Virus record (IMG/VR): IMGVR_UViG_3300025289_000025
Span: 26,297-90,296 of that record
DNA from: a virus
Direction: 5' to 3' (one strand)
DNA length: 64,000 nucleotides
The translations under genes and the position numbers were made by a program. Under the pieces are notes generated by a model, which worked only from the letters and a program-made list of their open reading frames with translations, made no database searches and was not told where the DNA came from. Below are positions 1 to 64,000 of the stretch, in pieces (the stretch's first letter is position 1; every line of letters begins with the position of its first letter).

Positions 1-1
1 A

Positions 2-1669
2 ATGGGTGATATTAATTCTTCCGCAACATATAGTTGGATTCCTGGGGCTAATGCTTTATATGAGGGAGGTGCACTCCCTGAAATGTTTGGGACTCATAGA
101 GTTGTCCCCCCACTTATTTCTCATTTTATTGAAATTGTTGGAAATAAACAATATTTAAATTTATTATTCGCCGTAGCAGGTCATCAGGTAGATAGTATTT
201 CTGATGTTCGAATAAATGAAATAGACTCTAATAATTTCGTGGGAATTTTAATAGAAACTAGATTAGGAACGATTTTTCAAGGCGTTATCCCTTTTTTCGG
301 GGATTCTCGTTATGATCACTCTGTAAGCGTAAGGTTACAAGACCCCGTTACAATTAATATTACTGGTTGTTCTGGTGATGGAAATACCATGACTATTACA
401 GCTGCGAATCATGGATTTTTTAATGGACAATTTGTCGATATAGTTGACGTTGGAGGAATTGATAATATTAATAATTTTACTTTTCAAATTAGTAATGTAA
501 CTAATGATACTTTTGATATATTTTGGGAAGATAATGGTTATCTATCAATGACCGGTTCTTATTCTGGTGGCGGAACGGCTACTAATGGCTGGATTGTTCG
601 GACTACTGATGGAAATGTGGTTGAAGGTTTGGGAGTAGGAATTGTTTTTCCTGCAGGATTATTTTATGCTAATGATGGGGGTGGATTATCTCCTCAAACA
701 ATTAGGTTATTTATAGAATACAGGGTAAGTGGTGCCGGCAATGCTTGGAATAGATTACAAACTGCAGAATATGCCACCACTGTAATTGATACTGGTGCAA
801 GATGGTCTGCCGGACGTTGGGATACTGTAGAGGGCATGATAGGTCTTCAATGGTTTGAAATAGAGGCTGGATCAAATGTTATAACAGACCATTATGACGG
901 AGAGCCGTATCCATTTGATGTATGGGCAGAATATGGGGAAGGAACGCATTTTATAGGAGAATGGCGGTGGATAATTTTCGGCAATTTTATAAATGTTGTT
1001 AGTTTAATCTATCAAAATTATGTGGAAATAACGGGGGGCCAAATAGAACCCCTACGAAAAATGTTTTTTAAGGATCTACTAGATGCAAATTCATATGATG
1101 TTAGGATGCGTCTAGCAGTCGCCTCTCCGTCTGGTTCTAGATATGGTAATGATATTATGTTCGAATCAATACAAGAGATAACATACGATGCTTTTAAATA
1201 TCCAGGTACGGCTTTATTAGCAATTCGTGCTCTTGCTACTGATCAGCTTTCTGGCGGAATGCCTAAGATTGATTGTTTGGTGACTAGGAGCACTGTTCCT
1301 GTATGGACTGGGGCGGCATATGTTTTGAAATCGGCCTCAAACCCTGCTTGGGTATCTTATCATTCGCTTCATAGGGCAATGCCGATAGAGGAGCCTCCTG
1401 TTGGAGCATGGGTCACCGTAAGCATGGTTGCCGGATTGGAGGGATCCAATAGTCTGCTCGACTCTGCTTCCCAGTTTCTTATTCGTTTGCCGAATTTGGT
1501 TGCCGGGCATTCCATCCAAGTGTCGGGTTTCACGAATTCAGTGAATAACGACACTTTCTTTGTGCTAAGCGTAAGCGCAGGGACCATCACGGTAGATTAT
1601 CCTCCTTATGGAATAGTAGATGAGGCTGCGGGGAATGACATAACAATAATTGATTTGGGAGTTATTTAG
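2..1669 (+). CDS. Tail tip / central fibre protein J-like (TipJ), N-terminal half, 5' partial
   Basis: This looks like the first half of a lambda J-like tail tip protein, the host-contacting protein at the distal end of a siphovirus tail. The TipJ pattern is visible near the N-terminus: a G-T-H-R-V-V-P segment, then SISDVRINEID and GTIFQGVIPFFGD. Around residues 445-455 it reads SNPAWVSYHSLH, which in intact J proteins leads directly into the domain found in the next gene. The reading frame opens at base 2 and the protein starts inside the family pattern, so the real N-terminus is probably upstream of the window. The last 90 or so residues form an extra small beta-rich module (VSGFTN...DTFFVLSV) encoded by DNA that is more GC-rich than the rest, and then the frame stops. 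The J function is therefore spread over two ORFs. Confidence 0.7.
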   Translation: MGDINSSATYSWIPGANALYEGGALPEMFGTHRVVPPLISHFIEIVGNKQYLNLLFAVAGHQVDSISDVRINEIDSNNFVGILIETRLGTIFQGVIPFFGDSRYDHSVSVRLQDPVTINITGCSGDGNTMTITAANHGFFNGQFVDIVDVGGIDNINNFTFQISNVTNDTFDIFWEDNGYLSMTGSYSGGGTATNGWIVRTTDGNVVEGLGVGIVFPAGLFYANDGGGLSPQTIRLFIEYRVSGAGNAWNRLQTAEYATTVIDTGARWSAGRWDTVEGMIGLQWFEIEAGSNVITDHYDGEPYPFDVWAEYGEGTHFIGEWRWIIFGNFINVVSLIYQNYVEITGGQIEPLRKMFFKDLLDANSYDVRMRLAVASPSGSRYGNDIMFESIQEITYDAFKYPGTALLAIRALATDQLSGGMPKIDCLVTRSTVPVWTGAAYVLKSASNPAWVSYHSLHRAMPIEEPPVGAWVTVSMVAGLEGSNSLLDSASQFLIRLPNLVAGHSIQVSGFTNSVNNDTFFVLSVSAGTITVDYPPYGIVDEAAGNDITIIDLGVI

Positions 1670-1705
1670 CATGACTATTAAAGATATAAGGCGGGTTTCA
1701 TCATA

Positions 1706-3394
1706 ATGGCAATCACGGGGTATAAGAGTGAAGGTGTTCCAGCATCTAGAATTGATCTGGCTGCGTTTCAAGCATGGGCAGATTGGTGTATTGATATTTC
1801 AGAGGGAGCAGCACCTACTCCAATTCCTTTAGAATCTCATATTTATTTTGATACTGCATTCTCTCTTCGTAAAGCATTGGATATGGTTTCCTTGAATGGA
1901 AGGGGGACTATCGTTCAATTAGGTTCCAAGTTTACGGTGATTATTGATAAAGTAGAAGAAATAGCTGTTCAGAGATTTTTATTTACTATGGGAAATATCA
2001 AAAAAGATTCTTTTGCGGAAGAATTTTTACCGATGGGCGATAGGGCAAATGCTGTAGCTATAACTTATTTTGATAGAGAAATGGATTATATTCGTCAAAC
2101 AGTAGAAGTTTATTCCGACGATTTTGATACTTCTGATAAAGAAATTAATAAAACGTCAATAATTCTTTATGGTTGTACGAGCAGATACCAAGCAACAGAC
2201 CATGGTTCATTTTTAATAAAGTGTAACCGTTATGTCACGGTGACAGTCTCTTTCGATGCAGATGTAGATGCCATCGCTTGTCGTCCAGGGGATATAATAG
2301 ATGTTGCTCATGACGTTCCCAATTGGGGTCAAAGTGGTAGGGTAGTATCCGCCACTGTAAATACAATTACTCTGGATAAAGAAGTAGCAATTGATTCTTC
2401 TTTTCAATATATGGTAGGTATAAAACATATTGACGATGATTCTAGAGAAGAGATTGAAGTTGATGCTGCTACGATGGGAACAGGAAATTACTCTGTATTA
2501 CAAATTCTAACAAATTGGGTCAAAACCCCCGCATCTAACGCTTTATATTATTTTGGGAAAATTGATCAATTAACTAAGGCTGTTAGAATATTGAGGATTT
2601 CTAGATCATCTGATCAACGTAGGAAACTTTCTGGAGTAGAATACGTCCCAGAGGTTTATACAAGATCAGGATCTGTAGTTACTCCTGTTCTTCCGGCAGC
2701 GCAATCTCAAGCATGTGTTGGATTGTCTGCTACAGAAATATGGAGTGGAGGAACAATTTCTTCAGTTTCTCTTTTATGGAGAGGTTTCGCATTAACTTGG
2801 TATGTATATAGAAGTAGTGGCGTTTCTTGGATTTTATTAGGAACTACCAATGGATTGAATTACACCGACTCTGGTTTATCTTATGGTATGAATTACACTT
2901 TCTCCGTTTCTCCTACGGCGAATCCAAATGATGCTAATGCAGATCAAGTAACCGTAAATGTTTCTGGAGCTAACGTAAAAATTGAAGTTGTAGATTCCAT
3001 AGGAATGGTAGATGGTACTATTAAAGTTCAGAATTATAATAGAAGAATAATGGAATTACTGGAAGCTGACGATTATGGGAAGGGGGGTACGCATAAGAGG
3101 AGACTTTCAGAATCTATAGGAATTACTGATGCTATTATTAAAGTTCAGAATTATAATAGAAGAATTTCTGAATCCCCTGGTGTATTGGATTCCTCAGTAT
3201 CTGGATTCGTTCTATTTATCGTTACTAGTGATATAGCAGGAGTAACGGATTCGCTAGCAATTAAAATAATACAAGGTAGAATAATAAGTGAATCATTGGG
3301 TATACCAGATTCCTTGGTTTCTGGGCTGGTTCCGTCTACTGTCGTAGGAGATTCTATAGGAGTATCAGATTCTTTAGCAATCGTAATAATTTAG
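1706..3394 (+). CDS. Tail tip protein J-like, C-terminal half with fibronectin-like and DS-repeat tail
   Basis: Continues the J-like protein of the preceding ORF. It begins with the domain that normally follows SNPAW in J proteins (ASRIDLAAFQAWADWC), and later shows SIILYGCTSRYQA and a pGD-I-I-D-V segment typical of the TipJ core. Residues about 330-420 look like a fibronectin type III domain (WRGFALTWYVYRSSG...YTDSG...YTFSVSP). The last 140 residues are a short run of the same S-x-G-I-x-D-S repeat that builds the next gene. The ATG is preceded by AAGG at 1688-1691. Only 36 bases separate the two halves, with stops in the J frame, so translation must restart here or the protein is genuinely two chains. 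A frameshift or assembly error is the alternative. Confidence 0.65.
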   Translation: MAITGYKSEGVPASRIDLAAFQAWADWCIDISEGAAPTPIPLESHIYFDTAFSLRKALDMVSLNGRGTIVQLGSKFTVIIDKVEEIAVQRFLFTMGNIKKDSFAEEFLPMGDRANAVAITYFDREMDYIRQTVEVYSDDFDTSDKEINKTSIILYGCTSRYQATDHGSFLIKCNRYVTVTVSFDADVDAIACRPGDIIDVAHDVPNWGQSGRVVSATVNTITLDKEVAIDSSFQYMVGIKHIDDDSREEIEVDAATMGTGNYSVLQILTNWVKTPASNALYYFGKIDQLTKAVRILRISRSSDQRRKLSGVEYVPEVYTRSGSVVTPVLPAAQSQACVGLSATEIWSGGTISSVSLLWRGFALTWYVYRSSGVSWILLGTTNGLNYTDSGLSYGMNYTFSVSPTANPNDANADQVTVNVSGANVKIEVVDSIGMVDGTIKVQNYNRRIMELLEADDYGKGGTHKRRLSESIGITDAIIKVQNYNRRISESPGVLDSSVSGFVLFIVTSDIAGVTDSLAIKIIQGRIISESLGIPDSLVSGLVPSTVVGDSIGVSDSLAIVII

Positions 3395-3500
3395 GATAGA
3401 AATATTAGTGATCTCTTGTTGCTGAAGAATAAATTTCAGTGATGACCCCGGAGGTTTCTATGACCCTGTCCCTTAATGCCGCCCGTGGGGGGTAAGGTAG
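3395..3500 (+). other. Intergenic leader with an 11-codon mini-ORF
   Basis: A GC-richer spacer between two tail genes. It holds a strong GGAGG at 3450-3454 followed by a short frame from ATG 3460 to TAA 3495 (MTLSLNAARGG) that ends just before the next gene. It may be a truncated gene start or a translational leader. No terminator is seen. Confidence 0.3.
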
Positions 3501-6500
3501 ATGGCTACCGAGCGTATCTATCCTGCAAGTGATGTAACAACCAACTGGAATGGATGGTCTGCCCCTCCGCATTGGTCGCGTGTAGACGATGCTTATGGAT
3601 CGGAAACGGAGGCGGATGGAGGGCTTGCCGGGGACAACAACTCCGTAGAAGAATTCACCATGGCGAATGTATCCGTCATGGGGGCATCAGATACCGCAAC
3701 CGGGATAGGTATTTATATATGGTCGAAAAGCGAAAGCAGCACAGAGTCGATAGATGTTCAATATTCCATCGACAACGGGTCTAACTGGTCCTCCGTTGTA
3801 AACGTAGTAGTTAATCAAACGAGTTACGCCTATGGAATAGCGTCGTGGTCCGGCCTGTCTCTGACTCAATCGCAGATCAACGCGATGAACATACGGCTTA
3901 CATGCCCGAATGAGAATGTCGATTGGGTCTATACCTCCGCAGTTTCGGTTCTGGTGACTTATACGGCGGGCGGAACTAATTTTACCAGAGAATTAGCAAA
4001 TAGTTTGGGGATCTCTGATGTTCTATATAGACAGTTAGTACGGAGATATGAAAATATAGAATCCATCGGAGTTCCAGACTCTATCCTTTGTTCCCTGTCC
4101 TTTATTCGTCCGATTGGGGATAGTTTTGGATTAGTAGACTCCAGAGATATTGTAAAGTCAATGATTCGTAGGCCCACGGAAGTGTTGGAATTGGGAGATT
4201 ACGAAAGAATTATTAGACAAATAGTCAGATACATATCTGATAGTGAGAATATCTCAGATTCTTCTATTCTTGTTCATCTTATCAATCGTTATCTTTCTGA
4301 TTCATTAGGTTTGGCAGATTCTAATAATCGTTATATCACCCTTCGTAAATATCTTACTGATACTGTTGGAATAACGGATGCTGAAATAGTTATTAATTCC
4401 ATCGTTCGTTATCTTTCTGATATTTTGGGATTATCTGATATACAAAGTAAAATGATTGGCAAGATAGTTGCAGAATCAACTGGTATTATGGATACTTTGA
4501 GTAAGATTGGTAATATGGTTAGAGTTCTATCTGAATCAGAGGGAATGACAGATTCAATAAACCGTATTCTTCAGAAAGTTGCCCAACTATCTGATTCTAT
4601 TGGAATAGTAGATTATCAATTAATAATTAAATCCCTATCTCGAATTATTTCTGAAAATGAAGAAATAGGCGATTCTTCCCTTCGGTATTTAAACATGATT
4701 CGTGACTCTTTTGATTCTATGGGGATTTCCGATCATTCTATTACAGTAATTGCATTAATTAGGACCCTATCAGAATCTTTGGGAATAACTGATTCAGAAG
4801 TTTGGGCACTCCTTCGTAGTAGGGTTATTTCTGATACCACTAGTGCATTTGATTTTCAAGCAAAAACTATTGGTAAGGTTCTTTCAGATATTTTGGGGGT
4901 TTCTGATTCTATAGCAAGGGCCTCTTTAGCAAGCAGATATATTTCAGATATTCTTGGATTATCTGATGTTGTTTCTAGGATATTGGTAAAACGGCTGACT
5001 CAACCAGATGTTATTGGGTTAGTAGATGTATTTTATGAAACAGAAATAAATCTATTTGTTGCAATAGTGGCAGAGGCGATTGGTATTACTGACGCCCAAG
5101 TTAAATCCTCTACTTTGGGAAGAATAGTTTCTGATGCTTTTAATCTTTATGATGTATCTTTCCGAACGGTTTTGTATAGTCGTGCTTTCTTGGAAATAGA
5201 GGGAATTAGTGATTATAGCTCTAGATTAATGGAGGCGGTGCGTTATTTATCTGATTCTGGAGGAACGTCTGATTATTTGAATAGAGTAATGGGGCACATT
5301 CGGTTGGAGTCTGATTCTATAGCAATGACAGATAATTTAACACATATTAAGTCCCTTTTAAAAAATATATCTGATTCTATTGGACTTACTGATTCCCAAT
5401 CAAATATTATTCATTTGGTCCGTGCGGTTTATGATTCTTTGACTATAAACGATACGTTGGATCGTCATATATCTTTTGTTCGTTCCTATTCAGAATCGAT
5501 TGAAATTTTAGACATTTTCTATGGTATAGAAGTTAATTTGCTAGTTTCTGAAATTTCAGATGTTATTGGATTAGTAGACGATAAATCTCAAGCCTTCATT
5601 AAAACTATATTGATTAGTAATTTATTAGGAATTTCTGATTCTAACATTAAATCTTTTTTAAAACAAATTTCCGATACAATGGGATTGTCAGATACCATTC
5701 AACGTCATTTGACGATTCAACGAATTCTTTTTGATACTGAGGGTCTTTCGGATACTCTGATCAAATCAATTGCTAAGACTCTATCGGAAGCATTGGGAAT
5801 AATTGATTCGACTGTTCGTTATCGTACTCTTCAGAAAATTCTTTCTGAATCTCTGGATTTGTCAGATTCTCAGTATAGGATAATTGTAAAAATATTTTCC
5901 TTATATGAAAATTTAGGGTTGACAGATGCAAGAGTAAAATTATTGGCTAAGACGATTGGGGAATCCTTAAATTTAAATGATTACCAGTTACGATCCTTAA
6001 GTTTCATTAGAGCTATGATGGAAGGATTAGAATTATCCGATTCCTATGTAAGAGCATTGAAGGTAAAAAGAGAGTCATTGGAAGAAGTTGGTCTTGTAGA
6101 TATAAATATTCAATATCTTGCATTAATTGTATCTAGAATTCTGTCTGAGCCTGTTGGAATTACGGATTCCTACCAAGCCATATTTTATGTTGCTAGGATC
6201 ATAGCCGAATCCTTAGATTTGTCTGACGAGCAACTTAGGATTTTGGATGTTAACAGAATAGTATCAGAATCTTTATCTTTTGTAGACATAGCTCCTAGAA
6301 CGGTTAATTTGACTAGAATGTCCGTAGACTCTGTTGCCTTAGCCGATTCTCTATTATCTTTGGTTATGAAATTACGTTATTTATCAGAATCCTTCGAATT
6401 GACGGATTCTCAATATTATCAGTTGGAAATGATAAGGGAATTGGCAGAAACGGAGGGGATTTCTGATTTCCTTCTTAGATCTATTTCTGTTAATAGATTT

Positions 6501-6932
6501 GTGGCAGATTCTACTGGAGTTACAGATAGTTTGAGAAGAGTTCTTGAAATACTTCGTAGTCAAACGGATTCTGTTGGAATTACGGATACTGCGGAGTGGA
6601 AAAAGATTCTTGTTTTGATATTAACGGAATCTATTTCTCTAAATGATTCTGAATTTAGAACGATGCTTTATTGGATTCATCAGTATGACGTAGTAGGACT
6701 CGCTGATGGTCAATTCCGGTCAGTTAGTTATCAAAGATTTTTATCTGATTTGCTTAATGTACTAGATAGGTTAGGATTAGACCAAGTAATAGCAAAAATA
6801 ATTCGTGAAAAGTTGTATGTTTCACTTGCAGTTTATAAACGGTTCTTGATGGAGATTGATGCTCTTAATCCCCAAGTAAGTATAAACGTTCAGGATAGGA
6901 GAGTTGAATTAAATATCCTCAGAATGAAGTAA
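3501..6932 (+). CDS. Long repeat-built tail fibre-like protein
   Basis: The first 155 residues form a compact beta-rich head (MATERIYPASDV, later Y-S-I-D-N-G-S-N-W and a VLVTYTAGG end) of a type seen at the start of phage tail and fibre proteins. Its DNA is distinctly GC-richer than what follows. Residues about 158-1085 are a degenerate tandem array of roughly 45 units of about 20 residues with consensus S-(D/E)-S-x-G-(I/L)-x-D-S followed by about ten variable residues often ending in R. The last 55 residues (REKLYVSLAVYKRF...VQDRRVEL) leave the repeat. The same unit occurs at the end of the preceding gene, so the two proteins probably act together at the tail tip. No enzymatic motif is seen. 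A fibre or tape-like elongated adhesin is the likeliest role (inference). Confidence 0.6.
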   Translation: MATERIYPASDVTTNWNGWSAPPHWSRVDDAYGSETEADGGLAGDNNSVEEFTMANVSVMGASDTATGIGIYIWSKSESSTESIDVQYSIDNGSNWSSVVNVVVNQTSYAYGIASWSGLSLTQSQINAMNIRLTCPNENVDWVYTSAVSVLVTYTAGGTNFTRELANSLGISDVLYRQLVRRYENIESIGVPDSILCSLSFIRPIGDSFGLVDSRDIVKSMIRRPTEVLELGDYERIIRQIVRYISDSENISDSSILVHLINRYLSDSLGLADSNNRYITLRKYLTDTVGITDAEIVINSIVRYLSDILGLSDIQSKMIGKIVAESTGIMDTLSKIGNMVRVLSESEGMTDSINRILQKVAQLSDSIGIVDYQLIIKSLSRIISENEEIGDSSLRYLNMIRDSFDSMGISDHSITVIALIRTLSESLGITDSEVWALLRSRVISDTTSAFDFQAKTIGKVLSDILGVSDSIARASLASRYISDILGLSDVVSRILVKRLTQPDVIGLVDVFYETEINLFVAIVAEAIGITDAQVKSSTLGRIVSDAFNLYDVSFRTVLYSRAFLEIEGISDYSSRLMEAVRYLSDSGGTSDYLNRVMGHIRLESDSIAMTDNLTHIKSLLKNISDSIGLTDSQSNIIHLVRAVYDSLTINDTLDRHISFVRSYSESIEILDIFYGIEVNLLVSEISDVIGLVDDKSQAFIKTILISNLLGISDSNIKSFLKQISDTMGLSDTIQRHLTIQRILFDTEGLSDTLIKSIAKTLSEALGIIDSTVRYRTLQKILSESLDLSDSQYRIIVKIFSLYENLGLTDARVKLLAKTIGESLNLNDYQLRSLSFIRAMMEGLELSDSYVRALKVKRESLEEVGLVDINIQYLALIVSRILSEPVGITDSYQAIFYVARIIAESLDLSDEQLRILDVNRIVSESLSFVDIAPRTVNLTRMSVDSVALADSLLSLVMKLRYLSESFELTDSQYYQLEMIRELAETEGISDFLLRSISVNRFVADSTGVTDSLRRVLEILRSQTDSVGITDTAEWKKILVLILTESISLNDSEFRTMLYWIHQYDVVGLADGQFRSVSYQRFLSDLLNVLDRLGLDQVIAKIIREKLYVSLAVYKRFLMEIDALNPQVSINVQDRRVELNILRMK
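3972..6756 (+). repeat. Degenerate 60-bp coding repeat array (20-residue units)
   Basis: About 45 consecutive units of about 60 bases. They are recognisable mainly at protein level (typical unit YLSDSLGLADSNNRYITLRK). At DNA level recurring pieces are ctgattct and ggaatta/ggattatctgat. The divergence shows an old array rather than a recent expansion. Confidence 0.75.
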
Positions 6933-6942
6933 GGAGGGAAAT

Positions 6943-7230
6943 ATGAGCATAAAAGAGTTTACAAATGGGGATACAGTTTGGCTTCAAGCTACCTTTAGAA
7001 CAAACTCAAAAGTTTTATTTGATCCTACTTCTACTTGGGGAAATATTTGGGATTCCTCCTCTAATCATATAGGTATATCTGCTTTCACCAAAAGTGTCAC
7101 AGGAGTTTACGTTTATGGTTGGCAAACAGATCCTAGCAGTCATGCCAATGGGGATGTTGTATTTGATGCTTACGGATATTACGGAGGGAAGATATATGTC
7201 CATCGTGGAACCCTTTTCCGTTTGGTGTAA
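6943..7230 (+). CDS. Small tail-associated hypothetical protein
   Basis: 95 residues, preceded by a strong AAGGAGGG ribosome binding site and only 10 bases after the fibre gene, so it is probably cotranscribed with it. The sequence (start MSIKEFTNGDTVWLQATF, centre YVYGWQTDPSSHANGDVV) is beta-rich with no membrane segment or known catalytic motif. Its place suggests a tail or fibre accessory protein, but the family is not recognised. Confidence 0.55.
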   Translation: MSIKEFTNGDTVWLQATFRTNSKVLFDPTSTWGNIWDSSSNHIGISAFTKSVTGVYVYGWQTDPSSHANGDVVFDAYGYYGGKIYVHRGTLFRLV

Positions 7231-7331
7231 TTTTTCATAGAAAGGGAGAACCATAAACGATATAATAAAAAGGATTCTAACTGGGAACCAAAATGTTCCG
7301 AACACCCCATGTAGAGAAGGAGGAAGGGAAA

Positions 7332-7883
7332 ATGAATGAGCAATTAAGAAGGGATTTAGATGCAAAACTGGCGGCGTTTCTCAAAGAAACTGAAGGAGAT
7401 CTTCCCATTGAGAAAATGGGAATTCTCGGGTGTGTTCGTCACCGTTTGTATGGCCCTGATGGTACACTGAAGCAGGAAGGTCATAAGTTTAACCTAGTAA
7501 ACTCTATTGGGGATAAGTATCTCTCTGTCTATTTGTCGGGGGCAGGGGTGTTGCCGGGATCTATGTGGGCAGAGCTTGGTGTTAATACCACCGCTCCGGT
7601 GAAGGCTGGAACTGGTTTGGGGACTTTAATTGCTACTTCGTCCCTAGCAACTTCCGCTTCCTATCCGCAGAATGTCAACTCATTCGGTACGGGTTCCGGT
7701 GAGTGGACAATTTGGCGGTTCTCTTGGGGCGCGGGCGTAGCAACCAACGGGTCTATCGGAGAAGTGGGAATGCGGACTCAGGCTGGTTCCTTTGTAGCCC
7801 ATGCGTTGGTGGCTCCGAACGTGAACAAGGCTGCTGGCGATACGCTGCAGATCGACTGGGGCTGGAAATTTTTAGGGGCATAA
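7332..7883 (+). CDS. Phage tail fibre / receptor-type structural protein
   Basis: 183 residues from ATG 7332, chosen over an upstream in-frame ATG at 7293 because GAAGGAGG lies 8 bases before 7332. The body follows a pattern common in phage tail proteins: FNLVNSIGDKYLSVYLSG, an ELGVNTTAPVKAGTGLGTL strand-loop, a SIGEVGM segment and a C-terminal AAGDTLQIDWGW strand. These are usually small beta-sandwich distal tail or fibre-associated proteins. The DNA is more GC-rich than the repeat protein upstream. Exact role unknown. Confidence 0.5.
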   Translation: MNEQLRRDLDAKLAAFLKETEGDLPIEKMGILGCVRHRLYGPDGTLKQEGHKFNLVNSIGDKYLSVYLSGAGVLPGSMWAELGVNTTAPVKAGTGLGTLIATSSLATSASYPQNVNSFGTGSGEWTIWRFSWGAGVATNGSIGEVGMRTQAGSFVAHALVAPNVNKAAGDTLQIDWGWKFLGA

Positions 7884-7939
7884 TACCCAATAGAATCAGG
7901 TACTTAGGCGTGCTACAAAGTTCTTTCCTTCTTGTTCAT

Positions 7940-7965
7940 GGGGCATCTCCGAAAGGGGGTGCCTC
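7940..7965 (+). promoter_or_regulatory. Hairpin with GAAA tetraloop sequestering the start of the HNH gene
   Basis: Arms 7940-7950 (GGGGCATCTCC) and 7955-7965 (GGGGGTGCCTC) pair over 11 positions, three of them G-U, around a GAAA tetraloop. The purine-rich stretch that would serve as ribosome binding site for the ATG at 7966 is inside the 3' arm. RBS-hiding hairpins control homing endonuclease genes in T4-like phages, which fits the gene behind it (inference). Confidence 0.6.
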
Positions 7966-8646
7966 ATGATTCTTGTTCCCCCTAGAACAACCGATATGAC
8001 TGGGACCCAATTCTTTCGTTTGACTGTATTAGGTCTTTCTAGAATTGATAAAGACAAACGGGGGACTACTTCTTTTTGGGAATGCCTCTGCGAATGCGGA
8101 AATTATCATATTGTTGCTAAAGATAAACTCAAACTAACAAAAAGTTGTGGATGTTTGAAAAGGGAGATTATCAAAGCCGGGGCAAATTTCAAACATGGTT
8201 TTTGTAAGGATGGTCAGATAACTCCGGAATATAGTTGTTGGTCAGGAATGAAGGATCGTTGCTATTGTGAAACCAATCGCAAGTATCCTCGTTACGGTGG
8301 AAGAGGAATTACCATTTGCGATGAATGGAGATATAATTTTGAGGCTTTTCTTGCATATATGGGACCCTGTAATGGGAAAATAATTGATAGAATTGAAGCA
8401 GACGGTAACTATGAACCGGGTAATTGCCGTTGGGTAACTCCTGCAATATCCAATAGAAATTATTCAACTAGAAATCGTAATTATACCCATAATGGCGAAA
8501 CAAAGTGTTTGAAGGATTGGGCAGCTCATTTTGGCATAAACTATGCTACCCTCTGGCAACGAATTAAAGATGGCCTAAGTTTTGAGGAAGCCATAGCCCA
8601 TCGCCTTAGAGAAAAAATTGTCGTTAGTCAGGTTATTTCTATTTAA
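7966..8646 (+). CDS. HNH-type mobile endonuclease-like protein with zinc-binding N-terminus
   Basis: 226 residues. The N-terminal part contains W-E-C-L-C-E-C-G and SCGCLKRE, a four-Cys putative zinc site. Residues about 85-155 carry W-S-G-M-K-D-R-C, RYGGRGITICDEW and IDRIEADGNYEPGNCRWVTP, a signature shared by many phage free-standing HNH-like endonucleases. The last 50 residues (THNGETKCLKDWAAHFGINYATLWQRI) look like a NUMOD/helix-turn-helix DNA-binding module. It is the last gene of the plus-strand tail block, and its stop overlaps the convergent minus-strand gene by 4 bases. Probably a selfish gene not needed for virion assembly. Confidence 0.65.
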   Translation: MILVPPRTTDMTGTQFFRLTVLGLSRIDKDKRGTTSFWECLCECGNYHIVAKDKLKLTKSCGCLKREIIKAGANFKHGFCKDGQITPEYSCWSGMKDRCYCETNRKYPRYGGRGITICDEWRYNFEAFLAYMGPCNGKIIDRIEADGNYEPGNCRWVTPAISNRNYSTRNRNYTHNGETKCLKDWAAHFGINYATLWQRIKDGLSFEEAIAHRLREKIVVSQVISI

Positions 8647-11612
8647 ACGTATTTCCCTTCTCTCAAAGACATTTGATGTTTAAGAATTCCACCAACAATT
8701 TGAGAAGCTATTTCAGAATTAGGGAATCTAGTTTTAACATCTCGTAATTGAATTCCATCTAGAATAAAAGTAAATATCATATCTTGCCCCAATCCTAGTA
8801 AAGCGTTAGCAGTTGAATATAATTCAATCGCATCTAACATAATAGGATCAGCGGGATTTGGTAAAAATTTAGTTTCAAATATATGCTTAGCCCTCATAGC
8901 CCACTCCCGACAGAAATCATCTGGAGGAGTCCCAGGGGGAAAACGATTCATTCTATCTTTTATGATATGAATACAATCCCTCATGAATAGGAATTTCATC
9001 AAATCCCGATCAGGGCATTCTTTGTAATCTCGAAGAAGCAAATCAATATTTCTGAGGAATCTTTCATTTCTGATTTTATCTGTTAAATACCCGTCATGAC
9101 CAATCCAAAAGTCTGGCATAATAATTCCCAAACCAAATCCCTTGTTCAATTCTAATTCGGGATGTTCATGAATCAAGCCAAAGAATTTGGCCCCCGTATT
9201 GTTTCTAAATAAGCGTGTAGGTAGGTCGGGCTTAAAAGGATTGGGGGGGTCTACGGACAAATGATGTTGTTGTATGCCATATCCGTTAAAGGGGTTCGCC
9301 CGAAGATATTTATTAACGTTTTCTGGATTGAGTAGAACTTCATCAGAGTCAATCCAAAGTATCCAATCTCCCTTTGCATCTTTGATGCTTAGGTTTCTGG
9401 CGGCTCCGAATCCTTCCTTGAGAGGGTCAATTCCTTTTAAAATCTTGGCCCCATATTTTTGAGCAATTTCTTTGGTGCTATCATTAGTTTTCGGATCTAC
9501 TGCAATAATGATTTCGTCGGCTATTTTAGAAACAGATTTCAAACATCTATGAAGCATATCTTCTGCATTATATGCTATCATACAAACTGAGAGAGTTTCC
9601 TTTGGAGCTTGCCATACCATCTTTCTTTCAAAATTAACACGGTTAGTCGGAATGCTAGAATCCTTAGTATATGAGATAAAGTGGTGCCCAATAACTTCTC
9701 CAGAATTGATTCTTCCCGTAGATCTAAAGAAAACTTTGATATCTTTTTTCTCACTAAACATATCCAAAATGTCGTTCATTTCGTAATGGCGAACGTGGCA
9801 TCTATGGGGGAAGGTATAGTATGATAAATATTCCCAAGGTCCATATGGAACTGTCAAGTAAATAGTTCCCCCTTCTTTGCATAAAGTTTCTAATTGATCA
9901 ATAAGATGATAGGGGTCAATAACATGTTCTAATACTTCATTGCAAAATACTAAGTCAAAAGTCCCCCCGCCTATTTCTAATATTTTTTCTATAGGATGAG
10001 AGGTCATTTCATCTGTAGATATGAATTTAATATTTTTATGCTCAGAATATTTTTCTTTGCATTTGTTAGCAGTATCAATAGTTTTTCTAGTTATATCTAG
10101 CCCCAAAAATTGACTATCTGGGAAAAGATTTGCCATTCTAATGGTTTGATGCCCAATCCAGCAGCCGTAATCAAGGACTTTTTCATACGGACCAGAAGTT
10201 TCCAAAAACTCTTTCATAATCAACCATCGTGGCTCACTTCCGCTAGTTTCAAAGTGACTAACTTTGGCCCCTTCATGCTTTGTTCCCTCTATAGGAGCAT
10301 CTACTTTTTTATATTGTTCTCTATATGTTTCAGGAGATTCCATAAAAGAGAAATTATCATGGATATATTTAACATCATTCTTTACCAAATTGAGATTATG
10401 GCATTCTCTTTCAAAATGTACGGCAACCCCATTTTCTTTTGCTTCTATAATATTACACATTTCAATATCAGAATTTTTAAAGAAATGCTTATACAATCTA
10501 GCGGGGTTACTTGATTTTTTTCTCATAATTTTATCAGATATATTTAACAATCGATCTGCTACAGGCCCCCAAATCAATGTTTTCCCGTGTTCCATACCCG
10601 CTATGGACATGTTTTTAGTAATAGAGGGCTTATTTAAAAGTTCTTCAATAACTTTAATAAATTCATTTTGGCAAGCCTCCGTAGAAGCTAGTCCAAAATC
10701 AGTAGTATTGATAAATTTAGTGGCACCAGGATGAAGAGTTTCTACCAATGCGGCGGTTGGAGTCGTAATGAAAGGAAGTCCGCAAGCTTGGGCTTCGATA
10801 GCACTAATGCAAGAAATCTCATCAAACTCTGTGGGGTAAACGTAAGCCCAAGAACGAGAATATAAATCATATAATTGAGCTTTTGTTAAAGATCCCAGTA
10901 ATTGAACGTTGGGAAGTGCTTTGCACCTTTCCCAAAGATGTTCGTAATATGCTCTTATCCCCGGAACGGTATTGTCATAGTGGGCTACCATAAGTTTTAC
11001 AGAGATTTCTTTCTTGAGAAATTTTTCCATAATTCCATTTTCTTTGACAAGATTTTCCAGACCTCGTTCTGGTCTAGCACAGTAGACCATTTGCCCTAAA
11101 CTTCTGACGGAATTGAGTCCGTCAGGAATCAAGGAAACGTCTATCCCATTTCTGATCACTTCAATTGCTTCTTCGGGGATTTCATAAATTTCTTTATATT
11201 GATTCTTTTGAAATTGAGACATAAGAAGAACGCGATCAACTTGAGTTAAAATTCCCCTCATATTTGGGGCAGTTCTTTTGAGAGCGAGGTCATGGCACCA
11301 TAAATAACAAGTTTTAGCATTATGGGGGGTTTGAAGAATACCAAAATCTCTGGATACGATGAGCATATCTATATCTGAATGAGACATTAATTCTTGACCT
11401 TGTTGTAGGGGGATGTACATTACCCCCCTGATTCCCATTGGAGCATCGCAAGGACTCAGAACTACCACCCTATTTCTTCCGCCAAAAGCATCTTTTTTAG
11501 AAGCAAAGGATTCTGCTAATTGAATAGCGGCGGTTTCTGATCCCCCTAATGAGCTTTTGGCCAAGGTGTTGCCATCGTGTTTCATTCCGGGGGAAACAAT
11601 GATAATATTCAT
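8643..11612 (-). CDS. Three-domain glycosyltransferase (GT4) - SAM methyltransferase - glycosyltransferase (GT2)
   Basis: 989 residues from ATG 11612. The ORF can be extended to a TTG at 11618, but AGGAG lies 7 bases before the ATG. Residues 1-360 look like a GT-B (family 4) transferase with LGGSETAAIQLAE and the acceptor motif EFDEISCISAIEAQACGLP. Residues about 440-640 are a class I SAM methyltransferase with VLDYGCWIG and FCNEVLEHV. Residues about 668-900 are a GT-A family 2 transferase with LSVCMIAYNAEDML, EGFGAARN and WILWIDSDEVL. The ATG shares its A with the stop of the preceding gene (TGATG), so translation is coupled. It may decorate virion proteins or host surface glycans, but the acceptor is unknown. 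Confidence 0.8.
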   Translation of the reverse strand: MNIIIVSPGMKHDGNTLAKSSLGGSETAAIQLAESFASKKDAFGGRNRVVVLSPCDAPMGIRGVMYIPLQQGQELMSHSDIDMLIVSRDFGILQTPHNAKTCYLWCHDLALKRTAPNMRGILTQVDRVLLMSQFQKNQYKEIYEIPEEAIEVIRNGIDVSLIPDGLNSVRSLGQMVYCARPERGLENLVKENGIMEKFLKKEISVKLMVAHYDNTVPGIRAYYEHLWERCKALPNVQLLGSLTKAQLYDLYSRSWAYVYPTEFDEISCISAIEAQACGLPFITTPTAALVETLHPGATKFINTTDFGLASTEACQNEFIKVIEELLNKPSITKNMSIAGMEHGKTLIWGPVADRLLNISDKIMRKKSSNPARLYKHFFKNSDIEMCNIIEAKENGVAVHFERECHNLNLVKNDVKYIHDNFSFMESPETYREQYKKVDAPIEGTKHEGAKVSHFETSGSEPRWLIMKEFLETSGPYEKVLDYGCWIGHQTIRMANLFPDSQFLGLDITRKTIDTANKCKEKYSEHKNIKFISTDEMTSHPIEKILEIGGGTFDLVFCNEVLEHVIDPYHLIDQLETLCKEGGTIYLTVPYGPWEYLSYYTFPHRCHVRHYEMNDILDMFSEKKDIKVFFRSTGRINSGEVIGHHFISYTKDSSIPTNRVNFERKMVWQAPKETLSVCMIAYNAEDMLHRCLKSVSKIADEIIIAVDPKTNDSTKEIAQKYGAKILKGIDPLKEGFGAARNLSIKDAKGDWILWIDSDEVLLNPENVNKYLRANPFNGYGIQQHHLSVDPPNPFKPDLPTRLFRNNTGAKFFGLIHEHPELELNKGFGLGIIMPDFWIGHDGYLTDKIRNERFLRNIDLLLRDYKECPDRDLMKFLFMRDCIHIIKDRMNRFPPGTPPDDFCREWAMRAKHIFETKFLPNPADPIMLDAIELYSTANALLGLGQDMIFTFILDGIQLRDVKTRFPNSEIASQIVGGILKHQMSLREGKYV

Positions 11613-11848
11613 CAGCAATCTCCTATGATAGTACGAATATTCTTTTTATTTGTTCGAATAATCTCAATAAGAGCATCTATTATGAAATATGGACTAGCAA
11701 CCATTGGTTTGGCGGTATCTTGGGGAACTGCCGAATGTATAGGGCATTTATACCATCTGGTTCGGGGACAAGTACATTTTATTTTACTCTCATTGCAAAC
11801 ACAAGAAAGATTTCTACAAATTGAGCACTCGCTATCAGGAGTTTTCAT
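11612..11848 (-). CDS. Small Cys-rich hypothetical protein
   Basis: 78 residues with six Cys in the first 40 (CSICRNLSCVCNE, CTCPRTRWYKCP), suggesting one or two zinc sites. The C-terminal half is hydrophobic/basic (SPYFIIDALIEIIRTNKKNI). It overlaps the upstream 48-residue frame by ATGA and the downstream glycosyltransferase by one base, so it belongs to the same operon. No function assigned. Confidence 0.55.
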   Translation of the reverse strand: MKTPDSECSICRNLSCVCNESKIKCTCPRTRWYKCPIHSAVPQDTAKPMVASPYFIIDALIEIIRTNKKNIRTIIGDC

Positions 11849-11991
11849 TTTGTCTCTTTCTTACTATCTTGGTATGCCTTTCTTGTTCCCTGCCAATACA
11901 TTGATCCATCCGCTCGTCTAGTTCTATGAGAGCCTCCAGGAAAATCTTTAGCTGCTTGTTTACGAAGTCTTTTTGCAACTGTTCTTCTCAT
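11845..11991 (-). CDS. Small basic hypothetical protein (48 aa)
   Basis: Frame from ATG 11991 to TGA 11845, with an ATGA overlap to the next gene. The product is strongly basic (MRRTVAKRLRKQAAKDF, later GGSHRTRRADGSMYWQ), suggesting nucleic-acid contact or a ribosomal-protein-like tail. Below normal length cut-offs; supported by the tight overlap. Confidence 0.45.
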   Translation of the reverse strand: MRRTVAKRLRKQAAKDFPGGSHRTRRADGSMYWQGTRKAYQDSKKETK

Positions 11992-12139
11992 TTTTATCCC
12001 TTTCATTTATTAGATGTTTCCCACTACAACCTCGTAATTTATAAACATCTGGATCTATTTCTATACAAATTGGTTTATAGTCGATACAGCCTAGAATAAT
12101 CTTACAATAACAATTATCTCCATAGCATATATATTCCAT
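11960..12139 (-). CDS. Small Cys-rich hypothetical protein (59 aa)
   Basis: Frame from ATG 12139 (sharing a base with the stop of the radical SAM gene, TAATG) to TAA 11960. It begins MEYICYGDNCYCKIILGC and has six Cys. It overlaps the 48-residue frame by 32 bases, so one of the two may not be real. Confidence 0.4.
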   Translation of the reverse strand: MEYICYGDNCYCKIILGCIDYKPICIEIDPDVYKLRGCSGKHLINERDKNEKNSCKKTS

Positions 12140-12861
12140 TATTTTACCCTGGCCATTCCTTCAGGAACATCTTCATGGCAAGTATTGCATTGAATATATG
12201 GTGTATGAATAATCTCTAAAGAATCGTCCCATACTGTTCCCAAAATCCCCCTAGAGTAGGCATCTTGGCAACAACGTGTTATATCTCCATTACTCATAAC
12301 CATTACTTGCCCATTTTTAAGCCATGGGCAAAGGACTCTAGATCTGTAATCTTCTGGAGTCCAGTTTATCAGTCCCCCCCAATTATTCGGTCTTATGATA
12401 GCATCTCGGGAATACCCAAATTGGACTTTAGGATATTCTAAACGCAATTTATTAAATAGTCCTACTGTTTTCATAGCTATAAACGCATCATGATCCGTAA
12501 CATCTATTGCATCTATTCCCGCATCAAGAATTTTACGGATTAATTCTTCGTCTGCCAAAATTCCATTTGTATTGGTACGGAGGCAGAGATACCGAGGCAT
12601 TATGGTTCGACAACGTTTAACCATTTCAATATATCGGGGGTGTAGAAAAGGCTCCCCCACCCCAAATAAATTGAGTTCTCTTTGGGTTCCTTTTTTAACA
12701 AATATTTCAAGTAATTTGAGAGTTTGTTCAAAGGTGGGCCATTCCATCAATCCAACTGGCCTATGCTCCCCTTGACCAGAACAGGGACAATATGGACAAG
12801 ATAGGTTACAAATTGAAGAAACTTCTAAATTTTTGATACATCCTATTTTTTGATAAATCAA
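12139..12861 (-). CDS. Radical SAM protein, short, with C-terminal Cys region
   Basis: 240 residues. The [4Fe-4S] radical SAM motif CNLSCPYC (C-x3-C-x2-C) is near residue 18, followed by GVGEPFLHPRY, the glycine-rich strand that binds SAM. The C-terminus has GDITRCCQDA and CNTCHED, reminiscent of a reduced SPASM-type auxiliary cluster. This layout fits radical SAM/SPASM enzymes that modify peptides or sugars. No substrate gene is obvious next to it. It overlaps the HTH gene upstream by ATGA. This is one of three radical SAM proteins in the window. Confidence 0.8.
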   Translation of the reverse strand: MIYQKIGCIKNLEVSSICNLSCPYCPCSGQGEHRPVGLMEWPTFEQTLKLLEIFVKKGTQRELNLFGVGEPFLHPRYIEMVKRCRTIMPRYLCLRTNTNGILADEELIRKILDAGIDAIDVTDHDAFIAMKTVGLFNKLRLEYPKVQFGYSRDAIIRPNNWGGLINWTPEDYRSRVLCPWLKNGQVMVMSNGDITRCCQDAYSRGILGTVWDDSLEIIHTPYIQCNTCHEDVPEGMARVK

Positions 12862-13550
12862 AGTAGTCCTAACGAATCTTCAGTATTGTTTGCAGCATAA
12901 TTTTCTTTACTAATCAAAATTCCGGCTTTCTCCATTCGGATTTTGAGTGCTCTCTCTGTCACCCCCAATTCATTTGCCATTGCTTCTGGAGACATTTTCT
13001 TTTTTATATAATATGCAGCAGCTTCCCTCAAATTTTTAAATCCTTTTTCAGTTAAAATTTTATTCCATTTTTCTTTAACGTCTGTTTTGGTAAAACCATC
13101 TTCATCTCGGTGGGAGGGTCTTTTCCCCTTTATTAATTCCCTCATCGGAAGACTTCTATCCCCATCCATTCTTATTCTTAGATACTCTATGGTTCTAGTA
13201 GTTACCCCCAACTCCATTGCCATTTCCGTATTTGTATATTTTTTCTTATATGTTTCCATTAAATCATCTATATCTTTAAACCCTTTAATTTGAGCAACAG
13301 AACCCCATTTATTCCAAAAGGAAGTGGGCATATCGTATGGGACGGTCAAATATGGTCTTAGAGATGCATAAACTGTGTTGGACTCCACTTCTATATCTTT
13401 TAACAACAACCATTGGTGGAGCGTTCGAAACGTACCCCCTTTGGTAATCCAGTCATTTACGAAGATGGATATGCCTTCGTGCCCTTCTTTTAAAATTAAT
13501 TCTTCAAATTTGCGAATGAATGGACGATGTTTAGATTTTATTCTAGACAT
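12858..13550 (-). CDS. DNA-binding protein with two helix-turn-helix units
   Basis: 230 residues. Two similar HTH segments are visible: YTNTEMAMELGVTTRTIEYL (about residue 106-125) and MSPEAMANELGVTERALKIR (about residue 190-209), each preceded by a K-x-W or K-G-F-K helix. The N-terminal 80 residues are helical and carry no recognised motif. It overlaps the Rad50-like gene by 8 bases and the radical SAM gene by 4, so it is coexpressed with the recombination genes. It may be a regulator or a terminase-small-subunit-like protein; neither is proven. Confidence 0.55.
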   Translation of the reverse strand: MSRIKSKHRPFIRKFEELILKEGHEGISIFVNDWITKGGTFRTLHQWLLLKDIEVESNTVYASLRPYLTVPYDMPTSFWNKWGSVAQIKGFKDIDDLMETYKKKYTNTEMAMELGVTTRTIEYLRIRMDGDRSLPMRELIKGKRPSHRDEDGFTKTDVKEKWNKILTEKGFKNLREAAAYYIKKKMSPEAMANELGVTERALKIRMEKAGILISKENYAANNTEDSLGLL

Positions 13551-15462
13551 GGATTATACTTTCTCCCCCTTCTTTTATTACCAATATTCTACAATCGAAA
13601 CGATCTCTAAGTAAAGCATCATGATCGGTAACTAAAACTGCTTTTCCGTCATTTTCTGCTAAATAAGTAAATGTATCGAAGTTCGACTCTTTGCCCAAGT
13701 CATCGAGGGAATCATTCGGTTCATCGAAAGCGATGAAAGAAAAGTCTACGGAACACCCTTCTTTTATAAATTGAGAAAGTGCTCGGGAGATAGACAACCT
13801 AATTTTCTGTCTTTCTCCACCACTATACATTTCATAGGAAACTTCATCTCCGTTACTATCTACAATAGCAATATGAAATTCATCTTTAATGGTTCCTGAT
13901 CTAGTTTCCCTTTCTGTGGCCATAATAATATTTAATTCGGAACTGTACTCTGATAGGTGGTGCTGGGCCAGGGATTCCAATTGGGATATCATAGAATCAA
14001 ACAACATCATTCGAATCTTCTTGAACCCGTCTACCCAGAAATCAAAATATTTCTTTTTATCAAGTAAACCATTTTTAGTTTCATTCATTCCACGGATCTT
14101 TGACCCTAATTCCCTTATTTGCTTTTTCCTATTTTCCTCCATTTCTAGATAAGGATTAATTTCTTCAGATTTTTTTAGCATATCATTTTTCAAATTAGTT
14201 ATTGTAATTACTGAAGCGGATATAGTAGATTCCCCATCAGCTTGGGCATGGGATAATTCTACTTTCAAATCTCGTATGGAATCTTTAATCGTATCCAATT
14301 CCCTAATTTTTTTATCAATTTCATCTACCAATGATTTACTAACTTTTAGTTGATCTCTTAAACTTCTTTCCTTATCGGGAATAGTATCCCACTCTGATTT
14401 TATTCCCATTGCCTCTAATCCTAATTGATTTATTCGGGATTGGAGATATGACCCTGTAATGGTTTGGGCACAAAATGGACAAGGGCCTTCTCCCTGTTTT
14501 GTAAGAGTTTGAATTTCATTATTTATTTCATTCATATCTATTTTCAAATTATCTCTACGAAATACAAGAGCATTTAAATCTGACTGAATATTGTTAGTTC
14601 TATCGGATGCCTCTTGTTTAGTGCCGGTTTCTTTTATCAAAATATTTTTACTATTTTCAAAATGGGCTATCTTCAATTTAATTTTATTTGTTTTTTCGTC
14701 TATTCTAAGTTGAATGCTATTTAATTCATTCTCTTCTTCAACTAAACTTTCTTTCCAAGATGAAATACTGGCCACTCTTTCGGATTCAAAAGTATCTATA
14801 TTGATTTTGTATGAGGTAGATCGGACCCCAGTTAACTCTCCTTCTTTATTTCCAATAGATTTATCTAATTCAAGCACCAAGGACTGTAATGATTTTGCCG
14901 ATTCCCCCGCCTTCAGACTACTGGACACATATTTGTCTAGACCCCTAACATCTGTTAAAATTTTGGCACGTTCTGCAGGTTTTAGATCTGGGAAATTATT
15001 GAAATCCCTTCCGAACATTACAGCGCATTGAAAAGAAATGAAATTTATTTGTAATACTTTTTCTAATTCATTTTGCTTAACTTGGTATGTTGCATTTTTA
15101 AATAATTCTGTTTCTTCTTTCCAAATTTTCAAATTGGGTGTTTTCTTTCGTTCAATAGTTCTCTCTGTTTTATACATAACGGAATCTGCTGTAAATACAG
15201 TTTGAATCAGGGCTTGTTTTTCTTTTTTATGTATAATTTCATCCTTATACCGATTTTTTCGGCAAAGTTCCCCAAACCACCCATAACAAAAACTTTCTAG
15301 TAACGTCGATTTTCCACTTCCATTTGATTGACTCTTCTCGTCATCCAAATTCCTTCCGTCTATTTGGATGGTTTTTCCTTCATAATTGGCCATGGAAAAT
15401 TCGAATGTTTTACGGAAAGACATGAATCCTTTTCCACTTATAGATATTAATCGAATTAGCAT
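13543..15462 (-). CDS. Rad50/SbcC-like recombination ATPase (T4 gp46 type)
   Basis: 639 residues. Walker A GSGKSTLLES is near residue 50, the zinc hook CPFC is near residue 327 between two long coiled coils, the ABC signature YSGGERQKIRLS is near residue 545, and the Walker B FSFIAFDEPNDSLDD follows. With the Mre11-like gene two positions upstream it should form the nuclease complex that resects double-strand ends for recombination-dependent replication. GGAGATGAT precedes the ATG. The only gene between the two partners is an 86-residue ORF. Confidence 0.92.
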   Translation of the reverse strand: MLIRLISISGKGFMSFRKTFEFSMANYEGKTIQIDGRNLDDEKSQSNGSGKSTLLESFCYGWFGELCRKNRYKDEIIHKKEKQALIQTVFTADSVMYKTERTIERKKTPNLKIWKEETELFKNATYQVKQNELEKVLQINFISFQCAVMFGRDFNNFPDLKPAERAKILTDVRGLDKYVSSSLKAGESAKSLQSLVLELDKSIGNKEGELTGVRSTSYKINIDTFESERVASISSWKESLVEEENELNSIQLRIDEKTNKIKLKIAHFENSKNILIKETGTKQEASDRTNNIQSDLNALVFRRDNLKIDMNEINNEIQTLTKQGEGPCPFCAQTITGSYLQSRINQLGLEAMGIKSEWDTIPDKERSLRDQLKVSKSLVDEIDKKIRELDTIKDSIRDLKVELSHAQADGESTISASVITITNLKNDMLKKSEEINPYLEMEENRKKQIRELGSKIRGMNETKNGLLDKKKYFDFWVDGFKKIRMMLFDSMISQLESLAQHHLSEYSSELNIIMATERETRSGTIKDEFHIAIVDSNGDEVSYEMYSGGERQKIRLSISRALSQFIKEGCSVDFSFIAFDEPNDSLDDLGKESNFDTFTYLAENDGKAVLVTDHDALLRDRFDCRILVIKEGGESIIHV

Positions 15463-15463
15463 A

Positions 15464-15724
15464 TCATCTCCGTCTTTTTGGGTTTGCAGAGGGAATCAAA
15501 CTCCATAAAAACTTTTGCGAATGAACTTTACAAGAAAAAACAATCATTTCACTTTCCATTTTTTTCCTCACTTCATTTTCATATTCATCAATACGTTTTG
15601 ACATTAAAATTATGGATGTAATTTCCTTTTTGTGGTTTTCATTTACTTTCACTTTTTTGAAAGGCACTGGGGATACTTCAACAATGATTTCCCTTTTTCT
15701 CTTTATTAAAAGAGGCCGTCTCAT
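15464..15724 (-). CDS. Small basic hypothetical protein between Mre11- and Rad50-like genes
   Basis: 86 residues, very basic (MRRPLLIKRKREIIVEV at the start, PSANPKRRR at the end) with a charged helical centre (MSKRIDEYENEVRKKME). It starts inside the stop of the Mre11-like gene (ATGA) and ends one base before the Rad50-like gene, so it is translated with both. It could be an accessory of the complex. No family recognised. Confidence 0.55.
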   Translation of the reverse strand: MRRPLLIKRKREIIVEVSPVPFKKVKVNENHKKEITSIILMSKRIDEYENEVRKKMESEMIVFSCKVHSQKFLWSLIPSANPKRRR

Positions 15725-16806
15725 TTGAATAATTCAATGCCCACCCGGATAAGATCCACTTGGTTTAGCCCAGATCCTTCAATGTTATTTTGAACATATA
15801 AATTTATGATAGAATCATCATCCTCTACCATTTCAGGAGGAATTTGAGATTGATGATGACGAATAATATTTACTTGGAAGGAAATTCCCCTAGCACCCGC
15901 ACCTTGTAATTTAAATCGAATATCATTTTTGATTTCTGGACCCCATTGGGAGGTTGGAACATCCCCGACCACTCTGATATAATTGCCTTCCAAGTTGGTT
16001 GCTTTATCCCACTGGTCAGGAAACGATCTAACATCCAATGATTTGAACTCTGGGTATTTAAGTTTAATTGGGGCAAGTTTTTTGGTTTTAGAATTGAGTA
16101 ACCAAATAAATCGGTTCTGCCCTTCGTCAGAAAATCGTATTTGATAAGGGCTTCCAACATATTGGACTTGCCCAATTGCCTGGCACTTATGAACATGGCC
16201 CGAGATGTAGAGTGTTTTGGGGTTGAAAAAATATGAATCCATTCTTCCGGGTATTTCTCTTCCAGTTTCATAAGTTACTCCGGGGATTTCTTGATGAAAA
16301 AATACTATGTCGGGATTTTGAGAATTTATTCCTTTCAAATCTGTTAGGAAATCTTCAAATTTTCTTTCATAAGGAATAAATCCAATTTTTACTCCGTCTA
16401 TTCTAGTAATCATTTGAGTTAACGTTATCAAACAAAGATCAAATAATTTAGCAATTGGATATTTGGGCAAGTTGAAATCGTGATTACCGAGTAACGCTGT
16501 ATGTAGAACTTCTCCTTTTTCTATTTCTGATAACATTTTGTTACATTCAATAAGTAAGTGGGAGGGAACTTTATCTTTAAGCTCAAATAAATCTCCGAGG
16601 GAATAAACCCATTTAATTTCAGGATGACTTCGTAAAATATCTATGATTTGTTGAAGAATATTTAGTCCTTCTACTAAACGAGAATTTAGTCCTGTTTTTT
16701 TATCAACTTGTTCGAACTCTTTACGTTCATGAAGATGAAGATCAGAAAATATGAGCGAGTCTGGTTGAATGTCGAATGGGGAATGTGGTCTAAGTAGTTT
16801 TCTCAA
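15721..16806 (-). CDS. Mre11/SbcD-like nuclease (T4 gp47 type)
   Basis: 361 residues. All metallophosphoesterase motifs are present in order: FSDLHLHE (D-x-H), YSLGDLFEL (GD), LLGNHDF (GNHD), FFHQE (H) and SGHVHKCQ (GHxH). It is the exonuclease/endonuclease partner of the Rad50-like ATPase encoded just downstream. It overlaps the resolvase gene upstream by 4 bases. Confidence 0.92.
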   Translation of the reverse strand: MRKLLRPHSPFDIQPDSLIFSDLHLHERKEFEQVDKKTGLNSRLVEGLNILQQIIDILRSHPEIKWVYSLGDLFELKDKVPSHLLIECNKMLSEIEKGEVLHTALLGNHDFNLPKYPIAKLFDLCLITLTQMITRIDGVKIGFIPYERKFEDFLTDLKGINSQNPDIVFFHQEIPGVTYETGREIPGRMDSYFFNPKTLYISGHVHKCQAIGQVQYVGSPYQIRFSDEGQNRFIWLLNSKTKKLAPIKLKYPEFKSLDVRSFPDQWDKATNLEGNYIRVVGDVPTSQWGPEIKNDIRFKLQGAGARGISFQVNIIRHHQSQIPPEMVEDDDSIINLYVQNNIEGSGLNQVDLIRVGIELFK

Positions 16807-17291
16807 TTTCTGACCCTCTGTTTAATTTTTGGATTCAAAAATTGAAATCCATATCTTGCTAAGACGTATGCATCGCATAAATTATCATCATCGAAATCTA
16901 CCCCAAATTTCTTGTGCACTGATAAAAGCATAAGGTCTTTTTTTGAATTTCCTTTTCCAGTTACAAATTTTTTTAATACAGTTGGAGGAACGATGATAAA
17001 AGGATAATTCGCCATAAATAAATCTCGTTTTATTATTCCTGCAAGCTCTCCTAATTGAAATATACTGATTGTTTTGGTGATACCAAAAGCAGGACCTTCT
17101 ATCATTATTAGATCAGGTTTAATCTTACCGACGGATAATCCAATACTAATTGCTATTTTTGTTAATCTTGGTGTATTTTCCTCTTTGGAAGAAGATGTTA
17201 TGAGTCGTTGTTCTACTATTCTCCAATTATTATCTACGGCTACCAATCCAGTTGCACATAATGATAAATCTAGCCCCATCACTATACTCAT
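16803..17291 (-). CDS. RuvC-like Holliday junction endonuclease
   Basis: 162 residues from ATG 17291. The frame can be extended to 17345, but this would overlap the upstream gene by 47 bases, and AGAGAGG precedes 17291. RuvC-fold acidic residues are visible: MGLDLSLCATG (D), IMIEGPAFG (E) and FDDDNLCDAYVLARYG (D-D). Expected to resolve branched recombination intermediates before packaging. It sits in the recombination operon between a small gene and the Mre11-like gene. Confidence 0.75.
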   Translation of the reverse strand: MSIVMGLDLSLCATGLVAVDNNWRIVEQRLITSSSKEENTPRLTKIAISIGLSVGKIKPDLIMIEGPAFGITKTISIFQLGELAGIIKRDLFMANYPFIIVPPTVLKKFVTGKGNSKKDLMLLSVHKKFGVDFDDDNLCDAYVLARYGFQFLNPKIKQRVRN

Positions 17292-17298
17292 GGGTTTT

Positions 17299-17739
17299 TC
17301 ATCCTCTCTGACTTCCAAAGAATTCAACCAAAACAACTTCACCATCCAATGATTTAGCCGTTAGTTCTTTTCCGGGGAAATATTTCAATTTAATTATAGA
17401 CCAAAATAATCCCCGTATAGATTTCAAAGCCTCCGTTTTCCATCTTACTTCTTCTTCTCTTCTTTTTGATTCTGTTACGGTATGACTAGTTATATCTAAT
17501 TTTATCGTATTAATTTGATCTACTATTATATCTGATATGGAAAACATCAGTTTTTTCCAACCAGATAATTGCAATAAAATTATTTCTTGAGGTTGAACGG
17601 GGGTTCCTTTATATTTCCAATTTGGTAATTGTAAAAGTATGGCTGATCCGAATAGCTCTTTAGTCAAATGGGTTAAAAATAATTCCCATCGTTTTTCTTC
17701 AACGTTAGGACTTAAATTGACGACCTTATTTTCATTCAT
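17299..17739 (-). CDS. Hypothetical protein downstream of RecA
   Basis: 146 residues from ATG 17739 (AGGA 7 bases upstream), one base after the RecA stop. An in-frame start at 17787 would overlap RecA by 47 bases. The sequence starts MNENKVVNLSPNVEEKRWEL and has a hydrophobic centre (WKKLMFSISDIIVDQINTI) without a clear membrane helix. Not recognised. Its position suggests a role with RecA or the resolvase. Confidence 0.55.
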   Translation of the reverse strand: MNENKVVNLSPNVEEKRWELFLTHLTKELFGSAILLQLPNWKYKGTPVQPQEIILLQLSGWKKLMFSISDIIVDQINTIKLDITSHTVTESKRREEEVRWKTEALKSIRGLFWSIIKLKYFPGKELTAKSLDGEVVLVEFFGSQRG

Positions 17740-17740
17740 A

Positions 17741-18784
17741 TTAATTCCTACTTTTTGGTGAACGTTCTGTTCTAAACTGAGAATCAATTTCTTCCCACAT
17801 ATTTATAACAGCTTCTTTGAGTTGAGATTGAAGATTATTCTCTTCTATATGTTTAATAGATTTTTCAAGACTAATGAATTCCTCCGTTACGGCCCAATAT
17901 TTTTTGTTACCAGACATTTCTTTAATGTACACTAAATTTCCCCATAGATCGTCAAGCCCATAATCAAAAATTATGAATATATCGGCTTCTCTATATGGGG
18001 CGTCTATAGAACTTTTTATTACCGTTACTTTGGATTTTACTCCAATTACTTTTTCAACCTCTACTGCTCCTATTTTTACTTTTTTCTTGATTTTAGATCC
18101 TAATGTAGGTGTTACTTCTAAACGTAGAGATGCTAAAAATGGGATAGCATTTCCACCACCAGTTTTAGTTCTTTTTTGCCCAGGTAATGCATCTTGGATA
18201 TCTTGTACTTGATTTGTTAGTACGACCAAACGATTTTTCTTGGATATTTCTGCTTTTGCCTTTCGGCATAATTGATGGAATTCTTTCGCTCTTGAACTAC
18301 CTCTTTTATCCCCCTTTTCATCTTCTAATGAAGACATTAAAACAGCAACGCTATCTATGGCTGTCAAACTAACTCCCCCATTTTCAGATTCAGGGGTTTC
18401 CATAATTAAATTTTCTACTTCTTTAACAGTAGTAGGATTTGATAAATCTTCTTTATTAATTTTGATCCCCATATATTTTAACCAATCTGGAGTCATTCGA
18501 CGTTCGGCATCTCCTATTTTGGTTATACCACCAGTATTTTGGACATAGGCTACCATCTCTCCAAGAACGGAGGTTTTTCCACTAGAAGGGGGTCCAGAAA
18601 TTTCCATAAGTATACCGGAGGGAACTCCTCCCCCACGTATGCGTCTACCACTGATCGCCAAATCTAGTAACGTGGACCCCGTAGAAACCATGCGACTTTT
18701 ATCTATAAGTACTTCTTCCTCTTCTTCATGTATAGCCACTAACCCTTTTGCTACATCTTGTATTTTGCGTTTAATCAATGGCAT
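17741..18784 (-). CDS. RecA/UvsX-type recombinase
   Basis: 347 residues. Walker A GPPSSGKTSV is near residue 64, and the RecA landmarks STGSTLLDLAISG, GDAERRMTPDWL, LTAIDSVAVLMS (Walker B region) and LVVLTNQVQD follow. It catalyses strand exchange and initiates recombination-dependent replication with the UvsY-like and SSB proteins encoded nearby. It overlaps the exonuclease gene by 14 bases. Confidence 0.9.
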   Translation of the reverse strand: MPLIKRKIQDVAKGLVAIHEEEEEVLIDKSRMVSTGSTLLDLAISGRRIRGGGVPSGILMEISGPPSSGKTSVLGEMVAYVQNTGGITKIGDAERRMTPDWLKYMGIKINKEDLSNPTTVKEVENLIMETPESENGGVSLTAIDSVAVLMSSLEDEKGDKRGSSRAKEFHQLCRKAKAEISKKNRLVVLTNQVQDIQDALPGQKRTKTGGGNAIPFLASLRLEVTPTLGSKIKKKVKIGAVEVEKVIGVKSKVTVIKSSIDAPYREADIFIIFDYGLDDLWGNLVYIKEMSGNKKYWAVTEEFISLEKSIKHIEENNLQSQLKEAVINMWEEIDSQFRTERSPKSRN

Positions 18785-19637
18785 TCTGATCTCCTTTTAA
18801 TAAAACTCTCCATTTGTTGTATAAATCCCTCTTTAAAAAACTAGAAAATCCATAATCCATGCATATTCCCTCAAATATATTGAAATCTAATTTATCTGGT
18901 ACTAAATCTACCGAAGTGGATCTTTTATGAGGAAGTTTCACTAAGGAATAATTAAAAGTAGGATCAAAAGCATGTATATCTTGATATTTTTTTGAACTAA
19001 CTCCTAATTCTGATTTTAAATATTTTATAGCAGTTTTCTCGCCAACTCCAACTACTCCTTTTATATTATCAGATGAACACCCTGCGACCGATTTAACGTA
19101 GTACCACATATTAGGGTCTATCCCTTTTTCTTCTATGAAATCATCTTTAGAGTAAATTTTCTTTTCTCTTGGATTATAAATAGATACTTTTGAATTTAAT
19201 AATTGGTATAAATCTTCGTCCGACGTTACAATATAAGTATGATCAAATTCCCAAGCATGGTCATTAGCTATATGAGCAATAATATCGTCTGCTTCTAATC
19301 CAGTTTGAATAAAATTATTTTGAAATCCTAATTTAGGAAGAATCTTTGTACGAATTTCCGTAAATTGGGGTTTACCAGAACGAATTATATCTTCCATCTC
19401 GGGATCTTCAATTTGAGGGCGTTTTTTATAATCAGGGTAAACATCTCTACGATATGATTTTCTAGAATCCCAAGCAAATGTAAATCGAGGTTGTTCAAAA
19501 TCCTCCGATAACTTTAAAATTTCTCTCATGAAACCAAATATAACTCCAGTGGAATGTTCCTCATAAGAGAGTCCCATCATTGATAGCATGGCTCTGTATG
19601 CTATGAAATTAGAATCAATTATTAAAAGATTGCTCAA
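18771..19637 (-). CDS. 5'-3' exonuclease / flap endonuclease
   Basis: 288 residues with the FEN-1/T5 exonuclease pattern: LLIIDSNFIAYRAM (first metal Asp), FAWDSRKSYRRDVYPDYKKRP, GLEADDIIAH (metal-binding cluster), IVTSDEDLYQLL and the helix-hairpin-helix GVVGVGEKTAIKYLKS. It removes RNA primers and flaps. The phage polymerase lacks this domain, so a separate exonuclease completes the pair. ATGA overlap with the gene downstream. Confidence 0.9.
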   Translation of the reverse strand: MSNLLIIDSNFIAYRAMLSMMGLSYEEHSTGVIFGFMREILKLSEDFEQPRFTFAWDSRKSYRRDVYPDYKKRPQIEDPEMEDIIRSGKPQFTEIRTKILPKLGFQNNFIQTGLEADDIIAHIANDHAWEFDHTYIVTSDEDLYQLLNSKVSIYNPREKKIYSKDDFIEEKGIDPNMWYYVKSVAGCSSDNIKGVVGVGEKTAIKYLKSELGVSSKKYQDIHAFDPTFNYSLVKLPHKRSTSVDLVPDKLDFNIFEGICMDYGFSSFLKRDLYNKWRVLLKGDQNAID

Positions 19638-19921
19638 ATTTTTTCCTTAATTTTTAACTTAGGATGGTGACGATAATGACGTAACGGGTCTTTGATAGAT
19701 CTTCCAGTTTTATCTGTAAGTAGAACTTTGTATTGAGATAATTCCGGCATAAGATCATCTGGATAAAAAGTTTCTTTCATTTCTTCTAAAAGTTTGACCA
19801 TTTTCTTTTGCCAATTATATGGCATTGAAATTAATCCTACTCTAGGAAGAACTAAGTATGATGCATAAGTTAATCCAAACCATTCGTGCATAGGATCTTC
19901 TTTGATAACTTCTTTTTTCAT
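19634..19921 (-). CDS. Small conserved-looking hypothetical protein
   Basis: 95 residues (MKKEVIKEDPMHEWFGLTYA, later LPRVGLISMPYNWQKKM). It has no Cys, no membrane segment and no known motif. Its stop overlaps the exonuclease start (ATGA). It is preceded by the structured element at 19931-19999, so that element is in its 5' untranslated region. Confidence 0.5.
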   Translation of the reverse strand: MKKEVIKEDPMHEWFGLTYASYLVLPRVGLISMPYNWQKKMVKLLEEMKETFYPDDLMPELSQYKVLLTDKTGRSIKDPLRHYRHHPKLKIKEKI

Positions 19922-19930
19922 TTTATAGTC

Positions 19931-19999
19931 CTTGGGAAGTGGGATATAAGCCTCAAGAGAGGCAGTCCCTTATCCGGCTGGTAGCTCCCACTCCCCAAG
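19931..19999 (-). ncRNA. Structured RNA element, 14-bp closing stem
   Basis: Arms 19931-19944 and 19986-19999 pair over 14 positions. The one A-C mismatch on the plus strand becomes G-U on the minus strand, which says the minus-strand RNA is the functional form. Inside is a perfect GCCTC/GAGGC hairpin (19950-19954 with 19959-19963). It lies between two minus-strand genes, ten bases before the 95-residue gene, and has no U-run after it, so a plain terminator is unlikely. A cis-regulator or processed small RNA is possible. Confidence 0.55.
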
Positions 20000-20045
20000 T
20001 CTGGATGACGCAGTTTGAATATGGTATAGGGCACCCCATCATCCA

Positions 20046-20303
20046 TTATTTAACAACCCATTTTCTAACTTCTTCCATTTCAAATAATTCTTCTCGTAAA
20101 CAATTTTGACATTTCCTAATATGGGTGGTTTGTTTCATAATAAGGGGAAGTAGTTTTTCTCTAATAGGAGTTTCAGTAGGAGGAAAGGAACTACCATTTA
20201 CTAATTTGCGCCCATCCCCCCATTTTTGATGTAACTCAAAAACTTTCCAAGAATATTGAAGGCCGTGATTTTCACAATTATCTAATTTCTGTTTTACTAT
20301 CAT
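20046..20303 (-). CDS. Small hypothetical protein with C-x2-C
   Basis: 85 residues; ends with CQNCLREELFEMEEVRKWVV, a possible half zinc site, and starts MIVKQKLDNCENHG. An AGGAGGG ribosome binding site precedes the ATG. It is isolated between two structured non-coding stretches (19931-19999 and 20325-20557), unlike its overlapping neighbours. Function unknown. Confidence 0.5.
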   Translation of the reverse strand: MIVKQKLDNCENHGLQYSWKVFELHQKWGDGRKLVNGSSFPPTETPIREKLLPLIMKQTTHIRKCQNCLREELFEMEEVRKWVVK

Positions 20304-20324
20304 TTTCCCTCCTAATTAATTTGG

Positions 20325-20429
20325 TGGTTAGGGGTGCCATCGTCCCAAGACATTCGCTTGGTCAGCACGGTTACCATCCGTGTCCGTACCGGAAAATCTA
20401 ACCAGACATACGGAACACCCCCCCAACCA
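20325..20429 (-). ncRNA. Four-arm structured RNA element of unknown class
   Basis: A closing stem (20325-20329 with 20425-20429, then GGGGTG 20331-20336 with CACCCC 20416-20421) encloses three arms: CCAAG/CTTGG with a 7-base loop (20345-20361), CACGG/CCGTG with a 7-base loop (20366-20382), and TCCGTA/TACGGA (20383-20388 with 20409-20414). All these stems are perfect. The shape recalls a tRNA, but there is no T-loop consensus and extra bases separate the arms from the closing stem. It is GC-richer than the surroundings and lies 5' of the 85-residue gene. Confidence 0.6.
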
Positions 20430-20480
20430 ATGCACCAGTTTCAGCCCCCTACACAAGGCTTAACGCTCCCTGGAGCAATC

Positions 20481-20557
20481 AAAAAGGGGACGGACAGTTG
20501 GGAAGAAGTGATAGGCTATCCCGAACCAATACACCCCGACCGTCTGTGACCGTCCCC
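20481..20557 (-). terminator. Candidate terminator / structured element after the SSB gene
   Basis: GGGGACGG (20486-20493) pairs with CCGTCCCC (20550-20557), continued by ACAG/CTGT across a 2-base bulge, with a further stem inside (TTGG/CCAA). On the minus strand the 3' arm is followed directly by TTTTT (20481-20485), so it can end the SSB transcript. The enclosed 50 bases are longer than in a usual terminator loop. It starts 8 bases after the SSB stop. Confidence 0.5.
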
Positions 20558-20564
20558 ATATGTA

Positions 20565-21773
20565 TTACCCTCTTGGTCTTAAACCACGTCTGGGTCCTGC
20601 AGTGGCAGGAGCCGCAGTGGTTGCTACCGGAGCCGCTGCTGCAGGAGCCGCAGGTCTAGGAGTTGGTCTAGGAGTTGCCGGGGCTGCAGGAGTAGGACGA
20701 GTAGCAGAGGGTGCAGAAGTCTCTGCGCCAGCCGCATCAATCTTATCCTTCTCAGCCGAGCAGTCATCCCAAATGGGGCAAGTAGCGCACTCGTTATACT
20801 TTTCACAATCTGCCCCAAATACTCCCCCAACAGGACAGATCTGGGCACCAGCCGTTACTGGAGTAGCGGCGGGGCGTTGACGGGGGGTGGGGGTTGGATT
20901 AACAGCCGGGGCAGGTATCGGAGGTTCCGCAGCAGGAGCAGGAGTTGCTCTGGTACGAAGTCGGGATTCTGCGGGAGCCGCTGTCGGTTGGGGTGCTGGG
21001 GATTCCTCTGTTGGGGGAGCTACATCCCCTCCCCCTCCTTGAAAAGCCAGATTAATTTCATCATAAGAAGAATAGTTGACGCAATCGTCCAAAATGAAAG
21101 CCGCATCCAAAACTTCATCAGGAATTTGGTAATTTCTGTCCACAAACTTATGGGCTAGAAATTCCGAATTCCTCTTGGTTCCCTTACGAGTAAAGGAGAT
21201 GGATTTCCCTGTATCTGGGTCTGAGAATGCCACGTACATATCAGTGGATTTTCCAGCCCCCCGAACGGGGGTCTTAGCCAAAGGTGCAATATGCTTCTCC
21301 ATAAACCAGTGGGCGGCATCGAAGATCTGAACCCCCTTGTTCTCTTCCTTATCATTATCGTAGCACAGGATATTGTAGATACTCCGACGTTTGGGGGTGA
21401 GTTCCTTTACCAGATCCTCATCATAATCCTCCTGCCGGCGAACCTCTTCACGATATTCGCAAATGGGGCAGGACTTATTATAATTGCGAGCGGGGCAAAC
21501 ATAAGCATCTTGATTTACCCCTACCTGATAATGAACCCAAAGAATCAATACATAATTGGGTTCCCCAGGCTTGGTATTAGGATCATGGTCTCCAGCAAGG
21601 AAGGGAATAATATCGATAAGATGTTCCCCCTCCCCACATTTCCAAAGTTTGCTAACGTATTCATCTTTGAAAATGTTTTTAAACTGCCCAGAGTCATCCC
21701 GCTTTTCGTATGACTCTTGGGTTTTCTTTGCCAGAGATTCTTTCATCGCCGCACGTCTGTCAAGCGTGGCCAT
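20565..21773 (-). CDS. Single-stranded DNA-binding protein (T4 gp32-like) with long Pro/Ala tail
   Basis: 402 residues. The N-terminal basic helix (MATLDRRAAMKESLAKKTQE), an OB-like core with W-V-H-Y-Q and the zinc-type cluster C-P-A-R-N-Y-N-K-S-C-P-I-C-E-Y fit gp32-like SSBs. From residue about 245 the chain is a GC-rich, low-complexity Pro/Ala linker, interrupted by a small Cys module (CPVGGVFGADC, CATCPIWDDC) near residue 310-340. An acidic tail, usual for SSB partner binding, is absent: the end is basic (GPRRGLRPRG). A strong AAGGAGG ribosome binding site suggests high expression. The IS element inserted just upstream of the start. Confidence 0.75.
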   Translation of the reverse strand: MATLDRRAAMKESLAKKTQESYEKRDDSGQFKNIFKDEYVSKLWKCGEGEHLIDIIPFLAGDHDPNTKPGEPNYVLILWVHYQVGVNQDAYVCPARNYNKSCPICEYREEVRRQEDYDEDLVKELTPKRRSIYNILCYDNDKEENKGVQIFDAAHWFMEKHIAPLAKTPVRGAGKSTDMYVAFSDPDTGKSISFTRKGTKRNSEFLAHKFVDRNYQIPDEVLDAAFILDDCVNYSSYDEINLAFQGGGGDVAPPTEESPAPQPTAAPAESRLRTRATPAPAAEPPIPAPAVNPTPTPRQRPAATPVTAGAQICPVGGVFGADCEKYNECATCPIWDDCSAEKDKIDAAGAETSAPSATRPTPAAPATPRPTPRPAAPAAAAPVATTAAPATAGPRRGLRPRG

Positions 21774-21814
21774 TTCTTTTTCCTCCTTCTTTTATTTTAT
21801 TAAATTAGTAACTG

Positions 21815-21831
21815 CTGCCTTTAGGTGGCAG
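21815..21831 (+). repeat. Left-end hairpin of the IS200/IS605-type element
   Basis: CTGCC (21815-21819) pairs with GGCAG (21827-21831) around a 7-base loop TTTAGGT. Position upstream of tnpA fits the subterminal hairpin recognised by TnpA. Confidence 0.5.
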
Positions 21832-21892
21832 AGGAAACTCCCTCCTTTCGATTAACTTGACTTATATACTCGCCGAACTTATAATAATTTAC

Positions 21893-22288
21893 ATGGCAAG
21901 ATATGTTCGAAATGTTAAGGCAATTTTTAATCTTAAATTGCATTTGATATGGTGCACCAAATACCGCCGCCCTGTGCTTGTAGAGGATATTGAAAAGAGG
22001 CTTAGGATATTGCTTTATACCAAGACAAAAGAATTGGAAATGGTAATTTACTCTTTGGATATAAATCCAGATTATGTCCATATATTTATAGAATTTGACC
22101 CTCGTCAAGGGATTGCTGAAATTGTAAATCGACTGAAGGGTTTCACTAGTCGAATATTGCGTCGGGAGTTTTCTTCGTTGCGTTCTCGATTGCCTACTCT
22201 TTGGAGTCGTAGTTATTATGCTGGAACTGTAGGGCAAGTTTTGGGAGTAACAATACGAATGTATATAGACTCGCAAAAGGGAAAGTAG
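21893..22288 (+). CDS. tnpA: IS200/IS605 TnpA transposase with altered HUH motif
   Basis: 131 residues from ATG 21893 (a TTG at 21857 would add 12 residues). Family landmarks are present: LHLIWCTKYRRPVL and a C-terminal MYIDSQ containing the expected catalytic Tyr. The metal-binding His-U-His motif, normally in a D-H-V-H-like context, reads P-D-Y-V-H: the first His is Tyr (codon TAT, one transition from CAT). TnpA Y1 enzymes use this pair to hold the metal, so this copy may be inactive, implying a recently disabled element or mobilisation in trans. Its stop touches the tnpB start. Confidence 0.8.
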   Translation: MARYVRNVKAIFNLKLHLIWCTKYRRPVLVEDIEKRLRILLYTKTKELEMVIYSLDINPDYVHIFIEFDPRQGIAEIVNRLKGFTSRILRREFSSLRSRLPTLWSRSYYAGTVGQVLGVTIRMYIDSQKGK

Positions 22289-23416
22289 ATGTTCAAAGCT
22301 TTCAAATATCGACTTGAACCAAATGTGAATCAAACTAGGGAACTTGAAACATCCCTTGAAACCCACAGAAGACTTTACAATGCCTGTTTGAGGTGGCGAA
22401 AGGAATCTTATGAAACAAATAAACATGGCGTTAATTATGTGGAACAATCGGCCCAATTTACCCTTGATCGAAAGATAAACCCATACTATGCTAGAATCAA
22501 TTTTTCCTCTGCTCAAGCAACAATGCGCAATTTGGATAAGGCTTTCAAAGCGTTCTTTCGCCGTGTTAAATCTGGCGGAAAGCCGGGCTACCCGAGATTC
22601 AAAGCAAGAAATCAATTTCATTCGATAACGTTTCCATCTGGTGGCGGAGATGGTGCCCGGATAATAGGTAATAAACTGAGGCTTCAACATATTGGACTGG
22701 TACGAATCAATTTGCATCGCCTCATTGAAGGTACAGTTAAAACTATTAATATTAAAAGAGAATTGGATAAATGGTATGTGACGGCGGTTTGCAAATTCCC
22801 CCTGGTGCCTCAAATAATTACATGTAAGCCTATTATTGGTATTGACGTTGGGTTGGAAAGTTTCTTGACTACTAGTGATGGAGAGCATATCTATCCTCTT
22901 CAACCGATGAAGCCAAATCTTGGCAAACTTCGAATCTCCCAACGCAGTTTGAGTAGAAAGAAAAAAGGATCGAATAGTAGAGAAAAACAACGAAGGATTG
23001 TTTCCAAATTGTACTTGAAAATATCGAATGTACGAAAGGATGCTCATCATAAAATTGCGGTGAATTTGATCAATCGCTACGGAGCTTTTGTGGTGGAGAG
23101 CTTGAACGTCCAAGGGATGGTCAAGAACCACCGATTGGCACGAGCGGTGTTGGATGCTGGCTGGGCTAGCTTCCTTATGATATTGAAGAACAAGGCTGAA
23201 AGCGCCGGTCTTCGATACGAAGAGGTGAGTGCGCGTTATACTTCGCAGATATGTCCTGAGTGCGGCAAGGTTAAAAAGAAAACCTTGAGTGAGCGGAGGC
23301 ATGATTGTGATTGTGGGTATAGTGCGCACAGAGATCATGCGGCGGCGCGAGTAATTCTCGCCCGTGGTATACAGGCTGGGACGCAGCCTGAAGGACTTAA
23401 TGTTAGTGTTAGCTAA
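22289..23416 (+). CDS. tnpB: TnpB RNA-guided nuclease (IS605 family)
   Basis: 375 residues, a normal TnpB length. An N-terminal HTH (MFKAFKYRLEPNVNQTRELE) is followed by the WED-type middle. The RuvC-like residues are intact: GIDVGLESF (first Asp), VVESLNVQGM (Glu) and HRDHAAARV (last Asp), with a zinc finger ICPECGKV...HDCDCG between the last two. In this family the nuclease uses an omega RNA read from the 3' end of the gene and the right end to cut donor sites. Here that RNA would lie about 23250-23450 (inference). All catalytic residues are present even though tnpA looks damaged. Confidence 0.88.
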   Translation: MFKAFKYRLEPNVNQTRELETSLETHRRLYNACLRWRKESYETNKHGVNYVEQSAQFTLDRKINPYYARINFSSAQATMRNLDKAFKAFFRRVKSGGKPGYPRFKARNQFHSITFPSGGGDGARIIGNKLRLQHIGLVRINLHRLIEGTVKTINIKRELDKWYVTAVCKFPLVPQIITCKPIIGIDVGLESFLTTSDGEHIYPLQPMKPNLGKLRISQRSLSRKKKGSNSREKQRRIVSKLYLKISNVRKDAHHKIAVNLINRYGAFVVESLNVQGMVKNHRLARAVLDAGWASFLMILKNKAESAGLRYEEVSARYTSQICPECGKVKKKTLSERRHDCDCGYSAHRDHAAARVILARGIQAGTQPEGLNVSVS

Positions 23417-23430
23417 CATGTTCTTAGAAG

Positions 23431-23450
23431 CCGCCTCATTTATGTGGCGG
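23431..23450 (+). repeat. Right-end hairpin of the IS200/IS605-type element
   Basis: CCGCC (23431-23435) pairs with GGCGG (23446-23450). It shares the GCC...GTGGC pattern with the left hairpin and overlaps the stop codon and last codons of the minus-strand gene ending at 23436. Confidence 0.5.
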
Positions 23451-23654
23451 AGCGTCACTTTTGCCCTCCGGTCCCTTTTGGGGGTTATCCTTGAACACGT
23501 CAAGGAGTTTTTTGGTGTGACTAATTTTAGTGTCCCACCAACTGTTCATACACGCTGTGGCTATTACCCTAACCACCATATATATAGCCATTAGTGATAA
23601 GGGTATTCCAACTACAGCTATTAATATTTGTTCCCACAGTTTTAAATCATTCAT
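23436..23654 (-). CDS. Small single-pass membrane protein, C-terminus abutting IS
   Basis: 72 residues. After MNDLKLWEQ comes one membrane segment (ILIAVVGIPLSLMAIYMVVR), then a charged cytoplasmic-type tail (KKLLDVFKDNPQKGPEGK). The last codons and stop lie within the right-end hairpin of the IS, so the present C-terminus may be IS-derived. ATGA overlap with the UvsY-like gene. It could be a holin-like or host membrane-targeting protein; neither is shown. Confidence 0.55.
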   Translation of the reverse strand: MNDLKLWEQILIAVVGIPLSLMAIYMVVRVIATACMNSWWDTKISHTKKLLDVFKDNPQKGPEGKSDAPPHK

Positions 23655-24151
23655 TCGGTCCTCTTTCTGGCCTTGAGGAGAGATCGTTGGTGGGCGGTGG
23701 CGTCATCTGCTAATTTTCCTACCTCTGTGGTATCCAACCGAACTTGAGAAAAGTAACCAGAGATGTACAGAGCCACCAATCTCTCCAACATGGACCGGCG
23801 TTGATCTAGTGCTTCTTTTGCGGCGGAATAAATATTCACCGCATATTGTGCATCTGATATTTCTTTCTCGGCTTTATTCACCTCCTCGTTGGATTCTAAA
23901 GCTGCATTTATGGAACCCTCCGTTACTTTATCTATTTTATACTCCGCAGGGCGAGCACGTACATCCATATTTATATTAGATTTAATTACCATTGCCCTCC
24001 TTTTTGCTTCGTCTCTGACTCGGATGGCTTCTGAGTATTCTATTGACCACTTTAGGAAACGTCTTGGCTGGTCGAGGCATGCAATATCGAGGTTGTCTTT
24101 ATCAATTTCTAAGTCTTTTTCAATTTCTGAAATTTCTAATTCGTCGCTCAT
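23651..24151 (-). CDS. UvsY-like recombination mediator (putative)
   Basis: 166 residues, all helical. The layout resembles T4 UvsY: acidic N-terminus (IEKDLEIDKDNLDIACL), a W-S-I-E-Y helix, a long basic helix (RDEAKRRAMVIKSNINMDVR), a K-I-D-K-V-T-E-G-S-I segment and a last helix EALDQRRSMLERLVALYISGY. UvsY loads the recombinase on SSB-covered DNA. RecA, SSB and the clamp loader are encoded in the same operon, which supports the call. Sequence similarity alone is weak. Confidence 0.5.
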   Translation of the reverse strand: MSDELEISEIEKDLEIDKDNLDIACLDQPRRFLKWSIEYSEAIRVRDEAKRRAMVIKSNINMDVRARPAEYKIDKVTEGSINAALESNEEVNKAEKEISDAQYAVNIYSAAKEALDQRRSMLERLVALYISGYFSQVRLDTTEVGKLADDATAHQRSLLKARKRTE

Positions 24152-24154
24152 TTC

Positions 24155-24346
24155 TTATTTCCCCCCTAACATTTTATCGAACACATTTTTATAAATTTCT
24201 TTAATTCCCTCCGCTGCTAGAGTATTTTGTAGTAAAGAAGCAGCGGATTGGAGCACCGCTATCTTTTCTGCTATATCAAAACCATTTAGCTCTTTGATGC
24301 CTGTAAGCACTTTCGCAACTCCTTCATTTATTTTATTAACGTCCAT
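24155..24346 (-). CDS. Small helical hypothetical protein
   Basis: 63 residues (MDVNKINEGVAKVLTGIKEL, later KEIYKNVFDKMLGGK). Amphipathic helices without Cys or membrane segment. It lies between the clamp loader and UvsY-like genes, 9 bases after the former. No family recognised. Confidence 0.5.
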   Translation of the reverse strand: MDVNKINEGVAKVLTGIKELNGFDIAEKIAVLQSAASLLQNTLAAEGIKEIYKNVFDKMLGGK

Positions 24347-24355
24347 ATTTTCCCC

Positions 24356-25285
24356 TTATATTAGAGTAGACATGTAACAACTTGCAATTAATCCGGCTTT
24401 TCCAGAATCATAAAAATTGTTTGAGAATTCAGCCATCAATCTAACTACTCTCTCTCCATTCTTATGGTCCCCATTTAAAAGTACGGAGGCAAGATACCCA
24501 AGAACCGCTCTGCGAACTGATTCAGCTTCCTGATCCACTCCCTTCAACATTATGGATAATTCTTTCCAACGATTTTCGCCCTTCTCTTTAGCCATAATTT
24601 TGCGGCACAAGTCAATAATGACAGTCTCACTAGGTAAATTTTCATTGATAGCTTCAAGTTGTTTCTCTTCCTCTTGGATATCAATGATTTGATCCAAAAT
24701 GACCAATGCTTTTCTAGCACACCCTTCTGCGGAGAATAGAATGTCACTTTTCACCTTTTCCGATAATTGAACGTTCTCTGAGGTTAAAATCCAATTTATC
24801 AAGGAAATCATATCGTGTTTTCGTAGAGTTGAAACGTTATATGTGGTGGATCTAGTTTTAATTGTTTTCAACAATTTCTCTGGTTCTGTAGTACAAAGAA
24901 TGAAATAGACTCCCTTTGGGGGTTCTTCTAGAATTTCTAACATTGCATTCTGAAAATCGGCGGTAGATTTGTGACATTCGTTCAGAATGATTACTCTTAT
25001 GTCCCCATACAATGGCTCAAACTGGCAACTAGCTATAATTTCTCTAGCAGTATCAATCCCCCGCATATCAGATATATTATATTGAGCTAAATCCATTTCA
25101 GAACATTTCAACATGTTAGCGATTATTCTTGCGAGGGTTGTTTTTCCGCATCCACTTGGACCAGATAGTAAAATGGTATGTGGTTTATCTTCTCTTGATA
25201 AAATTGATTTTAGGCTTTCCTTAATATTTTCATTTCCAAAAAACTCCTCTAGATTTTTTGGGCGATACGACAATTGCAAAGGCAT
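24356..25285 (-). CDS. Clamp loader ATPase subunit (T4 gp44 / RFC-small type)
   Basis: 309 residues, close to gp44. Walker A GPSGCGKTTLAR is near residue 42. The Walker B/DExH equivalent reads VIILNECHKST, with Asn (AAC) where Asp is usual. Sensor 1 (ILCTTEPEKL) and the SRC-like KTRSTTYN follow, then the helical collar domain. It opens and loads the sliding clamp encoded at 29738-30802. No separate small (gp62-like) subunit is recognised. The recurrent TCCTGTAGTA box lies 17 bases upstream. Confidence 0.85.
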   Translation of the reverse strand: MPLQLSYRPKNLEEFFGNENIKESLKSILSREDKPHTILLSGPSGCGKTTLARIIANMLKCSEMDLAQYNISDMRGIDTAREIIASCQFEPLYGDIRVIILNECHKSTADFQNAMLEILEEPPKGVYFILCTTEPEKLLKTIKTRSTTYNVSTLRKHDMISLINWILTSENVQLSEKVKSDILFSAEGCARKALVILDQIIDIQEEEKQLEAINENLPSETVIIDLCRKIMAKEKGENRWKELSIMLKGVDQEAESVRRAVLGYLASVLLNGDHKNGERVVRLMAEFSNNFYDSGKAGLIASCYMSTLI

Positions 25286-25301
25286 AGGTTCTCTCCTTAC
25301 C

Positions 25302-25330
25302 TTATACTACAGGATTTCCTACATTTTCAA
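25302..25330 (-). promoter_or_regulatory. Recurrent AATCCTGTAGTATA box with promoter-like spacing (copy 1)
   Basis: On the minus strand TTGAAA (25330-25325), 17 bases, then GTATAA (25307-25302), with AAATCCTGTAGTATAA spanning the 3' part. The same box occurs at 40774-40802 and 49039-49052. It sits right before the Shine-Dalgarno of the clamp loader gene, so a transcript starting here would have a leader of only about ten bases. Confidence 0.45.
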
Positions 25331-25342
25331 CTTTTAACTCCC

Positions 25343-28300
25343 TCATACTAAAAAATCCCAGGATTGGTTAATTTTTCCTATTTTTATATCAGATATTAAT
25401 GGGACAATGATCCAAGGATTGTTCGCTAAAACATCTTTAGTCATCACTTTTTTAGTGGTTTCTATTACATGATCTATTTCGTTTGGGTTAGTATCTATAA
25501 TTATAGAATCATGGATTTGTCCTATTAATTTAGATTTCCATTTTTCTTCTTTTGATATTTCATTTATTTTAATTATTGATTCTAAAAGTACGTGGAATGC
25601 TGTGCCTTGAATTACGGAATTTATAATTTCATTTTTGGTTAAAAATCCCCTTCGTCGGAAGCCATGCATCATTTCAACATATCCGTTTTGTTGGTATGAT
25701 TTTATTAGTCCATCTTGAAATTTTTTAATCCCACGATATTTTAGCCAAAATTCTCGCTCTGCTTTTTGAACTCTCATTATAGGTAGATCATGGTATCCTC
25801 TGCTAATTAAATCTGCATGAATATTTTTATAATAACTGCCGTAAAAGAGGGCAAAAACCATGGCGTTCTTGGCATCGAATCTCATTATTTTTGCATCGAA
25901 TCCCTTTAGTTGTAAAAAATCTGCCCACTCTTGATGAATATCCGCTCCATCTATACGTTCTTTCATTAATACAGGGTCTTTGGAATAGCAAGCTAAAATG
26001 CCGACTTCATGCCCCCCATAATCAGCCTCAGCTAATAGGTTTCCTGGAGAGGGAATTATTCCATTTCTTACCATAGTCATAGATTCTTTATCTCTTTTGG
26101 GAATGTTTTGCATATTGGGGGAGTCCATAGAACTTCTGCCTGTTCTTACTAAATGTAAATTAGAATTAGGATGTAATTTTTTATTGACTTGTAAACCTAA
26201 AATTCCATCAATATAAGTAGTCTTCAATTTATCCAATTTTCTTTTTTTAACCAAATCTTTTGCGAAGGGTATATCCAAACTTTCCACAACGTCTTTATCT
26301 ACGGAGTCCCCACCACCCTCCGTTTTTTTGATGGATTTTACTCCTAAGAATTCAAACAAAAGTTTTTTCATATCATCAGAAGAAGTTAATTTTATTTCTC
26401 TTCCTGTTTTAGATTTAAATAATTTTGCTTCTGGAGAGCGAAGTAATTGTTTTTCTAGGAAATCTAGTCTTTTTTCTAATTTTATTTGGGTATCTTGATA
26501 ATATTCTACGTTTACTGAGATCCCTTCCATTTCCATATCAGAAAAAGCAAGAACTCCTTTATGAAATAAATCGTAGGCTTTAGAAGCGGCGAGGGATTCC
26601 TTATTCCCCTTATCCATGAAATCCCATTGCCGTTCCGCCAATCTCATCGTGAAATAAGCATCTAATCCGTTATATTTCAATAGCTCATTTAATGGGCACT
26701 TCTGCATAGTATTAAATTTAGTTCCCGGAAGGGCCTTTTTGAATTTAGAAATATCCCCTCCGTATTCATACCCCCAATTTATAAACGTTTGAAAATCTAG
26801 CCCTGTAAATCCTGCTCGTTCATCTACGATATGAGAACAAACCATTGTATCCCAATACCATCCTTTTGGCTCTTCTCCAATTATGATTTTACTCCACGGA
26901 TGCTCCATCTGAATATTCTGGGCTACTTTTAATATTTCTGGGTCGGAGAGTACCCCTCGCCATGCCTTATTCAACGCTTCTAACTGTCCTGATTGCCACG
27001 CTCCGGGGTAGGAGTAGGGCCAGGCATAGGCTATGTCCTCCCCGTAGATAGCGACAGCCGTAGACACAATAGAGTGGCCGGGATAGTAGGGACGGAGGCC
27101 AGTAGTTTCATAATCAAATGCTATCGTTGGTTTTTGTTCTTTAATCGTTTTGAGAATATCTAAAATTTCATCTGTATTGGTTAGACATTTTATCTTTTGG
27201 GAATAATCAATTTCTTCTATTTCTGGTAAATTTGAAGTTATTTGTTCCATTGCCCATTGGAGGTCTAATTTGAAAATGTTCTCTGCGTCAGGATTTCTGA
27301 TAACGAAAGAGGGATGGTATAGTGGGATAACCCAAGCCTTCGTTTGAACATCAGGAATGCAAAGTTTTCTCCATCTCCCAATAGATAAATTTGTTGAAAT
27401 AGGTTGAGTCCTATTCATGAAAAACGCCTCTACTGCTTTTGCGCCAAAAAGTAGTATATACTTCGGTTGAAATTGTTGTATCGCTGCTCGCCAGTTAGGT
27501 TCGCAAGCTTTGATTTCCCGTGTAGTCGGAGTTCGGTTGCTCCCCTTCTCGTTGGTTGGCCGGCAATTATGATGAATTACTCTATTTGCTATAAAACTAT
27601 TGTCCTCTTCTACTTCTATGCAAGTTAAAGACATTCTTTTTCCTATAGGAATTTTTTCTATAGAAACTATTTCTACTTCGGTGAATTGATATTCTTGATT
27701 ATGATTCTTTATTAATCTTTCTATTGGGGAAATAGGATTTTTAGAGGAAACTCGGAGTAATTCATAATTATAATTTTTAGCTAGTATGTTTTTTTTCGTT
27801 TGATCATTTTTAACTGATTTTTGTCCGTTCCTATCCGGATTATCTACTTCCACTAGCAAATTATACTTTGGCAAAAAGAAATCATAATTTAATGTTTCAA
27901 TGGCAAATTGAGAAATGAATTGTATTTTTTTATCGGATAAATAATTTGCTAAAGACCCCTCTCCAAATCCTATTGTGATAGGAGATATACTAGATAATTT
28001 ATTTTCAGATTCTTTAATTTTGGCCCATTTTATTCTGCCTTTTAGCTTAGCTTCCTTAGTTACTTTCCCCCCCGTCATCTTCCCCCAAACGCCCAGTTTA
28101 GCCGATCTTCTTACTTTTTCATGGGCTTTCTCCCTAAGTTTTTCTCCATATTTATCCTCTAAGTATTTACTTTCGCAGATTAAAGAACAAATATTTTCCC
28201 CATAAGAATTAGTTTTAAAAAAAATACCCCCACAAATTATACATTTTTCTCCTATGGCTATTATTCTATCTCCTTTATTTAATTGACGTGCATAAACCCA

Positions 28301-28867
28301 ATTTTCTTTATTGTCTATTTTAGATAAAAATCTATGTGAAGAGGTAACAACAAATTCTTTCAAACTTCTATTTTTATAAGGAGAATTGATCCTCCCCACT
28401 TTAATTTTGTAAACTTCTTCAGTAATTCTTTTAAGGTGCTTGGGAAGATCTTGAATTCTAGATATTACCTTTCTAAATCTTCCTTTATGGGTTAATACTA
28501 AATCCCCCACCTTAACTTTAGATACAGGTTTATACCCATCTATAGTAAATATAGGAACTTGATGATAAACAAAACACGCTACGGCATTAGTTTTTCTGAA
28601 ATCTCTATCTAGATCGTACCCCATAATCCTAAAGCATTTTCTAAGAAAATGGCCAGTTTCTCCTATAAATTGATTGTTCAGTTGATCTTCTCGCTCACCA
28701 CTAGCTTCCCCCAATATGAAGGTTTTAAGTTTTCCTTCACCAGTGGGGGGAATATTTGGGGATAGGGTACGATTTTTCAGCCCACATGCGTCACAACCTA
28801 CGGCCCCTCGGGGGGTTTTTGGTTGGGCTGCTTTAGCAGGAGTTGGTATATCAAAGAACCCTCGCAT
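25343..28867 (-). CDS. Uracil-DNA glycosylase (family 4-like) - 3'-5' exonuclease - DNA polymerase I fusion, with intein
   Basis: 1174 residues, 837 after removal of a 337-residue intein. Residues 1-97 plus 435-about 545 form a 4Fe-4S uracil-DNA glycosylase-like domain: CDACGL, GEASGEREDQ, then C-R-P, K-A-C-E-P-N-W and PLYHPSF, with four Cys for a cluster. A proofreading exonuclease follows (IAFDYETTGL, VAQNIQMEH, YNGLDAYFTMRLA) and a family A polymerase (VRTGRSSMDSPNMQNIPKR, AEADYGGHEVG motif A, DAKNAMVFALFYGSYY motif B). Motif C reads IGQIHDSIIID, with Ser where cellular family A enzymes have Glu. No 5'-3' exonuclease domain; that is a separate gene at 18771-19637. The replicative polymerase of the phage. 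Confidence 0.9.
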   Translation of the reverse strand: MRGFFDIPTPAKAAQPKTPRGAVGCDACGLKNRTLSPNIPPTGEGKLKTFILGEASGEREDQLNNQFIGETGHFLRKCFRIMGYDLDRDFRKTNAVACFVYHQVPIFTIDGYKPVSKVKVGDLVLTHKGRFRKVISRIQDLPKHLKRITEEVYKIKVGRINSPYKNRSLKEFVVTSSHRFLSKIDNKENWVYARQLNKGDRIIAIGEKCIICGGIFFKTNSYGENICSLICESKYLEDKYGEKLREKAHEKVRRSAKLGVWGKMTGGKVTKEAKLKGRIKWAKIKESENKLSSISPITIGFGEGSLANYLSDKKIQFISQFAIETLNYDFFLPKYNLLVEVDNPDRNGQKSVKNDQTKKNILAKNYNYELLRVSSKNPISPIERLIKNHNQEYQFTEVEIVSIEKIPIGKRMSLTCIEVEEDNSFIANRVIHHNCRPTNEKGSNRTPTTREIKACEPNWRAAIQQFQPKYILLFGAKAVEAFFMNRTQPISTNLSIGRWRKLCIPDVQTKAWVIPLYHPSFVIRNPDAENIFKLDLQWAMEQITSNLPEIEEIDYSQKIKCLTNTDEILDILKTIKEQKPTIAFDYETTGLRPYYPGHSIVSTAVAIYGEDIAYAWPYSYPGAWQSGQLEALNKAWRGVLSDPEILKVAQNIQMEHPWSKIIIGEEPKGWYWDTMVCSHIVDERAGFTGLDFQTFINWGYEYGGDISKFKKALPGTKFNTMQKCPLNELLKYNGLDAYFTMRLAERQWDFMDKGNKESLAASKAYDLFHKGVLAFSDMEMEGISVNVEYYQDTQIKLEKRLDFLEKQLLRSPEAKLFKSKTGREIKLTSSDDMKKLLFEFLGVKSIKKTEGGGDSVDKDVVESLDIPFAKDLVKKRKLDKLKTTYIDGILGLQVNKKLHPNSNLHLVRTGRSSMDSPNMQNIPKRDKESMTMVRNGIIPSPGNLLAEADYGGHEVGILACYSKDPVLMKERIDGADIHQEWADFLQLKGFDAKIMRFDAKNAMVFALFYGSYYKNIHADLISRGYHDLPIMRVQKAEREFWLKYRGIKKFQDGLIKSYQQNGYVEMMHGFRRRGFLTKNEIINSVIQGTAFHVLLESIIKINEISKEEKWKSKLIGQIHDSIIIDTNPNEIDHVIETTKKVMTKDVLANNPWIIVPLISDIKIGKINQSWDFLV
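27566..28576 (-). other. Intein in the glycosylase domain, with EDxHD/VSR-like nuclease
   Basis: 337 residues (98-434 of the fusion). It starts with Cys (CFVYHQVPIFTIDGYKPVSK), has block A/N features (VKVGDLVLTH), block B (VVTSSHRF, T-x2-H type) and ends MSLTCIEVEEDNSFIANRV then H-H-N, followed by Cys as +1 residue. A four-Cys zinc-like patch (CIICGG, CSLIC) and a basic region precede a nuclease-like domain with YNLLVEVD and a downstream D-Q-T-K-K-N and YELLRVSS, related to the PD-(D/E)XK/VSR-type EDxHD domains free-standing at 37.7 and 44.6 kb. The site is directly before the third Fe-S Cys of the glycosylase. Confidence 0.85.
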
Positions 28868-29038
28868 TTATATTTTTTCCAACCCCACTTCCACATGTCC
28901 CACTACGAATCGGGGTTTGGTATCTCCTAGACTAGTCACATCTATCATGGCTATAGTTATATTCTCAACTCTTACTTCAGTTTGGTCTATAAATAATCCT
29001 ACCATTTGTGATATTATTCTTTGCATATTATTTTCCAT
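28868..29038 (-). CDS. Small hypothetical protein upstream of the polymerase (56 aa)
   Basis: Frame from ATG 29038 to TAA 28868, ending exactly before the polymerase ATG (TAAATG). The product starts MENNMQRIISQMVGLFIDQT and ends FVVGHVEVGLEKI. It has no known motif; the coding look and tight junction support it. Confidence 0.5.
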   Translation of the reverse strand: MENNMQRIISQMVGLFIDQTEVRVENITIAMIDVTSLGDTKPRFVVGHVEVGLEKI

Positions 29039-29074
29039 CTTTTTTTTTCAATCCTAATTTGATTAATGTCCATA

Positions 29075-29257
29075 TTAATGCTCCCTCCAGCACATAGGAT
29101 CGAAGCCCTTTTTCTTGGCAATTTCATCAGCTATCCATTCGAATTGAGGAAACTTTTCAATAAAGAATCTTGTCATTTCCCCAGTACAAAAAGCACAATC
29201 CCCTCCGTCAGCCAACCAAAATAAATTTAATATGAATCTAGCAGTCTCTTCATCCAT
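29075..29257 (-). CDS. Small hypothetical protein with C-x2-C
   Basis: 60 residues from ATG 29257 (TAATG overlap with the previous gene; a longer in-frame start at 29302 is less likely). It starts MDEETARFILNLFWLADGGD, then CAFCTGEMTRFF and ends FDPMCWREH. Three Cys and a His could hold a metal. Not recognised. Confidence 0.5.
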   Translation of the reverse strand: MDEETARFILNLFWLADGGDCAFCTGEMTRFFIEKFPQFEWIADEIAKKKGFDPMCWREH

Positions 29258-29478
29258 TAATCTTTCCCTTCCCAAGGATCTTGGGGGTGCGCCCCGTGGC
29301 ATTTTACCATTATGGTAGGTGGTTTCTCCCTTTTCCCTGCAGAATATTCTGGATCTTTGAAATCCAACACTGGAATTTTACCCGCATAATAACTTTTGCA
29401 GCGAGGACAAACTGATTTTGACTCATCAGAAGGAGTAAGAATAATACTTGTCTTAATCTTTTTGTCTTTCTTTTTCAT
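29257..29478 (-). CDS. Small hypothetical zinc-ribbon-like protein
   Basis: 73 residues from ATG 29478. A basic start (MKKKDKKIKTSIIL), then CPRCKSYYAG and a later V-K-C-H-G-A-H, possibly one zinc site. It overlaps the next gene by one base (TAATG). No strong ribosome binding site; translation is probably coupled to the upstream gene that ends at 29481. Confidence 0.45.
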   Translation of the reverse strand: MKKKDKKIKTSIILTPSDESKSVCPRCKSYYAGKIPVLDFKDPEYSAGKREKPPTIMVKCHGAHPQDPWEGKD

Positions 29479-29480
29479 TT

Positions 29481-29729
29481 TTATTTGCAACTTTTTGGTT
29501 GAGGACTACCATGAGCATAATCACTCTTATCATACACTTGAATCACCGATGTGGGGGCCTTAGCAGGTAAGATATTTCCCATTGACCATTTAAGTGGATA
29601 GGCTACTACAAATTCAAGTCCATCTATACACACTGTTTTTACTATTATTCCAGGAGAAAATTGAACTTCAGAAAGAATAATAATTCCTATAAAAATTGCC
29701 CCAACTAATTTACTAAAATAATTTCTCAT
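29481..29729 (-). CDS. Small secreted or membrane-anchored hypothetical protein
   Basis: 82 residues. The N-terminus MRNYFSKLVGAIFIGIIILS is a signal peptide or anchor. The rest is a short exported domain with two Cys (VCIDGLEFVVAYPLKWS, ...PQPKSC) that could form a disulfide. It lies 8 bases after the clamp gene. Function unknown. Confidence 0.5.
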   Translation of the reverse strand: MRNYFSKLVGAIFIGIIILSEVQFSPGIIVKTVCIDGLEFVVAYPLKWSMGNILPAKAPTSVIQVYDKSDYAHGSPQPKSCK

Positions 29730-29737
29730 ACAATCTC

Positions 29738-30802
29738 CTATTTTCCTACTGATGCAACCATAATATGACTAAATTTCTCCGAAGAGAACAACAATGATTT
29801 CTTAACTCCGCTCATACGGAATTGACGGGTGATTCCTAAAATTTTTTTGAAAAAGTCAGGTTGTACTTTAAGTTCAATTCCTTCTTCAAAATGACCTTTT
29901 TTCCAATCAACTCCGTCAACAATTTCCCCTGCTTCTTTCCCCGCCCGAATTTCTAAAACTCCCTTGGAATAGGAAAGAGAAACTTTTGATAAAGCATCCC
30001 ATCCATCTCCACTAGCACCAGCCAGGATTTTAGCCCTTTCCAACGGAGCCTCCAATCCCTTGGGAAACTCAAGAGGATCAGCAGTCATATCAAATTTCAT
30101 AACTTCGAACAGTCCCACAATCTTCTTGGAAGGGTAATCCCCTGCTAGTACCCTTGAACTATAGATAGCTCCCCTTTCGTTAGAGAAATGAGCCCATGCC
30201 TTTGATAAAGCAATAATTTCAAAGTTCTCTTCTAATTTCATAAGCCCTTCCACCGTTTTGGTTGGGAGGGTAAATGCGCTAGTGACTGCTTCCAACATGG
30301 TATAGATGGACACCCGGTAATTGTCTGTAGAAACTGCTTTATTTTCGAAGAAATGAACCCCTGCCAAAGGTCCCAAAGCTGGCCCCGTCCCTGCGCTGAA
30401 TGAACAAAGTTCCATTCCCACTTGGAAGTCTTTGGGGAGATAGAACCATTCCAATCCATCTGTTTGAACAGCCCAAGCCCTCTCTAGAGAACTGGTAATC
30501 TGTTCTTTTTGAAGAGGGTTCATTTTGAGAGTAGTCTTCCCCCCCTTAACTTGAAATTTACCGTCGTCATTCATCTTGATATCAATTTCTTCGGCTTCCA
30601 TTTTGGATAAAACCTTGTACAATTCTTCTGCTCTAACAGCTGTTCTGATTCCCGTTTCAAGGGGGAAGGAGCAACTGATATCCTCCTTGTACGACCGGAC
30701 CCAGTTTTCATCGAATAGAATAAAATCTGATCCGATGGCACTGGATTTGTCAATCCCCATCATTACAGATTTGATAGCATTTAACAGATCAACTTTTTTC
30801 AT
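29738..30802 (-). CDS. DNA polymerase sliding clamp (beta-clamp-like)
   Basis: 354 residues, near the length of bacterial beta clamps and longer than T4 gp45. The family look is seen in repeated alpha/beta units: FILFDENWVRSYKEDISCSF, LEIRAGKEAGEI, the VLAGDYPSKKIVGLF segment that corresponds to the P-x-Y/YP motif between domains, and a C-terminal KSLLFSSEKFSHIMVAS. No enzyme motif. With loader and polymerase encoded in the same direction it completes the processivity set. Confidence 0.65.
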   Translation of the reverse strand: MKKVDLLNAIKSVMMGIDKSSAIGSDFILFDENWVRSYKEDISCSFPLETGIRTAVRAEELYKVLSKMEAEEIDIKMNDDGKFQVKGGKTTLKMNPLQKEQITSSLERAWAVQTDGLEWFYLPKDFQVGMELCSFSAGTGPALGPLAGVHFFENKAVSTDNYRVSIYTMLEAVTSAFTLPTKTVEGLMKLEENFEIIALSKAWAHFSNERGAIYSSRVLAGDYPSKKIVGLFEVMKFDMTADPLEFPKGLEAPLERAKILAGASGDGWDALSKVSLSYSKGVLEIRAGKEAGEIVDGVDWKKGHFEEGIELKVQPDFFKKILGITRQFRMSGVKKSLLFSSEKFSHIMVASVGK

Positions 30803-31107
30803 TTTTCCCTCCCCATAAAAGTTTTATTCCAGGCATCTTTTAACTTTTTAACATTTAATATCATAGGAGTAGCAAATGGTGTTTTTGTTCCTTCTAAATA
30901 TATAGGTGGTTGAGTTACCCCTGAATAAACTCGGATCCAAATTTTTCCGAAAAATAAAATAGATAATCTTTCTTTCCAATCTGCTTTCCAACAAGATATA
31001 CAAATTTGTCCGTCATTCCAAATGGGAAGTGGGGAACATTCTTTATCTGTCATTTCTGCTGGTTTTTGTAAATCTTTTGTTTTCTCAGAAAAATCTATAG
31101 GTTTCAT
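30799..31107 (-). CDS. Conserved phage-type hypothetical protein
   Basis: 102 residues from ATG 31107, preceded by GGAGG and overlapping the upstream stop (ATGA). It has NDGQICISCWKADWKERLSI, GKIWIRVYSG and TQPPIYLE, a pattern I associate with small uncharacterised phage proteins near replication genes. It ends by overlapping the clamp start. Confidence 0.55.
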   Translation of the reverse strand: MKPIDFSEKTKDLQKPAEMTDKECSPLPIWNDGQICISCWKADWKERLSILFFGKIWIRVYSGVTQPPIYLEGTKTPFATPMILNVKKLKDAWNKTFMGREK

Positions 31108-31910
31108 ATTTCCTCCATTTTGATATAAGAAAAAATTTCCCTTTTTTCCAAAGGGCAAAGTTTGTCCTTAAATGCCTCAAGATTTTTGTTATCTAGAGAT
31201 CCCCCATCATTAACCAATTTATTTTGGTTCAATATGATAGGATCTGTATAGAAAATATATCTCAAATATTCGTTTAAAAATTTGATATTTCGGGAGAAAT
31301 TGAACCGGAAATAAATTTGGGAGTACCCCAAATCCCATATATTTACCCCCAAAATATAATTATTTTTATCTACCAAAATTTTTCTATTATTACCATGAAA
31401 AAGGTAATTTAGCATAACTTCATCATCATGTATTTCTTGATCTTCCCCCTTGGTACCAACCCATTCCAGAAATAACTTTTTCAAATCCTCCTCATGATCA
31501 GAGGTTGCTTCAATATATCGTAGGGGGGCATTCCCATATCGGCCAGGGAATTTGCGAATATTTTTCCTAAAGATAGACCAACGACCCCCTTCCATTTTCA
31601 AAAAGTTTTTGGGATCATAGATATACTCAAAGGATAAAAATTCCTTCTTATAATCTGAGGACATTTCCCAATTATGAAAACAAGCCCAAATTTTGTTCAT
31701 GGGAATAATCCAATCTGAAGGAGGGCTTTTAACTAACTCCCCCGTTAGTGAATTTATTGGCGGCCCTATGAACCACTCGTGTTGTTTCCAATATACATAA
31801 TCTCCACAAGTTTGCTCTTCAATTCCAGATCGTTCAAAATATTCTTGACTGCATGGAAAAGTTGGAGTAATTTTATATTTCTCAAGCAATTTTAAGTAAT
31901 TACTTTTCAC
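31104..31910 (-). CDS. Hypothetical protein, possibly DUF2156/GNAT-like
   Basis: 268 residues. FLKMEGGRWSIFRKNIRKFP resembles the substrate-binding helix of DUF2156 (phosphatidylglycerol lysyltransferase-type GNAT) proteins, and ILVDKNNYILGVNIWDLG could be a GNAT strand pair. A clear acetyl-CoA loop is not seen, so the call is tentative. It overlaps its neighbours by 4 bases on both sides. Confidence 0.4.
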   Translation of the reverse strand: MKSNYLKLLEKYKITPTFPCSQEYFERSGIEEQTCGDYVYWKQHEWFIGPPINSLTGELVKSPPSDWIIPMNKIWACFHNWEMSSDYKKEFLSFEYIYDPKNFLKMEGGRWSIFRKNIRKFPGRYGNAPLRYIEATSDHEEDLKKLFLEWVGTKGEDQEIHDDEVMLNYLFHGNNRKILVDKNNYILGVNIWDLGYSQIYFRFNFSRNIKFLNEYLRYIFYTDPIILNQNKLVNDGGSLDNKNLEAFKDKLCPLEKREIFSYIKMEEI

Positions 31911-32098
31911 CGACTTTTCCTTTCAACAGCCTCAACGATATTCTCCACCGCTTCTTTTTGCCTATCCGTTACATGACTATTTTCTTCTACAGTATTTGCA
32001 ATCCCCGACAGCGTTTCTTCGGCCCAATCGTAATCTGGGTCTGATAAATAATCATTTATTTCTTCTATGAAATTTTCCCAACTACATTCTTGACACAT
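31907..32098 (-). CDS. Small conserved-looking hypothetical protein
   Basis: 63 residues, acidic. It starts MCQECSWENFIEEINDYLSD and continues DYDWAEETLSGIANTVEE and VTDRQKEAVENIVEAVE, two helices of a type found in short bacterial and phage proteins. The C-x2-C at the start may bind metal. Function unknown. Confidence 0.5.
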   Translation of the reverse strand: MCQECSWENFIEEINDYLSDPDYDWAEETLSGIANTVEENSHVTDRQKEAVENIVEAVERKSR

Positions 32099-32322
32099 TT
32101 ATGGTTATCCTCCTCTGCTCGTATAATTCCTATATCAACCCCTTCTTCAAGGATGAATATTTTTACTTTTCCTTTCATTCCTATAGGCAAATTATCTTCT
32201 GCTAGTTTTCTAATTTTTTCAGAATTTTCTGGTTTAATTTTGTAAGGAATCTTGATAATCATTAGATCGTTTTCTCTAACTTCTAGCGTTTGAACACTTT
32301 TAACAAACTCAATTTCGTTCAT
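32065..32322 (-). CDS. Small hypothetical protein
   Basis: 85 residues with alternating charged strands (MNEIEFVKSVQTLEVRENDL, ...KGKVKIFILEEGVDIGII). It overlaps the downstream gene by 34 bases in another frame and the upstream gene by 4. No motif recognised. Confidence 0.45.
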   Translation of the reverse strand: MNEIEFVKSVQTLEVRENDLMIIKIPYKIKPENSEKIRKLAEDNLPIGMKGKVKIFILEEGVDIGIIRAEEDNHKCVKNVVGKIS

Positions 32323-32531
32323 ATTTTTTCCTCTACAGTTTTAAACGAGGCGGACCATCCACATCCAGACCAATGTTTGCAGGGACCATTTACTTTGCAA
32401 TAGGGGCATGGGCCATCTAACTTTCCCCATAGTCGATTTATCTCTTTAAGTATTGACTTCAATTCCTCTGGTTCGCATATCCCACATAGGGCAAAGGGAG
32501 GTACTTCGTGGGTACAATTAGAAAGTCTCAT
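32319..32531 (-). CDS. Small Cys-rich zinc-type protein
   Basis: 70 residues with eight Cys, including CGICEPEEL and CPYCKVNGPCKHWSGCGW. Likely one or two zinc sites. Overlaps both neighbours. Unknown role. Confidence 0.5.
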   Translation of the reverse strand: MRLSNCTHEVPPFALCGICEPEELKSILKEINRLWGKLDGPCPYCKVNGPCKHWSGCGWSASFKTVEEKI

Positions 32532-32961
32532 TTTTTCCCACCGTCTTCAGCGCGGCGCGGCAGATGGCGAGAGGGGCGGACGGTTCATCCCATCCCTGCT
32601 TACCATCAACGACAGTACATGACTTTTTGTCGATCCCGGTTCCCCTCTCTTCGCCTATCGCGTCTCTCATAACACAAATCCACGACGCTCCGTCATACCA
32701 TTCATTACCAATAACGCTTACTTTCCATTGGTTTTGTCTGAAATGCTCCATGACCTGCCACGCAGCGGAAATGGAGGTGGAATACATCGGAGGCCCAGCT
32801 TTCTTTGGGAAACACTTGCCCATTTCATGCTCACACTTCATGTCATTCATCATCTCGCCTATATGAAAGCGACTCCATCCGTCGCATGGCACAGACCCCA
32901 TGATCTTCTCCGCCACCAGCGCGTCCATCTCGCGTCCTGTGAGCATATCGTCGGGATTCAT
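32518..32961 (-). CDS. Phage ABA-sandwich domain protein
   Basis: 147 residues in a GC-rich patch. It has MLTGREMDALVAEKIMG at the start, YSTSISAAWQVMEHF in the centre and SAPLAICRAALKTVG near the end, the order seen in small phage ABA-sandwich (BC1872-like) proteins. Family function is unknown. The GC-rich composition of this and the next gene differs from the AT-rich surroundings, suggesting recent acquisition. Confidence 0.6.
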   Translation of the reverse strand: MNPDDMLTGREMDALVAEKIMGSVPCDGWSRFHIGEMMNDMKCEHEMGKCFPKKAGPPMYSTSISAAWQVMEHFRQNQWKVSVIGNEWYDGASWICVMRDAIGEERGTGIDKKSCTVVDGKQGWDEPSAPLAICRAALKTVGKNETF

Positions 32962-33164
32962 TTATTTCCCCCTCCCTCGGCTTCGCGTTTCTTTCTTTCC
33001 TCATCCCCAGGAAAATCCTTCGTCCAATCAAGTCCCCCCTTATCCAATAATCCCTTTGGAGAAACCCCCGACTTAGATGATTTTCCTCCTTTTGAGGATT
33101 GGCTCAGCAACCGTTCGACTAACTTTTTGGATATACTCCCCGTTTTCCGACTTTTTCCGCCCAT
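32958..33164 (-). CDS. Small basic, Gly/Lys/Ser-rich hypothetical protein
   Basis: 68 residues, low complexity and highly charged (MGGKSRKTGSISKKLVERLL, ...DEERKKREAEGGGNK). It overlaps the end of the 276-residue gene by 92 bases in a different frame, which weakens the case. The ATGA junction with the next gene supports it. Confidence 0.35.
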   Translation of the reverse strand: MGGKSRKTGSISKKLVERLLSQSSKGGKSSKSGVSPKGLLDKGGLDWTKDFPGDEERKKREAEGGGNK

Positions 33165-33903
33165 GCATAACCTCCCCTAAATCAGCTATTGTCCCGCAGT
33201 CGTCATAAATGCACCCCGCAATAACCCCTGATATATTATTATGCAATCCCTCAATTATAAAGTATTGCAGTTCTTCTGGAAAATAAATGTCTACCTTCTC
33301 ATTGAAATTAAATAGTGCCAAGAAATCACCAGTCCTCATTCCCATGGGGGAAAGAGAATCTGGAAGAACATCTTCTGGTTCTGTTAGGCCGAGGCCCTCC
33401 ATTTCCATTTTTCTTTCGAGTTGGATTAGAGATCCGACATAGATATCTCGTTGGAGTATTTTTAGTTCCCCCCCTTTAGTTACAAATTCAATATGCGATA
33501 AATTCTCGTCCAAGAGATCCAACGAAGATTTGCTAAAGGAAATTTTCCATTTCATTTTATCAGGACTATAAAATTTATAAAACAATTCTTCAACTTCTTG
33601 AAAAGTTTGATTGGGGATTCGGCATCTCTTGCTACGTATGAATTCCTCCCCTTTTTGAAGGAAAGTTATATTACTTCCGTCCGCAGTAAAATTTGGGGAA
33701 TCATAATCGCTCAAGAAAAATCTAATGGGGTCTTTGAATTCATTAACCGATGTTTCAAACCGAAGTAGTATAGTCTTATCGGAGTTCATAATATAAATGA
33801 TATTTTCCCAACAGAATACAGCGTTTTTTTGAGTACCCCCCTGTTCCAAAGCAACTCCGTAAGTGAATACCCTTTCAACCTCTAATTCATTTCGAAGTCC
33901 CAA
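33073..33903 (-). CDS. Hypothetical protein, clamp-like size and strand pattern
   Basis: 276 residues, mostly alternating strands (VFCWENIIYIMNSDKTILLRF, KWKISFSKSSLDLL, KVDIYFPEELQYFII). No catalytic motif. The strand-rich layout and YFPEEL...FII near the end vaguely recall clamp or OB proteins, but no firm family can be given. It ends HGRKKSENGEYIQKVSR and a basic tail. Confidence 0.5.
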   Translation of the reverse strand: MGLRNELEVERVFTYGVALEQGGTQKNAVFCWENIIYIMNSDKTILLRFETSVNEFKDPIRFFLSDYDSPNFTADGSNITFLQKGEEFIRSKRCRIPNQTFQEVEELFYKFYSPDKMKWKISFSKSSLDLLDENLSHIEFVTKGGELKILQRDIYVGSLIQLERKMEMEGLGLTEPEDVLPDSLSPMGMRTGDFLALFNFNEKVDIYFPEELQYFIIEGLHNNISGVIAGCIYDDCGTIADLGEVMHGRKKSENGEYIQKVSRTVAEPILKRRKII

Positions 33904-33904
33904 T

Positions 33905-34135
33905 TCAATTCCCCCTTGGAAATAGAGTCATAGGAACTGTAGATCCCTTGGATATCTCAAATGTTTTTCTATCTGCAATTTCCTTCCCCTTGGTAAATAC
34001 GGTTATCCATACAGTAAAGAATAGTATACAAACTTGAATGGCCAATTGCAATAATAATATAATTGTTAATACAAAAGATTTCCCCAATTTAACCCCCCGT
34101 TGGACTAAATCTTTTCCTTCTTTTTTAAGATTCAT
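33905..34135 (-). CDS. Small membrane protein
   Basis: 76 residues from ATG 34135 (AGGA 9 bases upstream; an ATG at 34144 is also in frame). One hydrophobic segment, SFVLTIILLLQLAIQVCILFF, after a Lys-rich N-terminus. Its start region overlaps the displaced 3' fragment of the 223-residue gene. Function unknown. Confidence 0.5.
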   Translation of the reverse strand: MNLKKEGKDLVQRGVKLGKSFVLTIILLLQLAIQVCILFFTVWITVFTKGKEIADRKTFEISKGSTVPMTLFPRGN

Positions 34136-34190
34136 TTGTAACATCCTGTAGATTGAATAATCCTTGTGTGTCCGATTGGAAATGACCTCT
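34125..34190 (-). pseudogene. Displaced duplicate of the 3' end of the 223-residue gene
   Basis: 22 codons in one frame encode R-GHFQS-DTQGLFNLQ-DVTNES and a stop. They match the intact C-terminus KGHFQS-GAEGFFNLL-EIKE of the gene ending at 34411, and the DNA is clearly similar too. A stop lies directly upstream, so it is not expressed. It flanks the GIY-YIG remnant on its far side, as expected if the remnant inserted near the 3' end of the gene and brought its own replacement 3' end. Confidence 0.65.
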
Positions 34191-34201
34191 CTATTTTTAG
34201 T

Positions 34202-34405
34202 TCATTTTTCAATTTTTTTCTCCCTCATTTTTCTATGATATTCTATTTTAGCTTCTGACATTTTTTGTCTAGTTTCTTTGCTCATAGGATGTTCTTGATA
34301 ATATTTTATTTTGAATTCCGATAATTTGGTCTTTCTTTCTTTGCTCCAAGGTTCGTGCATCATTCTATTTATTTTATTAACTATTACATATATCCCAGAA
34401 GCCAT
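34202..34405 (-). pseudogene. GIY-YIG homing endonuclease remnant (deleted core)
   Basis: 67 residues. It starts MASGIYVIVNKINR, the first strand of a GIY-YIG domain, but then jumps to MMHEPWSKERKTKLSEFKIK, a NUMOD3-type DNA-binding tail; the Y-I-G strand and catalytic Arg and Glu are missing. Compare the intact genes at 39682-40437 and 58541-59410. The open frame survives, but the nuclease must be dead. Confidence 0.7.
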
Positions 34406-34410
34406 TATTT

Positions 34411-35082
34411 TTATTCCTTTATTTCCAATAGATTAAAAAACCCCTCTGCTCCCGATTGAAAATGGCCTTTCATATATTTATTCCCTTGTAAAAACCACTC
34501 TAACCCCCTTCTTTTTACGGAGTTGGAGAAAGTATAAAAGCATTCATCTGATTTTTTATGTTTATTTAATAGTCCAATGAAACAAAATTTATTTATGCAA
34601 TGATTTGCAGTCGTCCTGTCAAACTTAAATTCAATTGCTGATTGATCTGGCCCAAATTCTCTTCTAATGAAATCTACAATATCTGGAACTTTTATTTTAG
34701 TTAATTTATTTTCAGAATATATTTTGATAAAATATCGCCACATATACCAACTGAGGCGATCATTAGGATTCACCCCATGATTTTCCACGTAGTCTAAATC
34801 AACTCTCCCCTCCCCATCCATAACTGTTTTTTTGTTGGCCTCTATACAACTTTTAGAATATGCAGTAGAGTCAGGATATTTGGGTTTCTTTGTTCTTTTC
34901 TTTTTTTCCGCAGTTACTTCAAAAGCTAAACGAGAAAATTTAATTGAAACTTCTACTAATCCCATATTGGATTTGGCATGGATGGTAAATTCCTTAACAT
35001 CATCAAGCATTTCGTTGGTTTCTGCATTAACCACTTTAACATCTTTGACCAATCCTGTAGGACTAACAATTTTCAGTTTCAT
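34411..35082 (-). CDS. Hypothetical protein, possible DNA-binding C-terminus
   Basis: 223 residues. The N-terminal 60 residues are strand-rich (MKLKIVSPTGLVKDVKVV), followed by a Lys-rich linker (EKKKRTKKPKYPD) and a helical region with IVDFIRREFGPDQSAIEF and NKFCFIGLLNKHKKSD that reads like a winged helix. Its final 19 residues exist twice in the window (see 34125-34190), so the present 3' end was probably replaced when the GIY-YIG element arrived. Confidence 0.5.
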   Translation of the reverse strand: MKLKIVSPTGLVKDVKVVNAETNEMLDDVKEFTIHAKSNMGLVEVSIKFSRLAFEVTAEKKKRTKKPKYPDSTAYSKSCIEANKKTVMDGEGRVDLDYVENHGVNPNDRLSWYMWRYFIKIYSENKLTKIKVPDIVDFIRREFGPDQSAIEFKFDRTTANHCINKFCFIGLLNKHKKSDECFYTFSNSVKRRGLEWFLQGNKYMKGHFQSGAEGFFNLLEIKE

Positions 35083-35246
35083 TTGGAACCTTTCTTTTTC
35101 TTGGTAGGAATAATTAGAGGAGGTTTATATTCATCTATTAAAGATTGCAAAACTTCTTGTGGGCAACCGCCATTATATTTACAATTGCAAGTAGATGCCC
35201 TTAAATAATCTTTAGCAGCCTTGATCAATTTTTTTGTATAATCCAT
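35079..35246 (-). CDS. Small hypothetical protein (55 aa)
   Basis: Frame from ATG 35246, directly after the upstream stop (TAAATG), to TGA 35079 with an ATGA overlap to the next gene. It begins MDYTKKLIKAAKDYLRAS, has three Cys (TCNCKYNGGC) and a basic end (PTKKKKGSK). The perfect junctions on both sides support it. Confidence 0.5.
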   Translation of the reverse strand: MDYTKKLIKAAKDYLRASTCNCKYNGGCPQEVLQSLIDEYKPPLIIPTKKKKGSK

Positions 35247-35627
35247 TTATTCGCCTTCCGTTAATTCGGCATCTATGGCTGTTTTTTCCACCCACTTATA
35301 TTTACAAGAACAACTACGATGGAGATGCCCTTTTTCTCCGTAGGGGCATTTTAAATTTTCATTTGGTATATAATACGGATATTTTGTTTCTAAATCCCAA
35401 CGTATTCCTAAGCAAAAATAGGTATATATAGGGCTAGAATGACATATAGGGCATTTAGAGTTTTCACAAAAAGGTTGAATAGTTTGCGAAGGAAGGGGGT
35501 TAGGCCATTCTATGGGATTAGTTAGAATACTCCCACATCTTTTACAATGGGTTCCCCCTATTAATATCCCCCTTTTAGGATTGGTAGCAACAGGCTTATG
35601 AATTCCCCAAAAACAACGTAAATTCAT
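35247..35627 (-). CDS. Cys-rich hypothetical protein with several C-x2-C pairs
   Basis: 126 residues. HCKRCGSIL, CPICHSSPIY and CPYGEKGHLHRSCSCKY indicate two zinc sites. It starts MNLRCFWGIHKPVATNP, a W-G-x-H-K opening seen in several small phage proteins. ATGA overlap with the gene upstream. Function unknown. Confidence 0.5.
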   Translation of the reverse strand: MNLRCFWGIHKPVATNPKRGILIGGTHCKRCGSILTNPIEWPNPLPSQTIQPFCENSKCPICHSSPIYTYFCLGIRWDLETKYPYYIPNENLKCPYGEKGHLHRSCSCKYKWVEKTAIDAELTEGE

Positions 35628-36007
35628 ATCCTCGCCTCTGTAAATACTTTATTCCATAATATCGTTATAGGTATTTTCAATTTCCGTACTCCATATTGTT
35701 CTGGAAATCGGATAGCAAATTCCAACTCCCCCGATTCTTTGACTAATACAAATAAAATCATATCGGCCTCTGTTCCCTTATCAAAGTGGAATCTCCCTCT
35801 TCTTCTCTTCCATTTTCCCTTAACACTTTCTGAATGTATCCATTCTTGGCACGATTTTATTTCTATCTTTGCATCTCCCACCGTAACGTCGTATCCAGCT
35901 TTATAATCTGGTTTAATCGGAGGATCTTTGAAAAAGTCCCCCAAATATTTGAGTACTCTTTCGTCAGATTCGCTCCAGTGTCTTGAAAAGAATCCTTTAT
36001 TTTTCAC
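35624..36007 (-). CDS. PD-(D/E)XK nuclease-like protein (putative)
   Basis: 127 residues. GYDVTVGDAKIEIKSCQEW has a D...E-x-K core typical of restriction-endonuclease folds, followed by a Lys/Arg-rich patch and a DMILFVLV strand. It could be a resolvase, a restriction-like enzyme, or an endonuclease that helps neighbouring selfish elements. Overlaps the radical SAM gene by 4 bases. Confidence 0.5.
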   Translation of the reverse strand: MKNKGFFSRHWSESDERVLKYLGDFFKDPPIKPDYKAGYDVTVGDAKIEIKSCQEWIHSESVKGKWKRRRGRFHFDKGTEADMILFVLVKESGELEFAIRFPEQYGVRKLKIPITILWNKVFTEARI

Positions 36008-37704
36008 CGGACCAAATTTTCTAACATTTCTAAGCGGAAGTCAGAACTTTCAATATATCTCCAAACTATATTTCCTTCTCGATCTCTTCCATAAGGTTCA
36101 ATTCCCTGGGCCCAATCCACCTGATATGCTTGATGTCCCCCAAGATTCCACGAATTCTTTACTTCTTGCATTAAGGTTTCTGATAACCACCCCCCACGTT
36201 CCTCTACGAAAGCGTTATATTTCCCCCACGTTACTGGGTGGGGTCCGTTATCCCGAACAAACCTAGCAGCAATCATGTTGTTCCCGTAGGAGAACCCTCC
36301 ACCCAGGGGTAAGTAAACATCTGATACGGAGCAGCAGATTTCATCATTATTGATCGGGGAATTCCCGAAATCGAAGGTGGAAGTTGAAAATCCCTCGGAT
36401 TTCATCATTTTCATAAATTCTCCTAAAATCAAAGAACCCAACCACTGACTATCTGACATTAGCAAAAACATTCTACGAAAATCTATTCCTTCCATTTCCA
36501 TTTGGCGTTCAACTCCAGGGGCAGAAGCGGAGTAGCTATATGTATCAAAAGTGATATGTTTAATCCCTGCTTCCCTGACTCCCTGTATCCATTTTTGAAC
36601 ATAATAAGGATCATCGTTCACAAAGACCATGAATGGCTCGATCCTTGCGACAACCCTAACCCCTGCATCCGTAAGGGCTTTTACAGCAAGCATGCGTTTC
36701 TCAAAAGACGGGGCGCCAGGTTCCAACTTTTTATTTAGAATACCATCTGAAGATATCGCCGTCATATGAACAGCAGCACCACCTTTATTATCTGCTAGTG
36801 CCCTAACGTAATCTTCTCTTCCGATTAACGCAGACTTAGTGTTCACCATTATGGGATATGCAATATCAGATAAATATTGCATAAAATTCAAACTGATTCC
36901 TTTTTGAGCTTCGATAGGAAGAAAATCTTCAAATCGAATTCCTAGACGGATGGGAATTTGTAGACTGATTGCTTTATTTAATTCTGGGCCATCTATTTTC
37001 TTTCCCCTATATGGCATTAATTTATCCATCTCTGCTCGAAAGTATTCTGGACGGCAGTGGCGTATTCCAATTTCCTTGGGGTTATCAAAGAATGAAGTAT
37101 AAAGAGAACTGCGAAAAGAGTCCGCAAAACAATTATGTACAAGAATTCCCTCTGCAAAATAATTATTATTAGGTTGACACTCAAAATTATAGACTATTTT
37201 TTTACCACTAGTTTTTGCTCTAGATATAGATTCAATTCTACTCCATTCCCATTTAGAAACACTATTAGATTTAGAATAATATGGGGATATCATCATATCA
37301 TGCATATTTAATTTATTTGCTTCTATCCAACCCCTAGTAGTAAATATTGTATGCTCTGGGGTTAACTTTAGAATATTATTTTTAGTTTTGATAACTATTA
37401 AGTCTTCGGTAGCTCTGCTCATTATTTTTTGAACGATTGATTTTTCTTCTATCAATAAACTATTATAAGTATTTAGAGAAACAACCTCATCTCCCTCTTT
37501 AATTTTTTCTATATTCTTTTTTATACCATTCCACATTTGTATTTTGGTTTTAGGAGGTAAACAATATTTGCATGCGTAGCTGCAATTATGAACTAATTGG
37601 GAAGATGCAAAGAAATTGCTATTTCTATCTACAGTTAAATCAAATACAGCAGTAGGTTTACTAATTTTCCGTAGACTTTTTATTTTCTTAAATCTAGTTT
37701 GCAT
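36004..37704 (-). CDS. SplB-like radical SAM protein A, C-terminal part: IntC + [4Fe-4S] motif interrupted by a second intein
   Basis: 566 residues with four parts. Residues 1-40 are the C-terminal half of a split intein (FDLTVDRNSN...QLVHN). Residues 41-47 are extein, CSYACKY. Residues 48-191 are a continuous 144-residue intein. From residue 192 (CFADSFRSS) the extein resumes to the end with SplB/radical SAM features (LEPGAPSFEKRMLAVKAL, DAGVRVVARIEPF). Joined, the catalytic motif becomes C-S-Y-A-C-K-Y-C, the C-x3-C-x2-C site for the SAM-binding cluster. Together with 91 residues from the upstream ORF the mature protein has about 473 residues. SplB proteins are radical SAM enzymes related to spore photoproduct lyase; the substrate here is unknown. 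Activity needs one trans-splice and one cis-splice. Confidence 0.85.
   Translation of the reverse strand: MQTRFKKIKSLRKISKPTAVFDLTVDRNSNFFASSQLVHNCSYACKYCLPPKTKIQMWNGIKKNIEKIKEGDEVVSLNTYNSLLIEEKSIVQKIMSRATEDLIVIKTKNNILKLTPEHTIFTTRGWIEANKLNMHDMMISPYYSKSNSVSKWEWSRIESISRAKTSGKKIVYNFECQPNNNYFAEGILVHNCFADSFRSSLYTSFFDNPKEIGIRHCRPEYFRAEMDKLMPYRGKKIDGPELNKAISLQIPIRLGIRFEDFLPIEAQKGISLNFMQYLSDIAYPIMVNTKSALIGREDYVRALADNKGGAAVHMTAISSDGILNKKLEPGAPSFEKRMLAVKALTDAGVRVVARIEPFMVFVNDDPYYVQKWIQGVREAGIKHITFDTYSYSASAPGVERQMEMEGIDFRRMFLLMSDSQWLGSLILGEFMKMMKSEGFSTSTFDFGNSPINNDEICCSVSDVYLPLGGGFSYGNNMIAARFVRDNGPHPVTWGKYNAFVEERGGWLSETLMQEVKNSWNLGGHQAYQVDWAQGIEPYGRDREGNIVWRYIESSDFRLEMLENLVR
37132..37563 (-). other. Continuous mini-intein before the third cluster Cys of radical SAM protein A
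   Basis: 144 residues. It starts with Cys (CLPPKTKIQMWNG), block A has IKEGDEVVSL, block B LTPEHTIFTTRGW, block F VYNFECQPNNNYF and it ends ILVHN followed by Cys. No endonuclease domain. Its site matches, residue for residue, the split intein of radical SAM protein B, and the two are similar where they can be aligned (KWEWSRIESI against KWVEISKV). Confidence 0.85.
37585..37704 (-). other. Split intein A, C-terminal half (IntC)
   Basis: 40 residues: blocks F and G (AVFDLTVDRNSNFFASSQLV then H-N), followed by extein Cys, the first cluster Cys. It partners the 92-residue IntN at 38839-39117. Confidence 0.85.
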
Positions 37705-38839
37705 TTATTAAAATCTCCCTGATTTTTCCAATGTAAATAGTTTTAGGGGAAGAAACTGTTTTAAGTTCGTCAATGGCTTTTAAAATAGTTTTATCCACAT
37801 CTTTAGCAAAAATAGAATTAGTGTCTATTCTTATGACTGATATTTGAAATAATTTATCTACATAATCATCTCTTTTACGATCTCTTTTTATCCCCTCTTC
37901 TGAATAATGGTCACTATAACCATCGTATTCTATAATTATTTTAAAATCCGGCAAATAAGCATCGGCAAGAATATAAGAAAAATCTAATTGTCCCAATTGA
38001 AAGAAGCACTCCGGTTCGTATTTAAATCCCATAGAATCTAAATATTCATAAAGTTTCCTTTGCCCTTCGGATATCCCCCCGTTTTTCTTTATGGTTTCTT
38101 TTGCTTTAGCCCAAACTAGTCTAGCAGTTTCTGGATCCTTCATGGGATTGTTATTAGATAACATTCTATTCTTAGCATCCAAACGTTCTCTTCCTTTATT
38201 AGGATGTACATAACCATCTAAAGCACAAGTTCTTTTATAAGACTCGATCATTCTATTTCTTATCTCCAGAACCTTCATGGGGTTATCTTCCTTCATTCTA
38301 GCAGAAGCTATATCCTTGGCTTCCTCAGACATTTTGCTAGGTTTTCCTAATAAATCAGGCCTTAATCTACCTTTATTTGGGTGAACAAAATTAGGATCAT
38401 TTAATGTTTTCATTAGAGATTCATGACTTTTATTTTTAATCTCTTCATCTTTCATAGGATTATTTTCTTTCATTCTAACAGAGGCATTTTCTTTCATTTT
38501 CTTTGTCCAAATTGCCCCCGGTTTTCCCGTCCGGGATTTTGATATCCTTTCCCTAGTCTGTTCTGAACAAATTCTTCTTCTATTAGCATCTCCTATTTTT
38601 TTCTTAACTTCTTCTCTGCAGGCAGGATTAGTATCTCCGAACATACTATCATATTTTCCTTGCTTCCATTGTTCTTTCTTTATTTCAGATTGAATTTGTC
38701 GGGATTCTTCTGATATTCCATTTCTGATAGCTTCTTTTTCTTTTTCTGTCCTTGGAATACCTTTATTCCAAGCTGCTTGCACCCCTGTTTTCCCTTTATT
38801 CCAAGGAATGCAGCCTTTGGCTGGTCCTCGTTTACCCAT
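37694..38839 (-). CDS. Free-standing EDxHD-type homing endonuclease inside split intein A
   Basis: 381 residues between the two halves of split intein A. The first 250 residues are NUMOD3-like DNA-binding repeats (MKENNPMKDEEIKNKSHES, HPNKGR, NNNPMKDPETA). The last 120 are a VSR/PD-(D/E)XK-like nuclease: DAYLPDFKIIIEYDGYSDH, K-R-D-R-K-R-D-D, ISVIRI. The family is known from fractured phage genes with split inteins. It overlaps the IntN ORF by one base and the IntC ORF by 11, so the three ORFs are translated in series. It is related to the gene at 44557-45537. Confidence 0.8.
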   Translation of the reverse strand: MGKRGPAKGCIPWNKGKTGVQAAWNKGIPRTEKEKEAIRNGISEESRQIQSEIKKEQWKQGKYDSMFGDTNPACREEVKKKIGDANRRRICSEQTRERISKSRTGKPGAIWTKKMKENASVRMKENNPMKDEEIKNKSHESLMKTLNDPNFVHPNKGRLRPDLLGKPSKMSEEAKDIASARMKEDNPMKVLEIRNRMIESYKRTCALDGYVHPNKGRERLDAKNRMLSNNNPMKDPETARLVWAKAKETIKKNGGISEGQRKLYEYLDSMGFKYEPECFFQLGQLDFSYILADAYLPDFKIIIEYDGYSDHYSEEGIKRDRKRDDYVDKLFQISVIRIDTNSIFAKDVDKTILKAIDELKTVSSPKTIYIGKIREILINAN

Positions 38840-39117
38840 TAATATATCTCCAAAAGTAAGTCGTCTTCATTAAGTTGCCCGGCTTCTACCCACCCTCGTT
38901 TGGTAAAAATTTGGTGATCTTCCGTAACAACTAGAAGTCCTTTTTCAGTTTCTATTTCTACTAAATTAGTTTTTTCTGAAGAAGATGATAACAAAACTTG
39001 GGTAAACTCTACTTTTTTGGTCGATTCGTTATATGAGGCTATCTCATCCCCCACCTTTATATCTTCAATTTTTTTGAATCCTGTTTTAGTAGTAATCAAT
39101 TGACCTTTTGCTATGCA
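38839..39117 (-). other. Split intein A, N-terminal half (IntN)
   Basis: 92 residues with Cys1 and blocks A and B intact. It is separated from its IntC by the homing endonuclease gene. Similar to IntN B at 45527-45808 (both have RGWVEAG followed by a short acidic/hydrophobic end). Confidence 0.85.
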
Positions 39118-39390
39118 GTATAGTGCATCATAAACATCTGCATTAAGGGGCATGGGGCAATGATTTTTTCTTAGGCTCACTTCAAGGAAAGAAGTAATTT
39201 CATCTTTATTGAGCAATCTTTGTTTTATTTCAAATTTTTCACTATCGAATGAAAATTCCTTGTATCCAATTTTTCTACCCTTTTCTTTAACTAGTCCTTT
39301 ATGTTTTTCTAGAAAGTCCAGCATTCCTCTTCTTGGGATGATGTTCTTCACCAGTTCACGCAACTCCCAATATCCGTTAAATAATTTCAT
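38839..39390 (-). CDS. SplB-like radical SAM protein A, N-terminal part fused to IntN
   Basis: 183 residues. Residues 1-91 are the N-extein (MKLFNGYWELRELVKNI...PLNADVYDALY), containing the start of the radical SAM protein. Residues 92-183 are an N-terminal intein half: CIAKGQLITTKTGFKKIEDI (block A), GLLVVTEDHQIFTKRGW (block B, T-x2-H), ending DDLLLEIY and a stop. Splicing with the IntC at 37585-37704 would join DALY to CSYACKY, placing the junction immediately before the first Cys of the cluster motif. Confidence 0.85.
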   Translation of the reverse strand: MKLFNGYWELRELVKNIIPRRGMLDFLEKHKGLVKEKGRKIGYKEFSFDSEKFEIKQRLLNKDEITSFLEVSLRKNHCPMPLNADVYDALYCIAKGQLITTKTGFKKIEDIKVGDEIASYNESTKKVEFTQVLLSSSSEKTNLVEIETEKGLLVVTEDHQIFTKRGWVEAGQLNEDDLLLEIY

Positions 39391-39685
39391 TTATTTTAAT
39401 ATCTCCTATTTCTTCTTCCAATTCATTTTCATCAAATTCGTCAATATCAATTTCTATTTTATACCAATATCTGAAAAATGCTTTTTTCAATTTTCTTTTA
39501 AATGCTAACGCCTCTAACTTAGTATCGAATAACCATTCCATATCCCTATACATAATTCCTTCGTCATCATATGTCCCCGCTGCCCACCAATGTTTACTAT
39601 CTTCGGCCATAGCCAAATCGCTTACAAATTTCCATTCTTCCATATTAGAAACTTCAATATTTAAAGTCAATTCGTATTTGGTCAA
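39377..39685 (-). CDS. Small acidic hypothetical protein
   Basis: 102 residues, with an Asp/Glu-rich C-terminus (IDIDEFDENELEEEIGDI) and an aromatic centre (DSKHWWAAGTYDDEG). It overlaps the radical SAM N-half by 14 bases and the GIY-YIG gene by 4. Unknown function. Confidence 0.5.
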   Translation of the reverse strand: MTKYELTLNIEVSNMEEWKFVSDLAMAEDSKHWWAAGTYDDEGIMYRDMEWLFDTKLEALAFKRKLKKAFFRYWYKIEIDIDEFDENELEEEIGDIKINEII

Positions 39686-40437
39686 TGATTCGCTCTTTTC
39701 TTAGCTGCTATTCTCATCTTTATTTTAGTTTCTTCAGATTTTGGTTTTCCTTTACCGGATAAACTCATTTTTTTCTTAGTCTCCTCAGAAAGAGGTTTTC
39801 CTTTTAAAGCTAAACTTATTTTTTCTTTATGTTCTTTAGAAAGATGTTTTCCTTTATTAGCTAAACTTAATTTTCTTTTTAACTCCTCCGAAAGAATATG
39901 TTTTCCTTTATTGGCCAAACCTATTTTTGCTTTAGTTTCTTCAGAAGGATGTTTTCCTATATGTATTAAACTCATTCTTTTTCTAGTTTCTTCTGTATGG
40001 TGTTTCCCAAATAAAGGGTGATTTTCTCCTTTATTAGCTAAACTTATTTTCCCCCTCGTTTCTTCTGAATTTATTTTTCCATTATGAGCTAAACTTATTT
40101 TTTTCTTAGTTTTTTCTGTATGCTTATACCCCAAAGTAGAACTAGCATATCTACAAATATCATATCCATATATTCGATCATATGATTTATAAAAGTCTTT
40201 CCAATATTGTTCCCTAGTAGTTAATTGATCTAAATATTTAATTATTTCTATTACCATAAATACAAAAGATTCTTCCCCATATTTATAATAAGCTGCTTGT
40301 ATATGTTTAGTATGTTTTCCCTTACGAAGTTCCGTCAAATGTTGATTCCATCTGTTATACACGTCTTTAGAAGATCCTATATATTTCTTTCCGTTGATTC
40401 TATTAAGAATCATATATACCCCAGATATTCTTTTCAT
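39682..40437 (-). CDS. GIY-YIG homing endonuclease with NUMOD3 repeats (intact)
   Basis: 251 residues. GIY-YIG core: SGVYMILNRINGKKYIGSSK (GVY...YIG), followed by catalytic Arg in VYNRWNQHL and a later REQYWKDFYKSY. Residues 105-245 hold seven or eight NUMOD3-type units (SEETKAKIGLANKGKH and variants) that bind DNA along the minor groove. A free-standing selfish gene placed between two small hypothetical genes. It overlaps the gene downstream by 4 bases. Confidence 0.85.
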   Translation of the reverse strand: MKRISGVYMILNRINGKKYIGSSKDVYNRWNQHLTELRKGKHTKHIQAAYYKYGEESFVFMVIEIIKYLDQLTTREQYWKDFYKSYDRIYGYDICRYASSTLGYKHTEKTKKKISLAHNGKINSEETRGKISLANKGENHPLFGKHHTEETRKRMSLIHIGKHPSEETKAKIGLANKGKHILSEELKRKLSLANKGKHLSKEHKEKISLALKGKPLSEETKKKMSLSGKGKPKSEETKIKMRIAAKKRANH

Positions 40438-40493
40438 TTAAAGCCCTATCATCGTATTTTATTTCTCAAACCCATCCATATATTCTCGTTTGG

Positions 40494-40754
40494 TCAATTA
40501 TCTCTCCTTCCTTGTCCGGGGGGAGAATTAGTTGGTCTTGGAGTAGTAGGAGGGGAATTCCATCCCCCTTTGCACATATTGTTAAGGGGAGTAGGGGGTG
40601 GCGGAGGGGTTGGAACGTTAGGCATTTTAGTAGGCATTCTAGGTTGGTAACTTCTTCGTTTGTATTTTCTTTCCCCAGCCCCCCATAAATAGCACACTAA
40701 TCCCCAAGCTAGAAAAAGGATGAGGTCTTCCCAAGTATACATCGTAACGTGCAC
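40494..40754 (-). CDS. Small membrane protein with Pro-rich tail
   Basis: 86 residues from GTG 40754 (GGGAGGG about 9 bases upstream) or 82 from ATG 40742. One membrane segment (DLILFLAWGLVCYLW), then a basic stretch (GERKYKRRSYQP) and a Pro-rich C-terminus (NVPTPPPPPTPLN). The Pro-rich part could span periplasm or bind a partner. The recurrent TCCTGTAGTA box is just upstream. Confidence 0.45.
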   Translation of the reverse strand: MHVTMYTWEDLILFLAWGLVCYLWGAGERKYKRRSYQPRMPTKMPNVPTPPPPPTPLNNMCKGGWNSPPTTPRPTNSPPGQGRRDN

Positions 40755-40773
40755 TATATATCGCCCTCCCTAT

Positions 40774-40802
40774 ATATACTACAGGATTTCTTGTCGTTTC
40801 AC
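40774..40802 (-). promoter_or_regulatory. Recurrent AATCCTGTAGTATA box (copy 2)
   Basis: On the minus strand GTGAAA (40802-40797), 17 bases, GTATAT (40779-40774), with AAATCCTGTAGTATAT spanning the 3' part. Sequence and spacing match copy 1. The Shine-Dalgarno of the next gene follows within ten bases. Confidence 0.45.
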
Positions 40803-40819
40803 CCTAAAATTTATAATAT

Positions 40820-41125
40820 TTATTGTATATCTTCATATATTGGCACGGTCACGCATCTCCTCGCCCTTTTTCCATCCCAAGTTTTTGGTAAAAAACAAGC
40901 TCCCATATCCTCTTTCGTTTTGATATTTACTACGATCATTATTAATTTTTTAACCACCAAAAGTGGTCCCTTTTCATCCAATGTATATGTTACTGTATAA
41001 TAAGTTCCTTTTGGAATTCTCTTGATAAATTGAAGAACTTCCCATTTAGCTGTATACAATCTTTGATTATCAACCTCTAGCATATCATTATTTATTAAAA
41101 TAGTTCTAGTCACCGAAATTCCCAT
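40820..41125 (-). CDS. Small hypothetical protein
   Basis: 101 residues, strand-rich with basic patches (SVTRTILINNDMLEVDNQRL, ...PKTWDGKRARRCVTVP). It starts right after the stop of the decarboxylase gene, so it closes that operon. No family recognised. Confidence 0.5.
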   Translation of the reverse strand: MGISVTRTILINNDMLEVDNQRLYTAKWEVLQFIKRIPKGTYYTVTYTLDEKGPLLVVKKLIMIVVNIKTKEDMGACFLPKTWDGKRARRCVTVPIYEDIQ

Positions 41126-41126
41126 T

Positions 41127-43394
41127 TTATCTCCCTAACGTATCTTTAAAATATTTTATTGTATATTGCAATCCTTCTTTAAAATTTACTTTTGGCCTCC
41201 ATTTTAATATTTCTTTGGCCAAAGATATATCTGGCTTTCTCCTAGTAGGATCATCTAATGGCAAAGATTTGAATTCTAATTTAGAATCAGATTCGGTTAA
41301 ATTTACTATGAGATTTGCTACGTCCACTATTTTCAATTCTTCTGGATTCCCCAAATTAATAGGGCCCACATATTTATCCTGTTCCATCATAGATATCAAA
41401 CCATTCACAGTATCACTTATATAGCAAAAAGATCGAGTTTGTTTTCCATTTCCATAAATGGTTATAGGTTTACTCGTTAATGCTTGAACTATAAAATTAG
41501 ATACTACCCTTCCATCGTTTATTTTCATATTGGGGCCATAAGTATTATGGCAAGATATTAAATCTCCTCCAATAAAATTTTCAAAATTTTTCACGGAGAA
41601 ATCATAAACATTCTCTTCTATTAAATCAAATTTTTTTATATCTTTGATATGCGCCCATTGAATATCGCTATTCTTTTTTCTTTGTAATTTTTGAACTACG
41701 GTATCTAATCTAGATATATCATAATGGCTTAATCCTTGCACCGTTATTAAGTATCCTTTATAAAGTTTGGGATTATCTTTACTGCATGTAGTATAATAGC
41801 AACAGGTACTCCCAATTATCCCAAATTTTAATAAAATTAAATTTAAATTGTCTATCAAATTTATGCTAGATGAACTAAAAATTAATTTATTACCAGTAGT
41901 TTTAGCATCGTGGTTTCCATCCCCTTCCCAAAATCCTAAAAGGAACCATTTAAGTTGATCTTTGGGTAATTGTATAATCCAATCTGGAATAATTTTTTCT
42001 AGTTGTTTTTTAATTCCAAATTCAAAATATTTAGTTACCAATTCAAAAATGATTTTACTACGAATACAAATATGAGGTTTTGTATCTGAGGAATAAATTT
42101 TTGTTTCTAATTCAAATAAATTATAAATTATTTGATTTAATTTTTGAAGGTATTTCAAATCAGAATAAAAATGTAATTGATAATCCCCCCCATTATTATT
42201 TACTAAACTTCCTTCTGCAACATAAAAACCTAAAAACCACAAAAATTCCTCCATAATATTAATATTATTTTTAATAATATGCTTAGAATCATCTAGAACG
42301 ATATAATCATTGGAGTTTAGTATAATATTATTACTTTTGAGAAAACTGGATTTTATTCTTTTGACTCTTTTGAAATTATTTATAGTTGATGGTAATCCAA
42401 CACCACTTTGTTTACATTTATTTATAAAATATTTATTGTTAATAATCCTTTCTAAATCATCATCATTAGATACATAAAAATTAAAATCTTGTTTTAGAAT
42501 ATTTGATATTTTAAATGGCATTAATGGAATATCTATCCATTTTATTTGATTTGGTATAGCAATAATATCACCAATTACCAAATCTTTGACAAATTTTTCT
42601 TGAATTTTCTGATTTTTATTTAAAATGAAAACTCCATGATCCTCCGTCAATTTTATTTGTTTTCCCCAAGTTAAAAATAATTCGTAGCCGTTTTTTGTCA
42701 CTTTATGTTTATGGATTCCACTAATAGGGGAAAGAACATATCGGTTATCTTTACCAAAGCAAGGAACTATTATATTTTCTATCTCATTTTTTATATCGTC
42801 ATAGCAATCTATAAATTTTTTATACTTTAAAATACCATTTTTATAGTAAATAACTTTTTGGTCCCCCGTAAGACTATTGAATATTCTAACCACCCGGATG
42901 GGAACATTATTTTGTCTGTAGTAATCGAAAAATAACGTCTCTGCACATCTTTTCCCTTCATCATAGCATGATCTAATTCCGATTGGATTTACATTGCCCC
43001 AATATTCCTCCGTTTGAGGATGTTCTTGGGGATTCCCGTATACTTCTGATGTGGATGCTTGCAATATTTTAGCTTTAGTCCTCTTGGCTAATCCTAGCAT
43101 ATTTATAGCCCCGTGAACTATCGTCTTAGTGGTTTGAACGGGGTCCTTTTGGTAATAAATTGGGGATGCCGGAGCCGCTAGATTATATATCTCGTCTACT
43201 TCAATATATAGGGGAAAGGTTACATCATGACGTAATAATTCAAAATTAGGATTAGTCATTAATGGAATAATATTTTTTTTGGTAGAAGAAAAAAAATTGT
43301 CTAAGCAAATAACTTCATTTCTCAATTCCAATAATTTTTTACATAGGTGAGATCCAATAAAACCGGCTCCCCCCGTTACTAATATTCTTTTCAA
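41127..43394 (-). CDS. UDP-glucuronate decarboxylase-like (UDP-xylose synthase) SDR with LAGLIDADG intein
   Basis: 755 residues, 311 after intein removal, the usual length for this short-chain dehydrogenase family. The N-extein (1-173) has the Rossmann [31 protein letters not shown] and the catalytic Y-x3-K in SCYDEGKR. The C-extein (618-755) has [17 protein letters not shown] and RSFCYISD. Joined, I-F-N/T-Y-G-P restores the family block. The reaction is UDP-glucuronate to UDP-xylose (NAD-dependent). It overlaps radical SAM B by ATGA, so both are likely made together. It may feed the glycosyltransferase at 8643-11612 (inference). Confidence 0.88.
41544..42875 (-). other. LAGLIDADG intein in the UDP-glucuronate decarboxylase
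   Basis: 444 residues starting with Ser ([11 protein letters not shown]), block B-like [10 protein letters not shown], two LAGLIDADG motifs ([12 protein letters not shown] and [14 protein letters not shown]), block [16 protein letters not shown] and the end SCHN, followed by Thr as +1 residue. A full-size, apparently intact homing intein. It sits in a catalytic-core block (RIFN/TYGP) of the host protein. Confidence 0.9.
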
Positions 43395-44572
43395 AATAGA
43401 AGTCCTTTCTTATCTTCAACGGAGCCTTCTTCTTTTCTTCCATAAATATTCATACCATTTTTATCTTTATCTAAAACTTTAATTTCTGGGCTATCATTCA
43501 AAGAGAAATATTGTCCCTTTCCATTCCAAATTTCTTTCATTCGATCATAAGCCTCAGGCTGTCGAAAGGTTATTGCTTCCATATCATCCCAACAAACTAA
43601 CCCCTTTTCCATTATTATTTTACAAGCATGTTGAAAAGTAAATTCGTAGGGAACGAATAGCCCATCAACTCCACAACAACTTTCACAAGAATTACTAAAT
43701 GGAAAATTTACAAAATCAGGGGAGGACGCAGGGACGTTTTTATTTTTCAAAATTTCTCTAAATTGTTTTCCTACGGGAGTCCAATTTTCATCTAGATTCT
43801 TTTCCAAAAGTTTGACGTAATTATATCCTCTGCTTTCGAATTCTTTTTGAGCTATTTTGTAATTTGACGTTCGATAATTGAAAAAACTAACATGTTTAGC
43901 TCCAGTACGAGATGCCATCTCAGCGTACCCTTCCAACATGTCTTCTTTTGAATTGATTCCCACTAGGATTGGTTCCCAACGCACAGCCGTCCAAATACCC
44001 ATGTCGTTTAGCGTCTTAACTAGGGACCATCTCATAGATGGGGGAGGTAATCCCGGCTCCAATTTATAATTCAGAGTGTCACTTCCCCCCATGATAGAAA
44101 TGATAATAGCTACGTTTATATCTTTCAGAAGGTCCAAATATTTTTTTAATCCGACGTAATGGCTTTTCGTTTCGATGATCATGGGTACTTTATATTCTTT
44201 GAATAATTTGAGAACTGGGACAACTACGTTATCCCTCATATCTTCTAAACAGAATGTTTCTGCTTTGCTTCCCATATTAAAAGGGAGTCCTCTACGAAGA
44301 CATTGAATATTCCAATTATCGTAATATTTATCTGATCCAAAGGCTTTATCAAATAATTGTTTAAAGTCATCTGGATTACAGGCCCTTACTAAATCTCTTG
44401 TCCACCCCGTATAATAATGGTTATATAGTCCTGCCTCCATTTCTCTACAAAAACAATTATGAACTAGTACCCCGTCTGCAAAATAATTGGGGTTATCTTC
44501 CACTTCTATATTAAATACTTGAATAGTTTCTTCTTCAGGCATAACTTTTGATATTTCTACCCATTTAAGCAT
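43391..44572 (-). CDS. SplB-like radical SAM protein B, C-terminal part with IntC
   Basis: 393 residues. Residues 1-39 are an IntC ([19 protein letters not shown] then H-N). The extein begins at Cys 40 ([15 protein letters not shown]) and continues with radical SAM features like those of protein A ([31 protein letters not shown]), plus a late CESCCG. Aligned from the third cluster Cys, it is a paralogue of protein A. Spliced with the 42-residue N-extein at 45809-45934 it gives a 396-residue protein. ATGA overlap with the decarboxylase gene. Confidence 0.85.
44456..44572 (-). other. Split intein B, C-terminal half (IntC)
   Basis: 39 residues with blocks F and G, ending V-L-V-H-N before extein Cys. 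It starts inside the end of the homing endonuclease gene (16-base overlap). Closely similar to the C-terminal end of the mini-intein at 37132-37563. Confidence 0.85.
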
Positions 44573-45537
44573 TGCAATTTCTCCACGATTATACTTTCTA
44601 AATTTGGGAGGTCTTCTGGCAATATTCGGATAGTTTTAACCCCATAACAAAATTTCAGTAATCGGTCTCTTATAGAATCTAATTTTGGTCCTTTCCCATC
44701 TCGATGAGTATAAAACCCGTCATATTCCCAAGCTATGTTGTTTATCGGGTCGTAGGCATCTACGAAAATATAAGAATACGGTTCTCCTTTGAAAATAAAT
44801 TGTTGTTCGGGGAAAAATTTTATTTTTAAATTATTCAAAGCGGAATATAATGCTTTTTGTCCCTTTGATATATGGCCGTTAGTATTTAAAATAGCGAATA
44901 TATTTTTTAAGTGTTTAGCAAAGTTTTCAGGTTGAGTATGGGACCAATGTCGTTCCCCAGAAGATTTTGCAGCTATAATAGGATCTTTCATTGGATTATT
45001 ATTAGTCATTCTTTCTATAGACCACTCGTTTCTCTTCCCCGTATTAGGATGAACGTATCCTTCTTGAGCATAGGTTTTTCTATGACTAACTAAGGATTTT
45101 GCTAAAATTTTAGGATCTTTCATAGGATTTGTTCTTTTAAAGAAATTATTAGAATTATGGCAAGGATTTTTATCTGAAGATAGTTCTATTTTTCTACAGC
45201 TCATACAAATTTTGCTCCCCGAACATTTTTTAGAACCGCAAATACAAATAACTGATTCTAAAGATCCTTCTGGGTATTTTTTCTTTTTTAATTTCATCGG
45301 GTTTTGATCGGTGGTTAATAAAATATCCCAACATTTTCTACAATGTTTATGATCCTTAAAAATTTCCTCCCCACAAACAACGCAATGGGATACTATTTTA
45401 GGCTTAATTTTAGGGGTAGGTCTACATCTAGGGTCTTTTATAGATACTAATTTTTTCCAACAATCCCAACATCTTTTAGAAGTGCCCCTCCAAACTATTT
45501 TACCACAATCTATGCAAGTAGGGATTTCATTTTTCAT
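44557..45537 (-). CDS. Free-standing EDxHD-type homing endonuclease inside split intein B, with N-terminal zinc fingers
   Basis: 326 residues. The N-terminal 110 residues have three zinc-type modules (CIDCGK...CWDCWK, CVVCGEE...CRKCWD, CICGSKKCSG...CMSCRK). The middle has NUMOD3-like HPNTGKRNEWSIE and NNNPMKDPIIAA. The nuclease domain has YIFVDAYDPINNIAWEYDGF, T-H and D-S-I-R-D-R, ending KTIRI. It is a diverged paralogue of the gene at 37694-38839 but with the added zinc modules. It overlaps the IntN ORF by 11 bases and the IntC ORF by 16. Confidence 0.8.
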   Translation of the reverse strand: MKNEIPTCIDCGKIVWRGTSKRCWDCWKKLVSIKDPRCRPTPKIKPKIVSHCVVCGEEIFKDHKHCRKCWDILLTTDQNPMKLKKKKYPEGSLESVICICGSKKCSGSKICMSCRKIELSSDKNPCHNSNNFFKRTNPMKDPKILAKSLVSHRKTYAQEGYVHPNTGKRNEWSIERMTNNNPMKDPIIAAKSSGERHWSHTQPENFAKHLKNIFAILNTNGHISKGQKALYSALNNLKIKFFPEQQFIFKGEPYSYIFVDAYDPINNIAWEYDGFYTHRDGKGPKLDSIRDRLLKFCYGVKTIRILPEDLPNLESIIVEKLQCLNG

Positions 45538-45808
45538 AAATTAATACTTTATCCCCCTTTATTAATTCCCCTGCTTCCACCCACCCCCGATCAGTAAATA
45601 CTTTATGATTTTTAGTTATTTTCAATAATTTATTTCCTATTTTTATTTTGATAATTTCTGAACTCCTATTCATAGTATGTTTAATTAATTTAGATTCTAC
45701 TTCAAATGTTTTTTCATTATAAGTTAATACTTTATCCCCTACTTTCAACTCTTCTATAGGTTTAGAAGTACCATTTGATAAGTTAATTGGTGTATCTCCT
45801 GATAGACA
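45527..45808 (-). other. Split intein B, N-terminal half (IntN)
   Basis: 93 residues with Cys1 and blocks A and B. It occupies the same position, before the third cluster Cys, as the continuous mini-intein of protein A. Confidence 0.83.
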
Positions 45809-45934
45809 CATCCAATTGCAACCTGCACTGCAACCAGCAAAGCAATCCCCCCCGAATGCTTGAGGACAACAAAGACTATCTGAACGAAATCCTACGATGG
45901 AACCAAATTTTAATTCTCTAATATCTTTTTTCAA
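45527..45934 (-). CDS. SplB-like radical SAM protein B, N-terminal part fused to IntN
   Basis: 135 residues. Extein residues 1-42 (MKKDIRELKFGSIVGFRSDS...) contain many Cys, ending CFAGCSAGCNWM. Residues 43-135 are an IntN: CLSGDTPINLSNGTSKPIEE (block A), LLKITKNHKVFTDRGWVEAG (block B), ending VLIYEK and a stop. After splicing the motif is C-S-A-G-C-N-W-M-C-F-C: C-x3-C-x3-C rather than the standard C-x3-C-x2-C. The codons were checked on the DNA. Confidence 0.82.
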   Translation of the reverse strand: MKKDIRELKFGSIVGFRSDSLCCPQAFGGDCFAGCSAGCNWMCLSGDTPINLSNGTSKPIEELKVGDKVLTYNEKTFEVESKLIKHTMNRSSEIIKIKIGNKLLKITKNHKVFTDRGWVEAGELIKGDKVLIYEK

Positions 45935-46332
45935 GATACGGCCTTTTCTTTTAATTCGAAGGGACCTTTTCTATCTTTTAGACTAAAATTCCCCAAAACT
46001 TTTTGTAAACATCTTTTTTGGTCTTCTGCTTCATCTATTGTCATTTCTGCGTTATAAATAGGAATAATTTTATCGCCCTTTAAATTAAATCCCACATTGT
46101 AAATCCAAATTTTATTGATATTGGGTATTATATGAGAAGTTGGTTTTATTAGTGTACCAGCCCCAACAAAACCATTAAGATATGTAATAACGTGAGCTAT
46201 TTTTACACGAGAATAAAAATACTCTAATTCAATAAATAATGTATCTCTCTGTTTTTTAGTAATATTTTTATTCTTACAACTTTCGTCCCACATATTATAG
46301 GTGTCTAGACTAAATGGAAATTCTCCATCCAT
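45931..46332 (-). CDS. Hypothetical protein between radical SAM B and DUF362 genes
   Basis: 133 residues, starting MDGEFPFSLDTYNMWDESCK, with an aromatic, strand-rich centre (NINKIWIYNVGFNLKGDKII). ATGA overlap with the radical SAM N-half puts it in the same operon. No family recognised. Confidence 0.5.
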   Translation of the reverse strand: MDGEFPFSLDTYNMWDESCKNKNITKKQRDTLFIELEYFYSRVKIAHVITYLNGFVGAGTLIKPTSHIIPNINKIWIYNVGFNLKGDKIIPIYNAEMTIDEAEDQKRCLQKVLGNFSLKDRKGPFELKEKAVS

Positions 46333-46367
46333 TTATTGATTCTCCTTAATCCTAGTATTTTCTTTCA

Positions 46368-47210
46368 TCAATACCCCACTGGGAGTTCAAACGGAGAACA
46401 ATATTCTACGGGGACGATAACTTCACTAAAATATTTATTCAGAGATTTCCTAATATATTCCAAATAGGGAACATCAGATGGATAAATATTCATGATTAAA
46501 GAAGCTGCCACGTCCATTGCCCACATATCTTTTGAGGAAATTAAAACATTTGCTGGTTTGGGTATCCCACATTGTTCTGAATATTCTGATCCCACTATAC
46601 CATCCATTACGCAAGCAGCTATTCTATCTTTGATAAGAAAATATAAATCATGGAGTCTCTTATGAAGAATATCATAACTTCCGCGAGGATGCATGCTTCC
46701 CTTTTGGGCCATCATGCCCATCGTATTTTTTATAGCCCCCGTTACAATTGCAATATTATGAACCTTTAGTTTGGGAACGTTGATAACAAAATCGCATTCT
46801 AGCATCGTGTTAGAAAATTTAGCCCCAAATAATGATAGATGCCCATCTCTTCTATGCAAGGTAAATTCGTGAAATCTTGGGCCTTCTTGAAGTCCTATTA
46901 ACTGAACTCCGTATCGTTTTGGAAGTTGGTCATATCCAGATAATTTAATTGTGTACTCGAATTGGTCTTTAAATCCGCAATCTCCCACTACTATATCATT
47001 AGCTCCATTATTCATTAAATATTCAATTACTATAGAAATAACTTCAACTCTAGTAGTAGATGCTATATCCCATTTTGTAGGAGGGCAAACTAGATTGGGC
47101 TTTACGAAAATCTTTTTACCGTGGCAATCAGGAAAGTATTGCCAAAACTCTCGGGGGATATTTTCTAACTTCAAATTTGCGTAATCTGTTTCCCTATGAA
47201 ATTGAATCAA
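46368..47210 (-). CDS. DUF362 family protein
   Basis: 280 residues. The DUF362 order is clear: FVKPNLVCPPTKWDIASTTR, ANDIVVGDCG, CDFVINVPKLKVHN, TGAIKNTMGM and an AACVMDGIVG block. Cellular homologues often carry ferredoxin-like clusters; this copy is the bare domain. Family function is not established. It lies in the same direction just upstream of the split radical SAM B and the sugar-nucleotide enzyme, so it may serve the same pathway. Confidence 0.75.
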   Translation of the reverse strand: MIQFHRETDYANLKLENIPREFWQYFPDCHGKKIFVKPNLVCPPTKWDIASTTRVEVISIVIEYLMNNGANDIVVGDCGFKDQFEYTIKLSGYDQLPKRYGVQLIGLQEGPRFHEFTLHRRDGHLSLFGAKFSNTMLECDFVINVPKLKVHNIAIVTGAIKNTMGMMAQKGSMHPRGSYDILHKRLHDLYFLIKDRIAACVMDGIVGSEYSEQCGIPKPANVLISSKDMWAMDVAASLIMNIYPSDVPYLEYIRKSLNKYFSEVIVPVEYCSPFELPVGY

Positions 47211-47393
47211 TTATAACCTCGCTATTGGTAATACTATAGTTTTGGAATTGTTTATTATTTCTGCTAAAGTATCTTTAGCGACACTTTTTGCCAATATAGA
47301 GTTTGGGGATGCTACATCTACCCATATTTCTTTCCCCATTAATTTAAATATCACTCGCCATTCAGATACCCCAGATTTTTCATTTGCTGCCAT
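47211..47393 (-). CDS. Small hypothetical protein behind a pseudoknotted leader
   Basis: 60 residues (MAANEKSGVSEWRVIFKLMG, ...NNSKTIVLPIARL) with the ribosome binding site AGGAG. Its 5' untranslated region is the pseudoknot-forming stretch 47412-47512, so this gene and the DUF362 gene after it are candidates for leader control. Function unknown. Confidence 0.5.
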   Translation of the reverse strand: MAANEKSGVSEWRVIFKLMGKEIWVDVASPNSILAKSVAKDTLAEIINNSKTIVLPIARL

Positions 47394-47411
47394 CTATTCT
47401 CCTAAAATCGG

Positions 47412-47512
47412 GCCAGAGTTAGGTAGTATCTGGCTGCCCGCCTTAACACCAACTTGAGTTCCGCTATCGGTTCTGGATAACCCGTTGGTAATCGCGCTTC
47501 CTCAAGTAGCGG
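47412..47512 (-). ncRNA. Structured leader with H-type pseudoknot pattern
   Basis: CTTGAG (47453-47458) and CCGCTA (47461-47466) pair with CTCAAG (47501-47506) and TAGCGG (47507-47512) in the crossed order that defines a pseudoknot, six perfect pairs each. A separate hairpin GCCAGA/TCTGGC (47412-47417 with 47429-47434) follows on the transcript, then the AGGAG of the next gene. It is GC-richer than the surroundings and sits between two minus-strand genes. No known riboswitch class recognised. Confidence 0.55.
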
Positions 47513-47524
47513 TATGATTTTATT

Positions 47525-48253
47525 TCAATTAACCGTGAACGACCCGTTGGCCACAGTGACTACCCCCATCTTTTCTAAAACATTCAAGGAGGACTTCACC
47601 ACCGTAGCAGATTCCTTTGCGTTATTCTTTCCGCCCTGATCAATATAATGCTGATTAGCCGACGCTACCAACTCCTCGATAGTCCCCGTTTTTAACGCAG
47701 TAAGAGTGCCCCCCAAAGATGACCAACGATTGAACGCTTTGGGAGTCGGACCCTTCCGAGCAACCTTCTCCTTGGGGGGCTTGGGGGCCTTTGCGGAAGC
47801 CGGGGCCTTTGCCACAGCAGGAGCAGCTGCTACTGGGGTAGGTGCTGTCGTAGCCGGTGCCGGGGGAGCCGGGGCTGGGGTACTCGCTACAGGGGCAGGA
47901 GCAGCAGGAGCCGGGGCAGGAGCCGCAGGAGGACGTCCAACACGACGGGCTGCAATTGGAGGAGGCGGGGGGGGCGGCTCAGGAGCAGGAGGCGGCTCCA
48001 GTTCTGTCTCTGGGGGGGCTTCCTCTCCCTGATCCAGACCCAAAGTAGTCAGAATCTCATTGTACAGGTTGATAATATTTGCATTGAAGGTTCCAGGGGC
48101 ATCCACCTCGGCCTTTTCCACTGCGTCAAGAAACGCAGGGATCAAAAGTTCCTTGGAAACCTTGTCTGCATTCTTGACCCCAACTTCTGTAGCACATGCG
48201 ATTAACTTACTGTGAACAATTTTCTTCACGAGCTTCGGGTCAAAATTCGGCAT
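47525..48253 (-). CDS. Hypothetical protein with long Pro/Ala linker
   Basis: 242 residues from ATG 48253 (GGAGG 8 bases upstream; the frame can be extended to 48343). The N-terminal domain is helical (MPNFDPKLVKKIVHSKLIAC), then about 90 residues of Pro/Ala-rich linker (EPPPAPEPPPPPPPIAARR), then a C-terminal domain with FNRWSSLGGTLTALKTGTI and SLNVLEKMGVVTVANGSFTV that reads like a winged helix. Strongly GC-rich, like the SSB tail, perhaps because of the Ala/Pro codons. Function unknown. Confidence 0.5.
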   Translation of the reverse strand: MPNFDPKLVKKIVHSKLIACATEVGVKNADKVSKELLIPAFLDAVEKAEVDAPGTFNANIINLYNEILTTLGLDQGEEAPPETELEPPPAPEPPPPPPPIAARRVGRPPAAPAPAPAAPAPVASTPAPAPPAPATTAPTPVAAAPAVAKAPASAKAPKPPKEKVARKGPTPKAFNRWSSLGGTLTALKTGTIEELVASANQHYIDQGGKNNAKESATVVKSSLNVLEKMGVVTVANGSFTVN

Positions 48254-48361
48254 GACTTTGCCCTCCAATAGAGTTTTTGTACTACTGCATACTACAGCCA
48301 ACAAATAGGGATAACTTAAAGTTGCTGCTAGTAAAATATTCACCCCTCCTTTCTGACATAG

Positions 48362-48999
48362 TCACCCCTTTGCTACAAGTAATTGTTTTTGTTTTCTTTT
48401 ATCCAACACCATCTTTTTATAATTGGGATCTGCCCATCTTTCTCTTATCTTATCTACACTCATTTTTTTATACTCAGGATCTAACCATTTTTCTCTCATT
48501 TTTCTTTTAGTTTCTTCAGGCAGAGGTTTTCCTTTCCTTGCTAAACTATTATTCCTATTATTTTCTTCGGTGCGTCGTTTTCCTAAGTTGGATAATCTTA
48601 TTCTTTCTTTAGTTTCTTCACTATGGTGTTTACCCCACCTATTATTATTTTCTCCTCTTCTGGTTAAACTCAACCTTTGTTTTGATTCATCAAACCAATA
48701 CGAAGATGCAACTATTCTGCAAAGATTATATCCATTTTCTGGAAGATATGATTTATAGTAATCTATCCAAATTTGTTCTCTTTTTTCAATTTGTATTTGT
48801 CTTTAACAATTTCTATTATCATAAAAACAAATGCTTCTTCCCCAAATTCATTATAGGCTTCTTGAAGGCGAAGACAAGGGTTGATCCCCTTACGAAGTAA
48901 TCGCAAATGGGTGTTCCATCTACCAAACAAATCTTTAGTAGACCCCACATATATTTTTCTATTTTCCCTGTTTGTGATTCTATACACCCCAGATGCCAT
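48362..48999 (-). pseudogene. GIY-YIG homing endonuclease split by a frameshift
   Basis: The first frame begins MASGVYRITNRENRKIYVGS and runs through the catalytic region to KYKLKK. There, at a run of six A (about 48784-48789 on the minus strand), the frame is lost and stops at 48763. The next frame continues exactly as expected (REQIWIDYYKSYLPENGY...) into NUMOD3 units and ends at 48362. One extra base in the A-run restores a full gene like those at 39682 and 58541. Either a true one-base deletion or a homopolymer sequencing error. Confidence 0.75.
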
Positions 49000-49030
49000 G
49001 CATAACCACCACCTTCCCCGGCCTTTTTCC

Positions 49031-49052
49031 CCTGTAGTTATTACTACAGGAT
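49031..49052 (-). promoter_or_regulatory. Palindromic copy of the TCCTGTAGTA box (copy 3)
   Basis: CCTGTAGT (49031-49038) and ACTACAGG (49043-49050) are perfect inverted repeats around TATT. The minus strand reads GGAATCCTGTAGTAATA, matching copies 1 and 2 over 12 bases, and lies about 30 bases before the GIY-YIG pseudogene start. Confidence 0.4.
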
Positions 49053-49076
49053 TCCCCACGAAATCATATTAAATTA

Positions 49077-49907
49077 CTATTGATCGTTTTCTTCTTCGTT
49101 CAGAAGACAGAATATTGAAAATCCCCCTTCCTTATCATTTATTATTTTATTCTTATCCGACTCTTTCTGATTTAGCCACCATTTCATCATTTCTTCTCCA
49201 GTTTCCCATTTAGAAAAACCAGAGGTTACTTTCAATCCGTCTATATTTCTTTTATCTATACATCTTTGAAAAGCCCTAATATACGCTTCTCTATATTTTG
49301 GCCATCTTTCCCCATCTCTTATCATTTGCTTAGTAGTCTGTAATGGGCACATAATGCAACCTAATCTTTTAAATCCTTCATCATATAATTTACAATACGA
49401 TAAATTGTTGAATTTTATATAACTCCAAACGTTGCCAATAGACCAATCAATAATAGGATGTAGATATCTTTTACTATGATCTCGTCTACAAATTTCTACC
49501 ATTCCTCTTTTGGATCTTTTATTTGATTCTTGTGCCCTAATTCCAGTCATCACTAATCTGTCGGACCCCCCCCCTCTCTCCTTCAGATATCCACAACAAT
49601 ATCGTACTACTCTGGTAGGAGGCATTCTTTTCTTTACTATTAAGCCCCACATACTTATTTCGGGGTACGATATATGAACTTCAGGGTGTTGATCACGAAT
49701 AAACTTAACCAATTCAGGGGGATCCACCGTAGTTAAATTATAATGGGCATCAAATTTAACTTTTGCTCTTTTAACTAAATCCAATATCACCACAGAATCT
49801 TTTCCACCAGAAAATGCGATGTAGTACCCATCAGGAGGTTCAAAATTCTGAATTCTTGCTATCGAGATATCAGATAATTTACCCCAAATATTTTCTGGTT
49901 CGTTCAT
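49077..49907 (-). CDS. PAPS reductase-family protein
   Basis: 276 residues. The P-loop AFSGGKDSVVILDL (SGGKDS) marks the PP-loop ATP pyrophosphatase/PAPS reductase family, with RVVRYCCGYLKERGG, LGCIMCPLQTTKQM and a W-x-x-Y-I-K-F segment. Phages often carry such genes; activities range from sulfate activation to sulfur transfer onto nucleic acids, and which applies is not visible here. The four Cys in C-C-G and C-I-M-C could bind a cluster. Confidence 0.75.
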   Translation of the reverse strand: MNEPENIWGKLSDISIARIQNFEPPDGYYIAFSGGKDSVVILDLVKRAKVKFDAHYNLTTVDPPELVKFIRDQHPEVHISYPEISMWGLIVKKRMPPTRVVRYCCGYLKERGGGSDRLVMTGIRAQESNKRSKRGMVEICRRDHSKRYLHPIIDWSIGNVWSYIKFNNLSYCKLYDEGFKRLGCIMCPLQTTKQMIRDGERWPKYREAYIRAFQRCIDKRNIDGLKVTSGFSKWETGEEMMKWWLNQKESDKNKIINDKEGGFSIFCLLNEEENDQ

Positions 49908-49913
49908 TATAAT

Positions 49914-51311
49914 TTATCCTCTATCTTTTTGATATGGATGTATTCCCTTACTAGAAAAACTTTCTGGTTCAATTCTTCCTTTTTTATGTAGGTATTGGGG
50001 CAGAACAATACTAAACGAATGATCAGAACAAACACGGCCTATTTGCATTTTATCCATTTTCCAATGATCTATTAAGGCGTTTATGAAAATTTCCACCCAT
50101 TCACGAGGCCCCGTTAACAAATTTAATCTAGGATTCAATTGTCTTGGAATATCAAATAAACGATTGGCTCCTCTAATAAATTGATTTTCTTCTAGTCGAG
50201 TAAGTTTCTTAGGAATTCCCAATAAAACTTTATCAATATAGATTTCTTTTAACCAAATTGTGGTTTGGGGGTTCTTTTCTTTTTCACTCTTTACAACGGA
50301 GGTGACTGGTTTGGGTTCATTTTCCAAACAATACAAAAATTGACTCTTAATCAATGAAGCAAAACGATTATAAAAAAAAGTAGCTAATCCCAAGTTTTTA
50401 AAAAATGATTTATTTATGGGTTGATAATCCAAATTAGTAGCCATTAATTTATATTTATCTATCCCTGAAATTATTTCTTCTTTTGAATACTTCTTATTAT
50501 CAGTTAAACCCTCTCCTATAAAAAATTCCCCGTCCAATACTTTTTCTATAGTAGAAACTATATTTAAAAATGTTTTTGTGGGAAAACCATATCCTTGTCC
50601 ATTGATTGGAGGAATGTGATGATGGGGTAATCCGGGGGAACTATTCCAATAATTAATAATATCTAACGTTTCTTTTCTATATTGTTGACGGGGGGGTTTT
50701 TCAAAAACAATCGGAGAATTTATTTTTCTTTTGATTAAAGAGAGGGTTGAATTTAGACTTAAACCATTCATACCGGTTTCACCCGCTTCTGGTGAAACCG
50801 AGGAGTCTTTATGAGAGAAAGAACGAAGTTCTTTCGAACTTAAAGACTCTGGTTCTTTAGATTTTAGATTTAGATCTTTTAGTTCTTTACTAGGACCGGA
50901 AAACCTTTCCGCTCCAGACCGGAAATCATTTTCCGGTCCATAGGTTAATTTTTTACACTCGGTATAAGATATATTCATTTTGATTTGATCCTCGAAGAAA
51001 GGGTGCCAAGGAAATACATAATTATTATGAAAATGTTTTACTCTCTCTATCCCCGTAGGAGCTATTAATATAATGAAACCCCCACTCTCTAGTTCTTTAA
51101 GAATATTTCTAATTTGTCGTTCTGATATTCCTAATTCTCTTGATAAAGTATTTTGTGACGGGTAACAAAATCCTTTTTCCCCCGCATATCTAGCTAGTTG
51201 GCCGTAGCAAAGTTTAGCGGAGGAAGATAAATCAGGATTTCTGGAAATGGCATAGGGGATTTTAACTCCATCAAAAGTTATATTAGGATTGAAAAGTTCC
51301 CCAATTTTCAT
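49914..51311 (-). CDS. Replication initiator-like protein (HTH, lambda O / DnaD-like layout)
   Basis: 465 residues. A winged helix near the N-terminus (SSSAKLCYGQLARYAG, YPSQNTLSRELGISERQIRN, ILKELESGGFI) is followed by a low-complexity linker (residues about 120-215) and a C-terminal helical domain. In lambda O-type initiators the origin lies inside the gene; here the linker DNA holds a cluster of palindromes (50774-50939). It lies just before the helicase and primase genes in the same block. The C-terminal half would recruit the helicase (inference). Confidence 0.6.
   Translation of the reverse strand: MKIGELFNPNITFDGVKIPYAISRNPDLSSSAKLCYGQLARYAGEKGFCYPSQNTLSRELGISERQIRNILKELESGGFIILIAPTGIERVKHFHNNYVFPWHPFFEDQIKMNISYTECKKLTYGPENDFRSGAERFSGPSKELKDLNLKSKEPESLSSKELRSFSHKDSSVSPEAGETGMNGLSLNSTLSLIKRKINSPIVFEKPPRQQYRKETLDIINYWNSSPGLPHHHIPPINGQGYGFPTKTFLNIVSTIEKVLDGEFFIGEGLTDNKKYSKEEIISGIDKYKLMATNLDYQPINKSFFKNLGLATFFYNRFASLIKSQFLYCLENEPKPVTSVVKSEKEKNPQTTIWLKEIYIDKVLLGIPKKLTRLEENQFIRGANRLFDIPRQLNPRLNLLTGPREWVEIFINALIDHWKMDKMQIGRVCSDHSFSIVLPQYLHKKGRIEPESFSSKGIHPYQKDRG
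50774..50939. other. Candidate replication origin: palindrome and direct-repeat cluster inside the initiator gene
   Basis: In 166 bases there are several perfect inverted repeats: CGGTTTCACC/GGTGAAACCG (50774-50800), AAAGAAC/GTTCTTT (50818-50834), CGGAAA/TTTCCG (50897-50911), ACCGGAAA/TTTCCGGT (50918-50937), and an outer pair GGACCGGAAAA/TTTTCCGGTCC (50893-50903 with 50929-50939). An (A/G)GTTCTTT direct repeat occurs at 50827, 50851 and 50881, with an AT-rich stretch 50856-50888 between. They fall in the low-complexity linker of the initiator. Confidence 0.5.
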
Positions 51312-51386
51312 TTATTTTCCCCCTAGTAGAGATCGTTTATATTTTTATTATATATTTTTATTTGTTTATAGATTAAATTTTTTAAT

Positions 51387-51755
51387 CTACGGTTCTTTTG
51401 TTTTTAATAAGAATTTTTCTAAATAATCAAAATTTATTGAATATTTATTTTTTGGGGGAAACCCTATTCTTTTTACAGATAAAATTCCCACGTTTATTAG
51501 TTTTCTGGTTGCTATTTTTTGTTTATATGGGCTTAACCCAGTTCTTTTTTTTATAAATTTTCTGCCTACGAAAAAAGATTCCCCCAGTAAAATGCGTTGA
51601 TCGTTTTCTAAAAGAAATTGATAACTTATTAGCTCTGAAAGAAAAAAGGAGGTGTCCCAACCTAAATTTTTTCCTACGGAAATATTTAAACCTATGTTAT
51701 TTTTATTATTTTTATCTACTACGTAATTTTGGATAATACTTTTAAAGTTACTCAT
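51387..51755 (-). CDS. Small winged-helix replication-associated protein (putative)
   Basis: 122 residues from ATG 51755, which overlaps the helicase stop. Residues about 60-105 read like a winged helix of replication initiators (ESFFVGRKFIKKRTGLSP, TRKLINVGILSVKRIG). It lies between the helicase and the initiator. It could help loading or regulate the block. The AT-rich spacer 51312-51386 after it holds no gene. Confidence 0.5.
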   Translation of the reverse strand: MSNFKSIIQNYVVDKNNKNNIGLNISVGKNLGWDTSFFLSELISYQFLLENDQRILLGESFFVGRKFIKKRTGLSPYKQKIATRKLINVGILSVKRIGFPPKNKYSINFDYLEKFLLKTKEP

Positions 51756-53319
51756 CTTTCTTTTTCTCCCCACTTTTATTTCCATCATAAAATATAATTT
51801 CTGTATCCAAAACGGGCATTCCTGTTTCCAGTTGTTGTAAAGCCATTACTTGTCGTCTTTTATTGAAATGTTTCCATCTATGTTCGATAACCCCCATTCT
51901 CCATACTCCCCTCTCTTTTTCGTCGGGTGTTTGATCTAATGTCATCATAATATCAACGTGTGCAAGGATATAAGCATTTACTCCGATATCCCCCTCATCT
52001 TGCATATCTTTTTTAAGCGCCGATCTGCCTACCCCCAATGATTGCGCCCCGGTTACTACTAAGGCTGATCTAGTTTGGGCTAATCTTTTATGGGCTTTAA
52101 ATACGTCATCCACTTCGTGTCTAGGATCATTATATTTTTGTTCTGGTCGTATAATGGAGGCATAGTCTGTAATAATGACGTCAGGAATAAAACCCTCTAC
52201 CATTTCTAATTCATCCAGGCTTTCTTCTACGTCAGCCATGGTAGCTGAATAAGCGGGGAAACTAATGATTCTTAATAAGTTTTTTCCAAACATCTTCTGA
52301 AACTTTTTAATCTCTTTACGGGTATTAGGCAACGTTAATTTAGGCCGATCTGCCGTGAAGAACCACGTTGTAGCCAAGAAATTGCCCCCTCCGGGTATCG
52401 ACCTACAGGCCGTACAGGGTTTATATTGTCCGGGGGCTTTAGGGTCGAATTTAGGGGGCCGATTTTCTCTATTCATCCTTTGGACGTTATTGCAAGAGTT
52501 ATCTTGATTATTTAAACAATCGAAGCAAGGGAAAATATATTCTTGATTTTCTTCTCCTTCCCCCATAACACCAAGTTGTTTATATATTCTGACGGCTTGG
52601 TGTTTATCTTTCATTTCGAAGGACATGTAAACTACTCTTTTTCTAGATAACATAGCATCGAATGCAAAATCTTGTAACGAAAAACTTTTTCCACGTTTCA
52701 TTGGCCCCATTACAGCTACCAACCATCCTCTATATAAATCACCTAATAAATCTCCTAACTTGCCTTTCATTCTAAATAACGGAATGTCTTTTTCTTCGAA
52801 AACTGAATTTAAAAAAGTAGAGTCATCTAATGGTTTGGACCAATTATACGAAATAGCATCAACTATCTTTTTATGGTTTTCGTAGAATTTTTCTGCTTCT
52901 TCGTTCTTTCCAATATCTAACAGAGAATTAATCCCCTCAGCAACCCTCCGTAAATGACGGGTTTTTAAATATTCCCTCCCTTTATCAATAATAAAATCTT
53001 CATTGATTCCGTCAGGGCCTCCTTCTGATAAATATTCTTCTGATAGTTTAGTCAGGAATAATCCAACCTCTTCATCTAATCCCTGTTTGAGTTTCCCTTT
53101 TTCTGTTTCATATAAATCTTTGATATGCTTCTTTGGAGCTACTTTATATTTATCATAATATTCAATAACCCATCTAATTATGTTTTTGCTGACTTCCAAC
53201 TCGAAAATATTTGGGTCGGAAAATGGTAGAAGGTGTGCAGCAATCTTATCGGATATGATTATACCCGTAAGTATCCTTTTTTCGACCCCCCTGTCGGAAT
53301 GGTGAATCCGTCTGAGCAT
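51748..53319 (-). CDS. DnaB-like replicative helicase with zinc-type insertion
   Basis: 523 residues. Walker A is MGPMKRGKSFS at residues 205-212, with R-G-K-S instead of the common S-G-K-T. Later motifs are VVYMSFEMKDKH, DVIITDYASII (Walker B) and SALVVTGAQSL. Between residues about 262 and 320 there is an extra segment with six Cys (FPCFDCLNNQDNSC, YKPCTACRS), which is not part of canonical DnaB and probably binds zinc. It unwinds DNA at the fork with the primase encoded upstream. Confidence 0.85.
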   Translation of the reverse strand: MLRRIHHSDRGVEKRILTGIIISDKIAAHLLPFSDPNIFELEVSKNIIRWVIEYYDKYKVAPKKHIKDLYETEKGKLKQGLDEEVGLFLTKLSEEYLSEGGPDGINEDFIIDKGREYLKTRHLRRVAEGINSLLDIGKNEEAEKFYENHKKIVDAISYNWSKPLDDSTFLNSVFEEKDIPLFRMKGKLGDLLGDLYRGWLVAVMGPMKRGKSFSLQDFAFDAMLSRKRVVYMSFEMKDKHQAVRIYKQLGVMGEGEENQEYIFPCFDCLNNQDNSCNNVQRMNRENRPPKFDPKAPGQYKPCTACRSIPGGGNFLATTWFFTADRPKLTLPNTRKEIKKFQKMFGKNLLRIISFPAYSATMADVEESLDELEMVEGFIPDVIITDYASIIRPEQKYNDPRHEVDDVFKAHKRLAQTRSALVVTGAQSLGVGRSALKKDMQDEGDIGVNAYILAHVDIMMTLDQTPDEKERGVWRMGVIEHRWKHFNKRRQVMALQQLETGMPVLDTEIIFYDGNKSGEKKKDE

Positions 53320-53325
53320 GTAAAA

Positions 53326-53580
53326 CTACTTTTTTTGGACTACATTTATATTGATGGAAAACTCTTCGTGATTTGGAATGCGAAGGAATCCTCCCGTGCT
53401 GGCGACCGTGATACTTTTTCCAGATTTGGATTCCCCAAATTCTTTATTTAAGTCTATTTCTAGGACCAAAATCCCTTCGTCTTGAACAGCCATTATTATA
53501 TTTTTTACTTTATTTTTCCCCTCCAACTCTGCAATTCTAGCTTCTAAATCTTGAATAGTTTTATCAGTTTTTTTGTCCAT
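53326..53580 (-). CDS. Small hypothetical protein with N-terminal coiled coil
   Basis: 84 residues. A short coiled coil (TIQDLEARIAELEGKNK) precedes a strand-rich domain (GILVLEIDLNKEFGES, GFLRIPNHEEFSININV). It lies 6 bases before the helicase gene. No family recognised. Confidence 0.5.
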   Translation of the reverse strand: MDKKTDKTIQDLEARIAELEGKNKVKNIIMAVQDEGILVLEIDLNKEFGESKSGKSITVASTGGFLRIPNHEEFSININVVQKK

Positions 53581-54274
53581 TTCTATTCCCCCCCGTTTTA
53601 TATGGTTGAATTACACTAGGATCTTTAGTAATATTCCAATGATTTCCCTCATTCCACAGACTTAACTGCGGGAAAAATACTATATTCTCTATTCTCTTCC
53701 AAGTAAACCATAAAATAACTTGTAATTGATTAGGCAATAATTTATGTTTTTTAGCTACTTTGAAAAATGCTTCGGCCATTTCATTGTATCTTTTCAGGGA
53801 AGACACTAATTTCAATTCCGCTACTTCTTTCATTCGATATCGTCTACCAGAATAAATAGAACACATGTGTCCGTCAAGTGTTATATATTTAGGATTTTTG
53901 GGGTATAGAATATTCAAGTAAAAATTTCTAGTTTTCACTCCGTCCGTTTCTGCTAAGAAATCTTTATTTCCCACTAAAAAATCATACGCTCTATTTCTGC
54001 ATTGATTGTAGGTAGATACAGTGATTTCTTTTGGGGATATTTTTTTATTGGCCCCAATCATAATACTGACTAGAGATCGTAAATTTCCTTGGTAATCATT
54101 ATTTGGGGATAGAGCAACGAAAGTGGCGACTGTTTGACAGAATCCAAATTCATAGTAATCGGCTATGCTTTTTAGCATTTTGTTATATCTTGCGTAGGCA
54201 ACTTTTCCTTCTTCAATATCGATGGAATCTGCTAGAGCAAATACTTTTTCTATGTTGGTTATTTTGGTTTTCAT
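53564..54274 (-). CDS. Conserved phage protein, possibly DNA-glycosylase-related
   Basis: 236 residues. The pattern YARYNKMLKSIADYY, FVALSPNNDYQGNLRS, DGVKTRNFYLNI and YITLDGHMCSIYSGRRY is that of a widespread uncharacterised phage family, whose layout has been compared with helix-hairpin-helix glycosylases. I recognise the pattern but not a proven function. It overlaps the primase by 4 bases and the 84-residue gene by 17. Confidence 0.5.
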   Translation of the reverse strand: MKTKITNIEKVFALADSIDIEEGKVAYARYNKMLKSIADYYEFGFCQTVATFVALSPNNDYQGNLRSLVSIMIGANKKISPKEITVSTYNQCRNRAYDFLVGNKDFLAETDGVKTRNFYLNILYPKNPKYITLDGHMCSIYSGRRYRMKEVAELKLVSSLKRYNEMAEAFFKVAKKHKLLPNQLQVILWFTWKRIENIVFFPQLSLWNEGNHWNITKDPSVIQPYKTGGNRNGQKN

Positions 54275-55200
54275 CGTAACGATCCCATCAACTCTTTCCC
54301 CTGCTCCACCGTTAATTCTCCGGGATCTTTCACATTATTTAGCATAACTATCTCGCAGGGGCACCACCATATCATCCTTGCCAAGCGGTTAGCGGATTTC
54401 TGAGCTTCTATTTCACTATCGTACAGTATGGTTACATTCTGGGGATTTAGTTCCCTCAGTAGAGTAACTTGTCGGTCAGTCCACGCCGTTCCGTAAGTGG
54501 CTACGGAGCCGGCACCACACTTCAATTGATCAATAGGCCCCTCTACAACCAGAAGGTTACTCCCTGGGGGGGCTTCGTCAAATCCATACAGTGTGTTTTT
54601 TGCTGGTAAAATGCTCTTTTCCTCCTCAAGATTTCTATATTTTATTTCTGACCTCCCCGTTACATCTCGACCCACCCAAGTCACTAATCGTCCTCGAAGT
54701 GTTATTGGGAGAATTAAACGAAATTTAAAATGACCTACGTGCCCACCATAATAAAATTCTCTACTTCTTATGAACACTTCTGGATCAAATCCTCTTTTGA
54801 CCAAGAATTTTATTACTATATCAGGAACAATCGGCCAAGATAATTTTATAAAATTTTTAGGTATTTTTAAATGAGATATCTTAGAATTAGATTCTTCTGG
54901 AAGATTGAATAATCCCATCCGGTTAAAGTCTTGATACTTCTCAATCACTTCTAAAGTTTCAGAAAAAGTGACGTGGTTCTCTATTGCTTTTACCAGTTTA
55001 GCGATACTCCCTTTTTTCCCGCACTTCCAACAGGAGACAAAATTTGAGTTGATATTCACTCCCAAGTGTTCCCCCGAATCCGAACACCACAGACACGAAA
55101 TACCAATCCATCCTCGATCCATTCTCTCAGAATTGAAAGATATTCCTTTATCGTTCAGATAGGATACTACATCAAACAGGGCTATGGTTAAATCATTCAT
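54271..55200 (-). CDS. DnaG-type primase (zinc ribbon + TOPRIM)
   Basis: 309 residues from ATG 55200, which overlaps the upstream stop; the frame can be extended to 55281 inside that gene. A zinc ribbon with CLWCSDSGEH and CWKCGKKG is near residues 34-65. The TOPRIM domain has NLLVVEGPIDQLK (Glu), GTAWTDRQV and VTILYDSEIEAQKSANRL (D-x-E, against D-x-D in most DnaG). It makes primers at the fork for the helicase-coupled replisome. Confidence 0.82.
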   Translation of the reverse strand: MNDLTIALFDVVSYLNDKGISFNSERMDRGWIGISCLWCSDSGEHLGVNINSNFVSCWKCGKKGSIAKLVKAIENHVTFSETLEVIEKYQDFNRMGLFNLPEESNSKISHLKIPKNFIKLSWPIVPDIVIKFLVKRGFDPEVFIRSREFYYGGHVGHFKFRLILPITLRGRLVTWVGRDVTGRSEIKYRNLEEEKSILPAKNTLYGFDEAPPGSNLLVVEGPIDQLKCGAGSVATYGTAWTDRQVTLLRELNPQNVTILYDSEIEAQKSANRLARMIWWCPCEIVMLNNVKDPGELTVEQGKELMGSLR

Positions 55201-55717
55201 TACTGTCTCTTGTTGGAATAAATTGACTAACTTTGAATTTATATCCTCCCCATATAAGGGAGACAATTTTTCCTTTTTCATCTCTTTTTATGTTTATAGC
55301 TATTAGATGATTAGCAGCCATTATTTCTGCTTCTGGCTCATTTACTATGAATTCCCCTATATTATTTATTCCATCTATTTTAGCTAATATTTTTTTCTCA
55401 ATATTAGAAAATTCAGGGTCTAATATTTCAAATGCCACTTTGGCCATGGCATCTGATATTATTTTTGCTCTTTCCCTTTTCATCCAATCCTTAGTAGTAA
55501 TTTCTTTGGCTCCATATTCTACTGCTAATTTTCTCTTAGATGGAGTGAGATCATAATGAGGGTGTTTGCTATTATGAATCCACTCTTTTTTCATTCCTAT
55601 CTTATTTGCAAAGATATGTAGTTCTTCTAAATCTCCGTCAGTGAACATATGGCAATTTGCAGTTTCTTTCCCCCAAACTACCCAATCATATTCTTTTAAT
55701 TCATCGACGTAGATCAT
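55193..55717 (-). CDS. Hypothetical protein upstream of primase
   Basis: 174 residues, starting MIYVDELKEYDWVVWGKETA with CHMFTDGDLEELHIFANKIG and HSKHPHYDLTPSKRKLAVEY, a helical, His-rich N-terminal domain of a type seen in small phage proteins. The C-terminal half is charged and helical (KKILAKIDGINNIGEFIV). Overlaps both neighbours. Function unknown. Confidence 0.5.
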   Translation of the reverse strand: MIYVDELKEYDWVVWGKETANCHMFTDGDLEELHIFANKIGMKKEWIHNSKHPHYDLTPSKRKLAVEYGAKEITTKDWMKRERAKIISDAMAKVAFEILDPEFSNIEKKILAKIDGINNIGEFIVNEPEAEIMAANHLIAINIKRDEKGKIVSLIWGGYKFKVSQFIPTRDSNE

Positions 55718-56085
55718 TGTGTGTTTTTTTTGAAGGGGATCACTTTTCCCTCTTTTGGCATTTCTTTTGCTATTTCTGTAGGAGTTTCGGCAGAAGTTCC
55801 TATGGGGGGAAGTATTAAATCTATAATCATTTTTTTATCCCCCATTTCAAACTGTTCTCCATTTATTTGTGGTGCTCTTAATACCCAAGACATTTTAGAA
55901 CATTGTTCTGGGGAGAAAAAAATTATAGTAAAATCCATATTATACCAATCTGGTATTATGTTCGGGGTAAATTTTTCTATTCTAGCAAAAATAAAGTTTC
56001 CCCCAACACGCGTTATTTTTACTATAGAACCAACCTCAATGTTTCCTACTTTATTTATGTCCACGTTTTGTCCTATGATTTTCAC
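55714..56085 (-). CDS. Hypothetical protein
   Basis: 123 residues. Strand-rich N-terminus resembling a small beta barrel (VGSIVKITRVGGNFIFARIE) and a Lys/Glu C-terminus (IAKEMPKEGKVIPF). Overlaps the next gene by 4 bases. No family recognised. Confidence 0.5.
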   Translation of the reverse strand: MKIIGQNVDINKVGNIEVGSIVKITRVGGNFIFARIEKFTPNIIPDWYNMDFTIIFFSPEQCSKMSWVLRAPQINGEQFEMGDKKMIIDLILPPIGTSAETPTEIAKEMPKEGKVIPFKKNTQ

Positions 56086-56245
56086 ATAGTCTGCAATATC
56101 TATATAGTTGTTCAGCTTCGTTTCTATCTACGCTTGTTTTGTATCTTGGGTCTGCTCTTCGAAATGAAGGGCAATCTGCATTTGTATGAAACTTTACGTC
56201 TTTGATATAGGTCAATGGATGTCTAGCTACGAATACTTTTTCCAT
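56051..56245 (-). CDS. Small hypothetical protein with Cys/His metal-type residues
   Basis: 64 residues: FHTNADCPSFRRADPRY, then YRYCRLCENHRTKRGHK, suggesting one zinc site (H, C and C-x2-C). It overlaps the next gene by 35 bases. Unknown function. Confidence 0.5.
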   Translation of the reverse strand: MEKVFVARHPLTYIKDVKFHTNADCPSFRRADPRYKTSVDRNEAEQLYRYCRLCENHRTKRGHK

Positions 56246-56279
56246 TATTTTTCCTTTCTTTTTAACACTCTTTTTCTTA

Positions 56280-56600
56280 TTATGATATTGAATTAAGTTT
56301 TTCTTTGAATTCCTTTAGTACAGATTCAAATTCTTTTTTGCTGGATTTAAATTCTCCGGTGCCTAAAAAGTAATCGGCAGTACCATTCACTTTACGTTTG
56401 CTTATCTCCAATTCGTATAATGTACCGCCAGAAATATAACTATGGGATTTATGAAGTTCTATATGCATAGTTTCAGATTCTCTTTTAATATAGTGAATGG
56501 ATTCATAATCATCCTCGCTACAATCATGTTTTACATAAATGGGGAATTCTACGTCTACTGTAATTTCTTTTTCAATTTTAGTCTTCAATTTAATTTTCAT
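56280..56600 (-). CDS. Hypothetical protein, strand-rich
   Basis: 106 residues from ATG 56600 (GAGGGG just upstream, 4 bases after the previous stop). Amphipathic strands (MKIKLKTKIEKEITVDVEF, ETMHIELHKSHSYISGG) and a charged C-terminal helix (KKEFESVLKEFKEKLN). No family recognised. Confidence 0.5.
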   Translation of the reverse strand: MKIKLKTKIEKEITVDVEFPIYVKHDCSEDDYESIHYIKRESETMHIELHKSHSYISGGTLYELEISKRKVNGTADYFLGTGEFKSSKKEFESVLKEFKEKLNSIS

Positions 56601-56604
56601 TATT

Positions 56605-56868
56605 TTACCCCTCGAAATATTTAATGAGTGCGTCGGCATCTTGATAATAAGGTTCCTTTTGGTCATCGGTTAATTCGTCCCACCGAAGGGATCTTGTCTT
56701 ATCTGGATGAAGGTAGGACACTGTATGTTTGTAGATAAATTCAGATGCTAACTTACTCCGGTCTAGTTTGTTGCGGAAGGATTTGATATATTCTGGGGCG
56801 CATATTTGGCAATATGGTAATGCATTTTCAGCTTGTTCCGTTATAACGTGGTAGCATCCATATTTCAT
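56605..56868 (-). CDS. Small hypothetical protein sharing a domain with the 63.4-kb gene
   Basis: 87 residues. CYHVITEQAENALPYCQIC could bind metal. The C-terminal part (FRNKLDRSKLASEFIYKH ... YYQDADALIKYFEG) resembles FREKLDREKMAKVIHR ... YRRLADALIKYLTE of the gene at 63385-63645, so the two are paralogues in that module. Function unknown. Confidence 0.5.
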   Translation of the reverse strand: MKYGCYHVITEQAENALPYCQICAPEYIKSFRNKLDRSKLASEFIYKHTVSYLHPDKTRSLRWDELTDDQKEPYYQDADALIKYFEG

Positions 56869-56878
56869 CTTATCCTCC

Positions 56879-57037
56879 TCACCACGTTACTACATAATTT
56901 AGAGTAGCCGCAGCAAGCCAATATAGGGCCATTCTCCATTCTGATATCCCTTTGATAGCGTACCCAATAGAAGATCCTAATGCTAGTATTACCATAATGG
57001 TAGGTAATATTTTTTCTATGGGTATATTCATTGCCAT
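56879..57037 (-). CDS. Small membrane protein (52 aa)
   Basis: Frame from ATG 57037 (or 57031) to TGA 56879. Two short hydrophobic segments: ILPTIMVILALGSSIGYAI and MALYWLAAATLNYVV. A small holin-like topology is possible but unproven. The downstream gene starts 11 bases after it, with AGGAGG between. Confidence 0.45.
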   Translation of the reverse strand: MAMNIPIEKILPTIMVILALGSSIGYAIKGISEWRMALYWLAAATLNYVVTW

Positions 57038-57134
57038 CGTTTATCTCTATTAAATGGAATTATTATGCTCATCTTTTCCGACATAAATCTTCTTATTTAT
57101 TAAATTTGTAGTTTTATAAATAATATATGTTTTA

Positions 57135-58544
57135 TTAAAATTGTTCATTTCCCATCCATCCCTCGTCAAAATATAAAACTAACCTTAGTCCAAAATGCTC
57201 AACTAAATAGCGTGAACTAATATCTAGAATATCTACCAAAATAACATCATCTTTTATTCCAGGAACGGTGCGCAATCCCCTCCCGAGGGATTGTATTGTA
57301 TTAATTTCTGATTTTCCTCCGGCAGCGTTTATAATTGCCCCTAATGTAGGAATATCGACCCCTTCTTTCCAAACTGCATCTGCAATTACTACATCTACCA
57401 ATCCTTCATTTAAATCTTTTTTTATTGTTGTACGAGTGGTTCCAGGTATCTTACTCCAAACAAATTCAATTCGTAGATGAGGAAATAATCTATGTGCCAT
57501 ATCAAGAATATTATTTCCATGTTGTACAAGTGATACGATGATAAGTACGGTTCTGCCAGCTTTTACTAAATTATCAGCCGTTTGTAGAACTAGTTTATGG
57601 CGTCGGCTATTGAACGTTACGGAATATTTATATACTTCCTGATATGACTTCGCTTCTCTAGCGGCCAACGTAATGGGCAACTTTTTTAGAATAACTTTTA
57701 TTTTTGCCAATCTTTCCACCTCTGAAATTTTCTTTTTTGAAATGACTGGCCCTATGTAACCTTCAAGTGCTAGTTGTCCTTTCCCCTCATGAGGGAGGGT
57801 GGCAGTAAACCCAATTTTGAATGGGCAATCAATTGATGATAATACTTTAGCGTAGGATCCACCACCCTCCGTACTAAACGGTTTTGAAAATCTAGCGCAG
57901 TGATGAGTTTCGTCGATTACTACTATATCTATTTCTTTGAAAAATAAACTATCCGATGGAATATCTTTTAATGTTTGAATCGTCGCTATAGTTATTCTAT
58001 TTGGGGAATTATATCCTCCCCCCAGTTTGCCTACTTCTTTGGGAAAAAACTCAGAGGCGCGTTCAAATGTTTGCTCTAATATGTCTTTAGTATTTACTAC
58101 AATAAGACTGTTTAAATCAGGAAATAAAGAAATAAAAGATAGAAAAATTATTGTTTTTCCCGAGCCGGTAGGGTGAAAAATTACCCCTCGTATATTCGTA
58201 AGAATATTTTTTATAGCAAAGACTTGATCCGGTTTTAATTTAAGTCCTCTCGGAATAGTGATATTTTCTATTTGGTCATCAGTAAAATATGGTATTAGTG
58301 GTAATGGTGGTTCCTCTATGTTAATAGGTATGTTGTTTGATATACAATAATTTTTTACTCTAGGAATAAACCCGGTTAAAAATTCGCCTTTTTTAACTAA
58401 TGGTTTATAATATTCTTTTTCCACTCGTCTAAATTGAGTTTGGCGCCAATACGTTTCTTTATATTTTAGGAAATCTGCCAAAATTTTAGCGTCTTCATAA
58501 GTATTAACCTTGCTGAATATAGAATTTATTATTTTTATATTCAT
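57135..58544 (-). CDS. UvsW-like superfamily 2 helicase
   Basis: 469 residues. SF2 motifs in order: Q-like KLKPDQVFAI, I HPTGSGKTIIF, Ia LIVVNTKDILEQ, II VVIDETHHC (DExH), III IGFTATLPHEG, V ADAVWKEGVDIP, VI QSLGRGLRT. T4 UvsW unwinds R-loops and branch-migrates forks to switch to recombination-dependent replication; the Rad50/Mre11, RecA and UvsY-like genes fit that role. Overlaps the GIY-YIG gene by 4 bases. Confidence 0.85.
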   Translation of the reverse strand: MNIKIINSIFSKVNTYEDAKILADFLKYKETYWRQTQFRRVEKEYYKPLVKKGEFLTGFIPRVKNYCISNNIPINIEEPPLPLIPYFTDDQIENITIPRGLKLKPDQVFAIKNILTNIRGVIFHPTGSGKTIIFLSFISLFPDLNSLIVVNTKDILEQTFERASEFFPKEVGKLGGGYNSPNRITIATIQTLKDIPSDSLFFKEIDIVVIDETHHCARFSKPFSTEGGGSYAKVLSSIDCPFKIGFTATLPHEGKGQLALEGYIGPVISKKKISEVERLAKIKVILKKLPITLAAREAKSYQEVYKYSVTFNSRRHKLVLQTADNLVKAGRTVLIIVSLVQHGNNILDMAHRLFPHLRIEFVWSKIPGTTRTTIKKDLNEGLVDVVIADAVWKEGVDIPTLGAIINAAGGKSEINTIQSLGRGLRTVPGIKDDVILVDILDISSRYLVEHFGLRLVLYFDEGWMGNEQF

Positions 58545-59410
58545 TGCTTAGTTTCTTTTTGTTTATTGTATCTTATCTTTTGAGATTTAGATATTTTATC
58601 GTGGTATTCTTTACTATCCATTATGTTTTTCATTTTTTCTTGAAATTTAGGATTTGCCCATCGTTTATGGGCAGCTTTTGCTATTTTTGCTTTAGTCTCT
58701 GCAGAGTGGGGTTTTCTCGGCCTTCCCTTTTGGGCTATAGACATATTAGCTCTAGCTTCTTCACTCCTAACTTTTCCTTTGTTTGATGCGGACACTTTAG
58801 CTCTCCATTCAGGATCTTTGGCTATTTCTCTATTTCTAAAGGCGATTTTATTTTTGGTTTCCGTACTTAGAGGTTTTCTATTATTTTGGCCATCTAACAT
58901 TTTTTTTCTTAGTTCTGGATTTTCCCACATCTTTTTAGTTATCTTTGCCATTTTAGATTTATATTCTGGATCGGATAGACTTTTTTTTAGATTTGTCATA
59001 ATTCTTTCTCTGCATTCAGGATTTGCCCAATTTCTTTTGGTGGCCACAGATCTTTTGGCACATGTTTCTGGAGTATGTTTTACTCCTAAGCAATTTTCAG
59101 CTTTAGGACATATATCATATCCATATCTCGGATCATATGATTTATAAAAATCTTTCCAAATTTGTTCTCTTTCTTTCAATTTTGTTTTATCTTTTATTAC
59201 TTCTATAATTACGAACATAAAATTCCTTTCACCATATTTGTTATAAGCTCTTTGAAGAGTTATAGAGTGATGGTTTCCGTAACGAAGTTGGCCTAAATGA
59301 AACTTCCATCTAGATTTAAAATTAGCAGCGGACCCCACATAAACTTTACCATTCATTACATTTAATATCTTGTATACTCCGCCATAAGTAGGCCATATTA
59401 ATTTTCTCAT
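58541..59410 (-). CDS. GIY-YIG homing endonuclease with NUMOD3 repeats (intact)
   Basis: 289 residues. YGGVYKILNVMNGKVYVGSA is the GIY-YIG core, with FKSRWKFHLGQL (catalytic Arg) and REQIWKDFYKSYDPRYGYD. The C-terminal 170 residues have NUMOD3/helix repeats (SAETKAKIAKAAHKRWANP and variants). A free-standing selfish gene wedged directly against the UvsW-like gene, which is its likely target neighbour. Confidence 0.85.
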   Translation of the reverse strand: MRKLIWPTYGGVYKILNVMNGKVYVGSAANFKSRWKFHLGQLRYGNHHSITLQRAYNKYGERNFMFVIIEVIKDKTKLKEREQIWKDFYKSYDPRYGYDICPKAENCLGVKHTPETCAKRSVATKRNWANPECRERIMTNLKKSLSDPEYKSKMAKITKKMWENPELRKKMLDGQNNRKPLSTETKNKIAFRNREIAKDPEWRAKVSASNKGKVRSEEARANMSIAQKGRPRKPHSAETKAKIAKAAHKRWANPKFQEKMKNIMDSKEYHDKISKSQKIRYNKQKETKQ

Positions 59411-59625
59411 TACTTAAACCCCCCACATTTGCATCTCAGGTGAGGATTATTCCCCTCAAGCCTCCGTCCATTATCCATAAATACCATACACCCCGATGCT
59501 ATGTATTTATTTTTTCCATTTATGACTACTTCTTTCGAAATTAAACAATGAAGTTCTTTACTGTGCTCGCAAGTATCGCAATGATCCTCATACCATTCTT
59601 CAGTATGTAAAACTTTATGGCTCAT
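59410..59625 (-). CDS. Small Cys-rich hypothetical protein
   Basis: 71 residues with CDTCEHSKELHC, SGCMVF and RCKCGGF, a two-zinc-type or redox pattern. It overlaps both neighbours (TAATG and ATGA). Unknown function. Confidence 0.5.
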   Translation of the reverse strand: MSHKVLHTEEWYEDHCDTCEHSKELHCLISKEVVINGKNKYIASGCMVFMDNGRRLEGNNPHLRCKCGGFK

Positions 59626-59894
59626 TTACTCTCCCTAATTTCTTTTTCTTGAGAATAATGAGCTTTTAATATATCTACAGAATCTATAAATTTTTTCCAA
59701 TTACTATGCCATTCACCACAGTTGGGGCATTCTCTCAAAATTTGCCCCATTTTATAAACTATTTTTAATAATTCGACTTCTTTTTCTTCTTGTAAATTTC
59801 GTTGTTTTCCCTCTCGATACCCCCACCACCAAACTAATATTAATATTATGAGAATTAGAAATCCGCAAATTGCTATTTCTATAGCTGGAGTCAT
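59622..59894 (-). CDS. Small membrane-anchored protein with C-x2-C
   Basis: 90 residues. An N-terminal anchor (IEIAICGFLILIILILVWWW) is followed by a charged helix and RECPNCGEWHSNW. The topology resembles an inner-membrane spanin subunit, and the next gene is a small lipoprotein, but the Cys pair is not typical of spanins. Inference only. Confidence 0.45.
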   Translation of the reverse strand: MTPAIEIAICGFLILIILILVWWWGYREGKQRNLQEEKEVELLKIVYKMGQILRECPNCGEWHSNWKKFIDSVDILKAHYSQEKEIRESK

Positions 59895-60163
59895 TTTATT
59901 TCTCCCTTATCACCACTTTCTCTACATTTTTGAATATCAGTTGGCGGATTAACTGAGTAAATGAACGCTTCCTTGAGCGGATATATTTTCATTATCCTAT
60001 TTCCCTTTCTACAATTCAATTGTCCTTTCTCTGCCATCTCAACGCAATCTCCTTTGATGCAATTGCTATCTGCATTTTTATCCACATAGCATACCCATCT
60101 TTTCTCAGCACATCCAAATAAGATAATGGATAAAATTAGACTGAATTTAACTAATTTTTTCAT
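59891..60163 (-). CDS. Small lipoprotein
   Basis: 90 residues from ATG 60163 with AGGAG upstream; the frame can be extended to 60241 inside the previous gene. It has a lipoprotein signal peptide (MKKLVKFSLILSIILF then G-C at residue 18, an L-F-G-C lipobox). The mature part has five more Cys (VCYVDKNADSNCIKGDCVEM). It follows a Gram-negative style lipobox. It could be an outer-membrane spanin partner or a superinfection-exclusion lipoprotein. Confidence 0.55.
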   Translation of the reverse strand: MKKLVKFSLILSIILFGCAEKRWVCYVDKNADSNCIKGDCVEMAEKGQLNCRKGNRIMKIYPLKEAFIYSVNPPTDIQKCRESGDKGEIK

Positions 60164-60164
60164 T

Positions 60165-60584
60165 TTATTTCTCCTCTGGTGGGGATAGTATAGCATTAAT
60201 TTTTTTGCATATATCATGCGGGAGGATTCTATCAGAACCATACTTTTGACATATGCAATCTTGTATGGTTTCTTTTATTTGATTTAGTTGGGATTTCAAT
60301 TTTGACATAGGATGTTCCGGGCATTTTTCAATGTGCTCTTTGAGAATATCGGCCATTGATACAGGGGTGCTCTCCTTGGGTCCATATCGGTGACCACAGT
60401 AGACACATGTGATCCAATTTCCTGATTGGAGATCATCTATCCAATTTTTCAATTCCTCTTCTTTGAGAAGAGATGCACGGAGGGATTTTACGAGAACCCC
60501 TTCTGGTCCTTTGCAACCATTTGCTATTATTTCCCTTTCTATATTTCTTAATCTTTCGTCGGTGTTTTGTATTATTAGATTCAT
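60165..60584 (-). CDS. Small conserved phage-type zinc protein
   Basis: 139 residues. After a helical start (TDERLRNIEREIIANGCKGP) comes WITCVYCGHRYGPKESTPV, ILKEHIEKCPEHP, a C2HC-like zinc site typical of small phage and bacterial hypothetical proteins. A C-terminal helix follows. Function unknown. Confidence 0.55.
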   Translation of the reverse strand: MNLIIQNTDERLRNIEREIIANGCKGPEGVLVKSLRASLLKEEELKNWIDDLQSGNWITCVYCGHRYGPKESTPVSMADILKEHIEKCPEHPMSKLKSQLNQIKETIQDCICQKYGSDRILPHDICKKINAILSPPEEK

Positions 60585-61105
60585 TATTTTTCTCCCTTTG
60601 GTACTCTTACAGCCTTTTTTCCACTTTCCATCCGATAAGTATTTCTCCCATTAGCTTCGTTGAAATCCTTCACGGCGTTCTTAAATTCATCGACGCCATT
60701 TAAATCTTCATAGGCATCTTCGTAAAGGTTCTCGCAAAGTCTTTCCAAAATATCTTCTACATCAAGTTTAAGAATATTTTCAGTTTCTGCGATATATACG
60801 AATTCAGGTAGTTTTTCTTCATCATTACAACATATTAAATCTTCTAAAGTAGCATAATAAGAATCATTGAATACTACGGGACCGTCCCAATTTTCTAATT
60901 TCTCTGCCTTCTCCATTTGTTCTTTATCTCGACAGTCGTAGCACATCAGATTATGTACGGAGGGGGTTTCCTTTTCACAAATTTTACAGATGCCCTTCTT
61001 ACAACAATTCTCTGCTATGTCGTGAACGTGGGGGAGTTTGCAGGAAGAACAATAAGAAATATTCGTTGGGTTTCCCTCTTTCGTAAATAATGGGATGGCG
61101 TTCAT
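60584..61105 (-). CDS. Zinc-finger hypothetical protein with acidic C-terminus
   Basis: 173 residues. The N-terminal 60 residues have CSSCKLPHVH, CKKGICKICEK and CYDCRDK, two probable zinc sites. The remainder is acidic and helical (YATLEDLICCNDEEKLPEFV, NLYEDAYEDLNGVDEF). A small phage accessory protein; no known activity. Confidence 0.5.
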   Translation of the reverse strand: MNAIPLFTKEGNPTNISYCSSCKLPHVHDIAENCCKKGICKICEKETPSVHNLMCYDCRDKEQMEKAEKLENWDGPVVFNDSYYATLEDLICCNDEEKLPEFVYIAETENILKLDVEDILERLCENLYEDAYEDLNGVDEFKNAVKDFNEANGRNTYRMESGKKAVRVPKGEK

Positions 61106-61374
61106 TATTTTCCCTCTTTCTTAATCGTAAATCCCCCCATTTTAGCAGGTTGACCGTCTATGTTTGCCCTTGCAATAAAAATATCATCTGTAGTCATATG
61201 TTCAGTAATTTTTTCTGTAAGAACTGGAACTTCTGATATTGTTGTTTGTTTACCATTAGGAAAAGTACCTACTTCTCTGAATGTTACGGTTAATGTATCC
61301 CCCGGTCGCATATGAAAATTACGTTTTTCTTGCCCAGTAACTACAAATTCAGTAACTTTAGGATTCTTTTTCAT
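61105..61374 (-). CDS. Hypothetical protein
   Basis: 89 residues, beta-rich: TEFVVTGQEKRNFHMRPGDT, LTVTFREVGTFPNGKQ. The GDTLTV turn recalls OB or SH3-like barrels. No family recognised. It overlaps the methyltransferase by 4 bases. Confidence 0.45.
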   Translation of the reverse strand: MKKNPKVTEFVVTGQEKRNFHMRPGDTLTVTFREVGTFPNGKQTTISEVPVLTEKITEHMTTDDIFIARANIDGQPAKMGGFTIKKEGK

Positions 61375-62114
61375 TTTCCACCCCCCAATTGGATTAACAA
61401 GTCTCTATCTGTCGGAGTTCCCCACGGGATACACCAACGCCCAGGTACGCAGGATTCCAACCACCTTTCCATTGTTTGAACGTAATCTCCAGGTATTCCA
61501 CTGAAATACCTACTATCTCCTAGGGGGTGAACAGACATTTCTATGAATCCTACTTTGCTTACCAACTCTTTCAGTTCGGGGTCCTCTTCAATAAGTATCC
61601 ACTCCCCGCCTTCTATGTCACATTTCAAGTAGTCAATTTTTTCTTCGATCTGGAAAACCCTTATAAGTAAATCTTTGAGTGATATAGTAGTAGCCATACT
61701 TTCAATAGGAAAATCCCCATCCATTTTAAAAACTAAAGAACGTTGGCCAGAACTGTTCATATTGGTGGCCATAAATAATGGCAAAGAGTCTCCAGAATGG
61801 TTTGTTACTGCCATAGGAATTACGGTTATTTTATTTGTTAATTTATTCTCTATAATATTTCTGGTAAGAATTTGAATATTTAGCTCTGAAGGTTCGAAGG
61901 CATATACCTTTGCCCCCAATTTAGCTGCTGCTATGGATACTATCCCAATATGTGCTCCAATATCAACTACTACATCTAAGGGACCCTTGTGTTCCTTTAT
62001 ATTTTTTGGTGCTTGATCTATTAAAAATTTATCGTTTTCAAGAATCCATAACTCTGTTCCATCTTTCAAGTATGCTTTTTTTGCATTAATTTTGTAAGCA
62101 ATTGGTTTTTCCAT
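61371..62114 (-). CDS. FkbM-family SAM methyltransferase
   Basis: 247 residues. The FkbM pattern is clear: VVVDIGAHIGIVSIAAAKLG (SAM loop), VYAFEPSELNIQILTRNI, IDYLKCDIEGGEWILIEE and KVGFIEMSVHPLGD. Members O-methylate sugars or small molecules. With the glycosyltransferases and UDP-xylose synthase it suggests glycan tailoring, though the genes are far apart. Confidence 0.82.
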   Translation of the reverse strand: MEKPIAYKINAKKAYLKDGTELWILENDKFLIDQAPKNIKEHKGPLDVVVDIGAHIGIVSIAAAKLGAKVYAFEPSELNIQILTRNIIENKLTNKITVIPMAVTNHSGDSLPLFMATNMNSSGQRSLVFKMDGDFPIESMATTISLKDLLIRVFQIEEKIDYLKCDIEGGEWILIEEDPELKELVSKVGFIEMSVHPLGDSRYFSGIPGDYVQTMERWLESCVPGRWCIPWGTPTDRDLLIQLGGGK

Positions 62115-62121
62115 CTTCCCC

Positions 62122-62697
62122 TCACGTTATTCTTATTTTTCTTTTACAAATTACACAAGTTTTTATAAAAGGCAATCGGGGAGAACAACAATATTCTGAA
62201 AGATACTTCTCCAATGTTCCTCCCTGTTGGGTCATACTCTCAATTGATGCTTTATAGCAGGGATCGCATACATATAGGCTTCCCCCATGACCATACATAA
62301 ATCTATAAACAGCACCACATTTATTACAAATCCATTCTGCACCGTTGTTATTATAACTTCTTGCTAATCCCCCATGCCAACTATGATTACAAATTTTCCA
62401 AGATTCGTCTTTTTCTTTTTCATCTTCCCAAATATGGATACAATCTATATATTTACAATTTTTACAAAATCTTATCCCCCCGTACCCCCTACCCCAAGGA
62501 GATCCAAAACGTTCGTCTTCCCCATTATTTTGTAGGGATATATGATATTCTCCGGAAGGAACTTTTTTACTCCAATGGAGATTGGCATTAATAAAATTAT
62601 GATGAACCAGACAAACTTTTCTATTTGATATGTTATGGGTTTCTGCTACGGATTTTTCATCCCATTCATAAATTTTACCGTACAATTCAATTTTCAT
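62122..62697 (-). CDS. Cys/His-rich hypothetical protein
   Basis: 191 residues from ATG 62697 (AAGGAGG upstream). Several zinc-type pairs: FCKNCKYIDCIH, WICNKCGAVYRF, YVCDPCYKA, CVICKRKI. A central W-G-R-G-Y-G-G segment. Probably two or three bound zincs. Function unknown. Confidence 0.5.
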   Translation of the reverse strand: MKIELYGKIYEWDEKSVAETHNISNRKVCLVHHNFINANLHWSKKVPSGEYHISLQNNGEDERFGSPWGRGYGGIRFCKNCKYIDCIHIWEDEKEKDESWKICNHSWHGGLARSYNNNGAEWICNKCGAVYRFMYGHGGSLYVCDPCYKASIESMTQQGGTLEKYLSEYCCSPRLPFIKTCVICKRKIRIT

Positions 62698-62845
62698 CAC
62701 CCCTCCTTACAACACGTTTATTTCATCCTTCATCTCTCACCCCCTGCGCGGGCGGCGGACTCTGTAATTCGTCCTGAACATCCTCATGCATTCCTTACAT
62801 ATCCTCCCGTTCCCGCTATCAGCATCGCAACGATTAGCAGATGTA
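62698..62845 (-). other. Short GC-rich spacer with possible tiny peptides
   Basis: No gene of normal size. A 21-codon frame starting at ATG 62849 inside the previous stop (ATGA) with AAGGAGG upstream would encode a hydrophobic peptide (MIHLLIVAMLIAGTGGYV). Another 22-codon frame follows. Both are weak. Confidence 0.25.
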
Positions 62846-63376
62846 TCATTTTCCCTCCTTCTCCGCGAGCCGGGAGAGGGCGGCGAGTAACGGATCAACC
62901 GGCTCGATGTAATCGGGTATCTCCTTCGACAAGTAACGAACAAATTTCCCGTGCGTCTCAGCGTAGGCGATTTCGTTCCGTGTGCTTTCGCCGATGTACC
63001 CGCCGATGTCGAGCACCCACACCCAATCACATAGGTCGATCTTACGTAGGTGAAGTTCATCCAATTTCTTCTTCGTCTCCGCGTCAGGGAAAACACGCTC
63101 GTGATGCCCCCACAGCCCGACCGCAAGGACGATATTTCCTTCACCGGTAAGCCTGGCGTTCTCAGCGATCCACGCCTGCTTGAAGCGCGTTGATCCGCAG
63201 ATACAGACAATGGGCGGCTTCATGGCGCACACCTGCCCCTCCTTCTCCGCTCTCGCGGAATCCCGTTCCTTCAACACGGCGCGTAAAGATTCCGTCACGA
63301 GATCACCCGGCACTAACCCGTTGAGGATATCATTGCCGGTAAGTCTCGGATCATCCGCTTTCGTTATCAGTTCCAC
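62846..63376 (-). CDS. Nucleoside 2-deoxyribosyltransferase-like protein
   Basis: 176 residues from GTG 63376, chosen because TAGGAGG lies just before it and the preceding gene ends at 63385. Longer frames to 63460 would overlap that gene. The family block is clear: CICGSTRFKQAWI, GNIVLAVGLWGHH, LDELHLRKIDLCDWVWVLD, GGYIGESTRNEIAYAETHGK, common to phage and bacterial nucleoside deoxyribosyltransferase-like proteins. It could recycle or modify nucleotides. Strongly GC-rich compared with the rest of the window. Confidence 0.75.
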   Translation of the reverse strand: MELITKADDPRLTGNDILNGLVPGDLVTESLRAVLKERDSARAEKEGQVCAMKPPIVCICGSTRFKQAWIAENARLTGEGNIVLAVGLWGHHERVFPDAETKKKLDELHLRKIDLCDWVWVLDIGGYIGESTRNEIAYAETHGKFVRYLSKEIPDYIEPVDPLLAALSRLAEKEGK

Positions 63377-63384
63377 GTTTCCTC

Positions 63385-63645
63385 CTACTCGGTGAGATAT
63401 TTGATGAGGGCATCGGCGAGTCTCCGGTATGTCTCCCTCGCTTCCCCTTGTTCTTTCCACCAGTCAAGCGACTCGGCACACTCATGGTCATTACGATGGA
63501 TCACCTTCGCCATCTTCTCCCGGTCCAACTTCTCCCGGAAGCGGACGCATTGAGGACACTCTATTTCTTTGAGTAAGTAAGCATGTTCATTGCAACTCTC
63601 AGTAACATATCCCTTGATGTCACACAGGCACTTATCTTTACTCAT
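63385..63645 (-). CDS. Small Cys-containing protein, paralogous module to 56.6-kb gene
   Basis: 86 residues from ATG 63645 (GGAGGAGAG directly upstream). CLCDIKGYVTESCNEH and IECPQCVRF suggest a zinc site. The C-terminal FREKLDREKMAKVIHR ... YRRLADALIKYLTE matches the module of the gene at 56605-56868. GC-rich. Function unknown. Confidence 0.55.
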   Translation of the reverse strand: MSKDKCLCDIKGYVTESCNEHAYLLKEIECPQCVRFREKLDREKMAKVIHRNDHECAESLDWWKEQGEARETYRRLADALIKYLTE

Positions 63646-63656
63646 CTCTCCTCCCC

Positions 63657-63839
63657 CTATTTCCGCCGGATGGCTTCTACTACTGCTTTCGCTAAATCGT
63701 GTTCTCTCGGACTGGACATATTGATTGTTGGTGACAAAAGGTGTTTCTTTATATTCCAATCATACGGCCTATACCCCTGCCACCAGCGTATTGCGGCCCA
63801 TTCGATAACAGACCATTCTGATTTCTTCAGCATCTTCAT
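63657..63839 (-). CDS. Small hypothetical protein
   Basis: 60 residues, aromatic-rich start (MKMLKKSEWSVIEWAAIRWW) and a C-terminal helix (REHDLAKAVVEAIRRK). It starts within the stop of the gene at the window edge (ATGA). Not recognised. Confidence 0.45.
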   Translation of the reverse strand: MKMLKKSEWSVIEWAAIRWWQGYRPYDWNIKKHLLSPTINMSSPREHDLAKAVVEAIRRK

Positions 63840-64000
63840 TTCCCCCGTGCGGCGGTGATAGCGGCGTGGAGCGTTTCATGAGGTACACACGGCTGGTAAT
63901 CATGGTCGATTGTGAACGCCTTCGGATGGATATGGATGCGGGTGTTATAGTGATTCTTCATCAGCCACTCCTCGTCCTCCCTGCGCTCCTTCAGTTCCTT
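63836..64000 (-). CDS. Hypothetical protein, truncated by the window edge
   Basis: 54 codons of an open frame that enters from the right edge: ERREDEEWLMKNHYNTRIHI, a P-K-A-F-T-I-D-H stretch and HETLHAAITAARGK before TGA. Its start lies outside the window. No family recognised. Confidence 0.5.
   Translation of the reverse strand, partial: KELKERREDEEWLMKNHYNTRIHIHPKAFTIDHDYQPCVPHETLHAAITAARGK

What the first reader, a model, noticed from the sequence alone, without database searches (positions are those of the whole stretch)
37132..37704. Two different inteins seven residues apart within one Fe-S cluster motif
The split intein ends directly before the first Cys of C-S-Y-A-C-K-Y-C, and a second, continuous 144-residue intein starts directly before the third Cys. 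Only seven extein residues (CSYACKY) lie between the two inteins, so the small stretch must be spliced on both sides to make the cluster site. This is an extreme case of stacking at one active site and raises the question of splice order.
Basis: seen in the sequence. Interest (0 to 1): 0.87.

Follow-up and report, generated by a model that had tools for sequence, protein, structure and literature searches.

The report
Two inteins flank one iron-sulfur motif
A phage gene for an iron-sulfur enzyme is interrupted by two different self-removing protein inserts only seven amino acids apart, and related viruses carry neither, either one, or (in a second, independent case) both, so this is a real and recurring pile-up of mobile elements at one active site.

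Summary
A radical SAM gene (P1, minus strand, 39390-36004) carries a split intein (a), with a homing-endonuclease (HEN) ORF between its halves, directly before Cys1 of CSYACKYC, and a 144-residue continuous mini-intein (b) directly before Cys3. Seven extein residues lie between.

The strongest support is a natural 2x2 series in viral contigs. Of 63 distinct P1 genes, 52 are empty at both sites, 4 hold only a, 5 hold only b, and 2 hold both. Empty sites match the assumed junctions exactly. The second double case (L106/L107/L108/L118, linker CPFACIY) is independent and reversed: a is a HEN-less continuous mini-intein, while b is split and HEN-bearing. Site-a and site-b inteins fall on opposite sides of a well-supported branch (98/98), so this is not a tandem duplication.

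Intein b evolves under purifying selection (dN/dS about 0.16). A second radical SAM paralogue in the same phage has its own split intein plus HEN at site b, with opposite charge polarity between its halves.

Inteins, split 'fractured-gene' inteins and radical SAM inteins are known. I found no published pair this close. Splicing and its order are inferred, not shown.

The parts
39118..39390 (-). N-extein of radical SAM protein P1 (91 aa, ends NADVYDALY)
   Evidence: aligned with intein-free homologues
38839..39117 (-). N-half of split intein a (92 aa, Cys1 at 39117) and its stop codon
   Evidence: net charge -6
37694..38839 (-). Homing endonuclease ORF (381 aa) between the intein a halves; start overlaps the upstream stop (TAATG)
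   Evidence: related to the P2 HEN (35% over 174 aa) and to the L035 HEN (54% over 111 aa)
37585..37704 (-). C-half of split intein a (40 aa, ends LVHN); AGGGAG upstream of its ATG
   Evidence: net charge +6
37564..37584 (-). Seven-residue extein linker CSYACKY (Cys1 and Cys2 of the CX3CX2C motif)
37132..37563 (-). Intein b, continuous HEN-less mini-intein (144 aa) directly before Cys3
   Evidence: dN/dS about 0.16
36004..37131 (-). C-extein of P1 (375 aa, starts at Cys3, CFADSF) and stop codon
45530..45934 (-). Paralogue P2: 42-aa N-extein (45934-45809) and 93-aa N-half of its own split intein (45808-45530)
44557..45537 (-). HEN ORF between the halves of the P2 split intein
43391..44572 (-). 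P2: 39-aa C-half of the split intein (44572-44456) and C-extein starting at the third Cys (CFCREM)

Best explanation
P1 encodes a radical SAM enzyme whose cluster motif CX3CX2C has two separate intein insertion sites 21 bp apart: site a before Cys1 and site b before Cys3. In this phage site b holds an older, HEN-less, cis-splicing mini-intein. Site a holds a later-acquired, HEN-bearing split intein whose halves are translated as separate cistrons around a free-standing HEN. Most likely intein b excises first, in cis, from the C-half polypeptide (inferred). The oppositely charged N- and C-halves of intein a then associate and trans-splice the 91-aa N-extein onto CSYACKYCFAD..., giving a 473-aa enzyme (inferred). 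The +1 nucleophiles of a and b are cluster ligands Cys1 and Cys3, so the cluster site cannot be complete until both inteins have left (follows from intein chemistry). The double state arose by sequential invasion: b first, then a, most simply by homing into an a-minus/b-plus allele. Each intein is best read as a selfish element that splices on its own; no coupling is shown.
For: Exact anatomy. Catalytic residues (Cys1, TxxH, HN, +1 Cys) intact in both inteins and in all 13 aligned inteins. Start signals for all three cistrons. Empty-site and single-occupied alleles at identical codons. The nearest relative L082/L021 is a-minus/b-plus and the next, L045, is empty at both sites (SH-aLRT 100 and 99), so b before a is the most parsimonious order. 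Site-a and site-b inteins are separated by a 98/98 branch. Purifying selection on b. IntN -6 / IntC +6 for split a, with no such partition in continuous b. Radical SAM fold nearest to spore photoproduct lyase. Independent reciprocal double case L107.
Against: No protein-level evidence of splicing. Splice order is not constrained by any sequence result. The ligated product was not observed and the host is unknown. Loss of intein a in L082 instead of gain in the window lineage is not excluded. Pfam Radical_SAM scores (22-26 bits) fall below its curated cut-off of 29.5, although motif, NCBIfam and fold agree.
Confidence: 0.85

Rival explanations
1. The two inteins are functionally coupled: they act as an ordered AND gate on Fe-S site assembly, or one must leave before the other can splice, and they persist because the gate is useful (for example redox or metal sensing).
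For: The nucleophiles of both inteins are cluster ligands. The pairing arose twice. Both inteins keep intact catalytic residues.
Against: Single-occupied alleles exist for each site, so neither intein needs the other in general. Occupancy of the two sites is not significantly associated (p = 0.13). The scattered distribution looks like selfish gain and loss.
Confidence: 0.15
2. One or both inteins are dead or only cleave, and the gene is a decaying remnant.
For: Splicing is not shown. The paralogue P2 would splice to an odd CX3CX3C motif.
Against: All P1 ORFs are open with start signals. Catalytic residues are kept. Intein b and both exteins show dN/dS of 0.08-0.16 against L021.
Confidence: 0.08
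3. The pair is a local tandem duplication of one intein.
For: Both are Hint domains of similar size, 37% identical.
Against: Each is closer to same-site inteins of other phages; the site split has 98/98 support. Single alleles of both kinds exist.
Confidence: 0.02
4. The split and the extra ORF are an RNA intron, a programmed frameshift or an assembly error, not a split intein.
For: Phage genes often carry introns with HEN genes.
Against: No Rfam match. Intein N and C regions flank the HEN. Identical sequence in other contigs. The same split layout at the same codon in diverged phages L104 and L099.
Confidence: 0.02

Closest known systems
Fractured-gene split inteins with an intervening HEN (Dassa et al. 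2009, cited in PMC7090010; the paper itself is not held, details are from general knowledge)
   Same: N-half, free-standing HEN ORF that looks Vsr/EDxHD-like, and C-half on one strand in a phage-like contig
   Different: The host gene is a radical SAM enzyme and a second intein lies seven residues downstream. In relatives the HEN is fused to the N-half (L101) or to the C-half (L102, L105, L107)
NCBIfam NF038136, intein-containing Rv2578c family radical SAM protein
   Same: Intein at the same place: model positions 69-75 align with the seven residues CSYACKY/CPFACIY and position 76 with Cys1 of intein b, that is site b
   Different: Cellular family with one intein; the phage proteins score far below its 700-bit cut-off; no first-Cys intein is indicated
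Neighbouring inteins MCM-a and MCM-d of Haloferax (PMC10643990)
   Same: Two non-allelic inteins near one another in one gene, with all occupancy states in nature
   Different: Continuous LAGLIDADG inteins at sites described only as in close proximity. Here the spacing is 21 bp, one intein of the pair is split, and only one keeps a HEN
Mycobacterium smegmatis DnaB inteins DnaBi1 and DnaBi2 (PMC6195587)
   Same: Two different inteins in one protein, one HEN-less at an active-site motif and one with a HEN
   Different: They sit in separate motifs (P-loop and H4), not in one motif

Membership tests
Class 1 intein (intein b) | N-terminal Cys, block B TxxH, C-terminal His-Asn, Cys at +1 | tested here: met
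   CLPPKT..., TPEH, ILVHN|C
Class 1 intein (intein b) | Hint fold | tested here: met
   PF14890 68.7 bits, cut-off 35.8; Foldseek to mini-inteins 7cfv, 4o1r, 1mi8 at E about 1e-6, though mean pLDDT of that model was only 68.6
Class 1 intein (intein b) | Uninterrupted homologue at the same site | tested here: met
   52 of 63 distinct P1 genes empty at both sites, and cellular PA0069-type protein L043 NPYRGCEHGCIYCFAR
Class 1 intein (both inteins) | Self-excision with extein ligation | not testable with these tools
   needs expression
Natural split intein with HEN (fractured-gene type) | IntN and IntC on separate ORFs with a HEN ORF between | tested here: met
   same layout at the same site in L104/L035 and L099
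Natural split intein with HEN (fractured-gene type) | Complementary charges of the halves | tested here: met
   IntN -6, IntC +6
Natural split intein with HEN (fractured-gene type) | Vsr/EDxHD-type nuclease | tested here: inconclusive
   phrog_9084 homing endonuclease 4e-5; MTES_1575 only 0.054; the L101 homologue hits DUF559 at 1e-9
Radical SAM superfamily | CX3CX2C motif after splicing | tested here: met
   C88, C92 and C95 of L045 invariant in 25 homologues
Radical SAM superfamily | Radical SAM fold | tested here: met
   L045 model pLDDT 88.3; best PDB match spore photoproduct lyase, E 3e-6; Pfam score 25.5, below the 29.5 cut-off
Spore photoproduct lyase | Membership by sequence | tested here: not met
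   12% identity; no TIGR04070 hit for the window protein at E 0.1

The most novel reading that the evidence does not exclude
The two inteins behave as one linked unit. Double occupancy at 21 bp is stable only when exactly one of the pair keeps a HEN, so that one HEN mobilises both. At the protein level the pair is an ordered AND gate, in which the [4Fe-4S] site can assemble only after a cis and then a trans splicing event whose nucleophiles are the cluster ligands.
Probability: 0.15. Interest if true: 0.9.

Novelty: new variant of a known kind. Interest (0 to 1): 0.75.

Why it matters
Intein sites are known to cluster in active sites, but a pair flanking seven residues of one metal-binding motif, arising at least twice with roles reversed, was not described in any paper I could search. 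The natural 2x2 set of alleles makes two open questions directly testable. The first is whether neighbouring inteins need or hinder one another in splicing. The second is whether one HEN of a neighbouring pair becomes dispensable because its intein can hitch-hike, a question posed in PMC10643990. The splicing nucleophiles are also future Fe-S ligands, so the system is a natural test of coupling between splicing and metal-site assembly. The two split inteins of opposite charge polarity in one phage (P1-a and P2-b) are candidates for an orthogonal tool pair.

Tried and rejected
Tandem duplication of one intein: rejected by the intein tree. RNA intron: no Rfam match. Assembly artefact: same sequence in other IMG/VR records. 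Statistical association of a and b occupancy: Fisher one-sided p = 0.13 for 2/6 against 5/57, so not shown. INPHARED phage records: no match to P1 or P2. The genome-contig scan with the first alignment found nothing; the second found three MAG contigs, possibly phage. A scan for more site-a inteins in viral contigs returned no new P1 alleles. PDB sequence search of the extein gave nothing useful. The precursor model (mean pLDDT 68.6) is too weak to judge sterics between the inteins. Literature: ten searches, no report of inteins at this spacing; Dassa et al. 2009 is not held and most subscription papers are not searchable. The search with NF038136 found no control genome over its cut-off, so insertion sites were compared through profile coordinates and not with an actual mycobacterial sequence.

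Full report
Observation. The finding is correct to the residue. On the minus strand, ORF 39390-38839 encodes a 91-residue N-extein ending NADVYDALY and then a 92-residue N-intein starting at Cys (39117). ORF 38839-37694 encodes a 381-residue homing endonuclease (HEN). ORF 37704-36004 encodes a 40-residue C-intein ending LVHN (to 37585), the seven residues CSYACKY (37584-37564), a 144-residue intein ending LVHN (37563-37132), and a 375-residue C-extein starting CFADSF. Joining the exteins gives CSYACKYCF, the radical SAM CX3CX2C motif. I call the site before Cys1 'a' and the site before Cys3 'b'. The sequence is identical in three other IMG/VR contigs covering both halves and in one partial contig.

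Expression signals. The three cistrons have their own start signals. AGGAG precedes the first. GGAG lies before an ATG that overlaps the upstream stop as TAATG for the HEN. AGGGAG lies before the C-half ATG, inside the 3' end of the HEN gene. This fits separately translated halves and not an accidental frame break.

Both inserts are inteins. Pfam and NCBIfam find intein N and C regions in both ORFs. Intein b matches solved mini-inteins by sequence (7cfv, 4.7e-10) and by predicted fold. In an alignment of thirteen related inteins, Cys1, the block B TxxH and the terminal HN are kept throughout, and every one is followed by Cys. Intein b evolves with dN/dS of about 0.16 against its relative in L021, compared with 0.08 for both exteins; synonymous sites are near saturation, so this is approximate. 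No RNA intron is detected.

The 2x2 series. A profile of the protein retrieved 75 viral loci and three MAG contigs. With the window these collapse to 63 distinct genes: 52 empty at both sites, four with a only, five with b only, two with both. Empty sites read straight through, for example TYDAVRCPYGCRYCFADSFR in L038 and VWDGLRCGYGCKYCYADSFR in L041. The closest relative, L021/L082 (82% identical P1), is empty at a (YDALS|CSYQCKY) but holds intein b, 72% identical to that of the window. L035/L104, L099, L119 and L101 hold a only. L093, L102, L105 and L117 also hold b only.

A second, reversed double case. L106, L107, L108 and L118 are four contigs with identical sequence over the region compared. 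They carry a 136-residue continuous intein at a, then CPFACIY, then a split intein at b whose HEN, C-half and C-extein form one ORF starting with an ATG that overlaps the N-half stop. In both double genes exactly one intein is split and HEN-bearing and the other is a continuous mini-intein, but at opposite sites. Among relatives the HEN is free-standing (window a, L099, L104), fused to the N-half (L101 a) or fused to the C-half (L102, L105, L107 b). With two cases the one-HEN pattern is suggestive only. It bears on a question raised for archaeal MCM inteins, where two active HENs at neighbouring sites hindered homing (PMC10643990).

History. In the intein tree the five site-a inteins are separated from the eight site-b inteins by one branch with 98/98 support, so the pair is not a tandem duplication. 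In the extein tree the window groups with L082 (a-minus, b-plus; 100), then L045 (both empty; 99), and the occupied genes are scattered. The simplest order here is b first, then a. Occupancy of the two sites is not significantly associated (Fisher p = 0.13).

Host protein. The intact homologue L045 gives a confident model (pLDDT 88.3) whose best solved matches are spore photoproduct lyase and then other radical SAM enzymes at about 12% identity. NCBIfam places it nearest the PA0069/Rv2578c type. Its substrate is unknown.

How it most likely works (inferred). Intein b needs only its own chain, so it probably leaves first from the C-half polypeptide. The halves of intein a carry net charges of -6 and +6, as expected for a split intein that assembles electrostatically, and then join the two exteins in trans. 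The +1 nucleophiles are cluster ligands Cys1 and Cys3, so the cluster site cannot be complete before both excisions. The b-only and a-only alleles suggest that neither intein needs the other. A free N-terminal Cys on the linker together with a thioester at the b junction could also release a cyclic heptapeptide, an off-pathway product worth looking for. From general knowledge, the b junction Y|CF resembles the AEY|CFN context of DnaE inteins.

The paralogue. A second radical SAM gene, P2 (45934-43391), has its own split intein and a related HEN at the third-Cys site, while the P2 of L020 is intein-free. Its halves have the reverse charge polarity (+4/-6), which may keep the two split systems from cross-splicing. 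Spliced P2 would read CSAGCNWMC, one residue longer than in intein-free P2 genes; I cannot explain this.

What is known. Split inteins with HEN genes between their halves, inteins in radical SAM proteins and genes with several inteins are all known. The curated Rv2578c-type radical SAM intein sits at the same site b, by profile coordinates in several alignments, and an unrelated SPASM protein, L142, also has an intein before its third Cys. I found no report of two inteins seven residues apart, within an open-access library only. Verdict: real, recurrent, a new variant of a known kind, with splicing and its order still to be shown.

Noticed in passing
window 45934-45527 and 44572-43391: Paralogue P2 is split directly before the third Cys, but its spliced product would be CSAGCNWM|CFCREM (CX3CX3C), one residue longer than the CX3CX2C of intein-free P2 genes (L020, L033, L034, L037).
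   Followed up: partly
window 41127-43394: A nucleotide-sugar epimerase/dehydratase gene between P2 and P1 carries a LAGLIDADG intein; the same gene in L020 is uninterrupted. Four inteins thus lie within about 10 kb.
   Followed up: partly
L142 around 4001-4430: An unrelated SPASM radical SAM protein has an intein directly before its third motif Cys (CNAKCPW|C...VHN|CFYV), so this position is hit in several radical SAM families.
   Followed up: partly
L107:4281-6125, L102:4236-6119, L105:4281-6125; L101:3656-4897: HEN fused in one ORF with the C-half of a split intein and the C-extein; in L101 the HEN is fused to the N-half instead.
   Followed up: partly
window 39682-40437; L020:10685-11389; L021:3777-4481: A GIY-YIG/NUMOD3 endonuclease gene lies upstream of P1 in the window (Pfam), and a GIY-YIG-like ORF (by eye) lies downstream of P1 in the relatives.
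   Followed up: no
window 27566-27739 (ORF 25343-28867): Weak hit to the C-terminal part of the intein domain in a 1174-aa ORF.
   Followed up: no
L020:8826-10684 versus L021:1929-3773: P1 is frame-shifted in contig 3300025030_000080 but intact in 3300009285_004725; possibly an assembly or sequencing error.
   Followed up: no
L101, L107, L115 and others, near P1: A third radical SAM paralogue (CPLPLSIDSYWTCEPNCxHCYSRR type) lies close to P1 in several of these contigs.
   Followed up: no
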